Below are positions 1 through 44,496 of a stretch of 44,496 bases of DNA, one piece after another; position 1 is the stretch's first letter; each line of letters begins with the position of its first letter. The DNA lies in the IMG/VR virus record IMGVR_UViG_3300047457_000458, positions 1 to 44,496 of that record. The stretch is one strand, 5' to 3'. The position numbers and the translations under genes are program-made. Below the pieces are notes generated by a model. It saw nothing but the letters and a program-made list of their open reading frames with translations, made no database searches and had not been told where the DNA came from. Source of the stretch: a virus.

Positions 1-154
1 ATACTATGTGGGAAAGCTTCGTAGCCGGGCCGTTTCTAGCGCCAGAACAGGCAGTTAGCTTCCTATTCCAGCGTTTACTGGCAAAATATCTATAGAATAC
101 TCCTATAAATGCTTTAAGTGTCTGAAACGCCTGAAAAGCCAGATTTAGGAATTT
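1..154. other. Non-coding region upstream of terminase (possible packaging site)
   Basis: No gene is supported here. The stretch is AT-rich just before the terminase small subunit and holds the 10-bp word TATCTATAGA at 87-96, which recurs at 44486-44495 at the other end of the window. If the window is a circularised or permuted phage genome, these two ends adjoin and form the expected place for a cos/pac site bound by the terminase small subunit. The position is the main evidence; no cohesive end can be seen directly. Confidence 0.35.
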
Positions 155-718
155 ATGCCTGACGAAGTGTTCAAACTCGGAACTGGCGAGCTTGCCACAT
201 GGCTTGGCGTAACGCCGCGCTGGGTGAATGAGCTAGTCCGAAAGGGCGATTTGCCCAGGCCTTTGTCTGGCGGGTTTAACGCCAAGGCGGCGGTTCAGGC
301 TTATTGCAAGTTTCTGCGGGATAGGTCTGTCGGAAACAACTCTGGCGCTGGAGACAGCGACCACAAGATGCGGCTTATCAAGGCTAGGGCTGACCTAGCC
401 GAGATGGAGGCCGCCCAACTTTCCGGGCAGCTTATCCGATCGGACCTAGCCGAAAAGGTCTGGTCAGAGGCGTCTGCTCGCGTCCGGCAAAGGATGCTTT
501 CAGTCGCACCGAAGGCTGCTCCGGTTGTCGCTGTCGAGACATCGGCTGAAGTCTGTCACGAAGCCATCGAAGCTTTCGTCAATGAGGCATTAGCAGAACT
601 TGCAGGAACAAGTCTTCAAGTGTCCGAGTCCGCTGCTGAAGGCGACGAGGGCGCTATTCAAGACACTGGCACCGCCGCCGAAGCTGACGATATCGCAATG
701 GGCGGATCAGAGCCGTAG
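155..718 (+). CDS. Terminase small subunit (Nu1-like DNA-packaging protein)
   Basis: Recognises the packaging site on phage DNA and recruits the large subunit. The N-terminus (about residues 8-38) is a winged helix-turn-helix of the Nu1/MerR-like kind with the core WLGVTPRWVNELVRKG. It is followed by a charged helical segment (about 70-100, rich in K/R/E) typical of oligomerisation, and an acidic, low-complexity C-terminus. The length of 187 aa fits the family. It lies directly upstream of and overlaps the large subunit by 119 nt, the standard gene order. The family assignment rests on the HTH and context; the C-terminus is not recognisable. Confidence 0.88.
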   Translation: MPDEVFKLGTGELATWLGVTPRWVNELVRKGDLPRPLSGGFNAKAAVQAYCKFLRDRSVGNNSGAGDSDHKMRLIKARADLAEMEAAQLSGQLIRSDLAEKVWSEASARVRQRMLSVAPKAAPVVAVETSAEVCHEAIEAFVNEALAELAGTSLQVSESAAEGDEGAIQDTGTAAEADDIAMGGSEP

Positions 719-3608
719 ACTATCAAGCGAGGCATCCGCTGAACCTGGCCGTTGGATAACCAGCCGGGCCGAGTATCAGCGCGGGATCATGGACGCGCTT
801 AGCGAACCTGGTGTAGATAGAATAGTGCTTATGACTTCTGCCCAGATAGGCAAAGCGCTATCTCTGGATACGCCTTTACCGACGCCAGATGGTTGGACAA
901 CCATGGGTGCGGTTAAGGTTGGCGACACACTGTTTGACGAGAACGGTTTTCCCTGCCGGGTTACGGCGGTTTCGCCTGTTCAGGAAAATAGAGATTGCTA
1001 CCGAGTCGTCTTTGGTGACGGCTCAGAAATTGTCGCTGATGCAGACCACCGCTGGTATGTAGAGCCATCAGTTGGTCGGCGTGGCGGGCCAGCGGTAATG
1101 ACTACCGCTGAAATATTGGCCGATTTACATACGCAGATTGGCAGCGGGCGTGTCAGGAATAACTGGTCTGTCCCAGTCTCGGATGGCTTGGACCTTCCAG
1201 AACGCAACTTGCCTATCGACCCATACTTTTTAGGGTTGTGGCTCGGTGACGGACATTCTGCTTCGGCCATCATCACAGCCGGTGATGAAGACAAGGGATT
1301 TGTCTGCCAAGAGCTAGAACGTCTCGGATATGTCGTTGACGCGAAGCGCGACAGAACCGCATGGAGACTGCTGGTAGATCCGCGCGAGAGTGACGGGTCG
1401 CATTGCCGTGGATATGAGACAGCTTCCGAATACAACCTTGCGCTCTACCATAACCGCAAGCACGGAACGCCTTTCAAGGAAGTCCCCGAAAAGCGAATAA
1501 CCATGTTTTCCCGCCTAGCTTCGGCGGGACTGCTAAAAAATAAGCATGTTCCAGTCGAATATCTGCGTTGTTCATTCAAACAAAGGCTGTCTCTCCTTCA
1601 GGGATTGATGGACAGCGACGGGTACGCCAGCCCGGCTGGACACTGTGAATTCTGCTCGACCGATAAGGGTCTTGCGGACTCAGTTTTTGAGCTTTCGGCT
1701 TCTTTAGGCTTCAAGCCGACAATGAGGGAAGCAGACGCCACAATCTACGGTCGTGTCGTTAGCGTTAAATACCGCGTTCAGTTTAAGGCATATTCTGAAC
1801 AGGCCCCGTTCCGCCTTCCTAGAAAGTTGGCGCGGCTGAGCAGCGAGAATAAGCCAGGCGCAAGGTCATCAGAGACAAAGCGGAGATTTATTAAGGCAAT
1901 CGAAAAGGTTGCCAGCGTTCCAGTGAAATGCGTGGCGATTGACAGTCCTAGCCATCTTTATCTGGCTGGCCGGTCAATGATACCGACGCACAACACGGAA
2001 ATACTAAACAACATCATCGGCTTCCATATTTCGCAAGACCCGGCTCCGATCCTGGTTTTGCAGCCGACGCTTGAGATGGCAGAGACTTGGAGCAAGGACC
2101 GCCTTAGCCCGATGTTGCGGGATACGCCTTGCTTAAAGGACAAGGTTGCCGATGCCCGTTCAAGGGATAGCGGCAATACGTTACTGCACAAGAAGTTCTT
2201 GGGCGGGCATGTTACGGCGGTCGGTGCCAACTCAGCGGCTGGTCTAGCGTCTAGGCCAATCCGCGTCGTAATGGCCGATGAGGTTGACAGATATCCGGTT
2301 TCAGCCGGTGCTGAAGGCGATCCGTTAAGTCTGGCTATCAAGCGCACGACGACGTTCTTCAATCGCCGCATCGTCATGTGTTCGACGCCGACGGTAAAGG
2401 GCATTAGCCGTATTGAGGCTGAGTTTGAGAAGTCGGACAAGAGACGATATTTCGTTGCCTGCCCGCATTGCCAGCATGAGCAGCACCTAGTCTGGTGTCA
2501 GGTGAGGTGGCCGGAAGGTCGCCCGCACGAAGCGCTTTACCATTGCGAAGAATGCGGCGCTGGATGGTCTGACGCTGAGCGTCGGGCGGCGATTAGGTGG
2601 GGCCAATGGCGATCAACGGCTGATAAGTCGTCTGTCGTCGGCTTTCACATAAACGAGCTATATAGCCCTTGGTCAACTGTCGCTGATGTGGCGCAGGCAT
2701 TCATGGAAGCCAAGCGCTCCCATGAGACGATCAAGACTTGGGTAAACACTTCCCTTGGAGAGACTTGGGAAGAAGACGCAGACGGAATAGACGCCAACTC
2801 TCTGGCTACTCGGCTGGAAGATTGGGGCGACACGGTTCCGCAAGGCGTCTTGATGATAACCGCCGGAATAGACGTCCAAGACGACCGCCTGCATCTGGAA
2901 AAGATTGGTTGGGGCGTAGGAGAGGAAAGCTGGTCACTCGATTACCGAGTGTTCTATGGCGACCCGTCCTCACCGCAAATCTGGAAAGAATTAACCGAAT
3001 ATCTGTCAACGCCGACTGTGCGCGAGGACGGGGTAGAACTTGATGTTCGCCTGACCTGTATCGACTCAGGCGGTCATCATACCCAGACGGTTTACAAATA
3101 CGCCAGAACGGCTCGCTTGCTCGGTGTCCGCGCCATCAAGGGCGTTCTGGAAGGGCCAGTCTTCAAGATATCGAAGAACATGACGTCGGCAAAGAACCGG
3201 CTTCACCTCGTTGGCACGAAAGCCGCGAAGGATTTGATTTACGCCCGGTTGAAGACAGAGGAACAAGGGCCTGGTTACTGCCACTTTCCGAAGAACCGGG
3301 ACCGCTCATTCTTCGATGAACTGACGGCAGAAGTCGTCAAGACGAAATACGTCAAGGGTTTCCCGACACGGGTTTATGAACTCCCGCCGTCAAAGCGGAA
3401 TGAAGCGCTTGACTGCCGGGTTTATGGGTTTGCCGCTCTTCAGATGGTCAAGCCGTCTTGGGGCGAGTTGCTTGGAGCCAATCCGCCGCGTCGTCGGCGT
3501 GAGTTGCCCAAGCCGGAAGTTGAGACGCCACCGCCTGCTGCTGTCGCCAGAAATGCCGAGCAGCGGAAGTCGAGTTGGCTTGATCGACGTAACGGATGGA
3601 TACGCTGA
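600..3608 (+). CDS. Terminase large subunit, GpA type, interrupted by an intein
   Basis: ATP-driven packaging motor and nuclease of the lambda GpA family. The N-terminal extein carries the family signature around residues 25-65 (PPPKLTISQWAD then EASAEPGRW). The Walker A loop SAQIGK/T is split by the intein: residues 80-85 lie before it and T466 after it. Walker B is MADE (D560-E561), and the nuclease domain shows acidic residues at D758 (GIDVQDD) and D822 (CIDSGG). After removal of 380 intein residues the mature protein is 622 aa, a normal GpA size. The start is a TTG at 600 with GAGG 12 nt upstream. It is chosen because the GpA-conserved N-terminus begins soon after it, which forces a 119-nt overlap with terS. 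Confidence 0.93.
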   Translation: MQEQVFKCPSPLLKATRALFKTLAPPPKLTISQWADQSRRLSSEASAEPGRWITSRAEYQRGIMDALSEPGVDRIVLMTSAQIGKALSLDTPLPTPDGWTTMGAVKVGDTLFDENGFPCRVTAVSPVQENRDCYRVVFGDGSEIVADADHRWYVEPSVGRRGGPAVMTTAEILADLHTQIGSGRVRNNWSVPVSDGLDLPERNLPIDPYFLGLWLGDGHSASAIITAGDEDKGFVCQELERLGYVVDAKRDRTAWRLLVDPRESDGSHCRGYETASEYNLALYHNRKHGTPFKEVPEKRITMFSRLASAGLLKNKHVPVEYLRCSFKQRLSLLQGLMDSDGYASPAGHCEFCSTDKGLADSVFELSASLGFKPTMREADATIYGRVVSVKYRVQFKAYSEQAPFRLPRKLARLSSENKPGARSSETKRRFIKAIEKVASVPVKCVAIDSPSHLYLAGRSMIPTHNTEILNNIIGFHISQDPAPILVLQPTLEMAETWSKDRLSPMLRDTPCLKDKVADARSRDSGNTLLHKKFLGGHVTAVGANSAAGLASRPIRVVMADEVDRYPVSAGAEGDPLSLAIKRTTTFFNRRIVMCSTPTVKGISRIEAEFEKSDKRRYFVACPHCQHEQHLVWCQVRWPEGRPHEALYHCEECGAGWSDAERRAAIRWGQWRSTADKSSVVGFHINELYSPWSTVADVAQAFMEAKRSHETIKTWVNTSLGETWEEDADGIDANSLATRLEDWGDTVPQGVLMITAGIDVQDDRLHLEKIGWGVGEESWSLDYRVFYGDPSSPQIWKELTEYLSTPTVREDGVELDVRLTCIDSGGHHTQTVYKYARTARLLGVRAIKGVLEGPVFKISKNMTSAKNRLHLVGTKAAKDLIYARLKTEEQGPGYCHFPKNRDRSFFDELTAEVVKTKYVKGFPTRVYELPPSKRNEALDCRVYGFAALQMVKPSWGELLGANPPRRRRELPKPEVETPPPAAVARNAEQRKSSWLDRRNGWIR
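855..1994 (+). other. In-frame class 3 (WCT) intein with LAGLIDADG endonuclease, in terL
   Basis: A 380-aa protein intron sits between Lys and Thr of the Walker A motif. Numbering from its first residue, it starts with Ala1 rather than Cys or Ser. Block B has His65 and Trp67 (DHRW), block F has Cys359 (VKCVAIDSPSHLYLA), and it ends with His379-Asn380 followed by extein Thr+1. Trp, Cys and Thr at these places are the WCT signature of class 3 inteins, in which the block F Cys attacks the N-terminal splice junction. A central endonuclease domain has two LAGLIDADG motifs, LGLWLGDG (126-133, D132) and LLQGLMDSDG (247-256, D255), so homing activity may be intact. The boundaries follow from the terminase alignment: removing the segment restores QIGKTE. 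Confidence 0.93.
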
Positions 3609-3817
3609 TGGCATGGACACAAGCCGACGTTGACAAGCTGAAAGCTGCGATGGCGGCTGGCGTGCTTACCGTCAGGACTGGGGACAACTCTGTCACCTAC
3701 CAGTCGCTTAGCGATATGGCTAAGCAAGTTGAGCGTATGCAGAACGAAGTCGACGCAGCCAGTGGCAAGACGGTATCGCGTCGGTCTGTCGCGTCTTATT
3801 CGAGCGGACTTTATTAA
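3608..3817 (+). CDS. Head-tail joining protein, gpW-like
   Basis: Small protein (69 aa) that plugs the portal after packaging and prepares the head for tail attachment. It begins MAWTQADVDKLKAAMAAG, followed by a short beta segment (LTVRTGDNSVTYQSL) and a C-terminal helix, the pattern of the lambda gpW family (68 aa in lambda). The ATG at 3608 overlaps the terL stop by one base (TGATG), which suggests translational coupling; an upstream in-frame ATG at 3596 would add four residues and is less likely. The position between terL and portal is canonical. Confidence 0.85.
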   Translation: MAWTQADVDKLKAAMAAGVLTVRTGDNSVTYQSLSDMAKQVERMQNEVDAASGKTVSRRSVASYSSGLY

Positions 3818-5325
3818 TGTCAAAGAAGGCGAAGAAGGCCAGCGCACAGACACATAAGATGGTGGCTGTCGCTCCGAAAGCCGCTCGCCTGCGTGAAGTC
3901 AGAAACCTTTACGAAGCTGCTGCGGCAGGGAGGCGGACTCAGCATTGGCGGTCGTCGTCTCTGGATGCAAATGCCGAGATTGAGGCCGCAGCCTCCAAGG
4001 TCCGCAACGTCGCACGCGACATGGTGCGGAACAATGCTTTTGCCGCACGAGCAAAGGCTGTTATTACGCATAATACCGTAGGCGCTGGTATCGTGCCAAG
4101 GGTTGAAGGCGTATCGCAGCGGGCGAAAAAGCTCATTCTGTCGCATCTTGAGACGACAGATATTGACGCTGATGGACGGACAAACCTTTACGGTCTTCAG
4201 TCACTCGTCATGGGCGCTGTGGTTGAGAGCGGTGAAGTGCTTATCCGCCGCCGTCTTCGGACGCAGGCTGATGGCTACGCCCTGCCCTATCAGCTCCAGG
4301 TGCTGGAATCGGATTATCTGGATACGTCCCGCGACGGGCCTGTCCAGAATGGCAACTTGATCCAGAACGGTATCGAGTTTGACGCCATCGGACGGCGGGT
4401 TGCATACTGGATTTACCCTAACCATCCCGGCTCCACCCACTGGCCGGTTAACAAAGGCGCTGCGTCGACTCGCGTTGACGCCGCCAACATTCTCCACATC
4501 TACCGTGTCGACCGGCCCGGCCAGATGCGCGGTATGTCTTGGTTCGCGCCTATTGTGCTTCGCCTGCGTGATTTCTGCGATTTCACGGATGCCCAGCTTG
4601 TCCGTCAGAAGATTGCGGCTTGTTTCGCGGCCTTTATCAAGACGGCGGAAGGATACGAAGGCGACGTTGAGAGCGGGCAGAACTACCCGCTTGAAAGCTT
4701 TGAGCCGGGAATGATCGAGCGTCTTCGGCCTGAAGAAGACGTTACCTTCGCCACTCCGCCGACGACGCAGGATTTCGCCAGCTATTCAATGGTGACGCTG
4801 CGGGAAATCGCGGTTGGCCTTGGGATTACTTACGAGACGCTGACGTCTGACCTGACCAGTGTGAACTTTTCTTCTGGCCGAATGGGCTTTCTGGAATTCC
4901 AGCGCAATATCGACGCCTGGCGCTGGTTGATGCTCATGCCGCAGATGATGGATGGCGTGGCCAAGTGGACGAACGAGGCTCTTAGCCTTGCGACGGGCAT
5001 TCGTTCGCAGGCCAAGTTCACCTGGACCCCGCCGCGCCGCGAATACATTGACCCGTCTTCCGAGATTACCGCGTCCATCAACGCCATCCGTGGCGGGTTG
5101 ACGACCCGGTCTGAGGAAGTCCGTAAGCTTGGTATGGACCCGGCGGAAATCGACGCTGAGAACGCCGCCGACAATGCGCGGGCTGATGAGCTTGGACTGA
5201 TTTACGAGAGTGACGCGCGGGTAATGACCGACTCTGGCCAGCTACAGGGCCAGGCGGTTCCTAAGCCTGCCCCGGCACCGGCACCGGCTCCTGCCGCGCC
5301 TGATCCTGCGGCGCAGACGAACTAA
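3817..5325 (+). CDS. Portal protein, lambda gpB family
   Basis: Forms the dodecameric ring at the capsid vertex through which DNA enters and leaves. The N-terminal third shows the lambda-portal signature around residues 50-92 (ARDMVRNNAFAARA then ITHNTVGAGI), and the core contains the LRLRDFCDFTDAQLVRQKIA stem-helix region. At 502 aa it matches the family. The C-terminus is a Pro/Ala-rich tail (about 475-500) that looks disordered. The start overlaps the gpW-like stop by one base (TAATG). Confidence 0.93.
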   Translation: MSKKAKKASAQTHKMVAVAPKAARLREVRNLYEAAAAGRRTQHWRSSSLDANAEIEAAASKVRNVARDMVRNNAFAARAKAVITHNTVGAGIVPRVEGVSQRAKKLILSHLETTDIDADGRTNLYGLQSLVMGAVVESGEVLIRRRLRTQADGYALPYQLQVLESDYLDTSRDGPVQNGNLIQNGIEFDAIGRRVAYWIYPNHPGSTHWPVNKGAASTRVDAANILHIYRVDRPGQMRGMSWFAPIVLRLRDFCDFTDAQLVRQKIAACFAAFIKTAEGYEGDVESGQNYPLESFEPGMIERLRPEEDVTFATPPTTQDFASYSMVTLREIAVGLGITYETLTSDLTSVNFSSGRMGFLEFQRNIDAWRWLMLMPQMMDGVAKWTNEALSLATGIRSQAKFTWTPPRREYIDPSSEITASINAIRGGLTTRSEEVRKLGMDPAEIDAENAADNARADELGLIYESDARVMTDSGQLQGQAVPKPAPAPAPAPAAPDPAAQTN

Positions 5326-5340
5326 CCAAGGACATACACT

Positions 5341-7371
5341 ATGGACGGCACGCGCTCGCTGCTGATTGGCAGCGACCTGATGATCTATGGCGTAATCGAT
5401 GGCTCTGGCTTTGGCGACGAAGTCCGCGCGATTGACGTTGTTACGTCGCTGTCTGCCTACAAAGGCAACAGCATCAATGTCCGCGTGAATTCGCCAGGCG
5501 GCAGCGTCACAGAAGCCATCGCAATCTACAACGCCCTTCGCGCTGATGGCCGCACTGTCACTGTGCAGGTTGATGCCATGGCGGCTTCAGCGGCGTCCGT
5601 CGTTGCGATGGCTGGCGATGAAATCATCATGGCCGAGAATGCTTCGCTCATGATCCACGACCCCTGGAGCGTGGTTGCTGGCGGCTCTAGCGACATGCGC
5701 AAGATGGCCGACGAGATTGACCGGATGCGCGACATCATCGTTGACATCTACGTCAAGCGGTCAGGCCAGAAGCGCGAGGACATCCTCCGCATGATGGCTG
5801 AAGAAACCTTCATGAGCGCAGAGCAGGCCATCTCACTTGGCTTCGCCACTTCGTCTGCCGCGCCGATGAAACTGGCGGCTTGTGCGCCGCTTTCCAAGGA
5901 ACAACTCGCTCGCCTGATCTTCGGTGAGCAAATCAATTCGGCAGAGCAGACCGCTCAGCCGGTAACGGCGGTAACCGCCACAAAGAAGGAGGTTGCTTTG
6001 AGCAACTTTGACCCGGCGGTCGAGTCGCCCGCCATTCTGAACCAGGCTCCCGAGGTTGCGCCCGTCGCGTCCCCGGTCGTTGACACCGATGCGATCCGTA
6101 ACGAGGCCATCAAGGCTGAGCGCGACCGCGTCTCGAAAATCCAGATGGCGGTTCGCAACGCCCGTCTGGAGCCGACCTTTGCTGAAGCGCTTATCGCTGA
6201 CGGCGTCTCTGCGGCTGTCGCCAATGAGCGCATCATCGCCAAGTTCGCGGAAGTGAACGCCCCGGCGACTGGCCCCGAAATCCGCAACATCATCGTCGCG
6301 CAGGACGAAGGCCAGACCCGCAATGATGCGATGGAGGAAGCTCTGTCCATCATGCTCGGCGTCAAGGCTGAGCCGTCCGCTGCCGCCCGTCCGTATATGG
6401 ACTGCGGCATCGTGGACATGGCTGCGGAGCGTATCGGTCATCTTGGCTGTTACAGCACCTTCGCTTCCCGCGAAGCCATCCTGAATGCGGCTTTCCACAC
6501 GACCAGCGATTTCCCGATCACTCTGGAAAATGCGCTGAACAAGTCGCTGGCCGCTCGTTACCAGATGGCCATGCCGACCTATCGCGAGTTCTCCTCGCAG
6601 ATGACCTTCAATGACTTCCGGGCTCATAAGGTTATCCGCGCGGGCGACTTCCCGAATCTTCAGGAAGTTAACGAGCATGGGGAAATCCCGGCTGGCACCT
6701 TCTCGGAAGCGTATGAAAGCGCGACCGTCAAGGCTTATGGCGTTCAGGTTGGCTTCTCCCGTCAGCTTCTCGTCAACGACAACCTCGACGCCATTCAGCA
6801 GGTGCTTTCGAGCCGTGCTGACCGCGTTGCGGCTTTCGAGGACGCGACGTTCTACGCCATGATGCTGGTTTCGTCCGGTGTTGGCCCCACCCTGTCGGAA
6901 ACCAGCCGCGCGGTGTTTAACACCACCGACGACACCAAGGCGAACACGGGTGCGGCGATTGCCGTTGCTACGCTCAGCGAAGCTCGCGCGGCTATGCGTA
7001 AGAAGACATCGCTTGACGGTCTGAAGCTGAATGTGATTCCGCGCATTCTGCTTTGCGGCCCGGCTTACGAGCAGATTGCTATCCAATATACGTCGCAGAA
7101 CTACGTCGGTTCCGAGTCCTCCAAGGTCAATCCTTGGGCTGGCTCGCTCCGCGTTGTCGTCACGCCGTATATCACGGGCAATTATTGGTATCTGCTTGCT
7201 GATCCGGCGGCTGGCTCCAACTTCACTTGGGGTTTGCTGAATGGCTATCAGGCTCCGCGTTTCCGCATGGACGAGCCTTTCGGCCAGCAGGGAATGCGCG
7301 TGTCTCTTGAGCATGACTTCGGCTGCGCTGCTGCGGACTTCCGCTTCGGCTACATGAACGCTGGCGCTTAA
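5341..7371 (+). CDS. ClpP-like prohead protease / scaffold / major capsid fusion protein
   Basis: One 676-aa polypeptide combines the maturation protease and HK97-fold capsid protein. Residues 1-190 are a ClpP/S14-like serine protease: the NSPGGSV oxyanion strand at 50-56, nucleophile Ser83 in MAASAAS, and His106 in MIHDPW. The third residue is probably the acid in AEETFMS. Residues 220-330 look like a charged scaffold (delta) segment containing AIKAERDRVSKIQ. Residues 340-676 are the major capsid protein, with KVNPWAGSLRVVV and GLLNGYQAPRFRMDEPF near the end. An internal ribosome site at 5986-6000 could make scaffold-capsid without protease. A strong hairpin follows the stop. Confidence 0.9.
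   Translation: MDGTRSLLIGSDLMIYGVIDGSGFGDEVRAIDVVTSLSAYKGNSINVRVNSPGGSVTEAIAIYNALRADGRTVTVQVDAMAASAASVVAMAGDEIIMAENASLMIHDPWSVVAGGSSDMRKMADEIDRMRDIIVDIYVKRSGQKREDILRMMAEETFMSAEQAISLGFATSSAAPMKLAACAPLSKEQLARLIFGEQINSAEQTAQPVTAVTATKKEVALSNFDPAVESPAILNQAPEVAPVASPVVDTDAIRNEAIKAERDRVSKIQMAVRNARLEPTFAEALIADGVSAAVANERIIAKFAEVNAPATGPEIRNIIVAQDEGQTRNDAMEEALSIMLGVKAEPSAAARPYMDCGIVDMAAERIGHLGCYSTFASREAILNAAFHTTSDFPITLENALNKSLAARYQMAMPTYREFSSQMTFNDFRAHKVIRAGDFPNLQEVNEHGEIPAGTFSEAYESATVKAYGVQVGFSRQLLVNDNLDAIQQVLSSRADRVAAFEDATFYAMMLVSSGVGPTLSETSRAVFNTTDDTKANTGAAIAVATLSEARAAMRKKTSLDGLKLNVIPRILLCGPAYEQIAIQYTSQNYVGSESSKVNPWAGSLRVVVTPYITGNYWYLLADPAAGSNFTWGLLNGYQAPRFRMDEPFGQQGMRVSLEHDFGCAAADFRFGYMNAGA
5986..6000 (+). 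promoter_or_regulatory. Internal Shine-Dalgarno and in-frame TTG start inside the protease-capsid gene
   Basis: A near-perfect AAGGAGG (5986-5992) lies 5 nt before TTG (5998-6000), in frame with the 676-aa gene at codon 220. Initiation here would give a 457-aa scaffold plus capsid protein without the protease. The placement falls in the linker between the protease and scaffold regions. Lambda uses the same logic for C and Nu3, but here the internal product would include the capsid protein itself. Confidence 0.65.
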
Positions 7372-7391
7372 TAGCGCCAGTTTCCCCTTTT
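7361..7391 (+). terminator. Hairpin at the end of the capsid gene
   Basis: CTGGCGCT (7361-7368), loop TAAT, AGCGCCAG (7373-7380): a perfect 8-bp stem that includes the capsid stop codon, followed by TTTCCCCTTTT. It could act as a partial terminator or as a 3' stabiliser of capsid mRNA. The tail operon continues beyond it, so complete termination is unlikely. Confidence 0.6.
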
Positions 7392-7403
7392 GGAGAAACT
7401 GAC

Positions 7404-7784
7404 ATGAAGAACTTTGTGCAGGATGGTGACGTCCTCACCATGATTGCTCCCTATGACGTCGATTCCGGCGATGGGATGCTCGTTGGCTCGCTTTTCGGTA
7501 TCGCAACGACGGACGGCGCTTCTGGCGCTGAAGTTGAGACGTATATCGGTGAAGGCGTGTTTGATATTGCCAAGGTCAGCGCCCAGGCGTGGACGCAGGG
7601 CCAGTCCATCTATTGGGACAACAGCGCTAAGCTGGTCACGACCACTTCGGGCGGCAATACTTTCGTTGGCTTTGCCACGCGCGTTGAGGCTAACCCGACC
7701 TCTACTGGTCGCGTTCGTCTCATCAGCGGCATTCCGGGTGCGGCTGGCGCGACGGGCGCAACTGGCCCGACCGGCCCGGCTTAA
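7404..7784 (+). CDS. Capsid decoration protein, DUF2190-like, with collagen-like tail
   Basis: A 126-aa beta-rich protein just after the capsid gene. The core resembles the DUF2190 (RecA/RadA-like) capsid cement family: an N-terminal MKNFVQDGDVLTMIAPYDV, a Gly-rich GMLVGSLFGIA turn and the segment WTQGQSIYWD. The last 17 residues are a short collagen-like stretch ([15 protein letters not shown]) absent from usual family members, so the surface of each capsomer may display Gly-x-Thr triplets. GGAG 7 nt before the ATG supports the start. Function is from context and partial family resemblance. Confidence 0.75.
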   Translation: MKNFVQDGDVLTMIAPYDVDSGDGMLVGSLFGIATTDGASGAEVETYIGEGVFDIAKVSAQAWTQGQSIYWDNSAKLVTTTSGGNTFVGFATRVEANPTSTGRVRLISGIPGAAGATGATGPTGPA

Positions 7785-7808
7785 TAGCTAATACGGCGCG
7801 AGGCGGAT

Positions 7809-8159
7809 ATGTCTATCGACTTTGAAGCGCTCTGCCTCGCGCCTATCTATTCCGTCCTGTCCTATACGGCGACTTTCAAATCACCGCTCGACAAGACGCT
7901 GAAGACAATCAATGTGCTGGATGAAACCGCCAGCTTTGAGGCTGGCGATACAGCCATTGTTGCGACGATACGGACGGCGATTGCTGTCCTGGCGTCTGAA
8001 CTTTCGGCTATTAGCCTCTCACCTGAAGACATGCTGAACGTCCGCGTAACCTTCAAGTCGCAGAGCTATGTCGTGAAGGACGTTCAGGAACGGCCCGTCC
8101 CAAATGGGGCTGGTGATTGCCTACTCATTCTGGAAGAAATCGGACATGGCGCAACTTAA
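7809..8159 (+). CDS. Head-tail joining protein, FII-like
   Basis: A 116-aa protein in the place of lambda FII, between the decoration protein and the tail terminator. The C-terminal half (VRVTFKSQSYVVKDVQERP then GDCLLILEE) has the FII-like run of strands ending in a short 'value-strand' motif. It would sit beneath the portal and provide the tail-binding surface. Similarity is by pattern and position, so the assignment is moderate. Confidence 0.6.
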   Translation: MSIDFEALCLAPIYSVLSYTATFKSPLDKTLKTINVLDETASFEAGDTAIVATIRTAIAVLASELSAISLSPEDMLNVRVTFKSQSYVVKDVQERPVPNGAGDCLLILEEIGHGAT

Positions 8160-8604
8160 AGACCGCCGTGAACTGATTTTATCAAGACTGATGGAGATTG
8201 GCGTTGCGCTGCCAGGTATTGAGAGCGCATTTCGCAATAGCGACACAGTCCCCGATAAAGCTCGTCCTGCCTTTCTGCTGTCCGATGGCGATGAGTTCTC
8301 CACCGACGCAGACCGCGCCGCGCAGCTTCAGAAAAGCGGAATTTACCTAACCACCATGACTCCGATGATTACGCTGTTTGCCAGCGGGTCGACGGACACC
8401 ATGGAAAAGACACTGTCAGATATCCGAGTTGAACTGGCTTACGCCGTTTGCTCTGACCTGACGATCAAAGCCCTGACCGGGACAAATGGAAACATTCGTT
8501 ACAACGGTTGCAGGACATCAGACGAATTTGGCAGACGCCTAGAGGGCGAACTGCGCGTGGACTTTGAGTTCACCTACCCGTTCAGGATTGGCGAAACCGT
8601 CTAA
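8146..8604 (+). CDS. Tail terminator protein, gpU-like
   Basis: A 152-aa protein expected to cap the growing tail tube and join it to the head. Order of genes (head-tail joining, terminator, tube) and the mixed alpha/beta sequence with an N-terminal helix (LKDRRELILSRLMEIG) and the C-terminal strand GELRVDFEFTYPF fit gpU/minor tail U proteins. The start is placed at ATG 8146, where GGAAGA lies upstream and the overlap with the previous gene is 14 nt, rather than at the longer GTG/ATG options further upstream. Confidence 0.68.
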   Translation: MAQLKDRRELILSRLMEIGVALPGIESAFRNSDTVPDKARPAFLLSDGDEFSTDADRAAQLQKSGIYLTTMTPMITLFASGSTDTMEKTLSDIRVELAYAVCSDLTIKALTGTNGNIRYNGCRTSDEFGRRLEGELRVDFEFTYPFRIGETV

Positions 8605-8682
8605 TCTTGGTGCCTAAACCGCCCTTCGGCAAGGCGCTCGGCCCGTCGTGATGACGCGCCATTCCCATGATGGAGCCGCCCT

Positions 8683-9339
8683 ATGGCCTCTAGCGACAAC
8701 TACCAGATTGGTAAGGGCGTCCTTTACGTTCGCCCGTTTACCAGCCTTCCGACGACTTGGACCGGCCCGAAAGCCTATGCTGCTGGTGCCTACACCATCA
8801 GCGATGACCGCTTGTGGCTGACCGCTTCTGGTGGCACTTCCGGCACAGGCGCTCCGACCGGCGCGACTGGCACGTTTACGGACGGGACCGTCTCCTGGGC
8901 GCAGATTGAATGGCGGGACGTCGGGAACGTGCCGTCCGCTGAATACGTTCAGGAAACGACGACGCTCGATCACTATTCGAGCCGATCCGGCATCAAAACC
9001 CGTGACCTTCAAGTTGTCACGGAGCGTAAGGCGACTCTCAATCTAACTGTTGACGAAATTACCTTTGAAAATCTCCAGCTTGCGACGATGGGCGGAACCG
9101 CTACCGGAGCCACCGGCTCGCGTTCGTTTGATGTGTTCGCGTCTGACCAGACGATGGCTTCGGTGAAGTTCGTGGCGTCCAACGATGTCGGAACGCAGCA
9201 GGACTGGTTCTGGGGTTATGTCCGCTTCCTTCCTGGCAAGTCGATCAAGCTGATTTCGGACGGCTTCAACGAAGTGGAAATCAGCGGTGAGGTTGGCGCG
9301 GACTGGAATGCCAAATACGGCACCGTAACCGAGAGTTAA
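8683..9339 (+). CDS. Major tail tube protein
   Basis: A 218-aa protein in the tube position, immediately before the tail chaperone. The C-terminal two-thirds show a tube-like pattern: YVQETTTLDHYSSR with a following loop, LNLTVDEITFENLQLATMG, and the final strand KSIKLISDGFNEVEISGEV. Residues 25-85 contain an extra module with a Gly/Thr collagen-like word (GAPTGATG) and the DGTVSW motif found again in the tail tip protein, possibly a surface-exposed adhesion insert. A 78-nt leader without other features precedes it. Confidence 0.8.
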   Translation: MASSDNYQIGKGVLYVRPFTSLPTTWTGPKAYAAGAYTISDDRLWLTASGGTSGTGAPTGATGTFTDGTVSWAQIEWRDVGNVPSAEYVQETTTLDHYSSRSGIKTRDLQVVTERKATLNLTVDEITFENLQLATMGGTATGATGSRSFDVFASDQTMASVKFVASNDVGTQQDWFWGYVRFLPGKSIKLISDGFNEVEISGEVGADWNAKYGTVTES

Positions 9340-9355
9340 CCAATAAGGGAACCGC

Positions 9356-9823
9356 ATGTCTCTGAAGAACCTGAAGGAGCTATCCGCCACTGTCACCATT
9401 CGCGGTGAGAAGATTAATGTTGGCGGGATAACAAATGACGGTATCTTCGGACTTTATGTGCGGTTCCCAATTATCCCGAAGTGGCTTTCTGGAAACGCCA
9501 CTCTGGAAGATATCATGTCTTCCGCACCGGATGCGTTGGCGGCAATCATTGCCTGCGCTTGTGGCTTTCCTGGCGATGAGGAAGCCGAGTCCGTCGCGTC
9601 GAAACTGACGCTAGACGAGTCTGCTGCTCTCCTTGAGAAAATTATTCCATTTACCATGCCGGATGGCCTTGGCCCTTTCGTGTTGAGGGTGAACGCCATC
9701 GGCCTCGCGTTGGCGGGGCCGCAGGCGTTGAGCGCTGGAAAATCGAATCCGGCTGGGACATCGCCCGCTCAATCGAAGCGCTCATTGCCAGCGGGCATCG
9801 AGCGGAAGACGTCTGGAAAATGA
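9356..9823 (+). CDS. Tail assembly chaperone, gpG-like
   Basis: A 155-aa protein between the tube and tape measure genes, the place of lambda G. The N-terminal half is a small beta/alpha domain (LSATVTIRGEKINVGGITND then LYVRFPIIPKWL). The last 40 residues in this frame (GPQALSAGKSNPAGTSP onward) look unlike protein, whereas the -1 frame becomes clearly coding from about 9716. The zero-frame product is probably the short chaperone and a minority of ribosomes shift to make a longer form. GGGAACC lies before the ATG. Confidence 0.68.
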   Translation: MSLKNLKELSATVTIRGEKINVGGITNDGIFGLYVRFPIIPKWLSGNATLEDIMSSAPDALAAIIACACGFPGDEEAESVASKLTLDESAALLEKIIPFTMPDGLGPFVLRVNAIGLALAGPQALSAGKSNPAGTSPAQSKRSLPAGIERKTSGK

Positions 9824-9972
9824 CGCCGCGTCAGACAGACGCCTTTACAAAACTTGCGACAGCCAGGAAGCGTGAAGAACTTGCCGACCTAATGTCGATT
9901 ATGGCTCTGGCCTCTCGCGGCGATCCAAAAGAGATTGAGAAGAAATATAAGGAACTCGTAAGGGGCTTCTGA
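9716..9972 (+). CDS. Tail chaperone frameshift extension, gpT-like (-1 frame)
   Basis: Reading the -1 frame relative to the chaperone from about 9716 to the TGA at 9970-9972 gives AAGVERWKIESGWDIARSI and then a helical, charged chain with DAFTKLATARKREELADLM, ending KELVRGF. It has no good start of its own and directly precedes the endonuclease and tape-measure genes, as gpT does. A plausible slip site is the GGGG run at 9715-9718, where tRNA-Gly reading GGG can re-pair at -1. The word TGGAAAA, present at 9735-9741 and again at the chaperone stop (9814-9820), is the other candidate. The exact site is inferred. Confidence 0.55.
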
Positions 9973-9981
9973 TGGCCCTTG

Positions 9982-10029
9982 AAGAATATACATATCCTGA
10001 CTATATTCTTACAATAAGGTTCACTTATT
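9982..10029 (+). promoter_or_regulatory. Two tandem hairpins in the leader of the homing endonuclease
   Basis: AAGAATATA (9982-9990) pairs with TATATTCTT (10002-10010), 9 bp with an 11-nt loop. AATAAG (10013-10018) pairs with CTTATT (10024-10029), 6 bp with a 5-nt loop, and abuts the GGAG ribosome site (10030-10033). Such leader hairpins can hide the ribosome site of homing endonuclease genes on long transcripts. Both stems are AT-rich, so stability is modest. Confidence 0.5.
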
Positions 10030-10040
10030 GGAGAATATCA

Positions 10041-10925
10041 GTGTTAAGGCAAGAACGTCTCCCAAAAAAGTGTGGGATTTACAAGATAACTGATTGTAAA
10101 ACTGGCAAGTTCTACATTGGAAGCTCGAACAGTATTGAAAAGCGGTTTTGGAACCATCTCTACCGCTTGAGGAGAGGGACGCATACAAATGCGATCCTTC
10201 AGGCGATTTTTAACAATCGCCAAGATGCTCTTTTGTTCAGTGTCGTTGAATTATGTGATCTTGAAGAAAAATATGATGTTGAACAGCGATATATCGACGA
10301 ACTGAAGCCGTCTCTGAATATCAAAATGGTCGCTTTTGGTATGCCGAGCGGCCCCGATCATCCAAACTTTGGAATGGTTGTTTCTGAATCTACGAGAGCA
10401 AAACTGAGCAAAGCCCAGAAGGGGCGTGTTTTTAGTGAAGATACTCGTAAAAAATTATCAGACGTTCAAAAGGGACGTTTAAAGGGTCCGTTATCAGAAG
10501 AAACGAAACGTAAAATATCAGACTCAAATTCTGGCGAAAAAGCCTATTGGTTTGGTAAAAAACACGCCCATGAGACTATCAGCAAAATACGAACTGCCGT
10601 TACGGGACACTCTCATACCGACGAGACGAAAGAGAAATGCCGCCAAGCTGTTCTCGGGTTAAAGCGTTCTGAAGAAACAAAGGAAAAGCTGAGGCAGCAA
10701 AAACTGGGCGATAAAAATCCCATGTATGGGAAAAAACGCTCTGCTGAAGCGATAGCGGCTACTGTAGCTGCTAATACAGGAAAGACTCGCAGCAAAGAAA
10801 CTCGCGCGAAACTTAAGGCTGCGTGGGATAGAAGGCGCGCAGAGGGGAAAGTAATGACCCCAGAAATACGCGCAAAAATTTCTGCAACGAAAGCTGCAAG
10901 GAAGGCCGCACAAAACAGCGGCTAA
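10041..10925 (+). CDS. GIY-YIG homing endonuclease with NUMOD3 repeats
   Basis: A free-standing homing endonuclease inserted between tail genes. From a GTG at 10041 (GGAG 7 nt upstream) the protein has CGIYKITD with GIY at 12-14, FYIGSS with YIG at 25-27, and conserved Arg35. These are followed by several NUMOD3-type DNA-binding repeats of the form SEETKRKISD / SEETKEKLRQ (about residues 110-280) and a basic C-terminus. Base composition is visibly more AT-rich than most flanking head and tail genes, consistent with transfer. An in-frame ATG at 9972 overlaps the upstream stop but would add 23 atypical residues, so the GTG start is preferred. Confidence 0.9.
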   Translation: MLRQERLPKKCGIYKITDCKTGKFYIGSSNSIEKRFWNHLYRLRRGTHTNAILQAIFNNRQDALLFSVVELCDLEEKYDVEQRYIDELKPSLNIKMVAFGMPSGPDHPNFGMVVSESTRAKLSKAQKGRVFSEDTRKKLSDVQKGRLKGPLSEETKRKISDSNSGEKAYWFGKKHAHETISKIRTAVTGHSHTDETKEKCRQAVLGLKRSEETKEKLRQQKLGDKNPMYGKKRSAEAIAATVAANTGKTRSKETRAKLKAAWDRRRAEGKVMTPEIRAKISATKAARKAAQNSG

Positions 10926-10944
10926 ACCACATTGGGAGCGTCCT

Positions 10945-11601
10945 ATGTCTGGAATAACGATAAAAGCCGTTATTCCAAAGATAGACAAGGAGCTTAAGAT
11001 TGCAATGCGTGGCGCTGGCACGGAAGCCGTTAATGCTGCTGCTTCCCGCATTAAGTCACGCGGTCGCTCAATGATACGTGGCTCTTATCATAATATGGGG
11101 AGCCTTGCGAACGCGTTCCGCGTGACTGTTCTTCCAAAAAACAAGCAGGCTACAACTCCAGCATTGATAGCTTCCGTTAATACTAGAAAGACAGACGGAT
11201 ATTCTGACGTTTTTGACGTCGGGTTCAAAGACAGAGTCCCTCATCCAATTACCGGGAATATGTGGATTCCATTCCCCGAAGCCCGGAAGCTAATGGGTAG
11301 GAGGCGTATCGCTATTGGAGATTGGAAGCGGAAACTCAAATTCGTGAAGATGGGTGACACTGTCGTTGCGATGGCTAACGTCGGGACGGCTATATCTAAA
11401 ACGAAGAAGTTCCGCACAGCTAAAAATCCACGTTTGATCCGTAGAGCTACGCGGAAAGATACAGAAAACTGGATACCAATGTGGTTTCTGAAGAAATCAA
11501 TCAACATCAGGCCACAATGGAATCTTGAACAAGTTGTTCGTCAGCAATGGGCTATGATCCCGGCTGATTACATGATCGCGCTTTCCAAGAGGTGGAAATA
11601 A
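10945..11601 (+). CDS. DUF6441-like tail-associated protein
   Basis: A 218-aa protein of the DUF6441 kind found beside tape measure genes in alphaproteobacterial phages and prophages. The N-terminal helix (KELKIAMRGAGTEAVNAAAS), the IPFPEA and GDWKRKLKF motifs and the C-terminal PMWFLKKSINIRPQW fit that family as I know it. The function is unknown; by position it may help tail assembly. The gene shares the lower GC of the adjacent homing endonuclease. Confidence 0.65.
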   Translation: MSGITIKAVIPKIDKELKIAMRGAGTEAVNAAASRIKSRGRSMIRGSYHNMGSLANAFRVTVLPKNKQATTPALIASVNTRKTDGYSDVFDVGFKDRVPHPITGNMWIPFPEARKLMGRRRIAIGDWKRKLKFVKMGDTVVAMANVGTAISKTKKFRTAKNPRLIRRATRKDTENWIPMWFLKKSINIRPQWNLEQVVRQQWAMIPADYMIALSKRWK

Positions 11602-13481
11602 TGGCCGGTGGCAAAGACATTGTCATTCGCGCTGCTATTGAGGGCGCGGGTGAGGTAGCGAAATCATTAAAGGACTTACAGGGTCAGCTCGATAAGCTGG
11701 CAATTGAGGGGGCAAAGTCTGGCGATCCATTTAAGTCAATTCCGAGGACCGCACAGCAAGCAACGACATATGTAAGAGATTTAAATACGCAAGTCGGCTT
11801 GACGCGTATGCAGTCTCAACAGTTGCTTTATACGTTCAACGACGTAACTGCATCTATAGCGTCTGGCATATCGCCAATGACGATTTTATTTCAACAGTCG
11901 GGAAATTTGACACAGGCTTTCGGCGGAATAGGTAACACCGTTAAGGCTCTACTTCCGCAGCTTCTGAAATGGGGTCCAGCTATCGCTGCGGCGGCGGGAG
12001 CTGCTGCTGCTGTTGTCGGCACCTTCAACGTCCTTAACAAGGGCGCTGAAGCTGCAAAGAAAATGTCAGACCTTGCAGACGCGACTGAACGGGCGCGCGT
12101 CTCTCAGGAGTTCCTGAACAAACTTTCCGCCGCTGGCATCGCTGCTGGAATTCCGGCAGATCAGGCTAACAAGTTCGCGGAAGACTCTGTCGTCAAACTC
12201 AGAAATGCTCTCCTTGGAGCAAAAGACGCACAAGTCGAATTTAATAAATCTCGCAACCAGTTTGCAAAAACAGTTCGCCCGCCTGGAGCGGGAGACAATC
12301 CGTTTGACCAGATCGAGCAAGCTGGGAAGTTCCTGAAGACCGTAAGACCTCCTGCTGATGGCGCTAAGATTGGTCCGATTGTCGATAAATACGCCCAGCT
12401 AAAGGATATCTTCTCTAAACTTGGCGTTGACGTCACTGACCTAACCGGACGCGAGGATAAACTTGTCGTCGCCATCCAGCGCATTTCGGATGCTTTCAAG
12501 AACGTCCGAGATGAGGCTAAGAAATTCCAGATTGGTCTGGAACTGGATAAAATCCTTGGCCCGAAGCTAAGTGGCATTATCCAGAATGGTGGCATGGACG
12601 CAATTAACAAGGCAGATGCTGAAGCAGCTAAGCTTGGCCCGCGTCCGACATCTGGCACCGTCAAGGCTGGTCAGGAAGCGAATATTGTTGCACAGCAGAA
12701 CCTCGCCGCCGAGCAGAATAAAACCTTGATGATGGACGCGGCACTTATTTCATCGTCAAGGGCAAAGGCTGAATCACGCAGGCTTGATTTAGCCAAAGAG
12801 GCAAACGACGTCTCCCTGCTCAATCAGGCATATCAGCGCCTGAATGATACGATCACAGCCGCATATCAGATTAAGGCAGGCAATCAGCAGGCGGCGCAGG
12901 CAAACCCTGTCCTGAATGCAATCGTAAACGCTCCGACGACGGCAAAGGATTCAGCTTTTGGCGCTGTCTCTGGGATTGAGCAAACGCTTGGACCCGCCAT
13001 TCAAGCAGCCGTTACGGCTATTGGCGATCTCGCTTTTGAGGCGGCTAAAGCCGCTGGCGCTCTTAAAGATACGTCCAACGCCGCTAACAGTTCTGGCACA
13101 TTCCCGCTCAACAAAGCGTCCGGTGGTTTTATTAGCGGCCCAGGAACCTCAACGAGCGACAGCATCCCCGCTTGGCTTTCCTCCGGTGAATATGTAGTCC
13201 GCGCCTCTGCCGTAAAGCATTACGGCGTCGGCCTGATGCACGCCATAAATGGCATGTCTGCCCGTCCGCGTGGGCTTGGGTTTGCTGCCGGTGGATTAGT
13301 CCCGCCGTCTGCAGCGATTGTCGGCGGTTCATCCAGCGGGCGCGGTCTAACGCTTGTTCTGGATAACAAGACCTTCAGTGGCTTCTCTGGCTCATCCGGT
13401 GCCATGGACTCGCTGGAGCGCTACGCCATCCAGCGCCGCCTGTCTTCCACGACTAAACGCACGCCAAGTCGGGTGGGGTGA
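11601..13481 (+). CDS. Tape measure protein
   Basis: Sets tail length and is ejected into the cell envelope. At 626 aa it is the longest tail-shaft gene. The N-terminus holds the lambda-like stretch YTFNDVTASIASGISPMTIL with FQQSG following, a hydrophobic Ala-rich helix (about residues 115-135, AAAAGAAAAVVGTF), and long charged helices. The C-terminus has the phage-typical GGFISGPGTSTSDSIPAWLS and GEYVVRASAVKHYG. The ATG at 11601 overlaps the upstream TAA by one base and has GAGGTGG in front; an upstream in-frame GTG at 11592 is less likely. Length suggests a short siphovirus tail of very roughly 90-100 nm. Confidence 0.9.
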   Translation: MAGGKDIVIRAAIEGAGEVAKSLKDLQGQLDKLAIEGAKSGDPFKSIPRTAQQATTYVRDLNTQVGLTRMQSQQLLYTFNDVTASIASGISPMTILFQQSGNLTQAFGGIGNTVKALLPQLLKWGPAIAAAAGAAAAVVGTFNVLNKGAEAAKKMSDLADATERARVSQEFLNKLSAAGIAAGIPADQANKFAEDSVVKLRNALLGAKDAQVEFNKSRNQFAKTVRPPGAGDNPFDQIEQAGKFLKTVRPPADGAKIGPIVDKYAQLKDIFSKLGVDVTDLTGREDKLVVAIQRISDAFKNVRDEAKKFQIGLELDKILGPKLSGIIQNGGMDAINKADAEAAKLGPRPTSGTVKAGQEANIVAQQNLAAEQNKTLMMDAALISSSRAKAESRRLDLAKEANDVSLLNQAYQRLNDTITAAYQIKAGNQQAAQANPVLNAIVNAPTTAKDSAFGAVSGIEQTLGPAIQAAVTAIGDLAFEAAKAAGALKDTSNAANSSGTFPLNKASGGFISGPGTSTSDSIPAWLSSGEYVVRASAVKHYGVGLMHAINGMSARPRGLGFAAGGLVPPSAAIVGGSSSGRGLTLVLDNKTFSGFSGSSGAMDSLERYAIQRRLSSTTKRTPSRVG

Positions 13482-13485
13482 GATA

Positions 13486-13911
13486 ATGTCCTCCGAATAT
13501 ACCGACCTCATCATTTCCGGCGTTGGATTGCCAGACTATGCCCTGCGTGGCGTTCGTCAGACGGTTTCGCTGATTGACCAAGCGTCTCGACTTGAGCGGA
13601 CGGTCAATGGCAAGCTGGTTGATATTGGCGACCCTGCCTTTCGGAAATACCGCACGACCATTTCTGGACAGGATCAGGAAGCCCCTGCCCTTGGCGATGT
13701 CTGGCCGGGACGGCTTGTGACGGTCACTTCGGTTGTTTCATGGGCTTCTAGCGGCACAGGGGCCACTGGTGGCGCAACTGGGCCGACGGGTGGTGGAACA
13801 CCTACTGGCGCGACAGGAGTGGGATTTACAGGGCTTGTGAAGTCCTTTGATGTCGAGGTTGACGAATGGGCAGCGTCCGTTAGCTGGACGATGGAAATAG
13901 AGCAGCTATGA
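13486..13911 (+). CDS. Minor tail protein (putative)
   Basis: A 141-aa protein between the tape measure and the large tail-tip gene. The N-terminal part (LIISGVGLPDYALRGVRQTV) is beta-rich. The middle (about residues 83-110) is a Gly/Thr run with the words [12 protein letters not shown] and PTGATG, and the end is a clean strand (VKSFDVEVDEWAASVSWTM). The likely start is ATG 13486, four bases after the tape measure stop. No family was recognised with certainty; context places it in the distal tail. Confidence 0.6.
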   Translation: MSSEYTDLIISGVGLPDYALRGVRQTVSLIDQASRLERTVNGKLVDIGDPAFRKYRTTISGQDQEAPALGDVWPGRLVTVTSVVSWASSGTGATGGATGPTGGGTPTGATGVGFTGLVKSFDVEVDEWAASVSWTMEIEQL

Positions 13912-16319
13912 GCGGGCCTATCTACTTCGCCTGGGCGACGTCGGACGATACGACTTTCTCGGAAACCTTCGCGGTTGAGGATGAGGACGTCTTTTCGTTT
14001 GAAATCAACCACGACGAAGGCCAGATGCCGACGCTTGACGTTGTCATTCAATATCCAAAGGTCGCAGGCGTAGCGGCTGGGCTTCTCTCCACATCTCGCA
14101 ATCAATGGTGCTGGCTGTCGTGGCAGCAGGACGCGGATACAGTTGTCCCGCTGTTCTATGGGCGGCTTATCGGTTTCCCGTCTAATCTCAACGACACGTT
14201 GGTCACGCTGCAATTCGTCGCGCGAGCCAAGGACTATATTTCTCAGAAACAGACATTGGCAGATGGGCTGAAGGTCCGTCCGTATTACGACCCGGTCTTC
14301 TTGTCCGACGAAGCGCTAAACGATCCTGATTCGATCTTGGAAGGATATTCAGCCGCTTATCATGTTGACCGCACTTCGCTGGAATGGACGATTTCTGATA
14401 TCCTTGTTGGCGAAGACGGAACAGTCGTTTTTGATGGCGACGACGTTCTAAATGGCTCAATCTCGATTGACGTCAAGGAAGCGCCGCTAAGGTCAATCCG
14501 AGTTGATGCTTCCGTCAACTGGAAGCAGAACTTTCGTGGAACGCAAATCCCGGTTGACTTTAGCGTCATAAAGACACTGACAGCCAAAAGTCTCGCTGAT
14601 AGCTGGCCAAAAATCGGGACAAGCCTTGGCGGTGGATGGAGAACATCTGTCGGAACGTATGCTTTCACATCAGACGACGAGCCATCCGTCTACACGGAGC
14701 ATGGGTCATTTCAGGACACGAATACGAAACATGCGGACGGTGACTGTATCGGCGCAACATGGAATGTGACGATTCCATCAGGTGATGGTTTTATCGTCAA
14801 CAGGAAGCAGGAAGCAACATACGGCTCTATCGGTGGCGGGACAAACTTCCTGACATCGCCACCAGGGACAATAAGTTCAGGTAACCAGCAGTCAAACACA
14901 AGCTCATCAATCAATATATCATACACGCTTGTCGCGCGTGGCACGGTTGCGACAAGTCTTGTGATCGAGCCGGATGGAGACAGCAACGATTTCGTTGAGA
15001 CGCTGAGCCTGACAATATCGTCCGACATGCAGCCGCTTCTATCCGACGCCACGGCAGAAGAAGAAACGGAAGTCCTGACCTTGTCTGGCGCAAATGTCGG
15101 TGAGGCAGCGATTGATTACAAGGCTTGGTCATCTCTAACCACCGTTCTGCGCGGGCAGATTTGCCGTCCGAATATGTCTCCTGGGCCGGGTGGAACAAGC
15201 TTTCAGATCGCGTTAACAAATGGCACAGTTGGCGTATCTTCTCCGTTGTTTTCTGACACAATAGGCGAAGAAACGGCAGACGGTTCTGTAACTTGGGCTT
15301 GTATCGGCAATTCCCTTCCTACCATTGGCGACTGGCAACAAAATGTCTTCGTCAAGGTTGGGTCTGTCATTTGCTACGAGGCCGGTGGCGGGTCTTTCTT
15401 CGTTTGCACGCAGGAAGGATTTACCGGCTCCACGCCGCCGATATTCAATAATACGGCTGGCACGACGACTGCCGATGGTGGAGCAATATGGACGTCTCTA
15501 GCCTCTGGCGGGCCGTCCTTCGTTGTCCCGATTGGTGGAAAACCTGGTAATATCACACAGTCCGCATTTTTTGACCAAGACCGTGGCGCTGCTGCGGTTG
15601 AGTATATGATTATGCGGGCGCGTTCTCGTATGCGGACACGAGCGCGAGCGGTTGAAATACGATTCCGCGTTCCGTTTGCCAGCGCGGTTTCATTGTCATG
15701 CCGGAAGAATGTATCTTTGACTGTTCCCAAGATTATCCCGAATGGGACTGCTACAGGTAAGGTCATCTCATACAAACTGGCGCGGGATGGAGCGACGGGC
15801 GATTTCGTCGCTGACGTCACTATCGGCTGCTCGGTAGGTGAGGGAACAGGAAATGCTGCGAATGTCGCAGGAACGCCTGTATATGTATCAGATGAGGCTC
15901 TTGGCCCCGATGCTCAGATATTTGACGGGAAATCTTCTTTGTTTGGAGCTGGTGATATTTCCTACACACCACCACCGCCAGACGGCACATTTAATGGCTT
16001 TACCTATCCGCTAACTCGCGACCAGGTTGTACTTGCGTCTGGCTGGATCGGGTCACTGGCAACGCAAGAAGCGCTTGTCAGACAAACGCTTGCCGAGCCG
16101 AACCAATTTACGGGGCGATTTGTTCAAGGTGCGGTTGGTTCCGCACAGGCGGCAAAACGAGCCAAGGATAGGGCGCAGGCGCTTCTAAACTCAGAATTTG
16201 GCTCGATATATTACGAACTCTGGCTCCGTCCGATTACAGGCCAATCCACTGAGCGTCCGTATGTCGTGAACGTCTCAAAGCTGACAATTCCGAAACAAAT
16301 CAACCTTGGGGCAGCGTAA
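13908..16319 (+). CDS. Tail tip / hub protein (putative)
   Basis: An 803-aa protein that starts inside the stop of the previous gene (ATGA). The first 200 residues resemble a hub domain of the gpD/gp27 kind: a beta-rich start, FYGRLIGFPSNL and RAKDYISQKQ. The middle contains two DG-x-x-W modules (TADGSVTWACIG, about residues 455-465, and TADGGAIWTSL, about 524-535), similar to carbohydrate-binding inserts of tail proteins and to the insert in the tail tube protein. The C-terminal part again looks structural. Assigned by size, order and the hub-like N-terminus; no enzymatic motif was found. Confidence 0.6.
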   Translation: MSGPIYFAWATSDDTTFSETFAVEDEDVFSFEINHDEGQMPTLDVVIQYPKVAGVAAGLLSTSRNQWCWLSWQQDADTVVPLFYGRLIGFPSNLNDTLVTLQFVARAKDYISQKQTLADGLKVRPYYDPVFLSDEALNDPDSILEGYSAAYHVDRTSLEWTISDILVGEDGTVVFDGDDVLNGSISIDVKEAPLRSIRVDASVNWKQNFRGTQIPVDFSVIKTLTAKSLADSWPKIGTSLGGGWRTSVGTYAFTSDDEPSVYTEHGSFQDTNTKHADGDCIGATWNVTIPSGDGFIVNRKQEATYGSIGGGTNFLTSPPGTISSGNQQSNTSSSINISYTLVARGTVATSLVIEPDGDSNDFVETLSLTISSDMQPLLSDATAEEETEVLTLSGANVGEAAIDYKAWSSLTTVLRGQICRPNMSPGPGGTSFQIALTNGTVGVSSPLFSDTIGEETADGSVTWACIGNSLPTIGDWQQNVFVKVGSVICYEAGGGSFFVCTQEGFTGSTPPIFNNTAGTTTADGGAIWTSLASGGPSFVVPIGGKPGNITQSAFFDQDRGAAAVEYMIMRARSRMRTRARAVEIRFRVPFASAVSLSCRKNVSLTVPKIIPNGTATGKVISYKLARDGATGDFVADVTIGCSVGEGTGNAANVAGTPVYVSDEALGPDAQIFDGKSSLFGAGDISYTPPPPDGTFNGFTYPLTRDQVVLASGWIGSLATQEALVRQTLAEPNQFTGRFVQGAVGSAQAAKRAKDRAQALLNSEFGSIYYELWLRPITGQSTERPYVVNVSKLTIPKQINLGAA

Positions 16320-16567
16320 TGTCTCTTGAGAAGATTGTCCGTCCTGCACAGTCGCCGGATAACCAACCTCCGAAGATCAGCCGCACACGCCGCACGGCTG
16401 TCAACTGGCAACCAGTTGTAGTGAGATATGGAATTGGTGGATCAATAAAGACCGTCAACGCGTCAATATCACAGTCTTTGAGCTTCTATCACAAGAAGCG
16501 TCCGACAGAGTCTAGCGCTGGCGGTGGTTCTGGATTTGGCGGCGGCTTGGGGATTACCTTCCCGTAA
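16319..16567 (+). CDS. Small conserved virion-region protein
   Basis: An 82-aa basic protein with start overlapping the upstream stop by one base (TAATG) and its own stop overlapping the next ATG in the same way. It has a polar N-terminus, a central VVVRYGIGGSIKTVNASI strand pair and a Gly-rich end (AGGGSGFGGGLGITFP). No family was recognised. Tight coupling on both sides argues that it is a real member of the tail-tip operon. Confidence 0.55.
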   Translation: MSLEKIVRPAQSPDNQPPKISRTRRTAVNWQPVVVRYGIGGSIKTVNASISQSLSFYHKKRPTESSAGGGSGFGGGLGITFP

Positions 16568-17670
16568 TGCCTACAGAAAGCTCGCGCACTAGGTCAGTCC
16601 GTCGCATAACGGCCCCTGGCGATACTGGGACATATGTTGACCTAAAGGTCATCGACGATATCACCTTTACCGAGCAGCAGCCGCCTTATCAGGAATGGGT
16701 TTTAGGATTTAAAAACAACTCAGACGATGCGGCGAGGACTGTCCACGTTGTCGAGGTTGGCGATGATAAATTGAAGGTTGAGCGCATTGACACGCTCAAT
16801 ACGGCAGAAACGACTGGACGCGCGCAGGAAGCGATATGGTCATTCCTGAATAACGACGACCCACCCGTCCATTTGGAAACGCACGAAACGACGATTTATG
16901 CGTCCGATGGAAATGGCAATATCACCGACACTGGCACATGGATAAAGGTCCAGCGCATCGACAAGATAGAGTTTTCAGATAGCGCCGACGAAGTGCCGGG
17001 GCAGGAGTATGTCTGGAACCTTGATAATCCAGACAAGCAAGACAGCCAGGACGATTACAAGAACCTGACGGCTCCTTTAACTTATTGGGACAATTCTTCG
17101 ATTAATCCACCTTGGAGGTTAGACCCGTTCCAGACAATTGTGGATGCTGCGTTCTCAAATTGGGATTATTTAATCATTGGGTATTCATGGCAAACAGATG
17201 CTGATCTAGACATCAGACACGAAAATACATCTCCAATTGCTGCAACTGTTGGATATGGAGGACAAAGCCAAATTGGTGATTTTGTATTCTGGGGAACAGA
17301 TAATACTGGAAATGGATATCCATACGAGGAAACAGTTTATTACGATCTAAAAAAAGCGCGCGAATACAAGTCTGATTTAATCATGAACCTTAAATGTTTT
17401 TGGTACAACCCACTGGATATTACTGTTTCGTATCCAAGCATATCTCCTGTCACAATAAAAATTACACTTTCAAGAGGCGGAAGCATAAATCTCGTGGATA
17501 CTGTCTGGACTCCGACTGACGCCAAGAAGGTAAAAACAGAAACCATTACGATTTCGTCAATTAATCAATATCGAGGCGATTATGGTCATTTATCTCTGGA
17601 AGATTGGCCAGGGCAACTGATAGGAACGCTAACCGTTTCTCCAATTACCGGAAAATGGAAGCTAACATAA
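16567..17670 (+). CDS. Tail-tip or fibre-associated protein, unknown family
   Basis: A 367-aa acidic, beta-rich protein. It begins with a repeated element: DDITFTEQQPPYQEWVLGF near residue 30 and DKIEFSDSADEVPGQEYVW near 135 look like two copies of one domain. The second half (from about residue 180) is unlike the first and more AT-rich in its DNA, suggesting it was acquired separately and may be the variable receptor-contact part. No enzymatic motif. Position between the hub and the first collagen-like fibre supports a distal-tail role. Confidence 0.5.
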   Translation: MPTESSRTRSVRRITAPGDTGTYVDLKVIDDITFTEQQPPYQEWVLGFKNNSDDAARTVHVVEVGDDKLKVERIDTLNTAETTGRAQEAIWSFLNNDDPPVHLETHETTIYASDGNGNITDTGTWIKVQRIDKIEFSDSADEVPGQEYVWNLDNPDKQDSQDDYKNLTAPLTYWDNSSINPPWRLDPFQTIVDAAFSNWDYLIIGYSWQTDADLDIRHENTSPIAATVGYGGQSQIGDFVFWGTDNTGNGYPYEETVYYDLKKAREYKSDLIMNLKCFWYNPLDITVSYPSISPVTIKITLSRGGSINLVDTVWTPTDAKKVKTETITISSINQYRGDYGHLSLEDWPGQLIGTLTVSPITGKWKLT

Positions 17671-17718
17671 CGCTCTATCCAATGAACAAATTCGGCATTT
17701 GACAAATAGGCGGAAATC

Positions 17719-19122
17719 ATGGTCGTTAAATATGTCACAACCGACGCTGGCCGCTGGGGAACTGGCGTTGGACGTCCGTTAACTGCGGCAGAGTTTGACG
17801 AGAATATCTATACCGTCAAAGGAATTGCCGAGACAGCCGCCGCGCAGACGCCAGTTTCGATTGATGACTTTGCGGTTGATGGCACCAATTTTTGGGTCAA
17901 CCTGACGGATGGATCAACCGCTGGCCCGTATGCCTTGCCGGTTAATGCGCTGAATGCCCGTGGTGAATGGCTGGCCGATACAGCCTACGCAGTCAACGAC
18001 ACCATCTATATCAGCGGAACAGCATCTGCATATGTCGTTAAATACGCGCATACAAGTGCTGCTGTATTCAATGAAAACGCCACAAATGGAGATGGGCAGT
18101 ATCTCTACGGGAAAATCGTTGTTGCTCCGAATAGCGCTCTTCCGAGCGGTGGCGCAACCGGGATGATCTTAGCCAAGTCGTCGTCTAATGATTACGAGAT
18201 GGTCTGGACTTATCCAACCGTCCTGCTCCCGACTGGCGGAGCTACGGGTCAGACGCTCATCAAATACGGTGCTGGGCGCAATGATGCGGCTTGGGCAAGC
18301 ATTCCAAATAACCTACCGTCAGGTGGCGCAACTGGATATCTGCTAAGCAAAACAAGCAGCTCGGATTACGCAACTGCATGGATTGCGCCACCGTCTACCC
18401 TTCCTACAGGTGGCGCGACTGGTTATGTTCTTTCAAAGATTTCTGGGACTGATTACGACGTCGCATGGATATCTGCGGCGCTTTCAACTGGGCCGACCGG
18501 AGCGGCTGGAGTTAGTTATACCGGCCCGACCGGAGCGGCTGGAGTTGGTTATACCGGACCAACAGGACCAGCAGGTGGCCCAACCGGACCAACTGGGCCT
18601 GGCGGAACAGCCACTTCTGGTAAGGTGCTAATTGGCACATTCACCGGAGCTGCGTCATCAAGTATTGATCTTACTGGATGGTATTCGTCCACATATGACG
18701 AATACGAGATTGAAATATTAGATATTACAACAAGCTCAAACGCAGACTCGTTGAATATTTACGTTTCGACCGACGGTGGTTCAACATACGACACAGGAAG
18801 CAATTACAATTTTGCTTATAACAACGCTGGTGCTGGGGGTAGTTCTGGAACCGGGTCAACCACAGGAGGATTTGGAGTTGGAGGGGTATCCAGCAGCGCG
18901 AATTATAGTCTTTTTGGTAATATAAAATTAGCTGACCCAGCTAGTAGCATATACAAATCATTTTTAGCTTGGTTCAATTATAGGCACACTACAGCAAATA
19001 GCGCATTCTTGTCATCAATAGCGTGCATATGGCTAAATACATCTGCTTATAACGCAATCAGAATAAAATTTGCGACTGGAAATATTTCAGGAAAAGTTCG
19101 CATCTACGGAATTTCAAAATAA
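17719..19122 (+). CDS. Collagen-like tail fibre protein with GGATG repeats
   Basis: A 467-aa fibre. Residues 1-125 are an attachment domain with the element WLADTAYAVNDTIYISG, similar to chitin-binding-like modules. Residues about 140-255 are four repeats of about 29 residues with the pattern LPxGGATGxxLxK then DYxxxW. After them comes a Gly-x-Thr collagen-like stretch ([18 protein letters not shown] and so on, about 257-295) and a Gly/Ser-rich C-terminal domain (about 300-467) likely to trimerise or bind the host. The DNA of the C-terminal domain is more AT-rich. AGGCGGAAATC precedes the ATG. Confidence 0.72.
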   Translation: MVVKYVTTDAGRWGTGVGRPLTAAEFDENIYTVKGIAETAAAQTPVSIDDFAVDGTNFWVNLTDGSTAGPYALPVNALNARGEWLADTAYAVNDTIYISGTASAYVVKYAHTSAAVFNENATNGDGQYLYGKIVVAPNSALPSGGATGMILAKSSSNDYEMVWTYPTVLLPTGGATGQTLIKYGAGRNDAAWASIPNNLPSGGATGYLLSKTSSSDYATAWIAPPSTLPTGGATGYVLSKISGTDYDVAWISAALSTGPTGAAGVSYTGPTGAAGVGYTGPTGPAGGPTGPTGPGGTATSGKVLIGTFTGAASSSIDLTGWYSSTYDEYEIEILDITTSSNADSLNIYVSTDGGSTYDTGSNYNFAYNNAGAGGSSGTGSTTGGFGVGGVSSSANYSLFGNIKLADPASSIYKSFLAWFNYRHTTANSAFLSSIACIWLNTSAYNAIRIKFATGNISGKVRIYGISK

Positions 19123-19181
19123 GCAGAATTCATAACGAAATCTCTGACGGGGCGCTGGGGGGCGCAACCCAATGAGGACTC

Positions 19182-21173
19182 ATGTCTAAAATCTGCCTAA
19201 ACATGATCGTGAAAAACGAGGCTGCGATCATTTGGCGCTGCCTTGAGTCTGTGGCTGACATCGTTGATTGCTACGTCATAGGCGACACCGGCTCAACGGA
19301 CGATACCCAAAAAATCATAAAGGAATTCTTTGACGCAAGAGGGATTTATGGCATAATCACAGAGTTCCCATTTCACGATTTCGCCCAGGCTCGCAACGCG
19401 GCTTTAGAAGCTGCCGAAGCGTCAGATTTGGACTTTGACTATATCCTGTTCGCTGATGCGGATATGGAGCTGATTGTTACTGACGCCAGCTTTAAGGATA
19501 GGCTTGATTTCAACGGCTACATGGTCGAGCAGGCGGCGGCAAACGGCCTGACGTATTCCAATATTCGCGTCATCAAGCGTGGCATTGGCGCTCAATATGT
19601 CGGCGTTACGCATGAATATTGCGACGTCCATTGCCAGCCGGTGCTGCTGAGCGAAATCCGCTATTTCGACCATGCCTGCGGTTCAAACCGGATTGAAAAG
19701 ACAGAGCGCGACATTCGGCTGTTGAGGGCCGGTCTGGAATCGGATCCTGACAATCACCGATACAAGTTCTATCTGGCCCAGACGCTTTACGAAAAGGGCG
19801 ACTATGAAGAAGCCCGCAAGCTATACGCTGAGCGCGCTGCGGCTGGAGGGTTCGAGGAAGAAGCCTGGTTTTCAGTGATGGCCAATGCCCTCGCTGAGCA
19901 GAAGCTAGGTAATGAAGAAGCATTTATCGCCAAGATACTTGCGGCATACCAGCGTCGACCGACGCGCTCCGAGCCGTTATATCATTTGGCTGTTCACTAC
20001 CTTAAAAAGGGACATCACGACCTTGCTTGCCTAATCTGCGAAGAAGGGATGCGGATTAAGCAGCCGAAAGATATCCTGTTCGTAGAGAAGTCCATCTACG
20101 ACCGTGGGTTTTTGGAAATCTTCTCAATCTGCGGCTACTACTCGCGCGGCAGACGGGCGCGGGCGTTTGAGGCGACTAACTGGTTGACGCTGGCCCCGCG
20201 CAGCAGCCGGGACGCTGCGGATATTGCGCGGGCAAACATGCCGCATTATCTGGTGCCGCTGTCTGTTTATCTGGATAGCTGGAAGGCTCAGAAGATTGAG
20301 CTTGCGGTAGATGATGGTTGGTTCCCGCTCAACCCGTCGATTGCCAATATCAACGGCTGGCTGGACGTCGTTGCCAGGACGGTGAATTACGAAGTCCAGT
20401 TTGGTGAGCAAGGCGTCTGCTATGTCACGCAGGACGGCGCACCGATTATCACGCGAAATATGTATCTGCGCCTGAATGACGATTTGACCGTCATCGACCA
20501 GAAGGAACTGCTACCGCCAGAGGATATGCCGGAACCGCGATATAAGGATATTCTTGGCTTTGAAGACCTTCGGCTCGTATCAGTAGATGGTCAGGCATTC
20601 GTCAATGGCACTTGTTGCGAGCTGGAAGAAAACGGCCATCGCAACATGGTTAGGGCAAAGATTGACGGCGACCGGCTGTCGGAACTGACGCTGATAATCC
20701 CTGACGACGTCCCGCGCCAGGTTGAGAAGAACTGGGGTCCGTTCGTCAAGGATGGAAAGCTCCAATATCTCTACAGCTACGGCCCGACGCGCGTTGTAGA
20801 TATGACGGGCGCAACGGTTTCAGTAAATCAGCCGGAAATCCGCGCTGAAGGATTTAGGGGAGGCTCGCAGCTTATTCCGTTTGAGGATGGCCTGCTGTGC
20901 TGCATTCATGAAGTTTCGTGGAATTCAGCCCGTCAGAAGCGGACGTATTACCACCGGATGGTTTTGTTCAACGCGGACATGGTGCTGAGCAAGGTGTCGC
21001 CGCCGTTTGTGTTCAACCATGTGCGATATGAATTCTGTGCTGGGTTAGCCTGGCACAAGGACGGAAAACGACTCGTCTTCTCATACGGCGTTGATGACAA
21101 GGAAGCATGGCTGGGAACAGTCAATGCGGCTGAAGTCATGTCGTTTATGCAAGACGTCGCCTCATTCAAGTGA
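19182..21173 (+). CDS. GT2 glycosyltransferase fused to TPR and GH130-like beta-propeller
   Basis: A 663-aa three-part enzyme. Residues 1-180 are a family 2 glycosyltransferase: LNMIVKNE start, DTGSTDD at 35-41, HDFAQARNAAL at 65-75 and the metal-binding DAD at 92-94. Residues about 190-300 are TPR-like helices (NHRYKFYLAQTLYEKGDYEE). Residues about 340-663 have the five-bladed propeller pattern of GH130-like proteins: GFEDLRLV, EKNWGPFV, RGGSQLIPFEDG, and SYGVDDKEAWLGTV. It probably transfers sugars from a nucleotide donor in the cytoplasm. It lies between two collagen-like fibre genes, which points to virion fibres as acceptors, but lysogenic conversion of host surface glycans is an alternative. 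Confidence 0.82.
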   Translation: MSKICLNMIVKNEAAIIWRCLESVADIVDCYVIGDTGSTDDTQKIIKEFFDARGIYGIITEFPFHDFAQARNAALEAAEASDLDFDYILFADADMELIVTDASFKDRLDFNGYMVEQAAANGLTYSNIRVIKRGIGAQYVGVTHEYCDVHCQPVLLSEIRYFDHACGSNRIEKTERDIRLLRAGLESDPDNHRYKFYLAQTLYEKGDYEEARKLYAERAAAGGFEEEAWFSVMANALAEQKLGNEEAFIAKILAAYQRRPTRSEPLYHLAVHYLKKGHHDLACLICEEGMRIKQPKDILFVEKSIYDRGFLEIFSICGYYSRGRRARAFEATNWLTLAPRSSRDAADIARANMPHYLVPLSVYLDSWKAQKIELAVDDGWFPLNPSIANINGWLDVVARTVNYEVQFGEQGVCYVTQDGAPIITRNMYLRLNDDLTVIDQKELLPPEDMPEPRYKDILGFEDLRLVSVDGQAFVNGTCCELEENGHRNMVRAKIDGDRLSELTLIIPDDVPRQVEKNWGPFVKDGKLQYLYSYGPTRVVDMTGATVSVNQPEIRAEGFRGGSQLIPFEDGLLCCIHEVSWNSARQKRTYYHRMVLFNADMVLSKVSPPFVFNHVRYEFCAGLAWHKDGKRLVFSYGVDDKEAWLGTVNAAEVMSFMQDVASFK

Positions 21174-21542
21174 GTGTCTGAAATGGAAATTGCTCTTAAC
21201 TCGACGTCCAAGTGGGAATTCGCGTTGGAAATCACCGACGAGGAAGGCGCTGTCGATATGACAGGTAAAACTTGTCATTTCGTCATGTCCACGATGGACG
21301 GAGTCGAGATTGGGCGAGCTTCCACGACAGGTGCAACGGGAACAATTGCGATCACGAGCAACAGGCTAGACGTCACGATCCCGTCTACGGCTCATGCAGC
21401 GCTTGTCGTTCCCAGGGCATTTCTGGATGCGTATGGCGATCTAGGCGTCGAGACTGGCGGTGAAGTCGAATGGCTTGGCCGTCAGACATTCCACATTCTC
21501 GCTGGCCCGTCGTGGTCCGCAACTGGCGCGACGGGAGCCTGA
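21174..21542 (+). CDS. Small tail-fibre-associated protein (putative baseplate or fibre adaptor)
   Basis: A 122-aa protein, or 119 aa from the ATG at 21183. It has the look of the BppU-like N-terminal domain of fibre adaptors: KWEFALEITDEEGAVDMTGK, followed by alternating strands, and ends with a collagen-like word (GATGA). GTG 21174 directly follows the glycosyltransferase stop and ATG 21183 is in frame, so the exact start is uncertain. It precedes the largest fibre gene and could anchor it. Confidence 0.5.
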   Translation: MSEMEIALNSTSKWEFALEITDEEGAVDMTGKTCHFVMSTMDGVEIGRASTTGATGTIAITSNRLDVTIPSTAHAALVVPRAFLDAYGDLGVETGGEVEWLGRQTFHILAGPSWSATGATGA

Positions 21543-21545
21543 TAG

Positions 21546-24500
21546 ATGGAATTCCGCATCCCTTCCCGCAAAGCCTTCATCTCAACGGCTGAAGTCAACC
21601 TTACTGGCTCCGTTGCGACAATCGGCGTGCGCGGCTTTACCGGCAGCACCGGGCCACGCGGAGAGCGCGGAGAGACGGGGCCGCAGGGAGAGTCGATTGT
21701 TGGGCCTACGGGCAGCACGGGCGCGCCGTCCAATGTAACCGGACCAACTGGCGCAAGCGTTACCGGGCCAACTGGCAGCCAAGGTTTGTCAATTACCGGG
21801 CCGACCGGCGAGTCTGGCGTAAGCTATACCGGACCCACGGGAAGCCAGGGAATTCGCGGCGATACCGGGCCAACTGGTAGTCAAGGCGAAGCTTCTACAG
21901 TAACCGGGCCTACTGGCGCACAAGGCTTGTCGATTACTGGGCCTACGGGCAGCGCTGGCCGGGATGGAATAGACGGGACGTCATATACCGGGCCGACTGG
22001 CAGTCAGGGAATTCGTGGAGATACTGGGCCTACAGGAGCGTCAATTACTGGCCCCACCGGAAGCGCTGGCGAAGCCTCAGTTGTAACCGGGCCTACGGGA
22101 GCGCAAGGCTTATCAATTACCGGCCCGACCGGAAGCGCTGGAGTTGACGGTGTATCCTATACTGGGCCTACTGGCGCAGACGGATTGAGCTTTACAGGGC
22201 CGACGGGCGCGCAAGGTATTCAAGGAATTCAGGGCGATACGGGGCCAGCATCTACTGTTGCCGGGCCAACTGGCAGCCAAGGTGAAGCTTCTACCGTAAC
22301 CGGCCCGACCGGGCCACAAGGCTTGAGCGTTACTGGATATACAGGGCCTACCGGGAGCGCTGGCGTTGATGGCGTTTCATATACCGGACCCACGGGCGCA
22401 GACGGCTTGAGCGTTACCGGCCCTACAGGCAGTCCTGGTGCTAACTCAGTCGTAACCGGGCCTACGGGCGCAAGCGTTACCGGAGCTACCGGGCCTACGG
22501 GCGGAACGATCATCACTTCTGTTAACGGCTACACGGGCGCGGTCACTCTCGGCGTAAACGACATTAGCGGCGCGCAGGCTTATCACGGGTTTGTCTTTCC
22601 GTATGAAGCGACTGTTGCTTATGACAAGACCGCCCGCAAGTTCACGATTACGCCAACCGGCACGGCGTTTGACGTATGGGTTTTGGGCGTCAAATACACC
22701 AAGACCGGCGCGCAGACTTCAACGGCTCACCCCAACTCGTCTGGCTCGCATTTTCTCTATTATGACGGAAGTGGAAATCTTGAATGGTCAACTGACCCGT
22801 GGGACTTCAAGAATGTTTCGCCGGTTGCCTATGTCTTCTACTCAACAACGGCTGCTGACGGCATACCGTTATTTGAGCTTCATACATACAAGCGCAATCC
22901 TGAGTGGCACGAAAGCCAGCACTTTGCCATTGGCACATTTGTCCGCTCTGGAATTGAGGTTTCAGAATATGTGCTGAATTCTTCTACGGCTAATACCGAC
23001 CTGACATATCAAATATCAGGCGGAATCGTTGTCGATGAGGACATAGAATATACAGCGGCGACTTTGTCCGATGGCGGGCCATATACAATTGTCTATCGGA
23101 CTGGAGCGTCTGAATTTACATGGACGACTGCGGCGACGATCCCGCATCTTTCAGGCGCAACATATATTCAATACAACCAGCTTTCCGGTGGCTCATACGC
23201 TCTAACGCAGCTATCGTCAGGTCAGTTCGTCAATTATTACCTCTTTGCCACAACGTCCACTGAGGCAGCAAAGCGCTTTTTTGTCGTTCCTGGTCAGGCT
23301 GTCCACGCTAACCTATCTTCCGCACAGTCGGAAAGCGTTTCGTCTCTTTCGCTCGGCGCTTTTGCCCTTCCTGAGAGTGTTTGCGTTTGGAAGTTCACAT
23401 ATTCTGCAAACGACAGCTACAACGCCGTAACGGGGCGCGTGCGTATTGTTGAAGTTAACCGCATCACAAACACGCGCGGCTCTCTCAATGTATCAATATC
23501 CACGACGACGCATAACCTTCTGACAGGACGTGACGCGACGGATGCACACCCGGCGTCGTCTATTGCGTTTACGGCTACGGGCGCAATTTCCGCAACAAAT
23601 GTGCAGGACGCGCTTGCAGAGATTGACAGCGAAAAGCAGCCAATCGACGCCGATCTGACCGCGATTGCTGGTCTAGCCGGAACGTCTGGCCTTCTCAAAA
23701 AGACGGCGGCTGATACCTGGACGCTTGATACAACGTCTTATGTCGCGTCCGGTGGGGCTCTTGGCACGCCATCATCCGGCACGCTAACAAGTTGCACAGG
23801 ACTACCGCTTACAACTGGCGTCACAGGAACGCTCGGTATAGGGAACGGTGGCACAAGTCAAACTACTGCCAGCGCAGCATTTAATGCTCTTTCACCTGTT
23901 ACGACTCTTGGAGACATCATATACGGGAGCGCAGCTAACACAGCGACACGACTTCCTGGAAATACAACAACAACACGAAACTTTCTAAGGCAAACTGGAA
24001 CTGGAAGTGTCTCTGCGGCTCCAGCTTGGGACACTGTTACAAAATCAGACGTCGGTTTGAGCAACGTCGAAAACACTGCACTCTCGACATGGGCTGGCTC
24101 AACTAACATTACGACGCTTGGGACTGTTTCAAGTGGCACATGGTCAGCCACAACCATCGCGGTAAATAAAGGCGGCAGCGGCACCAGCACGCAGTTCACC
24201 GCTGGCTCGGTTTTGTTCGCGGGCGCAAGCGGCGTTTATTCGCAGGACAACGCAAATTTCTTTTGGGACAGCGCCAATTCTCGGTTGGGTATCGGGATTA
24301 CGCCGACAGCCAATCTCGACGTTGCAGGCACCGTGCGCTTTACTGGAGGTAATGTTTTTGGCGCTGCTGGAAATGCTGGCAGTCTCAATCTCTATGGCGG
24401 AGAAAATTATAACGTCGGCGCTGGCCTTGTTCTCTATGGTCAGAGCCACGCCACTCAGCCGAATGTTATCAGGTTCACCAACGGCGCGTTTCAAGAGCGG

Positions 24501-25337
24501 ATGCGTATCAGCGCCGCTGGAAATATCGGGATCAACTCTTCCGGCGCAGCCAACGTCCAAGTTCTTGTCAGTGGCACTCCTGTTTCTGGCAGCGCGACAT
24601 CATATATGTTTTTCGTAAGCCCAACTATCCCATCTGCATCTACATCCACGGGTGTTGGGTATTCTACAAGTTTGTCTACCGCCGCAGCAGCCTTCACATG
24701 CGCGTCTCTTATCCATTTTGACGCGAACCAAGGGACAATCGGCGCAACATCAGCCGTAACTAATCAATACGGGTTTAAGGCGGCGGCGTCACTGACTGGC
24801 GCGACAAATAATTACGGGTTTCATAGCGGGATTGCAAACGCGACAGGCCGCTATAACTTCTATGCTTCTGGCACGGCGCCGAATTATTTCGCGGGCGACG
24901 TTGGCATTGGCACAACGGCAAGAGTGAGGCTTGAGGTCGCCGGAGCTAATTTGCCGGTTGCGTTTACAAATACAAGTGGCGCTACCGACGCAAAAACATG
25001 GGATATGGTTTTTAGCGGAACCACCTTTTCGCTTCGTGCAGTCAACGACGCATACTCAGGCGCAAATAGCGCCTATGCAGTCGGTCGATCCGGCTACACG
25101 ATTTCAAACCATATCTGGTATGTCGTGTCGAGCGCAGAAGCAATGCGCCTTGATAGCTCGGGAAACCTCGGCGTCGGGGCCGCTTCCTTTGGAACGTCCG
25201 CAGCCAAGGTAATCGCAATCGGCAACGGCACCGCGCCCACGACTTCCCCTGCTGGCATGGGCCAACTCTACGTTGAGAACGGCGCGCTGAAATACCGGGG
25301 CTCATCCGGCACCGTCACGACCATCGCCAACGCCTAA
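21546..25337 (+). CDS. Large collagen-like tail fibre
   Basis: A 1263-aa fibre. Residues 1-30 are a short anchor. Residues about 30-320 are a long collagen-like region of Gly-x-Thr and Gly-Pro-Thr-Gly units (for example [20 protein letters not shown]). Residues 320-650 form a globular domain. Residues about 650-900 have phage-fibre repeats such as [20 protein letters not shown] and NKGGSGTS, and the C-terminus has [18 protein letters not shown] and [11 protein letters not shown] repeats common at fibre ends. No intramolecular chaperone protease domain was seen. It would be the main receptor-binding fibre, and the threonines of its Gly-x-Thr triplets are possible glycosylation sites. Confidence 0.78.
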
Positions 25338-25349
25338 AGGAACAACTCA

Positions 25350-25676
25350 ATGGCTACCACCTACTGTTGGGTCATCGCGCAGCTTGAATGCTATCCGCAG
25401 CATGAAGGGCAAACAGACGTCGTTATGACGATTCATTGGCGACGTCAGGCGACGGACGGCCTGCACATAGCTGACGTTTACGGCACGCAGGGCGTCACGC
25501 TCGATCCAGCCGCGCCGTTCACGCCGTTTGCTGATATTACAAAAAATCAGGTCGAGAGCTGGCTTGAAGATGCGATGGGCGTTGAGCGTGTCGCTGAGCT
25601 TGACGCAAATCTCGATAAGCAGATTGACGCGCTGATTAACCCGCCCGTCATTTGTCCATCTTTACCGTGGAGCTGA
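25350..25676 (+). CDS. Conserved phage protein of unknown function (DUF7936-like)
   Basis: A 108-aa protein directly after the large fibre. It has the pattern of a small conserved phage family I associate with DUF7936: TTYCWVIAQLECYPQHEGQ, VMTIHWRR, the central aromatic and acidic residues, and a C-terminal helical tail VERVAELDANLDKQIDALI. AGGAACAACTCA precedes the ATG. Possibly a fibre chaperone or connector by position; no direct evidence. Confidence 0.55.
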   Translation: MATTYCWVIAQLECYPQHEGQTDVVMTIHWRRQATDGLHIADVYGTQGVTLDPAAPFTPFADITKNQVESWLEDAMGVERVAELDANLDKQIDALINPPVICPSLPWS

Positions 25677-25677
25677 T

Positions 25678-25851
25678 ATGAATACCGTAACCGTTGAATT
25701 TACGCAGGATGAATTGAACACGCTGAGCGCCTTGCTTGACATCGCTGTCAAGGCTGGCGGTATCCAAGCTGCTCGCCCTGCGCTGGCTATTATCGGAAAG
25801 ATTGAGCAGGCGATAGCTGAAAAAAGCGCAGAACAGGTTACGGCTTCCTGA
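25678..25851 (+). CDS. Small conserved protein, 57 aa
   Basis: ATG at 25678 begins one base after the upstream stop, and the TGA at 25849-25851 overlaps the next ATG. The peptide is helical (TVEFTQDELNTLSALLDI, then AGGIQAARPALAIIGKI), with no signal peptide or membrane segment. Tight packing in the operon and ordinary codon use support it as a real gene. Function unknown. Confidence 0.6.
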   Translation: MNTVTVEFTQDELNTLSALLDIAVKAGGIQAARPALAIIGKIEQAIAEKSAEQVTAS

Positions 25852-26429
25852 TGCGCCCTGCTACAGAATGGCAGGATTGCCGTAACCGCTCGCAGGCCAA
25901 TCAGGATATCTTTGTCCTTACCTGTCTCAAATGGAAACGCGGTGGGACATTCGTTGAGATTGGCGCTGCCGATCCTATCCTCTCTAGCAATACAGCTTTG
26001 CTGGTTGATGAGTTTGGATGGACTGGCACAGCCATAGAACTCAACAAAGACTACGGGCCAAAATGGGCGCAGCGGCGTCCTAACGACCTGTTCCTGGGCT
26101 TCAATGCGCTTGAGTTGAACTGGAATGGGTTTCTGACGTCTAGGAAGCGTTTTGACTATTTAAGCCTGGATATAGACCCGCCGGAAGCCACGCTGGCTGT
26201 TTTGGAATCTTTGCCGCTGCATCAGGTGCGTTTCTCCGTCATCACATACGAGCATGACGTCTGGCGCGGCGATGATTGGCCACGAAAGCGCAGCCGGGAA
26301 ATCCTGCTGTCGTATGGATATAAGCTGGCTGTGCCTGACGTGAAGGCGCATGTGTTTTGGCCCTACATGGGAACTGAACCGCAGCCATTCGAGGACTTTT
26401 ACATAGACCCGCAAACCGTCTCTTTTTGA
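25851..26429 (+). CDS. FkbM-family methyltransferase (putative)
   Basis: A 192-aa Rossmann-like protein. FVEIGAADPILSSNT (residues 33-47) is the SAM-binding loop, FGWTGTAIELN places the acidic ribose-binding residue, and FDYLSLDIDPPEATL is the post-strand-4 motif of FkbM-type enzymes. These usually O-methylate sugars. It sits just after the fibre genes and follows a glycosyltransferase by a few genes, so it may methylate the same glycan. It is coupled to the upstream gene by ATGA. Substrate is inferred, not seen. Confidence 0.72.
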   Translation: MRPATEWQDCRNRSQANQDIFVLTCLKWKRGGTFVEIGAADPILSSNTALLVDEFGWTGTAIELNKDYGPKWAQRRPNDLFLGFNALELNWNGFLTSRKRFDYLSLDIDPPEATLAVLESLPLHQVRFSVITYEHDVWRGDDWPRKRSREILLSYGYKLAVPDVKAHVFWPYMGTEPQPFEDFYIDPQTVSF

Positions 26430-26439
26430 GGGCGCTACA

Positions 26440-26649
26440 ATGCTCCGAAAATTCCTGATTGAAGCCCTATGGGTTTGCATCCTAGCCGTCCTTTTTGGGG
26501 CGGTTTTTTTATTGGCTGGATGCCAGAGCATTGAAGGCGACGGCTTCTCAAATTCCGGCGCATACGCAAATCAGACAATCTGCCGCTACGTCGACAGGCG
26601 CGGCAATGAGCGCTGGATCACGGTCCCTGCCGGGACGCGCTGCCGGTGA
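26440..26649 (+). CDS. Small lipoprotein of the lysis region
   Basis: A 69-aa protein with a hydrophobic signal (residues 4-25) and a lipobox LAGC at 25-28 (Cys28), giving a mature secreted part of 42 residues with two further cysteines and the strand ICRYVDRRGNERWITV. It should be a lipid-anchored periplasmic protein. It is not the usual o-spanin, which lies further on at 28069. An intrinsic-terminator-like hairpin overlaps the signal peptide codons, so it may be poorly expressed from late transcripts. Confidence 0.6.
   Translation: MLRKFLIEALWVCILAVLFGAVFLLAGCQSIEGDGFSNSGAYANQTICRYVDRRGNERWITVPAGTRCR
26484..26510 (+). terminator. Intrinsic terminator-like hairpin before the lysis genes
   Basis: AGCCGTCC (26484-26491), a 6-nt loop, then GGGCGGTT (26498-26505), pairing with G-U wobbles. 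The run of T at 26504-26510 completes a classical rho-independent terminator. It lies 55 nt after the FkbM stop and inside the coding sequence of the small lipoprotein, so it would separate fibre from lysis transcription. Confidence 0.6.
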
Positions 26650-26723
26650 TCCTGCTGCGGGCAGTTATCGTCCTGATGGCGATTTACCTGCACCGACACA
26701 AAAAAAGGAACCAGCGCCAATGA
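26646..26723 (+). CDS. Tiny membrane peptide, 25 aa
   Basis: GTG at 26646 overlaps the lipoprotein stop (GTGA) and the TGA at 26721-26723 overlaps the next ATG. The predicted peptide has a hydrophobic half (ILLRAVIVLMAIYL) and a very basic tail (HRHKKRNQRQ), a holin-like or toxin-like layout. Perfect coupling on both sides is the main evidence; it could be chance. Confidence 0.35.
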   Translation: MILLRAVIVLMAIYLHRHKKRNQRQ

Positions 26724-26842
26724 TCTTCATTTCTGACATGCTTGAACGAATGGCGCTGTTCTACATCGTCCATATCATTTATCCGGCCATTCGCATGGCT
26801 GAAATCTTCCTGGGCAGGAGCCTGCTAGATGACGACGAATAA
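26720..26842 (+). CDS. Small membrane protein, 40 aa (holin candidate)
   Basis: ATG at 26720 with AAAGGAA about 9 nt upstream. One hydrophobic stretch (MALFYIVHIIYPAIRMAEI) is followed by a charged tail ending LLDDDE. The stop overlaps the muramidase start. It is the best positioned candidate for a holin or accessory pore protein, but holins usually have one to three clearer membrane segments. Longer in-frame starts upstream produce low-complexity N-termini and are rejected. Confidence 0.45.
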   Translation: MIFISDMLERMALFYIVHIIYPAIRMAEIFLGRSLLDDDE

Positions 26843-27782
26843 TTTCGCAGGACCGGCCCGTCCGATAACCGCTAACGATGTGGCTGCTCAAGCTGTCTTT
26901 TACAATATCGAACTAGCCGCATTGCGTGCTGTCATGGCCGTTGAAAGCCGCAACAGCGGATACGACAGCAAGCGCAGGCCAATCATTTTATTTGAACCGC
27001 ATGTTTTCTGGCGCAACCTCTCAGGCGCTCAGCGCGACAAAGCCGTCCGACTTGGGTTGGCATACAAATCATGGGGCCAGCAGCCATATCCGGCTGGCTC
27101 TGATGCTCAATACAAGCGACTGGCAGAAGCAATCAAGATTAATGAGGAGTCGGCTTTCCGATCCATCAGCATCGGCATGGGCCAGGTCTTGGGCGAGAAT
27201 TACAAGGCTGCTGGATGCGAAAGCGCTCGGCAGATGTTTGAGCAGGCGGCTGTGAGTGAAGCAAATCAACTCCGTCATATGATAGGCTTCATCATCGCCA
27301 AAGGTCTGCGCGATGATTTGAACCGTCATGATTGGCGCGGGTTTGCCGCTGTCTATAATGGGCGCGGTCAGGTTGAGAAATACTCGAAATGGCTTGAACG
27401 CGAATACGAGAAATGGCGGCGCATTGTCTCCAAGCCGAGACGGGACTTGGACGTCCAAGACTTGCGAGACGCCGGGTCTAAGACAATTGCCGCCGCCGAT
27501 ACCGCGCAGAAAGCTGTTGCCATTGCATCCGTTGCTGGCCCGACTGCTGGCGTTGCGTTGGATGCGATCCAGACCGGCTTGGAGCCTGTGACAAAGGCTG
27601 TTCAGACGGCACAGCAAGCTCAGTCCGCATGGCAATGGATTTCCGAAAACTGGCAATTCCTCGCTGCGATTGCTCTTACGCTCGGCTTTGTCGTCGCCTG
27701 CTTCTTCGCATGGCGGGCCATCAAGGCTGTTGAGACTGAACGTGTCCAGAATGCCCGTGATGGCTTGAACACCAGGATTTAG
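26829..27782 (+). CDS. N-acetylmuramidase endolysin with C-terminal membrane segment
   Basis: Cuts the glycan strand of peptidoglycan at lysis. Residues about 15-200 match the DUF3380/PF11860 muramidase family: AVESRNSGYDSK (catalytic Glu39), ILFEPHVFWR, SISIGMGQVLGENYKAAGC and FAAVYNGRG. Residues 200-275 are an Ala-rich linker, and 277-295 are a hydrophobic segment (FLAAIALTLGFVVACFFAW) followed by a short basic tail. The C-terminal membrane anchor is unusual for soluble endolysins and implies a membrane-tethered enzyme or signal-arrest-release-like control from the C-terminus. The ATG lies within the previous gene. Confidence 0.88.
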   Translation: MTTNNFAGPARPITANDVAAQAVFYNIELAALRAVMAVESRNSGYDSKRRPIILFEPHVFWRNLSGAQRDKAVRLGLAYKSWGQQPYPAGSDAQYKRLAEAIKINEESAFRSISIGMGQVLGENYKAAGCESARQMFEQAAVSEANQLRHMIGFIIAKGLRDDLNRHDWRGFAAVYNGRGQVEKYSKWLEREYEKWRRIVSKPRRDLDVQDLRDAGSKTIAAADTAQKAVAIASVAGPTAGVALDAIQTGLEPVTKAVQTAQQAQSAWQWISENWQFLAAIALTLGFVVACFFAWRAIKAVETERVQNARDGLNTRI

Positions 27783-27785
27783 CCC

Positions 27786-28187
27786 ATGCCAGCAATCCTT
27801 CTAGCCATCATCAGCAGCCGCATCGGCCAGATTGGATTAGCCTTTCTCACTGGCTGGATGCTTGCCTGGTGGAAGACTGACGCATCGTGGCGGGAGACTG
27901 TCGCCAAGGAACGTGCGGCACAGGAATATGCCTTACAGGTTGAGCGCATCAGGCAGGACGCGGCAGCGCGTGAGATAGCCGCTGAAGCCACTAAGCGGCT
28001 GGAAGACGAACAAGCGTCTGTCGCTGAAATGGCCAAGCAAATTGAAGATTTAAAGCGGAGTGAGGCTAATGCGCCCAAGAACTGCCCTAGCTGTCGCGTT
28101 GATGACGACTTCGTTAACCGGATGCGCCAGCTCGATTCCGCTGGTCGAAAAGCCCGCCCTTCCCGTCCCGCCAAACACATTCGGTAA
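27786..28187 (+). CDS. Inner-membrane spanin (i-spanin, Rz-like)
   Basis: A 133-aa protein with one N-terminal membrane segment (about residues 8-28, GQIGLAFLTGWMLAWW) and a long periplasmic coiled coil (about 35-95), the type II topology of i-spanins. The C-terminal 35 residues have CPSC and a basic end. It lies directly after the endolysin, and its 3' half contains the o-spanin gene in another frame. Together they fuse inner and outer membranes in the last lysis step. Confidence 0.85.
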   Translation: MPAILLAIISSRIGQIGLAFLTGWMLAWWKTDASWRETVAKERAAQEYALQVERIRQDAAAREIAAEATKRLEDEQASVAEMAKQIEDLKRSEANAPKNCPSCRVDDDFVNRMRQLDSAGRKARPSRPAKHIR

Positions 28188-28332
28188 AGCGGTTCCCGTC
28201 CCGCCCGTAAAGCGCGGACAATCGGTCAAGGTATTCGCCGCCGAGAACCGTGCGGCTCTCCATCAAGCAAATCATCGACTGGACGCTGACGCGGCGTTCT
28301 ATGCCGGAGTCAGAGATGAATTCTCCAAGTGA
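28069..28332 (+). CDS. Outer-membrane spanin lipoprotein (o-spanin, Rz1-like)
   Basis: An 87-aa lipoprotein whose first 119 nt are nested in the i-spanin gene in another frame, as in lambda Rz/Rz1. The signal peptide ends with the lipobox LTGC (residues 16-19), and the mature part is Pro-rich at first (LVEKPALPVPPNTF, VPVPPVKRG), typical of o-spanins. The start is ATG 28069 with GGAG 8 nt upstream, rather than the in-frame GTG at 28060. Confidence 0.85.
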   Translation: MRPRTALAVALMTTSLTGCASSIPLVEKPALPVPPNTFGKAVPVPPVKRGQSVKVFAAENRAALHQANHRLDADAAFYAGVRDEFSK

Positions 28333-28732
28333 AGACCATGAAGAAGCAATCATGCGCCGTCGCTTTGACGAGTGGACGATTAAAGGGATTGCTCTGCTGA
28401 TACCGGCTGTTCTGTCGATATCCGGCTGGGCGTTCACGCTACAGGGCCGGATTCATGAGATAGCCGCCCAGCAAGCAGAGCGCGGGCCGCGTATCGTGGC
28501 AATCGAGCAAAAGCTGTCCACGCTGCTGGATATCGCACGCGACCCAGCTCCAAAGCCGGAAACAAAAGTCGAGATGCAGGCAATGAAAGAACAGATTAAC
28601 CGGCTGGATGAGCGCGTGAACAATCTTCATAATTATATCCTCGCTCTCCCTGTCAGGCCCGGCCCTTATTCCGCCCCGCCGTCAAAGCGTGGCGACTTGA
28701 AGCTGGATGAGTTTATCGAAAAGCGGCTTTGA
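28316..28732 (+). CDS. Membrane protein with coiled coil at the end of the lysis cassette
   Basis: A 138-aa protein with ATG at 28316 and GGAG 6 nt before it, overlapping the o-spanin end by 17 nt. A membrane segment at about residues 24-45 (GIALLIPAVLSISGWAF) is followed by a periplasmic coiled coil with RIVAIEQKLSTLLDIA and MKEQINRLDERVNNLHNY, and a Pro-rich C-terminus. No family was recognised; by place and topology it could be a holin, antiholin or extra spanin-like protein. Confidence 0.6.
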   Translation: MNSPSEDHEEAIMRRRFDEWTIKGIALLIPAVLSISGWAFTLQGRIHEIAAQQAERGPRIVAIEQKLSTLLDIARDPAPKPETKVEMQAMKEQINRLDERVNNLHNYILALPVRPGPYSAPPSKRGDLKLDEFIEKRL

Positions 28733-28960
28733 GTTTTCCCCGCTGTCCACAGGCTATGGTTAAGGCTGTAGGTTTGGCAGTCAATTTTGTGAACTGTTAG
28801 AAAACAATGGCAGTCAAAATTGCCTAACCTTTATGTATGTTATTGTTTTTATTATTACTCTTGCAGTCCCCTAGGGAGCGCCAGCCTTCAAAAAACATAC
28901 CGTTAAATCAATTAATTATGATGCGGTTAGGCAATTTCTGAAAATAGGTTAAGCAGTCTT
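28733..28960. other. Intergenic region with likely phage attachment site (attP)
   Basis: A 228-nt non-coding stretch between the lysis and integrase genes, the usual place of attP. It contains direct repeats TGGCAGTCAA at 28775-28784 and 28808-28817, and a 13-bp inverted pair AAATTGCCTAACC (28817-28829) and GGTTAGGCAATTT (28925-28937). A GGTTAAGCAGTC-like word lies near 28945. These look like integrase arm-type sites around a core; the TCCCCTAGGGA palindrome near 28868-28878 lies in the centre. The core sequence shared with the host cannot be identified from the window. Confidence 0.6.
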
Positions 28961-30007
28961 TTAGTCCGCTTTTGTTCCTATCAAGCCAAGTTCAAGCCTC
29001 AATATCGCCGATTCCGCCAGCCGTTCTTGGTCAGCGTCTTCAATATATCTTTGAGCCTCGCTCATCGTCTTATGGCCCAGCACAGCCATGATTTCCTTGG
29101 CCGAGCATCCGGCTTCCGCCAGTCGCCTACCAGCAGCCGAGCGCAGCCCGTGTGGCTGACATTCCAAAGGCAGACCCGCCGCCGTGATGGCGTCCCGCAA
29201 ATACTGGCTGAAGCCGTCCACCGTGAAGGGCTTTCCAAAAGCCGTATTCAAAATGGTGACATGCTCACGCGGAGCCGCGTCAAGGACCGCCCGCAACCTC
29301 TTGTCGAGCGGCAAGGTCAGTTTCGCGCCGGTCTTTTGCTGGATAACCCGCATGGTCCGCAGGGTCGTATCCGCCCAAGTCATTCGGTGAGCGTCTGACC
29401 GTCGCTGGCCCGTATAGAGCATAAGGGAAAAGGCCAGACGCTCCCGCGTTCCAATTGGCCAGCGAGCCTCAAATTGCGCTATTTCTGCCTCAGTCCATGC
29501 CCTGACTCGCCCGCTTTTTGGACGTTTGATGCCTTGGGACGGATCGTGAGTCAGCCATTTCTTTTTGATGGCGTGTCTGATAAGAACGCGCAGCATCTTC
29601 AAAAGCGCGAGCTTCTGTCCCGGCTTGTCCCTATAGGGGCACAAAATCTTTTCTTCGATGCGCTCTATGGTCAGGCCGGAAAGGCTGCGATGGCCGTGCT
29701 GTTCAGTCAGGATTTTCAACCGGGACTGATAGCCCGTCTTGGTCGTCGGTCGTAGGTCGTAATAGCCGTCCGATTGCTGATAGGACAGGATCAGCGCGCC
29801 AATCGTTCCGGCATCCGGCTTCTTTTTCTCTGCGCCAATAATGACGGACCCGCCCAAGGCTTCCGCATAGGCAATCTGAAACGCATCACTCCACAACGGA
29901 CCTGGAATGGCGATGCGTTTTTGTCCAGGCTTCCTGAAATAAATTCTCTTCTTTCCATGACGGTCATGGAAAGTCTCAACGTATTTCGGCTTGTCTGCGC
30001 TCATCAA
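28961..30007 (-). CDS. int: Tyrosine-recombinase integrase
   Basis: A 348-aa integrase that joins attP to the host attB. The C-terminal catalytic domain has the first Arg in MLYTGQRRSDAHRMTW, HGLR with His286 and Arg289, a second His at 312 (LGHKTMS) and the nucleophile Tyr321 (RYIEDADQ). The N-terminus carries an arm-binding domain (YVETFHDRHGKKRIYFR) and a core-binding SAM-like domain. It is the last gene of the leftward early operon, its start overlaps the excisionase-like gene by four bases, and it faces the attP region. Confidence 0.93.
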   Translation of the reverse strand: MMSADKPKYVETFHDRHGKKRIYFRKPGQKRIAIPGPLWSDAFQIAYAEALGGSVIIGAEKKKPDAGTIGALILSYQQSDGYYDLRPTTKTGYQSRLKILTEQHGHRSLSGLTIERIEEKILCPYRDKPGQKLALLKMLRVLIRHAIKKKWLTHDPSQGIKRPKSGRVRAWTEAEIAQFEARWPIGTRERLAFSLMLYTGQRRSDAHRMTWADTTLRTMRVIQQKTGAKLTLPLDKRLRAVLDAAPREHVTILNTAFGKPFTVDGFSQYLRDAITAAGLPLECQPHGLRSAAGRRLAEAGCSAKEIMAVLGHKTMSEAQRYIEDADQERLAESAILRLELGLIGTKAD

Positions 30008-30240
30008 TCGTCCCAGCTTGCATCCGGCTTGTCATGAACACCGTCATAGGGAAGACGATCAGCCATCGCGTCAAGGTCATCCCTGTCCCATACTTTGAAG
30101 CTATGCAGTAGCTTCGCGGGCGGCAAAAACCCGTCACGCACTAGCTTGTCAAAGCTGCTGGCAGAAATGTCGAGATAGGCGGCGGCGCGCTCACGGCGGA
30201 AAAGCCTTGGAGCGGAAATGGCACGTTGCGCGTTAGCCAT
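30004..30240 (-). CDS. xis: Excisionase-like DNA-binding protein
   Basis: A 78-aa winged-HTH protein of the AlpA/excisionase type: LFRRERAAAYLDISASSFDK (HTH), LVRDGFLPPAKLL and the wing FKVWDRDDLDAMADRL. It is translated just before the integrase (ATGA overlap), the normal place of a recombination directionality factor. The start at 30240 is supported by GGGAGAAGGGG directly upstream. Confidence 0.75.
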   Translation of the reverse strand: MANAQRAISAPRLFRRERAAAYLDISASSFDKLVRDGFLPPAKLLHSFKVWDRDDLDAMADRLPYDGVHDKPDASWDD

Positions 30241-30739
30241 CCCCTTCTCCCGTCTCCTTCAGCGCGGCGCGGGCGCGGCGTAGGTCATTGGTCATTTCCA
30301 TAATCGCCGGATCAGTGTCGTCTTTCGTTTCAAACGACCATTGCGCGAACGGCTCCAGCGCCTCGCGCAGCTTGGCTTGCTTGGCCGCGTAGACGACGCA
30401 CTTACCCATTAACTCATCAATGCGCTCGTCTTTTTTGGTCGTGCGCTCCCGCTCGGCGGCGAGTTCGGCTTCAACTGTCTCTACTCGTTTACGCCATCCT
30501 TCAATCGCAGCGTCGTGGTTACAAACGGTAGCGTGAAGCTCGGCGCGGAGACGTGCAACTTCGTCTTCCAGAACTTCAATCAGCCTAATGTGGCCATCAA
30601 CCGCAGCGCGCTCTTTCTCTATTTCGTCTGCGGCCTGTCGCATCCTGTCCTTGACTTGCGCCCACTCCAACCCCCCCATATCGGCAGGGTTGTCAGGCAT
30701 AGGCATCCGCAGGACGCCGAGTAGCATCACGTCACTCAT
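30233..30739 (-). CDS. Coiled-coil early protein (paralogue 1 of 3)
   Basis: A 168-aa protein with a long coiled coil (about residues 25-120, many EVARLRAEL and VEAELAAERERT heptads) and the C-terminal motif RRARAALKETGEGDG. The last codons (ALKET) are written by CTGAAGGAGAC and double as the ribosome site of the following xis-like gene. Two neighbours share this end. The function is unknown; similar coiled-coil proteins are common in early operons of alphaproteobacterial phages. Confidence 0.65.
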   Translation of the reverse strand: MSDVMLLGVLRMPMPDNPADMGGLEWAQVKDRMRQAADEIEKERAAVDGHIRLIEVLEDEVARLRAELHATVCNHDAAIEGWRKRVETVEAELAAERERTTKKDERIDELMGKCVVYAAKQAKLREALEPFAQWSFETKDDTDPAIMEMTNDLRRARAALKETGEGDG

Positions 30740-31043
30740 CCCCGTCTCCTTTCAGCGCGGCCTCGATGGGGTTCGGCCACGGCGGATCACCGTAAAGCGT
30801 CTGTGCCGTCATTTGCGCGCATTCCATCATGTCAGACATAGCCTCGCGCGAGCCAGTGTATTGATGCTCAATCAGCGCATCCCACCGCAGCAGCAACGCG
30901 CGCATGGCGTCACGCTCTTCCCTGAAAGTCTCTGCCTGATCCACGGCGCATTGCTTCGCCTCCCGCTCGGCAGCGAGCTCTGCTTTCATTTCGTCCCGTG
31001 CGCTGGCGTAGCCTTCTGTCCAGCCTGTGTGCCACTCACTCAT
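30732..31043 (-). CDS. Coiled-coil early protein (paralogue 2 of 3)
   Basis: A 103-aa protein with a central helix (RDEMKAELAAEREAKQCAV) and the C-terminus IEAALKGDGDE. ATG 31043 follows AGGAGACGAGTG, which also codes the end of the upstream gene. An ATG lies one codon inside an in-frame GTG at 31046. Function unknown. Confidence 0.6.
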   Translation of the reverse strand: MSEWHTGWTEGYASARDEMKAELAAEREAKQCAVDQAETFREERDAMRALLLRWDALIEHQYTGSREAMSDMMECAQMTAQTLYGDPPWPNPIEAALKGDGDE

Positions 31044-31341
31044 CACTCGTCTCCTTCAAAGCGGCGCGGATACGGCGAGCCATATCGTCATCCCACCCAT
31101 CCAAAGCTATTGCGGCGTCCTCCAGCGCCTCGCGCAGCTTGGCGACCTTCGCGAGGGCGAAGTCACGCTCACGGACCGCTTTCGCTTCTGCAAGGTCAGC
31201 TTTGTTCCACGCCTCACGCTCGGCGGCGAGTTCGGCGCGCAGGCGTTCAATCTCTGCGATTGCTTCTTCAACCCGCGCTTTTGACATCAGCGCAGCAGGA
31301 TCGTCAGGATATTTCTGGAGATATTTCACAATATCAATCAC
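31036..31341 (-). CDS. Coiled-coil early protein (paralogue 3 of 3)
   Basis: A 101-aa protein with a GTG start at 31341 that overlaps the upstream TGA (GTGA). A helical region (ARVEEAIAEIERLRAELAAE) precedes KLREALEDAAIALDG and the shared end RRIRAALKETSDE. The same KLREALE element occurs in paralogue 1, which supports common descent. Function unknown. Confidence 0.6.
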   Translation of the reverse strand: MIDIVKYLQKYPDDPAALMSKARVEEAIAEIERLRAELAAEREAWNKADLAEAKAVRERDFALAKVAKLREALEDAAIALDGWDDDMARRIRAALKETSDE

Positions 31342-31433
31342 CGCAAATCCTCCCTAATAATCCTAACCAGATACGCAACGAACGCAGCTACAAACCCGCA
31401 CACAACAACAGCCGCGAAAAATTCGTCGCTCAT
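31338..31433 (-). CDS. Tiny membrane protein, 31 aa
   Basis: ATG at 31433 lies four bases after the stop of the LuxR-like gene, and its TGA overlaps the next GTG. The peptide has MSDEFF, a clear hydrophobic helix (AAVVVCGFVAAFVAYLV) and a basic end (RIIREDLR), consistent with a single-pass inner-membrane protein. Operon packing makes a chance ORF less likely. Confidence 0.5.
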   Translation of the reverse strand: MSDEFFAAVVVCGFVAAFVAYLVRIIREDLR

Positions 31434-31437
31434 CTGT

Positions 31438-31671
31438 TCAGCCTTTCACGCCAGCCATGTTGACGGCTTCAGCCAGGGAATTAACGTAGAGCTTTTCTCG
31501 GATTGACTGCGAGTATTTGGCGACAGACTTGGGCGAGATTTCCATCATCTCAGCAATATCGTGAAACGACTTCCCAGGATTATCGGCGTAAACCTCCAGC
31601 AGTTTTTTCTCTGCGCGCGAAAGCTCGTTCAAGTCGCGCAAGACAATTCCATGCACGAAACCCATTCTCAT
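31438..31671 (-). CDS. Stand-alone LuxR-type HTH regulator
   Basis: A 77-aa protein made almost entirely of a GerE/LuxR DNA-binding domain: LSRAEKKLLEVYADNPGKS, then FHDIAEMMEISPKSVAKYSQ (HTH) and SIREKLYVNSLAEAVNMA. There is no signal-sensing domain. Its start overlaps the upstream stop (ATGA). It may regulate phage genes or modulate host quorum-type regulators; nothing in the sequence decides. Confidence 0.72.
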   Translation of the reverse strand: MRMGFVHGIVLRDLNELSRAEKKLLEVYADNPGKSFHDIAEMMEISPKSVAKYSQSIREKLYVNSLAEAVNMAGVKG

Positions 31672-31973
31672 CTCCAGCGATGTCGGCGGTGGCGATAATG
31701 ACGACGGCGCGGCTGTTCTTCCGCGTCGTCTTCCTTTGCTGATACTTGCTCAACTTCGGGCGTATCATCTGCCCGCTGGCGTTCTTCAACAGGCCAGTTC
31801 AGCGGGACAGGCGGCATGACAACCCGCACTTCAGGCGCCGGGAAATATCGGATTACTTCCGTTGTTTGCGGGCAATGCGTATGCGGCTCAATCATGCCGA
31901 GATGCCACGCAAGGCCAGCAAATGCGAGAGTAGCGCCGATGATTACCGTCGCCTGCGGAATGCCGTCGCTCAC
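31668..31973 (-). CDS. Single-pass membrane protein with basic C-terminus
   Basis: A 101-aa protein with an N-terminal hydrophobic segment (about residues 8-25, ATVIIGATLAFAGLAWHL), a Pro-rich periplasmic or cytoplasmic middle (RVVMPPVPLNWPVEE), and a C-terminus of Arg/His repeats (RRRHYRHRRHRWR). Function unknown. It is coupled to both neighbours by ATGA overlaps. Confidence 0.55.
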   Translation of the reverse strand: MSDGIPQATVIIGATLAFAGLAWHLGMIEPHTHCPQTTEVIRYFPAPEVRVVMPPVPLNWPVEERQRADDTPEVEQVSAKEDDAEEQPRRRHYRHRRHRWR

Positions 31974-32230
31974 TCTGCGGCGTCCTGAACTTCAAGACGA
32001 CGCGCCAGCACTTCGCGTATCATCGGCTTCTGGCGTTCAATCTGGTGAACGTCGCCAGATTCCTTTTTCTCCCTAGCGGCATTCGCCAGAAGCTCTTGAG
32101 CGCGCGAGCCAATGTAATCTTGGAATGCTTTAAGGTCGCCTGCAAAGGCTGGCTCGCTCTGACCGCCAAGCCACACAACAAGTCCACCATCACGGGCAGC
32201 GCAAAGCGTCATCTCAGTCGTCGTCGTCAT
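31970..32230 (-). CDS. Early protein of unknown function
   Basis: An 86-aa protein. ATG 32230 is chosen because GGAG lies 8 nt upstream, giving the start MTTTTEMTLCAARDGGL. A longer start at 32281 would run into the upstream HNH gene end. It has a beta start and a helical second half (LKAFQDYIGSRAQELLANAA). No family recognised. Confidence 0.5.
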   Translation of the reverse strand: MTTTTEMTLCAARDGGLVVWLGGQSEPAFAGDLKAFQDYIGSRAQELLANAAREKKESGDVHQIERQKPMIREVLARRLEVQDAAE

Positions 32231-32243
32231 CTCAGTTTCTCCT

Positions 32244-32612
32244 TCAATTTTGGTCTTGGTAAATTGGTCGGCGCGGCACAACCTTTGTTAATGAAAGGTC
32301 GGCTGCCTTTTCTCTTTTTCGGCCCGAAAACGATTGACGAGCATTTTTCCGAATGCCCAGAGTTCGTGCCTCACACCGCTTCGCTTTTGCGATATGCGCA
32401 ACATCAACTTTCGTTTTCCCCTTGTGACATTGCGGACACGCAACAACGCAATTTGCCAATGTCGGTTGGCCCCCAAGCCCGTCTGGAATTCCATGGTCAA
32501 ACTCCACTGTTTTTGTCGGCAATCCGCAGATTTCGCAGTAAATGACGGAATCACGCATTGCCCGCTTTACGGCGGCTACCTTTACTGAGCGGGGGAATTC
32601 ACGCCGAGCCAC
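32244..32612 (-). CDS. HNH endonuclease
   Basis: A 122-aa protein with an HNH nuclease domain: YCEICGLPTKTVEFDHGIPD gives the first zinc-type CxxC and the catalytic His, followed by GGQPTLANCVVACPQCH with the Asn and second CxxC. The start is GTG 32612, overlapping the upstream TAG (TAGTG) with GAGGAAG 5 nt before it. It may be a DNA-processing nuclease of the early operon or a homing-type enzyme; its context among recombination genes favours the former. Confidence 0.82.
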   Translation of the reverse strand: MARREFPRSVKVAAVKRAMRDSVIYCEICGLPTKTVEFDHGIPDGLGGQPTLANCVVACPQCHKGKTKVDVAHIAKAKRCEARTLGIRKNARQSFSGRKREKAADLSLTKVVPRRPIYQDQN

Positions 32613-32914
32613 TACATCTTCCTCTCGGCGCGGGCGTTGGCTTCTGCGGACTGCCATTCGGAATGCCGCATCCGTAACCAATCCACTTTGACGCGGGCTA
32701 GGTTAGCTTCCTTGCGAGCATTCACCATCGCTTTAATAAACTCTCGCCACTCAGCGGACGCCTTCACTGTCATTTCTGCGCGGCTGACAGGCATGTCGCC
32801 AAGTTCAGCCATGCGCTGGGAAAGGACAGATGACTTGGTTTCTTCGAGAAGGTTCGCCGCAGCGTCCTTTTCTACCCAATCTTTTGCGGCTAACCGGAAT
32901 CTCTCGCTCAGCAT
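32612..32914 (-). CDS. Early helical protein of unknown function
   Basis: A 100-aa, mostly helical, charged protein starting MLSERFRLAAKDWVEKDAAA and ending EANARAERKM. The ATG 32914 overlaps the upstream stop (TGATG); a GTG three codons earlier is also possible. It lies between the OB-fold-like protein and the HNH nuclease in a DNA-recombination cluster, and similar proteins accompany single-strand annealing proteins in related phages. Function unknown. Confidence 0.55.
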   Translation of the reverse strand: MLSERFRLAAKDWVEKDAAANLLEETKSSVLSQRMAELGDMPVSRAEMTVKASAEWREFIKAMVNARKEANLARVKVDWLRMRHSEWQSAEANARAERKM

Positions 32915-33192
32915 CAGCGCCACTCAAAGGTGAATGGGACGTCATCGTCTAGCTGGACAGACAACGGGCCTTCATAAGCAGGCTGCGGCTGGCTTTGTCG
33001 CGCTTCATCCACGCTTTTGAACGAAAGCGACTGCCACGGGTTGCCGTTCTTGTCTTTCTTCGTCCAAGCGCTGACGTAATACATTCTCCCGCCTATCATG
33101 GCCTTGCCTTTGGCGTTCGGATGAGTGTCCTTCTCTCTCTTGTCATTCTTGAAAAGCGAGCCGGAATTATCTCTCTGTTCGTAGTTGCTCAC
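32914..33192 (-). CDS. Small DUF736/OB-fold-like protein near recombinase
   Basis: A 92-aa protein with GTG start 33192 (GGAG 9 nt upstream), beginning with the phage-typical SNYEQRDNSGSLFKND and followed by GGRMYYVSAWTKKD and WQSLSFKSVDEARQ, then an acidic tail LDDDVPFTFEWR. The strand pattern and acidic tail resemble small single-strand-binding or DUF736-type proteins. It directly follows the annealing protein gene, which agrees with a ssDNA role, but this is inferred. Confidence 0.6.
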   Translation of the reverse strand: MSNYEQRDNSGSLFKNDKREKDTHPNAKGKAMIGGRMYYVSAWTKKDKNGNPWQSLSFKSVDEARQSQPQPAYEGPLSVQLDDDVPFTFEWR

Positions 33193-33193
33193 G

Positions 33194-33814
33194 TTACTGT
33201 TCTCCGGTGAGTTTATTGAAATGCACGTTGTATGCTGACGAAACGGACTTGACGTCCTCTGGAAACAGCTTTTTGACGGCCTCTCCGTTCTGTTCCTTCC
33301 ACGCTGACAGATCGACAATATTCTTGGCCATCTTCAGAGCTTCAATGAACATCGACGCGGTTTCGCGCGACCATTTTGCACTTGCGTCTTCAGGCTTTGA
33401 ATTGCGAACTCTTGCTGGCGTTTCAGATTTATTCGCGGCCTCGCCATCATCATCCTCGCCCGCAATGCCGACCAAAGAGAACAAGGCATAGCGTCTGGCG
33501 TAGGTAAGAGCGGACCCCACTTCTTGTGGTTTTGCGGGGAAGCGACAGGCGGGAAACTCGGATTCAAACCACTGCCCAGAAACATGAGACAGGCGCGTGT
33601 CAACCATAAGGACTTCACCGTCGAGGCGCGTAGCCTGAGAATATGCGAGTCCATTTTTCGCAAGCGGCGCACGGATGGCGTTAATGCCGCTCGCAAGGTC
33701 AGCGTAGGACGCTCTGAAATGGGGGTTCTGAGCTTCTTTGGCTGGGTTGGTGATTTCACCTTGAGCCTTTGCGAGTGCTGCTGAAATCTCATTTGTAAGC
33801 TCGCTAGTCTTCAT
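33194..33814 (-). CDS. erf: ERF-family single-strand annealing protein
   Basis: A 206-aa recombinase that anneals complementary single strands and helps circularise or repair phage DNA. The ERF core is clear: NPHFRASYADLASGINAIRA, PLAKNGLAYSQAT, TRLSHVSGQWFESEFPA and the conserved GSALTYARRYALFSLVGIAG with an acidic DDDGEA after it. The C-terminal third is a variable helical domain. The ATG overlaps the upstream stop and has GAGG before it. Confidence 0.9.
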   Translation of the reverse strand: MKTSELTNEISAALAKAQGEITNPAKEAQNPHFRASYADLASGINAIRAPLAKNGLAYSQATRLDGEVLMVDTRLSHVSGQWFESEFPACRFPAKPQEVGSALTYARRYALFSLVGIAGEDDDGEAANKSETPARVRNSKPEDASAKWSRETASMFIEALKMAKNIVDLSAWKEQNGEAVKKLFPEDVKSVSSAYNVHFNKLTGEQ

Positions 33815-34320
33815 TTCGTCCTCACAGATATGTTCTGACCGCCGTTGGTCTTGTGCGCGAAAGGCAAATCGCCTTTATCAAGCGCTTCCTTGACGGCTGC
33901 GCGGTTCCACGAATAGCTGGTCTTAACCGTCACGAATTCTTCCGGCGCTTCATGCGGTTCGCATGTGTATTGAATGCCAGCCGGGTTATTCCGCAGCGAT
34001 ATGGTTACGTCGGCTTCTTCCAGCTTTTTCATGCCAGACTCGGCCATTGCCCAAGCAGCTTTTGCCCGCTTACTTGCCGAGCGCTGCTTGTATCGAGACA
34101 GGCGCTCGCTGAGTTCATCAATCATGCTACCCAGTGCATCCATGCGGGCTTCGTCTGCCCTGGCGCTGCGGACCAATGCCACGATGGCTTCAGACAGGCT
34201 GGTAATGCCTTCAATAGTGCCGATGATAAACGGATCGTCAGGCTCCAATCCTTCCTGCTCGGCAAGCTGTTCCTTGAGCGCGCGGAAGATTGCCAGCTCA
34301 GTTGAGATATCATTTGGCAT
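33811..34320 (-). CDS. Siphovirus Gp157-like protein
   Basis: A 169-aa protein of the Gp157 family (PF05565), frequently located beside phage annealing or nuclease genes. The N-terminus is helical, the middle has SKRAKAAWAMAESGMKKLEE, then DVTISLRNNPAGIQYTCEP, and the end EALDKGDLPFAHKTNGGQNI is the family-typical C-terminal strand. Linked to phage resistance in streptococci by name only; its biochemical role is unknown. The gene overlaps its upstream neighbour by 11 nt. Confidence 0.8.
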   Translation of the reverse strand: MPNDISTELAIFRALKEQLAEQEGLEPDDPFIIGTIEGITSLSEAIVALVRSARADEARMDALGSMIDELSERLSRYKQRSASKRAKAAWAMAESGMKKLEEADVTISLRNNPAGIQYTCEPHEAPEEFVTVKTSYSWNRAAVKEALDKGDLPFAHKTNGGQNISVRTK

Positions 34321-34534
34321 TGGTCATTTCTTCCGTAAGAACGCGATTGTAGCTTTCGACGGCTTTGCGAACTGCTGGCGCATATTCGCTATCGCAGCAC
34401 AGCGTCAGGTGATTGATTGACCGCTTGTCGCCTGTGTCTTTGACGCAGATTCCAATGCCATTGCGCATTTCAACCGTGAGCAAGTATGGCAACCCGCTCA
34501 TATCAAAGCGCAGGATTATCCCATCAGCGTTCAT
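34310..34534 (-). CDS. Small early protein of unknown function
   Basis: A 74-aa beta-rich protein with the core LRFDMSGLPYLLTVEMRNG and a helical end (YAPAVRKAVESYNRVLTEEM). The ATG overlaps the upstream stop (ATGA). No family recognised. Its place between two recombination-associated genes suggests that it belongs to the same module. Confidence 0.5.
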   Translation of the reverse strand: MNADGIILRFDMSGLPYLLTVEMRNGIGICVKDTGDKRSINHLTLCCDSEYAPAVRKAVESYNRVLTEEMTNAK

Positions 34535-34989
34535 TGCCCGCCCATTTTGCTTGAATGAGACTTTGCAGATTTTATTGCTTCTTCATGGGCTAGAATGCGA
34601 GCGGCCATTTGATCCGGCGCACCGCTTGGATCAGTGGCATTCGTATTCCTACGCAGCCTATCTGCCCGTCGCAATTTACGGTTGGCAGACGCCAGCCAGT
34701 TATCAATTACGTCAGAGTTTTCGCTTGGAAGCGGGACACGATAGAGACCATCCGACAGCTTTAGCGCCATGCCTTGGTCAAGGAGTTTTATGCGGACATA
34801 ATCGACCGCACTAACTTCAAGAAGGTCCAGGCGCTGAAACTGCTTTCTAGTTCCAATGTCTGGCACTTCTATTCCAAGCACTCCTTGAACGAATGACTGC
34901 TCAAACACCGCCCCATAGGTGTTATAGCCAGCCTCGACGACTGCGTGCCAAAGGCGTTCTCCGGGAGTCATATTGCTGCCGTCAAGCAT
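34531..34989 (-). CDS. Early protein of unknown function
   Basis: A 152-aa protein beginning MLDGSNMTPGERLWHAVVEA with ATG 34989 inside the end of the upstream gene and GGGGAGG in front. It has a helical first part, a winged-looking middle (QRLDLLEVSAVDYVRIKLLD then LKLSDGLYRVPLPSE) and a basic helical end. A DNA-binding role is possible but no clear family was recognised. Confidence 0.5.
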   Translation of the reverse strand: MLDGSNMTPGERLWHAVVEAGYNTYGAVFEQSFVQGVLGIEVPDIGTRKQFQRLDLLEVSAVDYVRIKLLDQGMALKLSDGLYRVPLPSENSDVIDNWLASANRKLRRADRLRRNTNATDPSGAPDQMAARILAHEEAIKSAKSHSSKMGGQ

Positions 34990-35581
34990 GGATTACCTCC
35001 CCTTTAGCGCGGCCAAATGTCGGGCGAAAATCCCCAAACCCGCCGTAGCGCGCGGTATGCTCAACAATGCGCGTCAAGCTGTCCGGGTCGATTACAGAAT
35101 TCTCGTATTCAAGCTCAGTCTCGAATGACCAGTCATGGAAAATCGGGAACGCCTTGACGACGCGGACTTGGCCCTGCGGAAGAATCATAACGTGGCGAAA
35201 GTCAAGATTTCCGACGATATCTTCAGGTGACTTAACCTTGTTGCGGTCGCGGAATGACAGGGCTGTTTTGTTCTCTGTCGTGAACATGGCACCGCGAATG
35301 GTGTCACGGGAAAGCTTAGCGACCTTGAACGCCGAGCAGGCAATAGCTTCTGATAGCCATGTCGTGGGAACATAAATTCCGATCTTGTCGTCAAAGAAAA
35401 TCTTTGACCGGATTTCAAGTTCACGCAGCCGGAAATAGTCGTCATCAGTGCGGCGAGCTTTCTTTGCATTAATCTGCGCCATTGCCCGCGCATACTCGTT
35501 GAACCTGTCAACCGTCTGCGGGTTATTCTGCAACAGCGGAGAAACTCCAGTGATCTTTACCCGTGCATTCTTCATAGACAT
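34982..35581 (-). CDS. Conserved phage protein, first gene after the hairpin array
   Basis: A 199-aa protein that starts at ATG 35581 (GAGGAAAACAAC upstream). The opening MSMKNARVKITGVSPLLQNN, the middle YVPTTWLSEAIACSAFKVAK and the C-terminal YGGFGDFRPTFGRAKGEV mark a conserved phage family of unknown function, usually near recombination genes; the alternating strands and the final Gly-rich loop look ferredoxin-like. The leader upstream of its ribosome site contains the first copy of the hairpin repeat. An annotation from the ATG at 35644 would translate through this repeat and is rejected. Confidence 0.6.
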   Translation of the reverse strand: MSMKNARVKITGVSPLLQNNPQTVDRFNEYARAMAQINAKKARRTDDDYFRLRELEIRSKIFFDDKIGIYVPTTWLSEAIACSAFKVAKLSRDTIRGAMFTTENKTALSFRDRNKVKSPEDIVGNLDFRHVMILPQGQVRVVKAFPIFHDWSFETELEYENSVIDPDSLTRIVEHTARYGGFGDFRPTFGRAKGEVIHA

Positions 35582-35602
35582 GTTGTTTTCCTCTTTTGTC
35601 TG

Positions 35603-36139
35603 AGCAATCCGCCTTGCCAGTTGTTTAGCGCTGGCAAAACGCATCGCTCATACTTTCATCACTAAGACTTGCGCTTTGATGCCCTACAACAAAGTTCACT
35701 TGGACCGTTTAAGCGATCCGCCTTGCTCGCCGTAACGAGCAAAACGCATTGCTTGTCACATATTTTCCATGCGCTACATTTCGTCTCAATTCGACACGAT
35801 TCATTGCTGGCTCGCTTCATCTCGACGACTTGCTAGTTGGACCTTGCGATCCGCTTTGCTCATCCTCCGATGGGCAAAACGCATTGCTTATTGCTTCGCT
35901 TCGATGCGAACCTCAGCACCTATATTCCTAGCGTTTCCATTCGATTCCCATCTTTGCGCCCCATTTGGACCTTGCGATCCGGGTTGTTCACCTTTCGATG
36001 AACAACTCGCATTGCAAATAATCACGCTACCGTTTGCTGCGTTACGCATTAATTCCTTGACTATATTTTCGGTTTGGTTCGCTTCTTTTGGACCTTGCGA
36101 TCCGCCTTGCAGACCCTTCGATCTGCAAAGCGCATCGCT
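35603..36139. repeat. Array of five hairpin repeats with covarying stems
   Basis: Copies lie at 35603-35648, 35700-35754, 35837-35889, 35965-36015 and 36088-36139, spaced 103 to 137 bp apart in a stretch without a convincing gene. The last four open with TTGGACC. All share GCGATCCGCC-like (or GCAATCCGCC) sequence, a 7-bp stem beginning TTG and ending CAA, and CGCATTGCT or CGCATCGCT. The four inner stem bases differ (CCAG, CTCG, CTCA, TTCA, CAGA) yet pair in all five copies (CTGG, CGAG, TGGG with one G-U, TGAA, TCTG). Loops are 6-10 nt. The outer GCGAT also pairs with ATTGC or ATCGC. This is what a structured RNA under selection looks like; the transcribed strand is unknown, but on the minus strand it lies in the leader of the recombination genes. 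Confidence 0.85.
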
Positions 36140-36192
36140 ATTTAATTCCGTTCGGAGCTATTAAATTCCTTTCGACTCACATCCTCTGTTTA

Positions 36193-36291
36193 CTATTCAT
36201 CACACTGTCCTAAGCAATATTTGGCCGCAGCCAACATTGCGTAGAACCACAATGCAGGAGCTAAAAATCCGATTACAAACCAACCAATCAT
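36193..36291 (-). CDS. Small membrane protein, 32 aa
   Basis: ATG 36291 with a strong AGGAG 6-7 nt upstream; stop TAG at 36193-36195. The peptide is almost one hydrophobic helix (MIGWFVIGFLAPALWFYAML) followed by a short tail with two cysteines. Good ribosome site and membrane character support a real small early gene; it sits directly upstream of the hairpin array. Confidence 0.55.
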   Translation of the reverse strand: MIGWFVIGFLAPALWFYAMLAAAKYCLGQCDE

Positions 36292-36314
36292 TTCTATCTC
36301 CTGCTATTTTGTAA

Positions 36315-36348
36315 GCGGCGGGAGCCGAGGAAAGGAAACTCCCGCCGC
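36315..36348 (-). terminator. Strong hairpin in the leftward early operon
   Basis: GCGGCGGGAG (36315-36324), 14-nt loop, CTCCCGCCGC (36339-36348): a perfect 10-bp GC-rich stem between two early genes. It lacks a good T-run on the minus strand, so it may slow or stabilise rather than terminate. A second stem CTGCGC/GCGCAG lies at 36355-36380. Confidence 0.5.
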
Positions 36349-36384
36349 CACTCCCTGCGCTAGTCACCGAGCCAGCGCAGAAAC

Positions 36385-36603
36385 TCAAAGCCAGATAAAA
36401 TCGCGCGACTTCCCGGTTGCGGAAATCACATGCGCTGCGGTAATGCGCGGCTGGTAATATTCTGGACCAGACGCAATCTTCTTTTCTATCTTCCAGGCCA
36501 AGCGCATACACCGCGCGAAATCCCAACCGCGCTTATGTTTGGCGGTTTCCCATTCCTTGTGCGCCATTTTCATAACGCGCTTGCGGTCGTATTGTGGTTT
36601 CAT
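36385..36603 (-). CDS. Small basic early protein
   Basis: A 72-aa protein with a basic N-terminus (MKPQYDRKRVMKMAHKEWET), an amphipathic middle (FARCMRLAWKIEKKIA) and the end ATGKSRDFIWL. ATG 36603 overlaps the upstream stop (ATGA). No family was recognised, although similar short basic proteins occur in many early regions. Confidence 0.55.
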   Translation of the reverse strand: MKPQYDRKRVMKMAHKEWETAKHKRGWDFARCMRLAWKIEKKIASGPEYYQPRITAAHVISATGKSRDFIWL

Positions 36604-36770
36604 TTGCGCCGTTCGATCGTTTTGACGTCAAAAACTGGCGTCATCATCTCCGCAAGCTTTTTGGCTTTCTCACGCGCCTTGTCTTCGCTGACAGAGTGGA
36701 CTGAAACAGTCTTCATGCCATCAGCGGTCAAGCCAGCGACGTCAAAGAGGATTGGTTTTAGTTTCTTCAT
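36600..36770 (-). CDS. Small early protein, 56 aa
   Basis: ATG 36770 overlaps the upstream stop (ATGA), giving the start MKKLKPILFDVAGLTADGMK, a strand-loop-helix protein ending DVKTIERRK. A longer frame from 36824 would overlap the upstream gene by 58 nt and is not preferred. No family recognised. Confidence 0.5.
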   Translation of the reverse strand: MKKLKPILFDVAGLTADGMKTVSVHSVSEDKAREKAKKLAEMMTPVFDVKTIERRK

Positions 36771-37120
36771 ATCCAGTATCCAGCGTAATGCCCGCCACGG
36801 CTGCGCGGCGGTGCCATCCCGCAAATGTCAGCAAGTATGGCTTCGCCAACGCGCGCATGATTGGCGAGCAATGTGAATTCTGCTGATGGCCAGTTGACCA
36901 TCCATTCAACGCCGGGGCCGTTATCCAGTTCCAGCGTTACTCCAATGTCAGTGACGTTCCACTCAGGCCCAGCGCCGGGATCACCGCCGTTGATGTAGTC
37001 AGCAACAGCGGGATAGCCCCAGTCTGTTATTTCATACGTAACCAGCAACGTGGCCTCAAAGCCCATAAAGCTGATGTAGGTTTCGACTGTCTCGCCGTTG
37101 TTGAACATGGCCACGCTCAT
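36767..37120 (-). CDS. Early protein of unknown function
   Basis: A 117-aa acidic, aromatic-rich protein (ETYISFMGFEATLLVTYEIT, DIGVTLELDNGPGVEWMV). ATG 37120 overlaps the upstream small gene's stop (TGATG). No family recognised; its strand-rich sequence may be a small beta domain. Confidence 0.5.
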   Translation of the reverse strand: MSVAMFNNGETVETYISFMGFEATLLVTYEITDWGYPAVADYINGGDPGAGPEWNVTDIGVTLELDNGPGVEWMVNWPSAEFTLLANHARVGEAILADICGMAPPRSRGGHYAGYWI

Positions 37121-37260
37121 CAGAACGGACGCTTCCGGCGCGGCTGCTTCTCAGCGCGCACGGTCATGGCAATGCGGACGGATTCAGCCACCAGCCAAAT
37201 GATGGACAGGGTCAGGAACGGAGCCGCGAATATCGCTGCGGTGAGCTGGGCGTCGGTCAT
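37120..37260 (-). CDS. Small membrane protein, 46 aa
   Basis: ATG 37260 two bases after the preceding gene, TGA at 37120-37122 overlapping the next ATG. A single membrane helix (AAIFAAPFLTLSIIWLVAE) is followed by a basic tail (RAEKQPRRKRPF). Its packing within the operon supports it as a gene. Confidence 0.55.
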   Translation of the reverse strand: MTDAQLTAAIFAAPFLTLSIIWLVAESVRIAMTVRAEKQPRRKRPF

Positions 37261-37262
37261 GC

Positions 37263-37424
37263 TCAGCCCTCCATATAGAAAGCTGTAAGCAGCCAGTCGT
37301 GGCGACCGTCAGCGTCCATGGAATAAGTAACTCTGACTTCGTAACCTTTGGCGACAAGGCGATGAGCTGCTGCTTTGGCTGAAGCTTCAGACCAAAAACA
37401 CTCTTTGAACGATTCCTGTTTCAT
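37263..37424 (-). CDS. First gene of the leftward early operon, 53 aa
   Basis: ATG 37424 with GAGGAAAG just upstream; the protein starts MKQESFKECFWSEASAKAAA and contains HRLVAKGYEVRVTYSMDADG, a short helix-strand-strand layout. It is the promoter-proximal gene, about 30 nt downstream of the expected PL start. Function unknown; lambda-like phages often put small regulatory or host-takeover genes here. Confidence 0.6.
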   Translation of the reverse strand: MKQESFKECFWSEASAKAAAHRLVAKGYEVRVTYSMDADGRHDWLLTAFYMEG

Positions 37425-37460
37425 GTCTTTCCTCTCCTTGCTCGTTTGAGCATGAGAGGC

Positions 37461-37490
37461 ATTGTGTATGCCATACACGGCCCGCGTCAA
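37461..37490 (-). promoter_or_regulatory. PL-like early promoter with palindromic operator
   Basis: On the minus strand TTGACG (37490-37485) is followed, six bases later, by the palindrome GTGTATGGCATACAC (37478-37464), whose end supplies a -10-like CACAAT (37466-37461, 18-bp spacing). The palindrome would be covered by a dimeric repressor between -35 and -10. The PR-like promoter has the same layout. Confidence 0.7.
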
Positions 37491-37540
37491 GCAAAAAGTG
37501 GATGGGATGCACTTTTTCTTGCGAAGGGTAGGAAATCGTT

Positions 37541-37582
37541 GTAAAAAGAAAAAGCCCCGCAAGCGTGTCCGCGCTCCGGGGC
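37541..37582 (-). terminator. Rho-independent terminator, leftward
   Basis: On the minus strand GCCCCG and CGGGGC (37577-37582 with 37554-37559) form the stem, followed by TTTTTCTTTTT (37553-37543). It stops transcripts coming leftward from the repressor gene before the PL promoter. Confidence 0.75.
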
Positions 37583-38029
37583 CGTGGCCGGATACAAGTT
37601 CAGTAACCTATCCAGCAAGTTGCTTATATCGCAACTTTTGCCACTCGGCAACATGACGGATACAGCCCGGCGAAAGCCGATTGAGCGGCTTGGAAATACT
37701 ATCGGACCTGGCACGGCAGCGCAGGGAGCGAGGAGTTCCCGTCCATGCAAATTGGGATCGGTGAACTTTTCCCCGCCGAGCTGGTCACGGCCAACGCCAT
37801 CATTCCAGCCGCAACGGGGCTTTCCGCACCTCGGAAGTCCGCACATGGGCAACCGGATATCTCTGACTAAGACACGGCCCAAAAGTGCCGGCGCGGTATG
37901 CCTCCGCGATACCAAAATGGATCAGAGGTAAAGATTCCAAGCCCCACCGGGTAACGTGTGTGGCCGTATTCCGCTTAGTCCCTCCTGTAATGGGTGGGCC
38001 GGTCTAGCGGAAAGGAAACCTGTGTCTAA
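37583..38029 (-). other. Gene-poor region downstream of the repressor gene
   Basis: About 450 nt lie between the repressor stop and the terminator at 37541. A + strand frame of 92 codons exists at 37653-37931 but has no convincing start site and no recognised protein. The stretch holds several short inverted pairs, for example CTCTGA near 37859 and TCAGAG near 37922, and GCGG-loop-CCGC near 37889. A long 3' untranslated region or a small RNA on the repressor transcript is possible; nothing firm can be assigned. Confidence 0.35.
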
Positions 38030-38362
38030 TCAACCAGCTTTCAACAATGCTTCAATAACTTCAAGGACTCGCTTCTGCATTTCTGGCGAAGCGGTGCGTA
38101 ATTTTGAATAAATTAATTTTGGCCCGTCAGGCTTGAGCGGGTCAATTGCCAGCAAATCATCCGAGTCGCATCCAAGAACCAGCGCCAGCCTTTCTAAGTA
38201 ATCTTGATCGTATGGACTTTCGCCTCGTTCAATTCTGCTTACGGTAGTTCTGTCAAGTTCCAGTTTCTCAGCGATATCGTCTTGCGACATACGCCGAAAC
38301 TTTCGCCATTCGCGTAGATACGTTTTGTTGCGCTCTCGCGGCTTTTTCGGAACAGGTGGCAT
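38030..38362 (-). CDS. CI-like phage repressor (HTH, Xre family)
   Basis: A 110-aa repressor expected to keep the prophage silent. The N-terminal helix-turn-helix is clear: FRRMSQDDIAEKLELDRTTV with SRIERGESPYDQDYLERLAL after it. The C-terminal 35 residues are helical (ASPEMQKRVLEVIEALLKAG) and probably dimerise; there is no RecA-cleavable peptidase domain, so induction must differ from lambda CI. It is divergent from the Cro-like gene, with the operator-bearing promoters around it. AAGG lies 7 nt before the ATG. Confidence 0.83.
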   Translation of the reverse strand: MPPVPKKPRERNKTYLREWRKFRRMSQDDIAEKLELDRTTVSRIERGESPYDQDYLERLALVLGCDSDDLLAIDPLKPDGPKLIYSKLRTASPEMQKRVLEVIEALLKAG

Positions 38363-38420
38363 GACGCAACCTTAAAATTCAACGCAAACGCCATCCACGG
38401 CGCGTCATGCACAAATGTGC

Positions 38421-38450
38421 TTGACATCCACCGTGTATCTCATGCACGTT
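38421..38450 (+). promoter_or_regulatory. PR-like early promoter with operator
   Basis: TTGACA (38421-38426), TCCACC, then GTGTATCTCATGCAC (38433-38447), ending in the -10-like CACGTT (38445-38450). Both the -35 and the operator have the same spacing as in the PL-like promoter. Transcription would start near 38456, at the ATG of the Cro-like gene. A weaker half-site (ATGCAC and AATGTGC) lies at 38407-38420, between the two divergent genes. Confidence 0.68.
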
Positions 38451-38456
38451 ACGCGC

Positions 38457-38669
38457 ATGAAACTCTCGGATTACCTAGAAGCCAACGGCATAACCGATGC
38501 GGAATTTGCGGCTCTTATTCGCAAAGACCGCAGCTCCGTAACTCGCCTTCGATCCGGCGACACAAAGCCTTCGTGGGATACCGCACAGAAGATTGCAGAG
38601 GTCACAAACGGCGTAGTTACGCCGAATGACTTCATTTCCGTTGAGACATCAACGGAGGCCGCACAATGA
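38457..38669 (+). CDS. Cro-like regulator
   Basis: A 70-aa DNA-binding protein starting MKLSDYLEANGITDAEFAAL with the recognition helix around KDRSSVTRLRSGDTKP, the pattern of YdaS/Cro-type HTH proteins. It is divergent from the repressor and is the first gene of the rightward operon. The promoter puts the transcription start within one or two bases of the ATG, so the mRNA is probably leaderless; there is no Shine-Dalgarno sequence. An in-frame ATG at 38442 lies inside the promoter and is rejected. Confidence 0.8.
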   Translation: MKLSDYLEANGITDAEFAALIRKDRSSVTRLRSGDTKPSWDTAQKIAEVTNGVVTPNDFISVETSTEAAQ

Positions 38670-38794
38670 CGGCTCATACTCATTTTACGCATCACACAAG
38701 CCGGAACAATCGCCCGGCAACAACGCCGGAGGTCTTCCGGCTAGTCCCTCAACATATGGACGCGCGCACCCACAAACAAGGTGGTGCGGCATGA
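38666..38794 (+). CDS. Small early protein, 42 aa
   Basis: ATG 38666 overlaps the Cro-like stop (ATGA) and is preceded by CGGAGG at a good distance; its own stop overlaps the next ATG (ATGA). The peptide is His/Thr-rich at the start (MTAHTHFTHHTSRNNRP) and has EVFRLVPQHMDART. Coupling and the strong ribosome site support it. Function unknown. Confidence 0.55.
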   Translation: MTAHTHFTHHTSRNNRPATTPEVFRLVPQHMDARTHKQGGAA

Positions 38795-38994
38795 CATGCG
38801 ACAATCCAGACTTGGTGGACGAAATGGCATTCGTCTTGCGGGACGTCGGGAACCTTGAGGATTTCGAGGCCCGGTTTGCCGCTTACTACCGCGCCAACTG
38901 CGACTTGTTTTCAGCGAACGAAAAAGAGCAGCGCGAGGCTGATGCTCTCGCGTTGTCAATTGAGCTTATGCGGCGTCTCGCCGGTCATCAGTGA
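38791..38994 (+). CDS. Small acidic early protein, 67 aa
   Basis: ATG 38791 overlaps the preceding stop. The protein is acidic and helical (NPDLVDEMAFVLRDVGNLED, EADALALSIELMRRLAGH). No family was recognised. Longer in-frame starts upstream run through the coupled 42-aa gene and are not preferred. Confidence 0.5.
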   Translation: MTCDNPDLVDEMAFVLRDVGNLEDFEARFAAYYRANCDLFSANEKEQREADALALSIELMRRLAGHQ

Positions 38995-39032
38995 GTCCCC
39001 GGCGACTGGGTTAAGTCGCGCCTCCCTCAACT

Positions 39033-39060
39033 CCGCCGCCTACGGGCGGCGGCTCTTTGG
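39033..39060 (+). terminator. Intrinsic-terminator-like hairpin after the first right-operon genes
   Basis: CCGCCGCC (39033-39040), TACG loop, GGCGGCGG (39045-39052), then CTCTTTGG. The perfect 8-bp stem is strong but the T-run is short, so read-through or control by antitermination is likely because operon genes continue downstream. Confidence 0.55.
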
Positions 39061-39073
39061 GCAGAACAAGTGA

Positions 39074-39123
39074 ATTCGGGTGAGTAAGCGCCCGAATGAC
39101 TCGGAAAGGTGAAGAGTTCCGAG
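39074..39123 (+). promoter_or_regulatory. Two tandem hairpins in the right-operon leader
   Basis: ATTCGGG (39074-39080) pairs with CCCGAAT (39091-39097), and CTCGGAA (39100-39106) pairs with TTCCGAG (39117-39123); each stem is 7 bp and each loop is 10 nt. They are placed between two terminator-like hairpins, as RNA antitermination sites such as HK022 put are, although no sequence similarity to put is claimed. Confidence 0.5.
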
Positions 39124-39133
39124 GATACGCAGG

Positions 39134-39170
39134 GCGCAGCCGGGGTTGGGAAATCGCCCGGCTGCGCTTT
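39134..39170 (+). terminator. Strong hairpin before the GapR-like gene
   Basis: GCGCAGCCGGG (39134-39144), a 12-nt loop, CCCGGCTGCGC (39157-39167), then TTTC. An 11-bp perfect GC-rich stem; the short T-run makes it a conditional terminator or pause site. It lies 20 nt before the start of the GapR-like gene. Confidence 0.6.
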
Positions 39171-39187
39171 CAACTAGGGATCATCAG

Positions 39188-39439
39188 ATGAGCGACAACG
39201 CGCAAATTAAACCCTTCATCGACCGCCTGGTGCAGCTTGAAACAGAGAAGCGCCAAAAGTCGGAAGACATCAAGGAACTGATGGCGGAAGCCAAGTCGGT
39301 CGGATTCCTGCCCGCCGCCATCAAGCTCAACGCTGTGCAAATTCTGAAAGATGAAGCGAAAAAGCAGCGCGAGCGCGAGATACGCGAACACGCAGAACTT
39401 TACGCAGAGGCGTATGGCCAAGGCGACTTGTTCGTCTGA
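39188..39439 (+). CDS. GapR-like (DUF2312) nucleoid protein
   Basis: An 83-aa protein starting MSDNAQIKPFIDRLVQLETE and continuing KRQKSEDIKELMAEAKSVGF, LNAVQILKDEAKKQ and a C-terminal helical tail. This is the layout of GapR, the alphaproteobacterial protein that clamps overtwisted AT-rich DNA and aids replication and topoisomerase action. It is a short, clean match in order and spacing. A phage copy could help replication fork progression or mimic host nucleoid binding. The start is ATG 39188; an upstream start would include the terminator hairpin. Confidence 0.83.
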   Translation: MSDNAQIKPFIDRLVQLETEKRQKSEDIKELMAEAKSVGFLPAAIKLNAVQILKDEAKKQREREIREHAELYAEAYGQGDLFV

Positions 39440-39620
39440 AGGAACTTGCCCGCCGATTGCGCCCGCACCGCATGGGACTTCGGCGCTTTGGGGAAAGTGG
39501 GACGGGGGCCAGGCAATATCCCCCGATTTTCATAAGGCGACCATCCATGAAGCAATCAAACACCGATCCAGCGCAGGGACATTTCCTCGCAGAATTGTGC
39601 TGCGAAAAAGCGGGGTCTGA
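39414..39620 (+). CDS. Possible small protein overlapping two genes
   Basis: An ATG at 39414 inside the end of the GapR-like gene opens a 68-aa frame (MAKATCSSEGTCPPIAPAPH, GTSALWGKWDGGQAIS) which overlaps the start of the next gene. It fills the 107-nt gap, but it has a poor ribosome site and no known family. Listed only as possible. Confidence 0.25.
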   Translation: MAKATCSSEGTCPPIAPAPHGTSALWGKWDGGQAISPDFHKATIHEAIKHRSSAGTFPRRIVLRKSGV

Positions 39621-39873
39621 TTGGGCTGAAGATGCTTACGCATTCTTCGTCGCATTTGCCTACGGACACAAATTCCTAACCACCGCACAAGCACGACTGG
39701 CATTTGAAAAGGCTGGCGGCGCAGTACCGCATGACGGGCGCGCGTGGGGCCATATCTGCCGCAGGGCAATCACAGACGGCGTTATCGAGCATTCCGGCAC
39801 ATACACCCGCGACGGCTCGCATGGGCGTCCTAACCCGGTTTGGGCAAGTCTTGTTGTGAGGGCGGTTGCGTGA
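39547..39873 (+). CDS. Early protein of unknown function
   Basis: A 108-aa protein starting MKQSNTDPAQGHFLAELCCE with AAGG 9 nt upstream. It has FFVAFAYGHKFLTTAQARLA, RRAITDGVIEHSGTY and a short wing-like end (HGRPNPVWASLVV), the look of a winged-helix DNA-binding protein. It sits before a nuclease gene in the replication operon. A longer start at 39457 adds an atypical basic N-terminus and is not preferred. Confidence 0.55.
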   Translation: MKQSNTDPAQGHFLAELCCEKAGSDWAEDAYAFFVAFAYGHKFLTTAQARLAFEKAGGAVPHDGRAWGHICRRAITDGVIEHSGTYTRDGSHGRPNPVWASLVVRAVA

Positions 39874-40226
39874 GGGAGGACTGCATCCAGCGCGCCATCG
39901 TTGGGCTTCTTAATATTGTCCTGCTTGATGAATTCCGCGTCTTCGCCTGTCCAAACGCAGCCCGGCGCACAGTCGGCGGCAGGGCTGCGAATGCCGTCGC
40001 TGGCCTACGGGCTGGCGTGCCAGACCTGATCCTGGTCGGTCAAGGCCGCTGCTACTTCATCGAGGTCAAGGCTGAGAAGGGCCGTTTAAGCCCGGCACAG
40101 GATGAGTGGCGCATGTGGTGTTCAAGCGCTGGCGCAATGCCATGGGCGCTTGTCCGCTCCGTTGATGACGTCAAGACCGCCCTGACCGTCTGGAATATCC
40201 CCACCCGCCAGCATCGGATTATGTGA
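39870..40226 (+). CDS. VRR-NUC domain nuclease
   Basis: A 118-aa single-domain nuclease with GTG 39870 overlapping the upstream stop (GTGA). The VRR-NUC signature is clear: RAGVPDLILVGQGRCYFIEV with Asp and Glu as metal ligands and KAEKGRLSPAQDEWRMWC completing the E-x-K element. Stand-alone phage VRR-NUC proteins act as Holliday-junction or flap nucleases. It would resolve recombination or replication intermediates before packaging. Confidence 0.85.
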   Translation: MREDCIQRAIVGLLNIVLLDEFRVFACPNAARRTVGGRAANAVAGLRAGVPDLILVGQGRCYFIEVKAEKGRLSPAQDEWRMWCSSAGAMPWALVRSVDDVKTALTVWNIPTRQHRIM

Positions 40227-41131
40227 TGAGCCGAATTCGCACCATCAAACCGGAATTCTGGACATCTGAGCAAATCGTCGAATGTTCGACGACCGCTCGC
40301 CTACTGTTCATCGGCATGTGGAACTTTGCCGACGATGCCGGGAACATGCCTGCATCTCTTAAAACGCTAAAGATGCAGATTTTCCCTGGCGATGATTTCA
40401 ACCTAGCTGAAATTGGCGGATGGGTTAGCGAGTTGGTGAACAACAAGCTCGTCATCGTATATTCCGTGGAAGGCAAGGAATTCTGGCACATAACAGGCTG
40501 GAAGCATCAGAAAATCGAGCGCCCTAGCTACAAGCATCCGGCATTTGACGAGGAAAAAATCGTCGAACGTTCGTCGAATGGTAGTCGAACTGTCGTCGCG
40601 CGCCATCCCCCGGAAGGGAGTCTAAGGGAGTCTAGTCTAAGGGAGTCTATATCTCCCTCACTACGTTCGGGAGATAGCGCGAAAAAGAATTCCAAAGGGA
40701 CGACCCTTTCTGAAGATTGGAACCCTCCCGACGAGCTTTTTGCCTACGGGCATGAAAACGGCCTGACGCACGCTCAGACAGCCGACGCCATTGAGCGGTA
40801 TCGACTTTGGGCGCTCTCGAATGAAAACCGCGCCGTTGCCAGGAAATCAAACTGGCTGCGAGCCTTCCAAGGTTTCATCCGCTCGGAAGCTTCAAAACTC
40901 AAATCAAGACCGCCACCCCGACGAGGCGGCGGCGTAGCGACACTTTTTGCGGAAACACTGGACCGGATTGCGAAAGATGAACTTGAACCAGCACAAATCG
41001 GAAATTCTAAAACTACTCGCCTGTTACCCCTCGACGCAGGGCTGGACGGTGGAACAAACGGCGCTGACGACGGCGGCTTTTCTAGACCAGACGTCGAAAT
41101 TCTCGTCGGAAGCTCTATCCGCCGCATGTAG
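40226..41131 (+). CDS. Phage replication initiator (O-like)
   Basis: A 301-aa protein starting MSRIRTIKPEFWTSEQIVEC, the opening of a widespread phage replication/DnaD-like family. The first 110 residues form a winged helix (WNFADDAGNMPASLKTLKMQ, GWKHQKIERPSYKHPAF). A disordered linker follows (120-165), then a helical domain containing DELFAYGHENGLTHAQTADA and KSNWLRAFQGFIRSE. The linker codons carry four 11-bp-period iterons and other repeats (see origin). The last 155 nt overlap the next gene in another frame. ATG 40226 overlaps the nuclease stop. Confidence 0.78.
   Translation: MSRIRTIKPEFWTSEQIVECSTTARLLFIGMWNFADDAGNMPASLKTLKMQIFPGDDFNLAEIGGWVSELVNNKLVIVYSVEGKEFWHITGWKHQKIERPSYKHPAFDEEKIVERSSNGSRTVVARHPPEGSLRESSLRESISPSLRSGDSAKKNSKGTTLSEDWNPPDELFAYGHENGLTHAQTADAIERYRLWALSNENRAVARKSNWLRAFQGFIRSEASKLKSRPPPRRGGGVATLFAETLDRIAKDELEPAQIGNSKTTRLLPLDAGLDGGTNGADDGGFSRPDVEILVGSSIRRM
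40560..40676 (+). other. Candidate replication origin inside the initiator gene
   Basis: Four 9-bp iterons, TCGTCGAAC (40560), TCGTCGAAT (40571), TAGTCGAAC (40582) and TCGTCGCGC (40593), repeat at exactly 11 bp, one DNA turn. Because 11 is not a multiple of 3, the repeat cannot be a protein repeat. Downstream are three AAGGGAGTCTA words (40614, 40624, 40639) and an inverted pair TATCTCCC/GGGAGATA (40650-40676). Lambda places its origin inside gene O in the same way. Confidence 0.7.
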
Positions 41132-41510
41132 GAAACTCGGGCGAGCCGGTGGGCCTTTCCCGCCTTCCGCTGGCGATCTTTACACCGCCTGCGTCGAGGC
41201 TCAGCGGGCCGTTGATTGGCAGAAGCAGGGCGCGCAAAAGCTGGATTTATCCAAATACCGACTCCCGTCTCCGGTAAAGCGCGGTTACACCGCCGAGCAA
41301 CTGGCCGACTGGAATCTGATTATCAACGGGCGTGGAAGCTACACGCTCCGCACCGATGCGGACGGCAAGACGCTGACCATCCCGCGAGGCTATCCCGGCG
41401 CAGGAAATCCGGCTGCGTATGGCTACCTAACGCCAGCCGAAGCCGAATATTCGCGCAACGAAAAGCAGCAGTCGAAGCCCCGCAACCATTTTGGTGAGGC
41501 CGCAGAATGA
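40977..41510 (+). CDS. Putative helicase loader or primosome protein
   Basis: A 177-aa protein starting at ATG 40977 within the previous gene, overlapping it by 155 nt. The N-terminal part (NQHKSEILKLLACYPSTQGW, KFSSEALSAACRKLGRAGG, FPPSAGDLYTACVE) resembles the small helical domain of phage helicase loaders and inhibitors of the G40P-loader type. The C-terminal half is unrecognised (TLRTDADGKTLTIPRGYPG). It stands in the place of a lambda P gene after the initiator; the assignment is mainly contextual. Confidence 0.5.
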   Translation: MNLNQHKSEILKLLACYPSTQGWTVEQTALTTAAFLDQTSKFSSEALSAACRKLGRAGGPFPPSAGDLYTACVEAQRAVDWQKQGAQKLDLSKYRLPSPVKRGYTAEQLADWNLIINGRGSYTLRTDADGKTLTIPRGYPGAGNPAAYGYLTPAEAEYSRNEKQQSKPRNHFGEAAE

Positions 41511-42085
41511 GCCACTTAGACAACCCCGCAGCGAAATCGCAGCACAAGCGCTGGCTAGAGTCGCGCGCCCGTCTTGGCATGGTCCGTAGCGAGCCTGTCG
41601 TTATGGCTTACCAGCGGCCAAAGGACATTGTTCTAGAGCCTATCCAAGCGCCGACCAGACCTGTATCAGTCGCCAAGCGGCTTGCCGATATAAAACGCGC
41701 AGAACAGGCAGAGCTAAATCGGAAGCGGATTGAAGCAGACCTGAAATCGCTTGAGGACGCCCGCGAGTTCGACGTTCAACGCATTCGGTCAATCATTCTG
41801 GCGACGGCCAGTCATTTTTCAATCCCGGCTGCGGAACTGGTTTCCGACAGGCGCACAAAGGACATCGCCTTGCCGCGCCAGATAGCGATGTATTTGGCGA
41901 AGGTCATGACGCCGCAGAGCTATCCGAACATCGGACGCAGATTCCGGCGTGACCATACGACTGTCTTGCACGCGGTGCGGAAGGTTGAGGGTTTGCTTGC
42001 CAACGGAAATCCGGTCGTCACGCTGGCCGTGGCTGCCATCAAGGAAACGCTCAACGGCGGTCCTGAATCCTACCGGGGGGCATAG
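41507..42085 (+). CDS. DnaA domain IV-like DNA-binding protein
   Basis: A 192-aa protein whose C-terminal half is the DnaA box-binding domain: DVQRIRSIILATASHFSIPA, AELVSDRRTKDIALPRQIAM with YLAKVMTPQSYPNIGRRF after it, and the signature RRDHTTVLHAVRKVE. There is no ATPase domain. It could bring host replication proteins to the phage origin or bind DnaA boxes at host genes. The start overlaps the upstream stop (ATGA). Confidence 0.85.
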   Translation: MSHLDNPAAKSQHKRWLESRARLGMVRSEPVVMAYQRPKDIVLEPIQAPTRPVSVAKRLADIKRAEQAELNRKRIEADLKSLEDAREFDVQRIRSIILATASHFSIPAAELVSDRRTKDIALPRQIAMYLAKVMTPQSYPNIGRRFRRDHTTVLHAVRKVEGLLANGNPVVTLAVAAIKETLNGGPESYRGA

Positions 42086-42087
42086 CC

Positions 42088-42816
42088 ATGAACAAAGCGG
42101 AACGTGACCGCGCCTGGCGATTGGCAAACCCTGAAAAGGTAAAGGCCCAGCAGGCCCGTTATCGCGCACGCAGAAAGTCTACGGGAGCGCAAAAGCCTGT
42201 CGTGAAAAAGGATGGGCCGGAGGCAGAAAAACGTCGGTTGGCCAAGAATGAGCGGGCCAGACGGGCTTACGCCAAAAGCAGGAACATTACGCCGGAACAA
42301 ATCGCGGCTCGCAACGCTGAGAGGAATATCAGCTACGAGGAGCGCATGGCCCGTCGCAAGGCCAAGCAGGCTGAGTATTCCCGCGAATACCACCGGAAGA
42401 GAAAAGACGATCCAGAATACCGGGCCAAGATGGCTGCGAAGACGCGCGCCAGATATCTGAAGATTGCATCCGGCGAGCATGTGCAAACCCGGCCCAGATA
42501 CGCCACTGAGGAAGAACGGGCTGAAGCCAGAAGATTGGCCAGGCGTAAATCATGCGCCAAGAAACGCGGAACCAGTCGTCTCGTCCTTCAAAGCTGTTTG
42601 AACGGCGAGATTGGCGAAGAACGCCAACAGCGCGTCGCGGTGCTGGGGATAGGCGGCAATCGCCACCATGAGATTCTCATGCGTCGGCTCGATGCCTTCG
42701 ACGAGGAGGTCGAGGATGACGTCGTCCGCCGTGGGCTGATCCATACGGCTCATGACTCTGCTCCATGCGCTGCGCGCATCTGCTCGATTGCTGTGTTTAT
42801 CCAATTTCGAATTTGA
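42088..42816 (+). CDS. Very basic, repeat-rich protein with an unusual C-terminus
   Basis: A 242-aa frame whose first 180 residues are Lys/Arg/Glu-rich short helices (MNKAERDRAWRLANPEKVKA, SYEERMARRKAKQAEYSREY), typical of small nucleic-acid-binding phage proteins and HNH-associated repeats. From about residue 155 the frame runs antisense to the minus-strand gene at 42550-42753, and the C-terminal 60 residues look unlike protein. The natural end may have been lost by rearrangement near 42550. Confidence 0.5.
   Translation: MNKAERDRAWRLANPEKVKAQQARYRARRKSTGAQKPVVKKDGPEAEKRRLAKNERARRAYAKSRNITPEQIAARNAERNISYEERMARRKAKQAEYSREYHRKRKDDPEYRAKMAAKTRARYLKIASGEHVQTRPRYATEEERAEARRLARRKSCAKKRGTSRLVLQSCLNGEIGEERQQRVAVLGIGGNRHHEILMRRLDAFDEEVEDDVVRRGLIHTAHDSAPCAARICSIAVFIQFRI
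42550..42753 (-). CDS. Small acidic protein, antisense in the right operon
   Basis: A 67-aa protein on the minus strand, ATG 42753 with GGAG 8 nt upstream. It begins MSRMDQPTADDVILDLLVEG and continues IEPTHENLMVAIAAYPQHRD then ALLAFFANLAV, a pattern I associate with a family next to HTH/IrrE-type regulators in toxin-antitoxin-like pairs. No partner gene is adjacent. Together with its opposite orientation this suggests an insertion or a cargo (moron-like) gene. Confidence 0.55.
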   Translation of the reverse strand: MSRMDQPTADDVILDLLVEGIEPTHENLMVAIAAYPQHRDALLAFFANLAVQTALKDETTGSAFLGA

Positions 42817-42828
42817 CGGTCACTCATC

Positions 42829-43257
42829 TTGAACCTCTCGCAGAGGGTTGGCGCGCCGCACATCCGACAGCGCATCTACTGGGTCGCCTTGGCCGACACC
42901 GACTGTGGCTCAGCAAGGGTCAGCGGAAACGCCGGAAGCGAAAAAGGCCAGAGGCGCACATACCTGGACAACATTGATGGACGCGGCTGTTTTGTCAACT
43001 CCGCTTGCCAATCAGAAAGCGCGGTCGGAGGCGTTCCGCATGGGTCGCAATCCAAATCTACAGGAGCAAGCAATCGGAATTTCTGGGATGACGCCGAGTG
43101 GCTCACTGGCTCAGACGGCAAATCAAGGCGCTTTAAACCCGGCATTCCCATGCTGGCTCATGGGATATCCAACAGATTGGGACGACTGCGCGGTTACGGT
43201 AACGCGATTGTCCCGCAAGTCGCGGCAGAATTCATCAAAGCCTGTGACGGGCTGTGA
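42829..43257 (+). pseudogene. C5 cytosine methyltransferase C-terminal fragment (frame A)
   Basis: A 142-codon frame with strong likeness to the C-terminal target-recognition end of phage cytosine-5 DNA methyltransferases: VGAPHIRQRIYWVALADTDC at the start and, near the end, WDDAEWLTGSDGKSRRFKPG followed by HGISNRLGRLRGYGNAIVPQ and VAAEFIKA. The catalytic N-terminal part with the Pro-Cys loop and the SAM-binding motif is missing upstream, where unrelated genes lie, so this is probably a remnant. It overlaps frame B over nearly its whole length. Confidence 0.65.
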
Positions 43258-43321
43258 TGACATCGCACAACAACTCGCTGATTTTGATTCAATTTGGCCT
43301 GGGGAAGACGATGGACATTGA
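42848..43321 (+). CDS. Methyltransferase-like C-terminus in an overlapping frame (frame B)
   Basis: The +1 frame of the same DNA encodes 157 codons with a second methyltransferase-type pattern: SPWPTPTVAQQGSAETPEAK at the start, then ALNPAFPCWLMGYPTDWDDC and TRLSRKSRQ. The LNPAFxxWLMGxPxxW ending is common to another group of phage DNA methyltransferases. It runs to TGA 43319-43321 and overlaps the next gene by 11 nt, the coupling style of this phage, which argues that this frame is translated. The start is an uncertain TTG at 42848. Confidence 0.5.
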   Translation: MARRTSDSASTGSPWPTPTVAQQGSAETPEAKKARGAHTWTTLMDAAVLSTPLANQKARSEAFRMGRNPNLQEQAIGISGMTPSGSLAQTANQGALNPAFPCWLMGYPTDWDDCAVTVTRLSRKSRQNSSKPVTGCDDIAQQLADFDSIWPGEDDGH

Positions 43322-43565
43322 CGATATCCTGGCCGAGCGCGGCGAGATGTATGGCGAGTTTCCGAATGTAGCGAGAACCGCACAGAGGATTAAAGCGGCT
43401 CTAGAGGACGGGGTGTCCTGGCATTTGATGTCGGACACTGAGCGGGAAAGCGCCCACAACATCGCCAGCAAGTTAGCCCGCATCGTGAATGGAAAGCCTC
43501 ATCTTGATAGCTGGTTAGATATCGGCGGTTACTCAAAGATTGGTCCCGATAAGGACGCCAAATGA
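43311..43565 (+). CDS. DUF6378-like phage protein
   Basis: An 84-aa protein starting MDIDDILAERGEMYGEFPNV with GGGGAAG before the ATG. The conserved pattern ILxERG-x-GxF, DTERESAHNIASKLARIVNG and LDSWLDIGGYSKIG identify the DUF6378 family, common in phage early regions. It is helical and of unknown function. The start overlaps the methyltransferase frame B by 11 nt. Confidence 0.75.
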   Translation: MDIDDILAERGEMYGEFPNVARTAQRIKAALEDGVSWHLMSDTERESAHNIASKLARIVNGKPHLDSWLDIGGYSKIGPDKDAK

Positions 43566-43726
43566 AACGGGAAGTCCGCATCGAGCGCCGCACCATCCCG
43601 CCCCGACAAAAGCGGCAGCACTTGAAGAAATGCCGCCCACAGCTACCCCCCGCCCTGCCCATAGCCGCTGAGATAGCGAAGGCTTTGAAGGGCAGTCCAA
43701 TCCGATTTCCCAAACACTGGCTATAA
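43562..43726 (+). CDS. Small basic protein, 54 aa
   Basis: ATG 43562 overlaps the previous stop (ATGA). The protein is strongly basic (MKREVRIERRTIPPRQKRQH) with a helical end (IAAEIAKALKGSPIRFPKHW). No family recognised. Tight coupling and a plain ribosome site within the preceding gene support it. Confidence 0.55.
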   Translation: MKREVRIERRTIPPRQKRQHLKKCRPQLPPALPIAAEIAKALKGSPIRFPKHWL

Positions 43727-43738
43727 CGGAGCGATAAC

Positions 43739-44293
43739 TTGGCTAGACGAGGACGCCCACGCAAAGACGCGACAGCACTACTCCCGCCCGGCAGGGAACG
43801 GGATGGCAGGCTGGCAAGGCTGACCACGGTTGAGCAGATAGCCATGGCTGAACGGGAAAGGCAGCAGAGGGAAATGTCTGTCGTGCTTGCCCAACCACAT
43901 AGGCAAGGCAACAACTCACAGTTGGCCGAGTCTGTGCTTGGGCGCTTCTGTGAGAAGCATAGGCTTAGGCGTGAGATATACGATGCTGGCGTAGAATACG
44001 GGGCGATGCGTAGACGCTGGGCCAAGTATAAGGACGCGCCTATGGCAGATCGTATTCAAGGTAATGGCACAGGCATACCAGAGGATGAGGATGCCAAGAG
44101 ATGGAACGAATGGATATCCCGAATGAACCTGGCCATCGTCAGGGAGAAGGGCGCATTGCAGGCCATCATTGATATCACACAGCATGAGACAGAACCGTCT
44201 AGGTTTGTGCCATACAACTACATTATCAATGGGTTACTTGCATTGGCTATAGAGTGCGGGCGCTTGGATATACGGGACAAGGCAAGGGTATAA
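43739..44293 (+). CDS. Protein with AT-hook-like N-terminus next to the packaging region
   Basis: A 184-aa protein, TTG 43739 with GGAG 7 nt upstream. It opens MARRGRPRKDATALLPPGRE; the GRP core with flanking basic residues is an AT-hook that binds the minor groove of AT-rich DNA. The rest is helical and conserved-looking (LRREIYDAGVEYGAMRRRWA, EWISRMNLAIVREKGALQAI). As last gene before the terminase it is in a good place for a late regulator or a packaging co-factor, but no family was recognised. Confidence 0.55.
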   Translation: MARRGRPRKDATALLPPGRERDGRLARLTTVEQIAMAERERQQREMSVVLAQPHRQGNNSQLAESVLGRFCEKHRLRREIYDAGVEYGAMRRRWAKYKDAPMADRIQGNGTGIPEDEDAKRWNEWISRMNLAIVREKGALQAIIDITQHETEPSRFVPYNYIINGLLALAIECGRLDIRDKARV

Positions 44294-44496
44294 GGCATTG
44301 ATATTGACATGCCCATAACATTGATGGTATCGGATTAAACATACCTTGATAATGCTGTCGCTGAAACGACGTGGCCAACGGCTGCGGCGGTGCTTTGCGT
44401 TGTTCGCATGAGATAGCAATAGCTGTGATTATTTTCCTATGACTAGGATATAGGACGGCTACACAGCCAGAACAATTATAGGACTTATCTATAGAC
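44294..44496. other. Non-coding right end with repeats and a possible promoter
   Basis: About 200 nt without a gene. TTGACA (44304-44309) and TATCGG (44328-44333) at 18-bp spacing form a possible rightward promoter that would read into the terminase if the ends join. The direct repeat TATAGGAC (44450-44457 and 44477-44484) and the word TATCTATAGA (44486-44495, also at 87-96) cluster at the end of the window, where a packaging site is expected. Confidence 0.4.

Follow-up and report, generated by a model that had tools for sequence, protein, structure and literature searches.

Phage-carried VIPR systems, described in a preprint of April 2026 and proposed as an ancestor of CRISPR, are CRISPR-like systems that address the DNA of rival phages with a gapped code (PMC13142463). 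They consist of a RAMP protein (Vipr), a vap gene and RNAs of about 100 nt (vrRNAs), each with 9–16 YNNGG repeats followed by a structured tail; in the target DNA the NN pairs are read with one base skipped per unit (PMC13142463). The main-text experiments concern GGY/NN vrRNA systems, in which binding, repression of reporters, defence against phages and induction of prophages are reported (PMC13142463). GGY is the triplet of the vrRNAs of Escherichia phage SUSP1 and a Pseudomonas fulva prophage, and "a related consensus" is allowed in other types; the tail of the SUSP1 clade is a pseudoknot, and hammerhead ribozymes lie between the vrRNAs of some arrays (PMC13142463).

Here we analysed a stretch of 44,496 nt from a virus (IMG/VR record IMGVR_UViG_3300047457_000458; the window). 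With a probability of roughly 0.93, the minus strand at 35590–36210 carries the five vrRNA genes that precede vipr and vap in a VIPR system (Table 1). An initial annotation of this DNA knew of no described family with such a layout, but VIPR systems fit it in layout, protein and code (PMC13142463). The window holds a small relative of Vipr with a predicted RAMP fold, five-base repeats made of a constant triplet plus NN, a structured 3' tail and vap beside vipr. The exact GGY triplet is absent, the units being G-H-R in the window, GCA or GAA in its clade and GGT in the control phage wV8. This mismatch counts against the SUSP1/P. fulva form but not against VIPR as defined in PMC13142463. The kind of system is thus already known, although very recently described, and the locus is a further, uncharacterised member whose repeat letters differ from the tested ones.

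The five copies of about 50 nt first noticed at 35603–36139 are indeed present. While five such units occupy 35590–36140, the full array extends from about 35590 to about 36210. A covariance model of the five copies yielded exactly five full matches in the window, all on the minus strand (E 6e-24 to 9e-17), and its weaker plus-strand matches are the same hairpins read backwards. The genes assigned around the array, from 36767–37120 down to the integrase at 28961–30007, are also on the minus strand, so the transcript would run through tract and tail five times, then a ribosome-binding site (AGAGGAAAACAAC) and finally vipr. Since the minus strand is the functional one, the copy initially taken as the first does lie in the leader of the adjoining gene, vipr, but it closes the array, immediately ahead of the start codon. 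The 50–75 nt between the hairpins, formerly regarded as spacer, are tandem repeats of 5 nt; the hairpins are therefore only half of the object, and the overlooked half is the informative one.

Table 1 Features assigned to the putative VIPR locus of the window.
Feature	Coordinates	Strand	Description	Guide NN pairs
vrRNA 1 guide tract	36141..36210	-	5'-most on transcript; ~14 NN-G-H-R units, 5' end approximate (period-5 analysis)	GG GT AT TA AA AG GT TC AG TT TA CC CG TT
vrRNA 1 tail	36088..36140	-	stem-loop and GGATC-GCAA-GGTCC hairpin	
vrRNA 2 guide tract	36018..36087	-	14 units	AA GC CC CC AA AG AG TT GC AC GC CG GC AT
vrRNA 2 tail	35965..36017	-		
vrRNA 3 guide tract	35890..35964	-	15 units	AT GC AA GG TC TG AC AG TA GT GA TC TC GC GC
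vrRNA 3 tail	35837..35889	-		
vrRNA 4 guide tract	35755..35836	-	11 regular units (35755-35809); phase lost further 5'	CA AT TC TC TT AC AT GC TG AA GT (35755-35809)
vrRNA 4 tail	35700..35754	-	second hairpin with longer loop	
vrRNA 5 guide tract	35650..35699	-	10 units	GT CT TT GG TC GC AG TA AT AG
vrRNA 5 tail	35590..35649	-	within vipr leader; lacks second hairpin; outer stem GAGCGAT/ATTGCTC strong	
vipr	34982..35581	-	199 aa; RAMP (Cas7-like, predicted fold); phrog_4652	
vap-like accessory gene	34531..34989	-	152 aa; overlaps vipr end	

Searches with the array were sparing in matches. Rfam (cmscan over the whole window) returned none at the gathering score, hammerhead ribozymes included, and blastn of the array against INPHARED none either; scans for promoter-like and terminator-like signals were uninformative. 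A DNA search for the hairpin pattern among viral and genome contigs brought in two candidates that seem unrelated, namely L006, a chance match, and L005, a coding tandem repeat (GCAATGCGGATTGC-like, 1477–1530, within a phage ORF) whose letters resemble the window tails. Two open reading frames touch the array: a plus-strand ORF across it (35769–36164, 131 aa) was taken as chance, and the start at 35644 of a 220-aa ORF, inside the tail of vrRNA 5, is probably not used.

When divided into blocks of five counted from each tail start, the inter-hairpin sequence resolves into NN-G-H-R units. G stands at position 3 in 47/64 units (73%), and position 4 has A, C or T in 62/64, for the most part A or C. 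At position 5, A occurs in 40/64 and G in 10/64; positions 1 and 2 are nearly free. The information summed by phase amounts to 1.65, compared with 0.14 ± 0.06 in dinucleotide shuffles (z ~25). When periods from 2 to 10 were scanned the signal appeared only at 5 and its multiple 10, and across the entire window, both strands included, the five tracts rank top, all on the minus strand. Structured RNA repeats in an early-operon leader could also be cis-acting antitermination or processing elements, i.e., put-like hairpins in series without guide function. This explanation is very improbable, as it accounts neither for the period-5 tracts, nor for the arrays that some relatives carry downstream of vipr, nor for the guide-target matches of the clade described below. 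The serial antitermination sites considered in the initial annotation find no support; its RNA sponge is likewise unsupported.

The reading of the hairpin stems as selected for RNA structure proved right. Lack of covariation in homologues had been named as one observation that would overturn it; the comparison was made and covariation was found. In an alignment of four window and seven L007 tail copies, the compensatory changes are genuine on the minus strand, with 0 of 500 shuffles reaching the observed covariation score. There, standard pairs fill 89% of pair cells, both sides have changed in 8 of 17 pairs, and double-change cells number 27 (8.6 ± 2.2 in shuffles); pairing falls to 29–42% when the partners are slid. 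Models with a pseudoknot or with a nested outer stem fit this alignment equally well. The GGACC box noted earlier as conserved is there, but it forms the 3' arm of a second, small hairpin (minus-strand sequence GGATC-GCAA-GGTCC), which covaries in relatives too. In a comparison of 47 tails from the clade, the final hairpin ahead of the following tract has 97% pairing with its own partner strand as opposed to 53% with the strands of other tails, its stems are of 30 distinct kinds, and a search for it found 5/5 pairing in 89% of tails vs. 28% of shuffled controls. The sequence of the tail thus changes and its RNA structure is retained. Inverted repeats interspersed close to recombination genes might suggest elements that act as DNA rather than RNA (iterons of a replication origin, REP-like or recombination sites). 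However, stem sequences vary with pairing kept, and relatives have wholly different tail sequences in which the structure and the NN-G code nevertheless persist, so that a DNA-level role is barely credible. The earlier option of a small-RNA family was the correct one, the hairpins being vrRNA tails. Their covariation points to the parts of the RNA that Vipr or a processing step may hold, and the case illustrates how an easily seen motif, here the hairpins, can mask the informative part, here the NN code.

The product of vipr has no match in Pfam and belongs to phrog_4652, whose function is unannotated. Its single PDB match is entry 36pp, "SUSP1 Vipr protein" (E 6e-22, nearly the whole length). 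An AlphaFold2 model built from 21 aligned relatives (pLDDT 89.8) is predicted to adopt the Cas7/Csm3 RAMP fold: the best 50 Foldseek and VIA-align rows comprise only CRISPR effectors of the Cas7/Csm3/gRAMP kind, with a best Z of 10.8 over 153 residues. The vap product matches neither Pfam nor PHROG. Its family occurs near vipr in 17 relatives, and profile iteration connects it to gene 94, which adjoins vipr in Felixounavirus wV8.

All 24 viral contigs that were fetched as encoding a Vipr relative have period-5 tracts beside vipr. These are spaced about 100 nt apart and lie mostly upstream of the gene (downstream in L022, L023, L024 and L028), and their unit is NN-GCA, or NN-GAA in L028. The same procedure recovered NN-GGT in phage wV8, the SUSP1-like positive control, which we take to be a relative of SUSP1, and NN-GCA in phiHSIC and Vibrio phage 1.266.O. 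Genes of phrog_4652 occur in 14 of 398 Pseudomonadota genomes, and other G-initial triplets are found near most of the more distant ones. The phiHSIC-like GCA/NN members of the clade, very regular in L018, L021 and L025, could serve as compact systems for probing the scaffold bases.

Several of these loci show features of their own. The public record of wV8 bears repeat_region "DR_4" on both sides of vipr (L196, 2262–2319 and 3655–3712), at the positions of the vrRNA units. In L029 (5001–5297) and L030 (3516–3812) the vipr frame follows the family for only about 42 residues and terminates at 98 aa, while vrRNA-like tracts persist upstream, as in a broken or rearranged VIPR locus. Very long tracts of 23–31 consecutive units lie 589–1090 nt past the vipr start in L023 and are perhaps the overlapping ("staggered") vrRNAs of PMC13142463. 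One bacterial genome (G272) has two phrog_4652 genes on separate contigs (L048 and L062).

The code was tested by reading 116 guides against 140 loci, none of them brought in through guide patterns. With one skipped base we obtained 13 perfect matches of nine units, from four guides; there were none with zero or two skipped bases, and none in five trials with shuffled unit order. As the 140 loci are enriched in VIPR-bearing elements by construction and the matched ones are related to one another, these counts test the rule and not the frequency of targets. The window's own clade is represented by guide L014_1: its match in L054 spans ten consecutive units (20/20), and those in L052, L053 and L055 come close to this. 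The matched gene encodes an AAA_24 ATPase (phrog_124, "Sak4-like ssDNA annealing protein") and adjoins another VIPR locus, and the skipped base falls on the codon wobble position. The same Sak4-like gene family is matched by guides L055_GCM1, L056_GCM1 and L058_GGY1. A guide of the window's clade thereby obeys the rule of one skipped nucleotide, and the clade provides an independent test of the code, as its scaffold triplet is different and yet the guide decodes with exactly one base skipped. That guides match genes in other VIPR-bearing elements supports a use of phage against phage.

For the window's own guides, the matches only suggest targets. An eight-unit pattern of guide 4 occurs in 27 IMG/VR contigs, against about 20 expected by our own chance estimate. 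In five of them (L066, L075, L077, L083 and L085) the same site lies within PF25209 phage capsid genes, at the motif SFQA[IM]VNDD or TFQAIVNDD. In L077 the match covers ten consecutive units (20/20; 21/22 with an eleventh), for which we estimate a chance expectation of about 0.1, and L075 and L077 share a neighbouring head gene with the window. The window capsid has FSRQLLVNDN at this site, so guide 4 would not target its carrier's own capsid. Guide 2 was found in 24 contigs; most look like chance, and in one (L172) the match runs, in wobble phase, over 11 consecutive units of a 571-aa frame (our chance estimate, ~0.02). We consider both phage targets candidates to be followed up. Exact nine-unit patterns of guides 3 and 5 had no match in IMG/VR, nor had their ten-unit patterns with one or two mismatches in the 398 Pseudomonadota genomes; guide 1, scored against the loci already collected, gave no target, and none of the guides has a good match in the window itself. 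A by-eye reading of guides 2, 3 and 5 as motifs of this same protease-capsid gene was not supported by scoring against shuffled guides on 80 capsid homologues plus the five guide 4 contigs. The window gene at 5341–7371 (plus strand) encodes a ClpP-type protease fused to a PF25209 major capsid protein, to whose C-terminal part L090 is 96% identical. Other plus-strand ORFs resemble, by eye, a GIY-YIG homing endonuclease among the structural genes (9972–10925) and, in the tail region, a glycosyltransferase (19182–21173) and an FkbM-type methyltransferase (25851–26429), with a collagen-like repeat protein (21546–25337) between the latter two.

The main rival is a decaying array, derived from a working VIPR system, in which some or all guides no longer function. 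The five-base units are less strict here than in relatives (73% with G at position 3, vs. 86–100% in most), tract 4 has a phase break, the last tail is incomplete, and guides 1, 3 and 5 are without a target in the searches above. However, the tail stems still covary, vipr and vap are both intact, and the candidate targets of guides 2 and 4 match over long consecutive runs in wobble phase; decay is an unlikely explanation. The preferred reading remains a VIPR locus. A more specific version is tentative and somewhat doubtful: the clade would form a VIPR lineage distinguished by a scaffold alphabet of its own (G-[ACT]-R/NN here; GCA/NN or GAA/NN in relatives), read with a 1-nt skip, whose array is aimed at structural genes of competitors, the protease-capsid among them, with the carrier's homologue diverged at the site.

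For this locus we infer expression, processing, complex formation, repression and the window's own targets, with a mechanism taken by homology from the tested SUSP1 and P. fulva systems. Each vrRNA would comprise a 5' tract of about 10–15 five-base NN-G-H-R units and a structured 3' tail. Copies of the Cas7-like RAMP protein Vipr may coat the tract and hold the constant triplets out of pairing, such that each NN pair is presented to DNA. The target would be read NN-x-NN-x, the skipped base in genes usually being the wobble base of a codon, and binding would repress genes of competing phages or prophages.

Compared with Class 1 CRISPR-Cas, the locus has in common a Vipr whose predicted fold matches Cas7/Csm3 and a guide-RNA array with a structured handle. 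Near-identical direct repeats around unique spacers are lacking, however, with the guide information residing in NN pairs inside the repeat, and no further cas genes were seen among the window proteins and neighbouring genes examined. TIGR-Tas (PMC12045711) likewise recognises DNA through short guide RNAs that phages encode as an array, but its protein family differs from the RAMP of the window, as do its guides from the 5-nt units with NN code found here. The closest system is VIPR type II of SUSP1 and the P. fulva prophage (PMC13142463). The window differs in its constant triplet (G-H-R, and GCA or GAA in relatives, instead of GGY), in an unrelated tail sequence and in having all five units upstream of vipr, whereas SUSP1 has one upstream and three downstream. 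Both share the RAMP protein Vipr, an adjacent vap of the same family by profile (as compared with wV8, not SUSP1 itself), phage-borne units of about 100 nt made of 5-nt repeats and a structured 3' tail, and an NN code with one skipped base, shown on the window's side for its clade.
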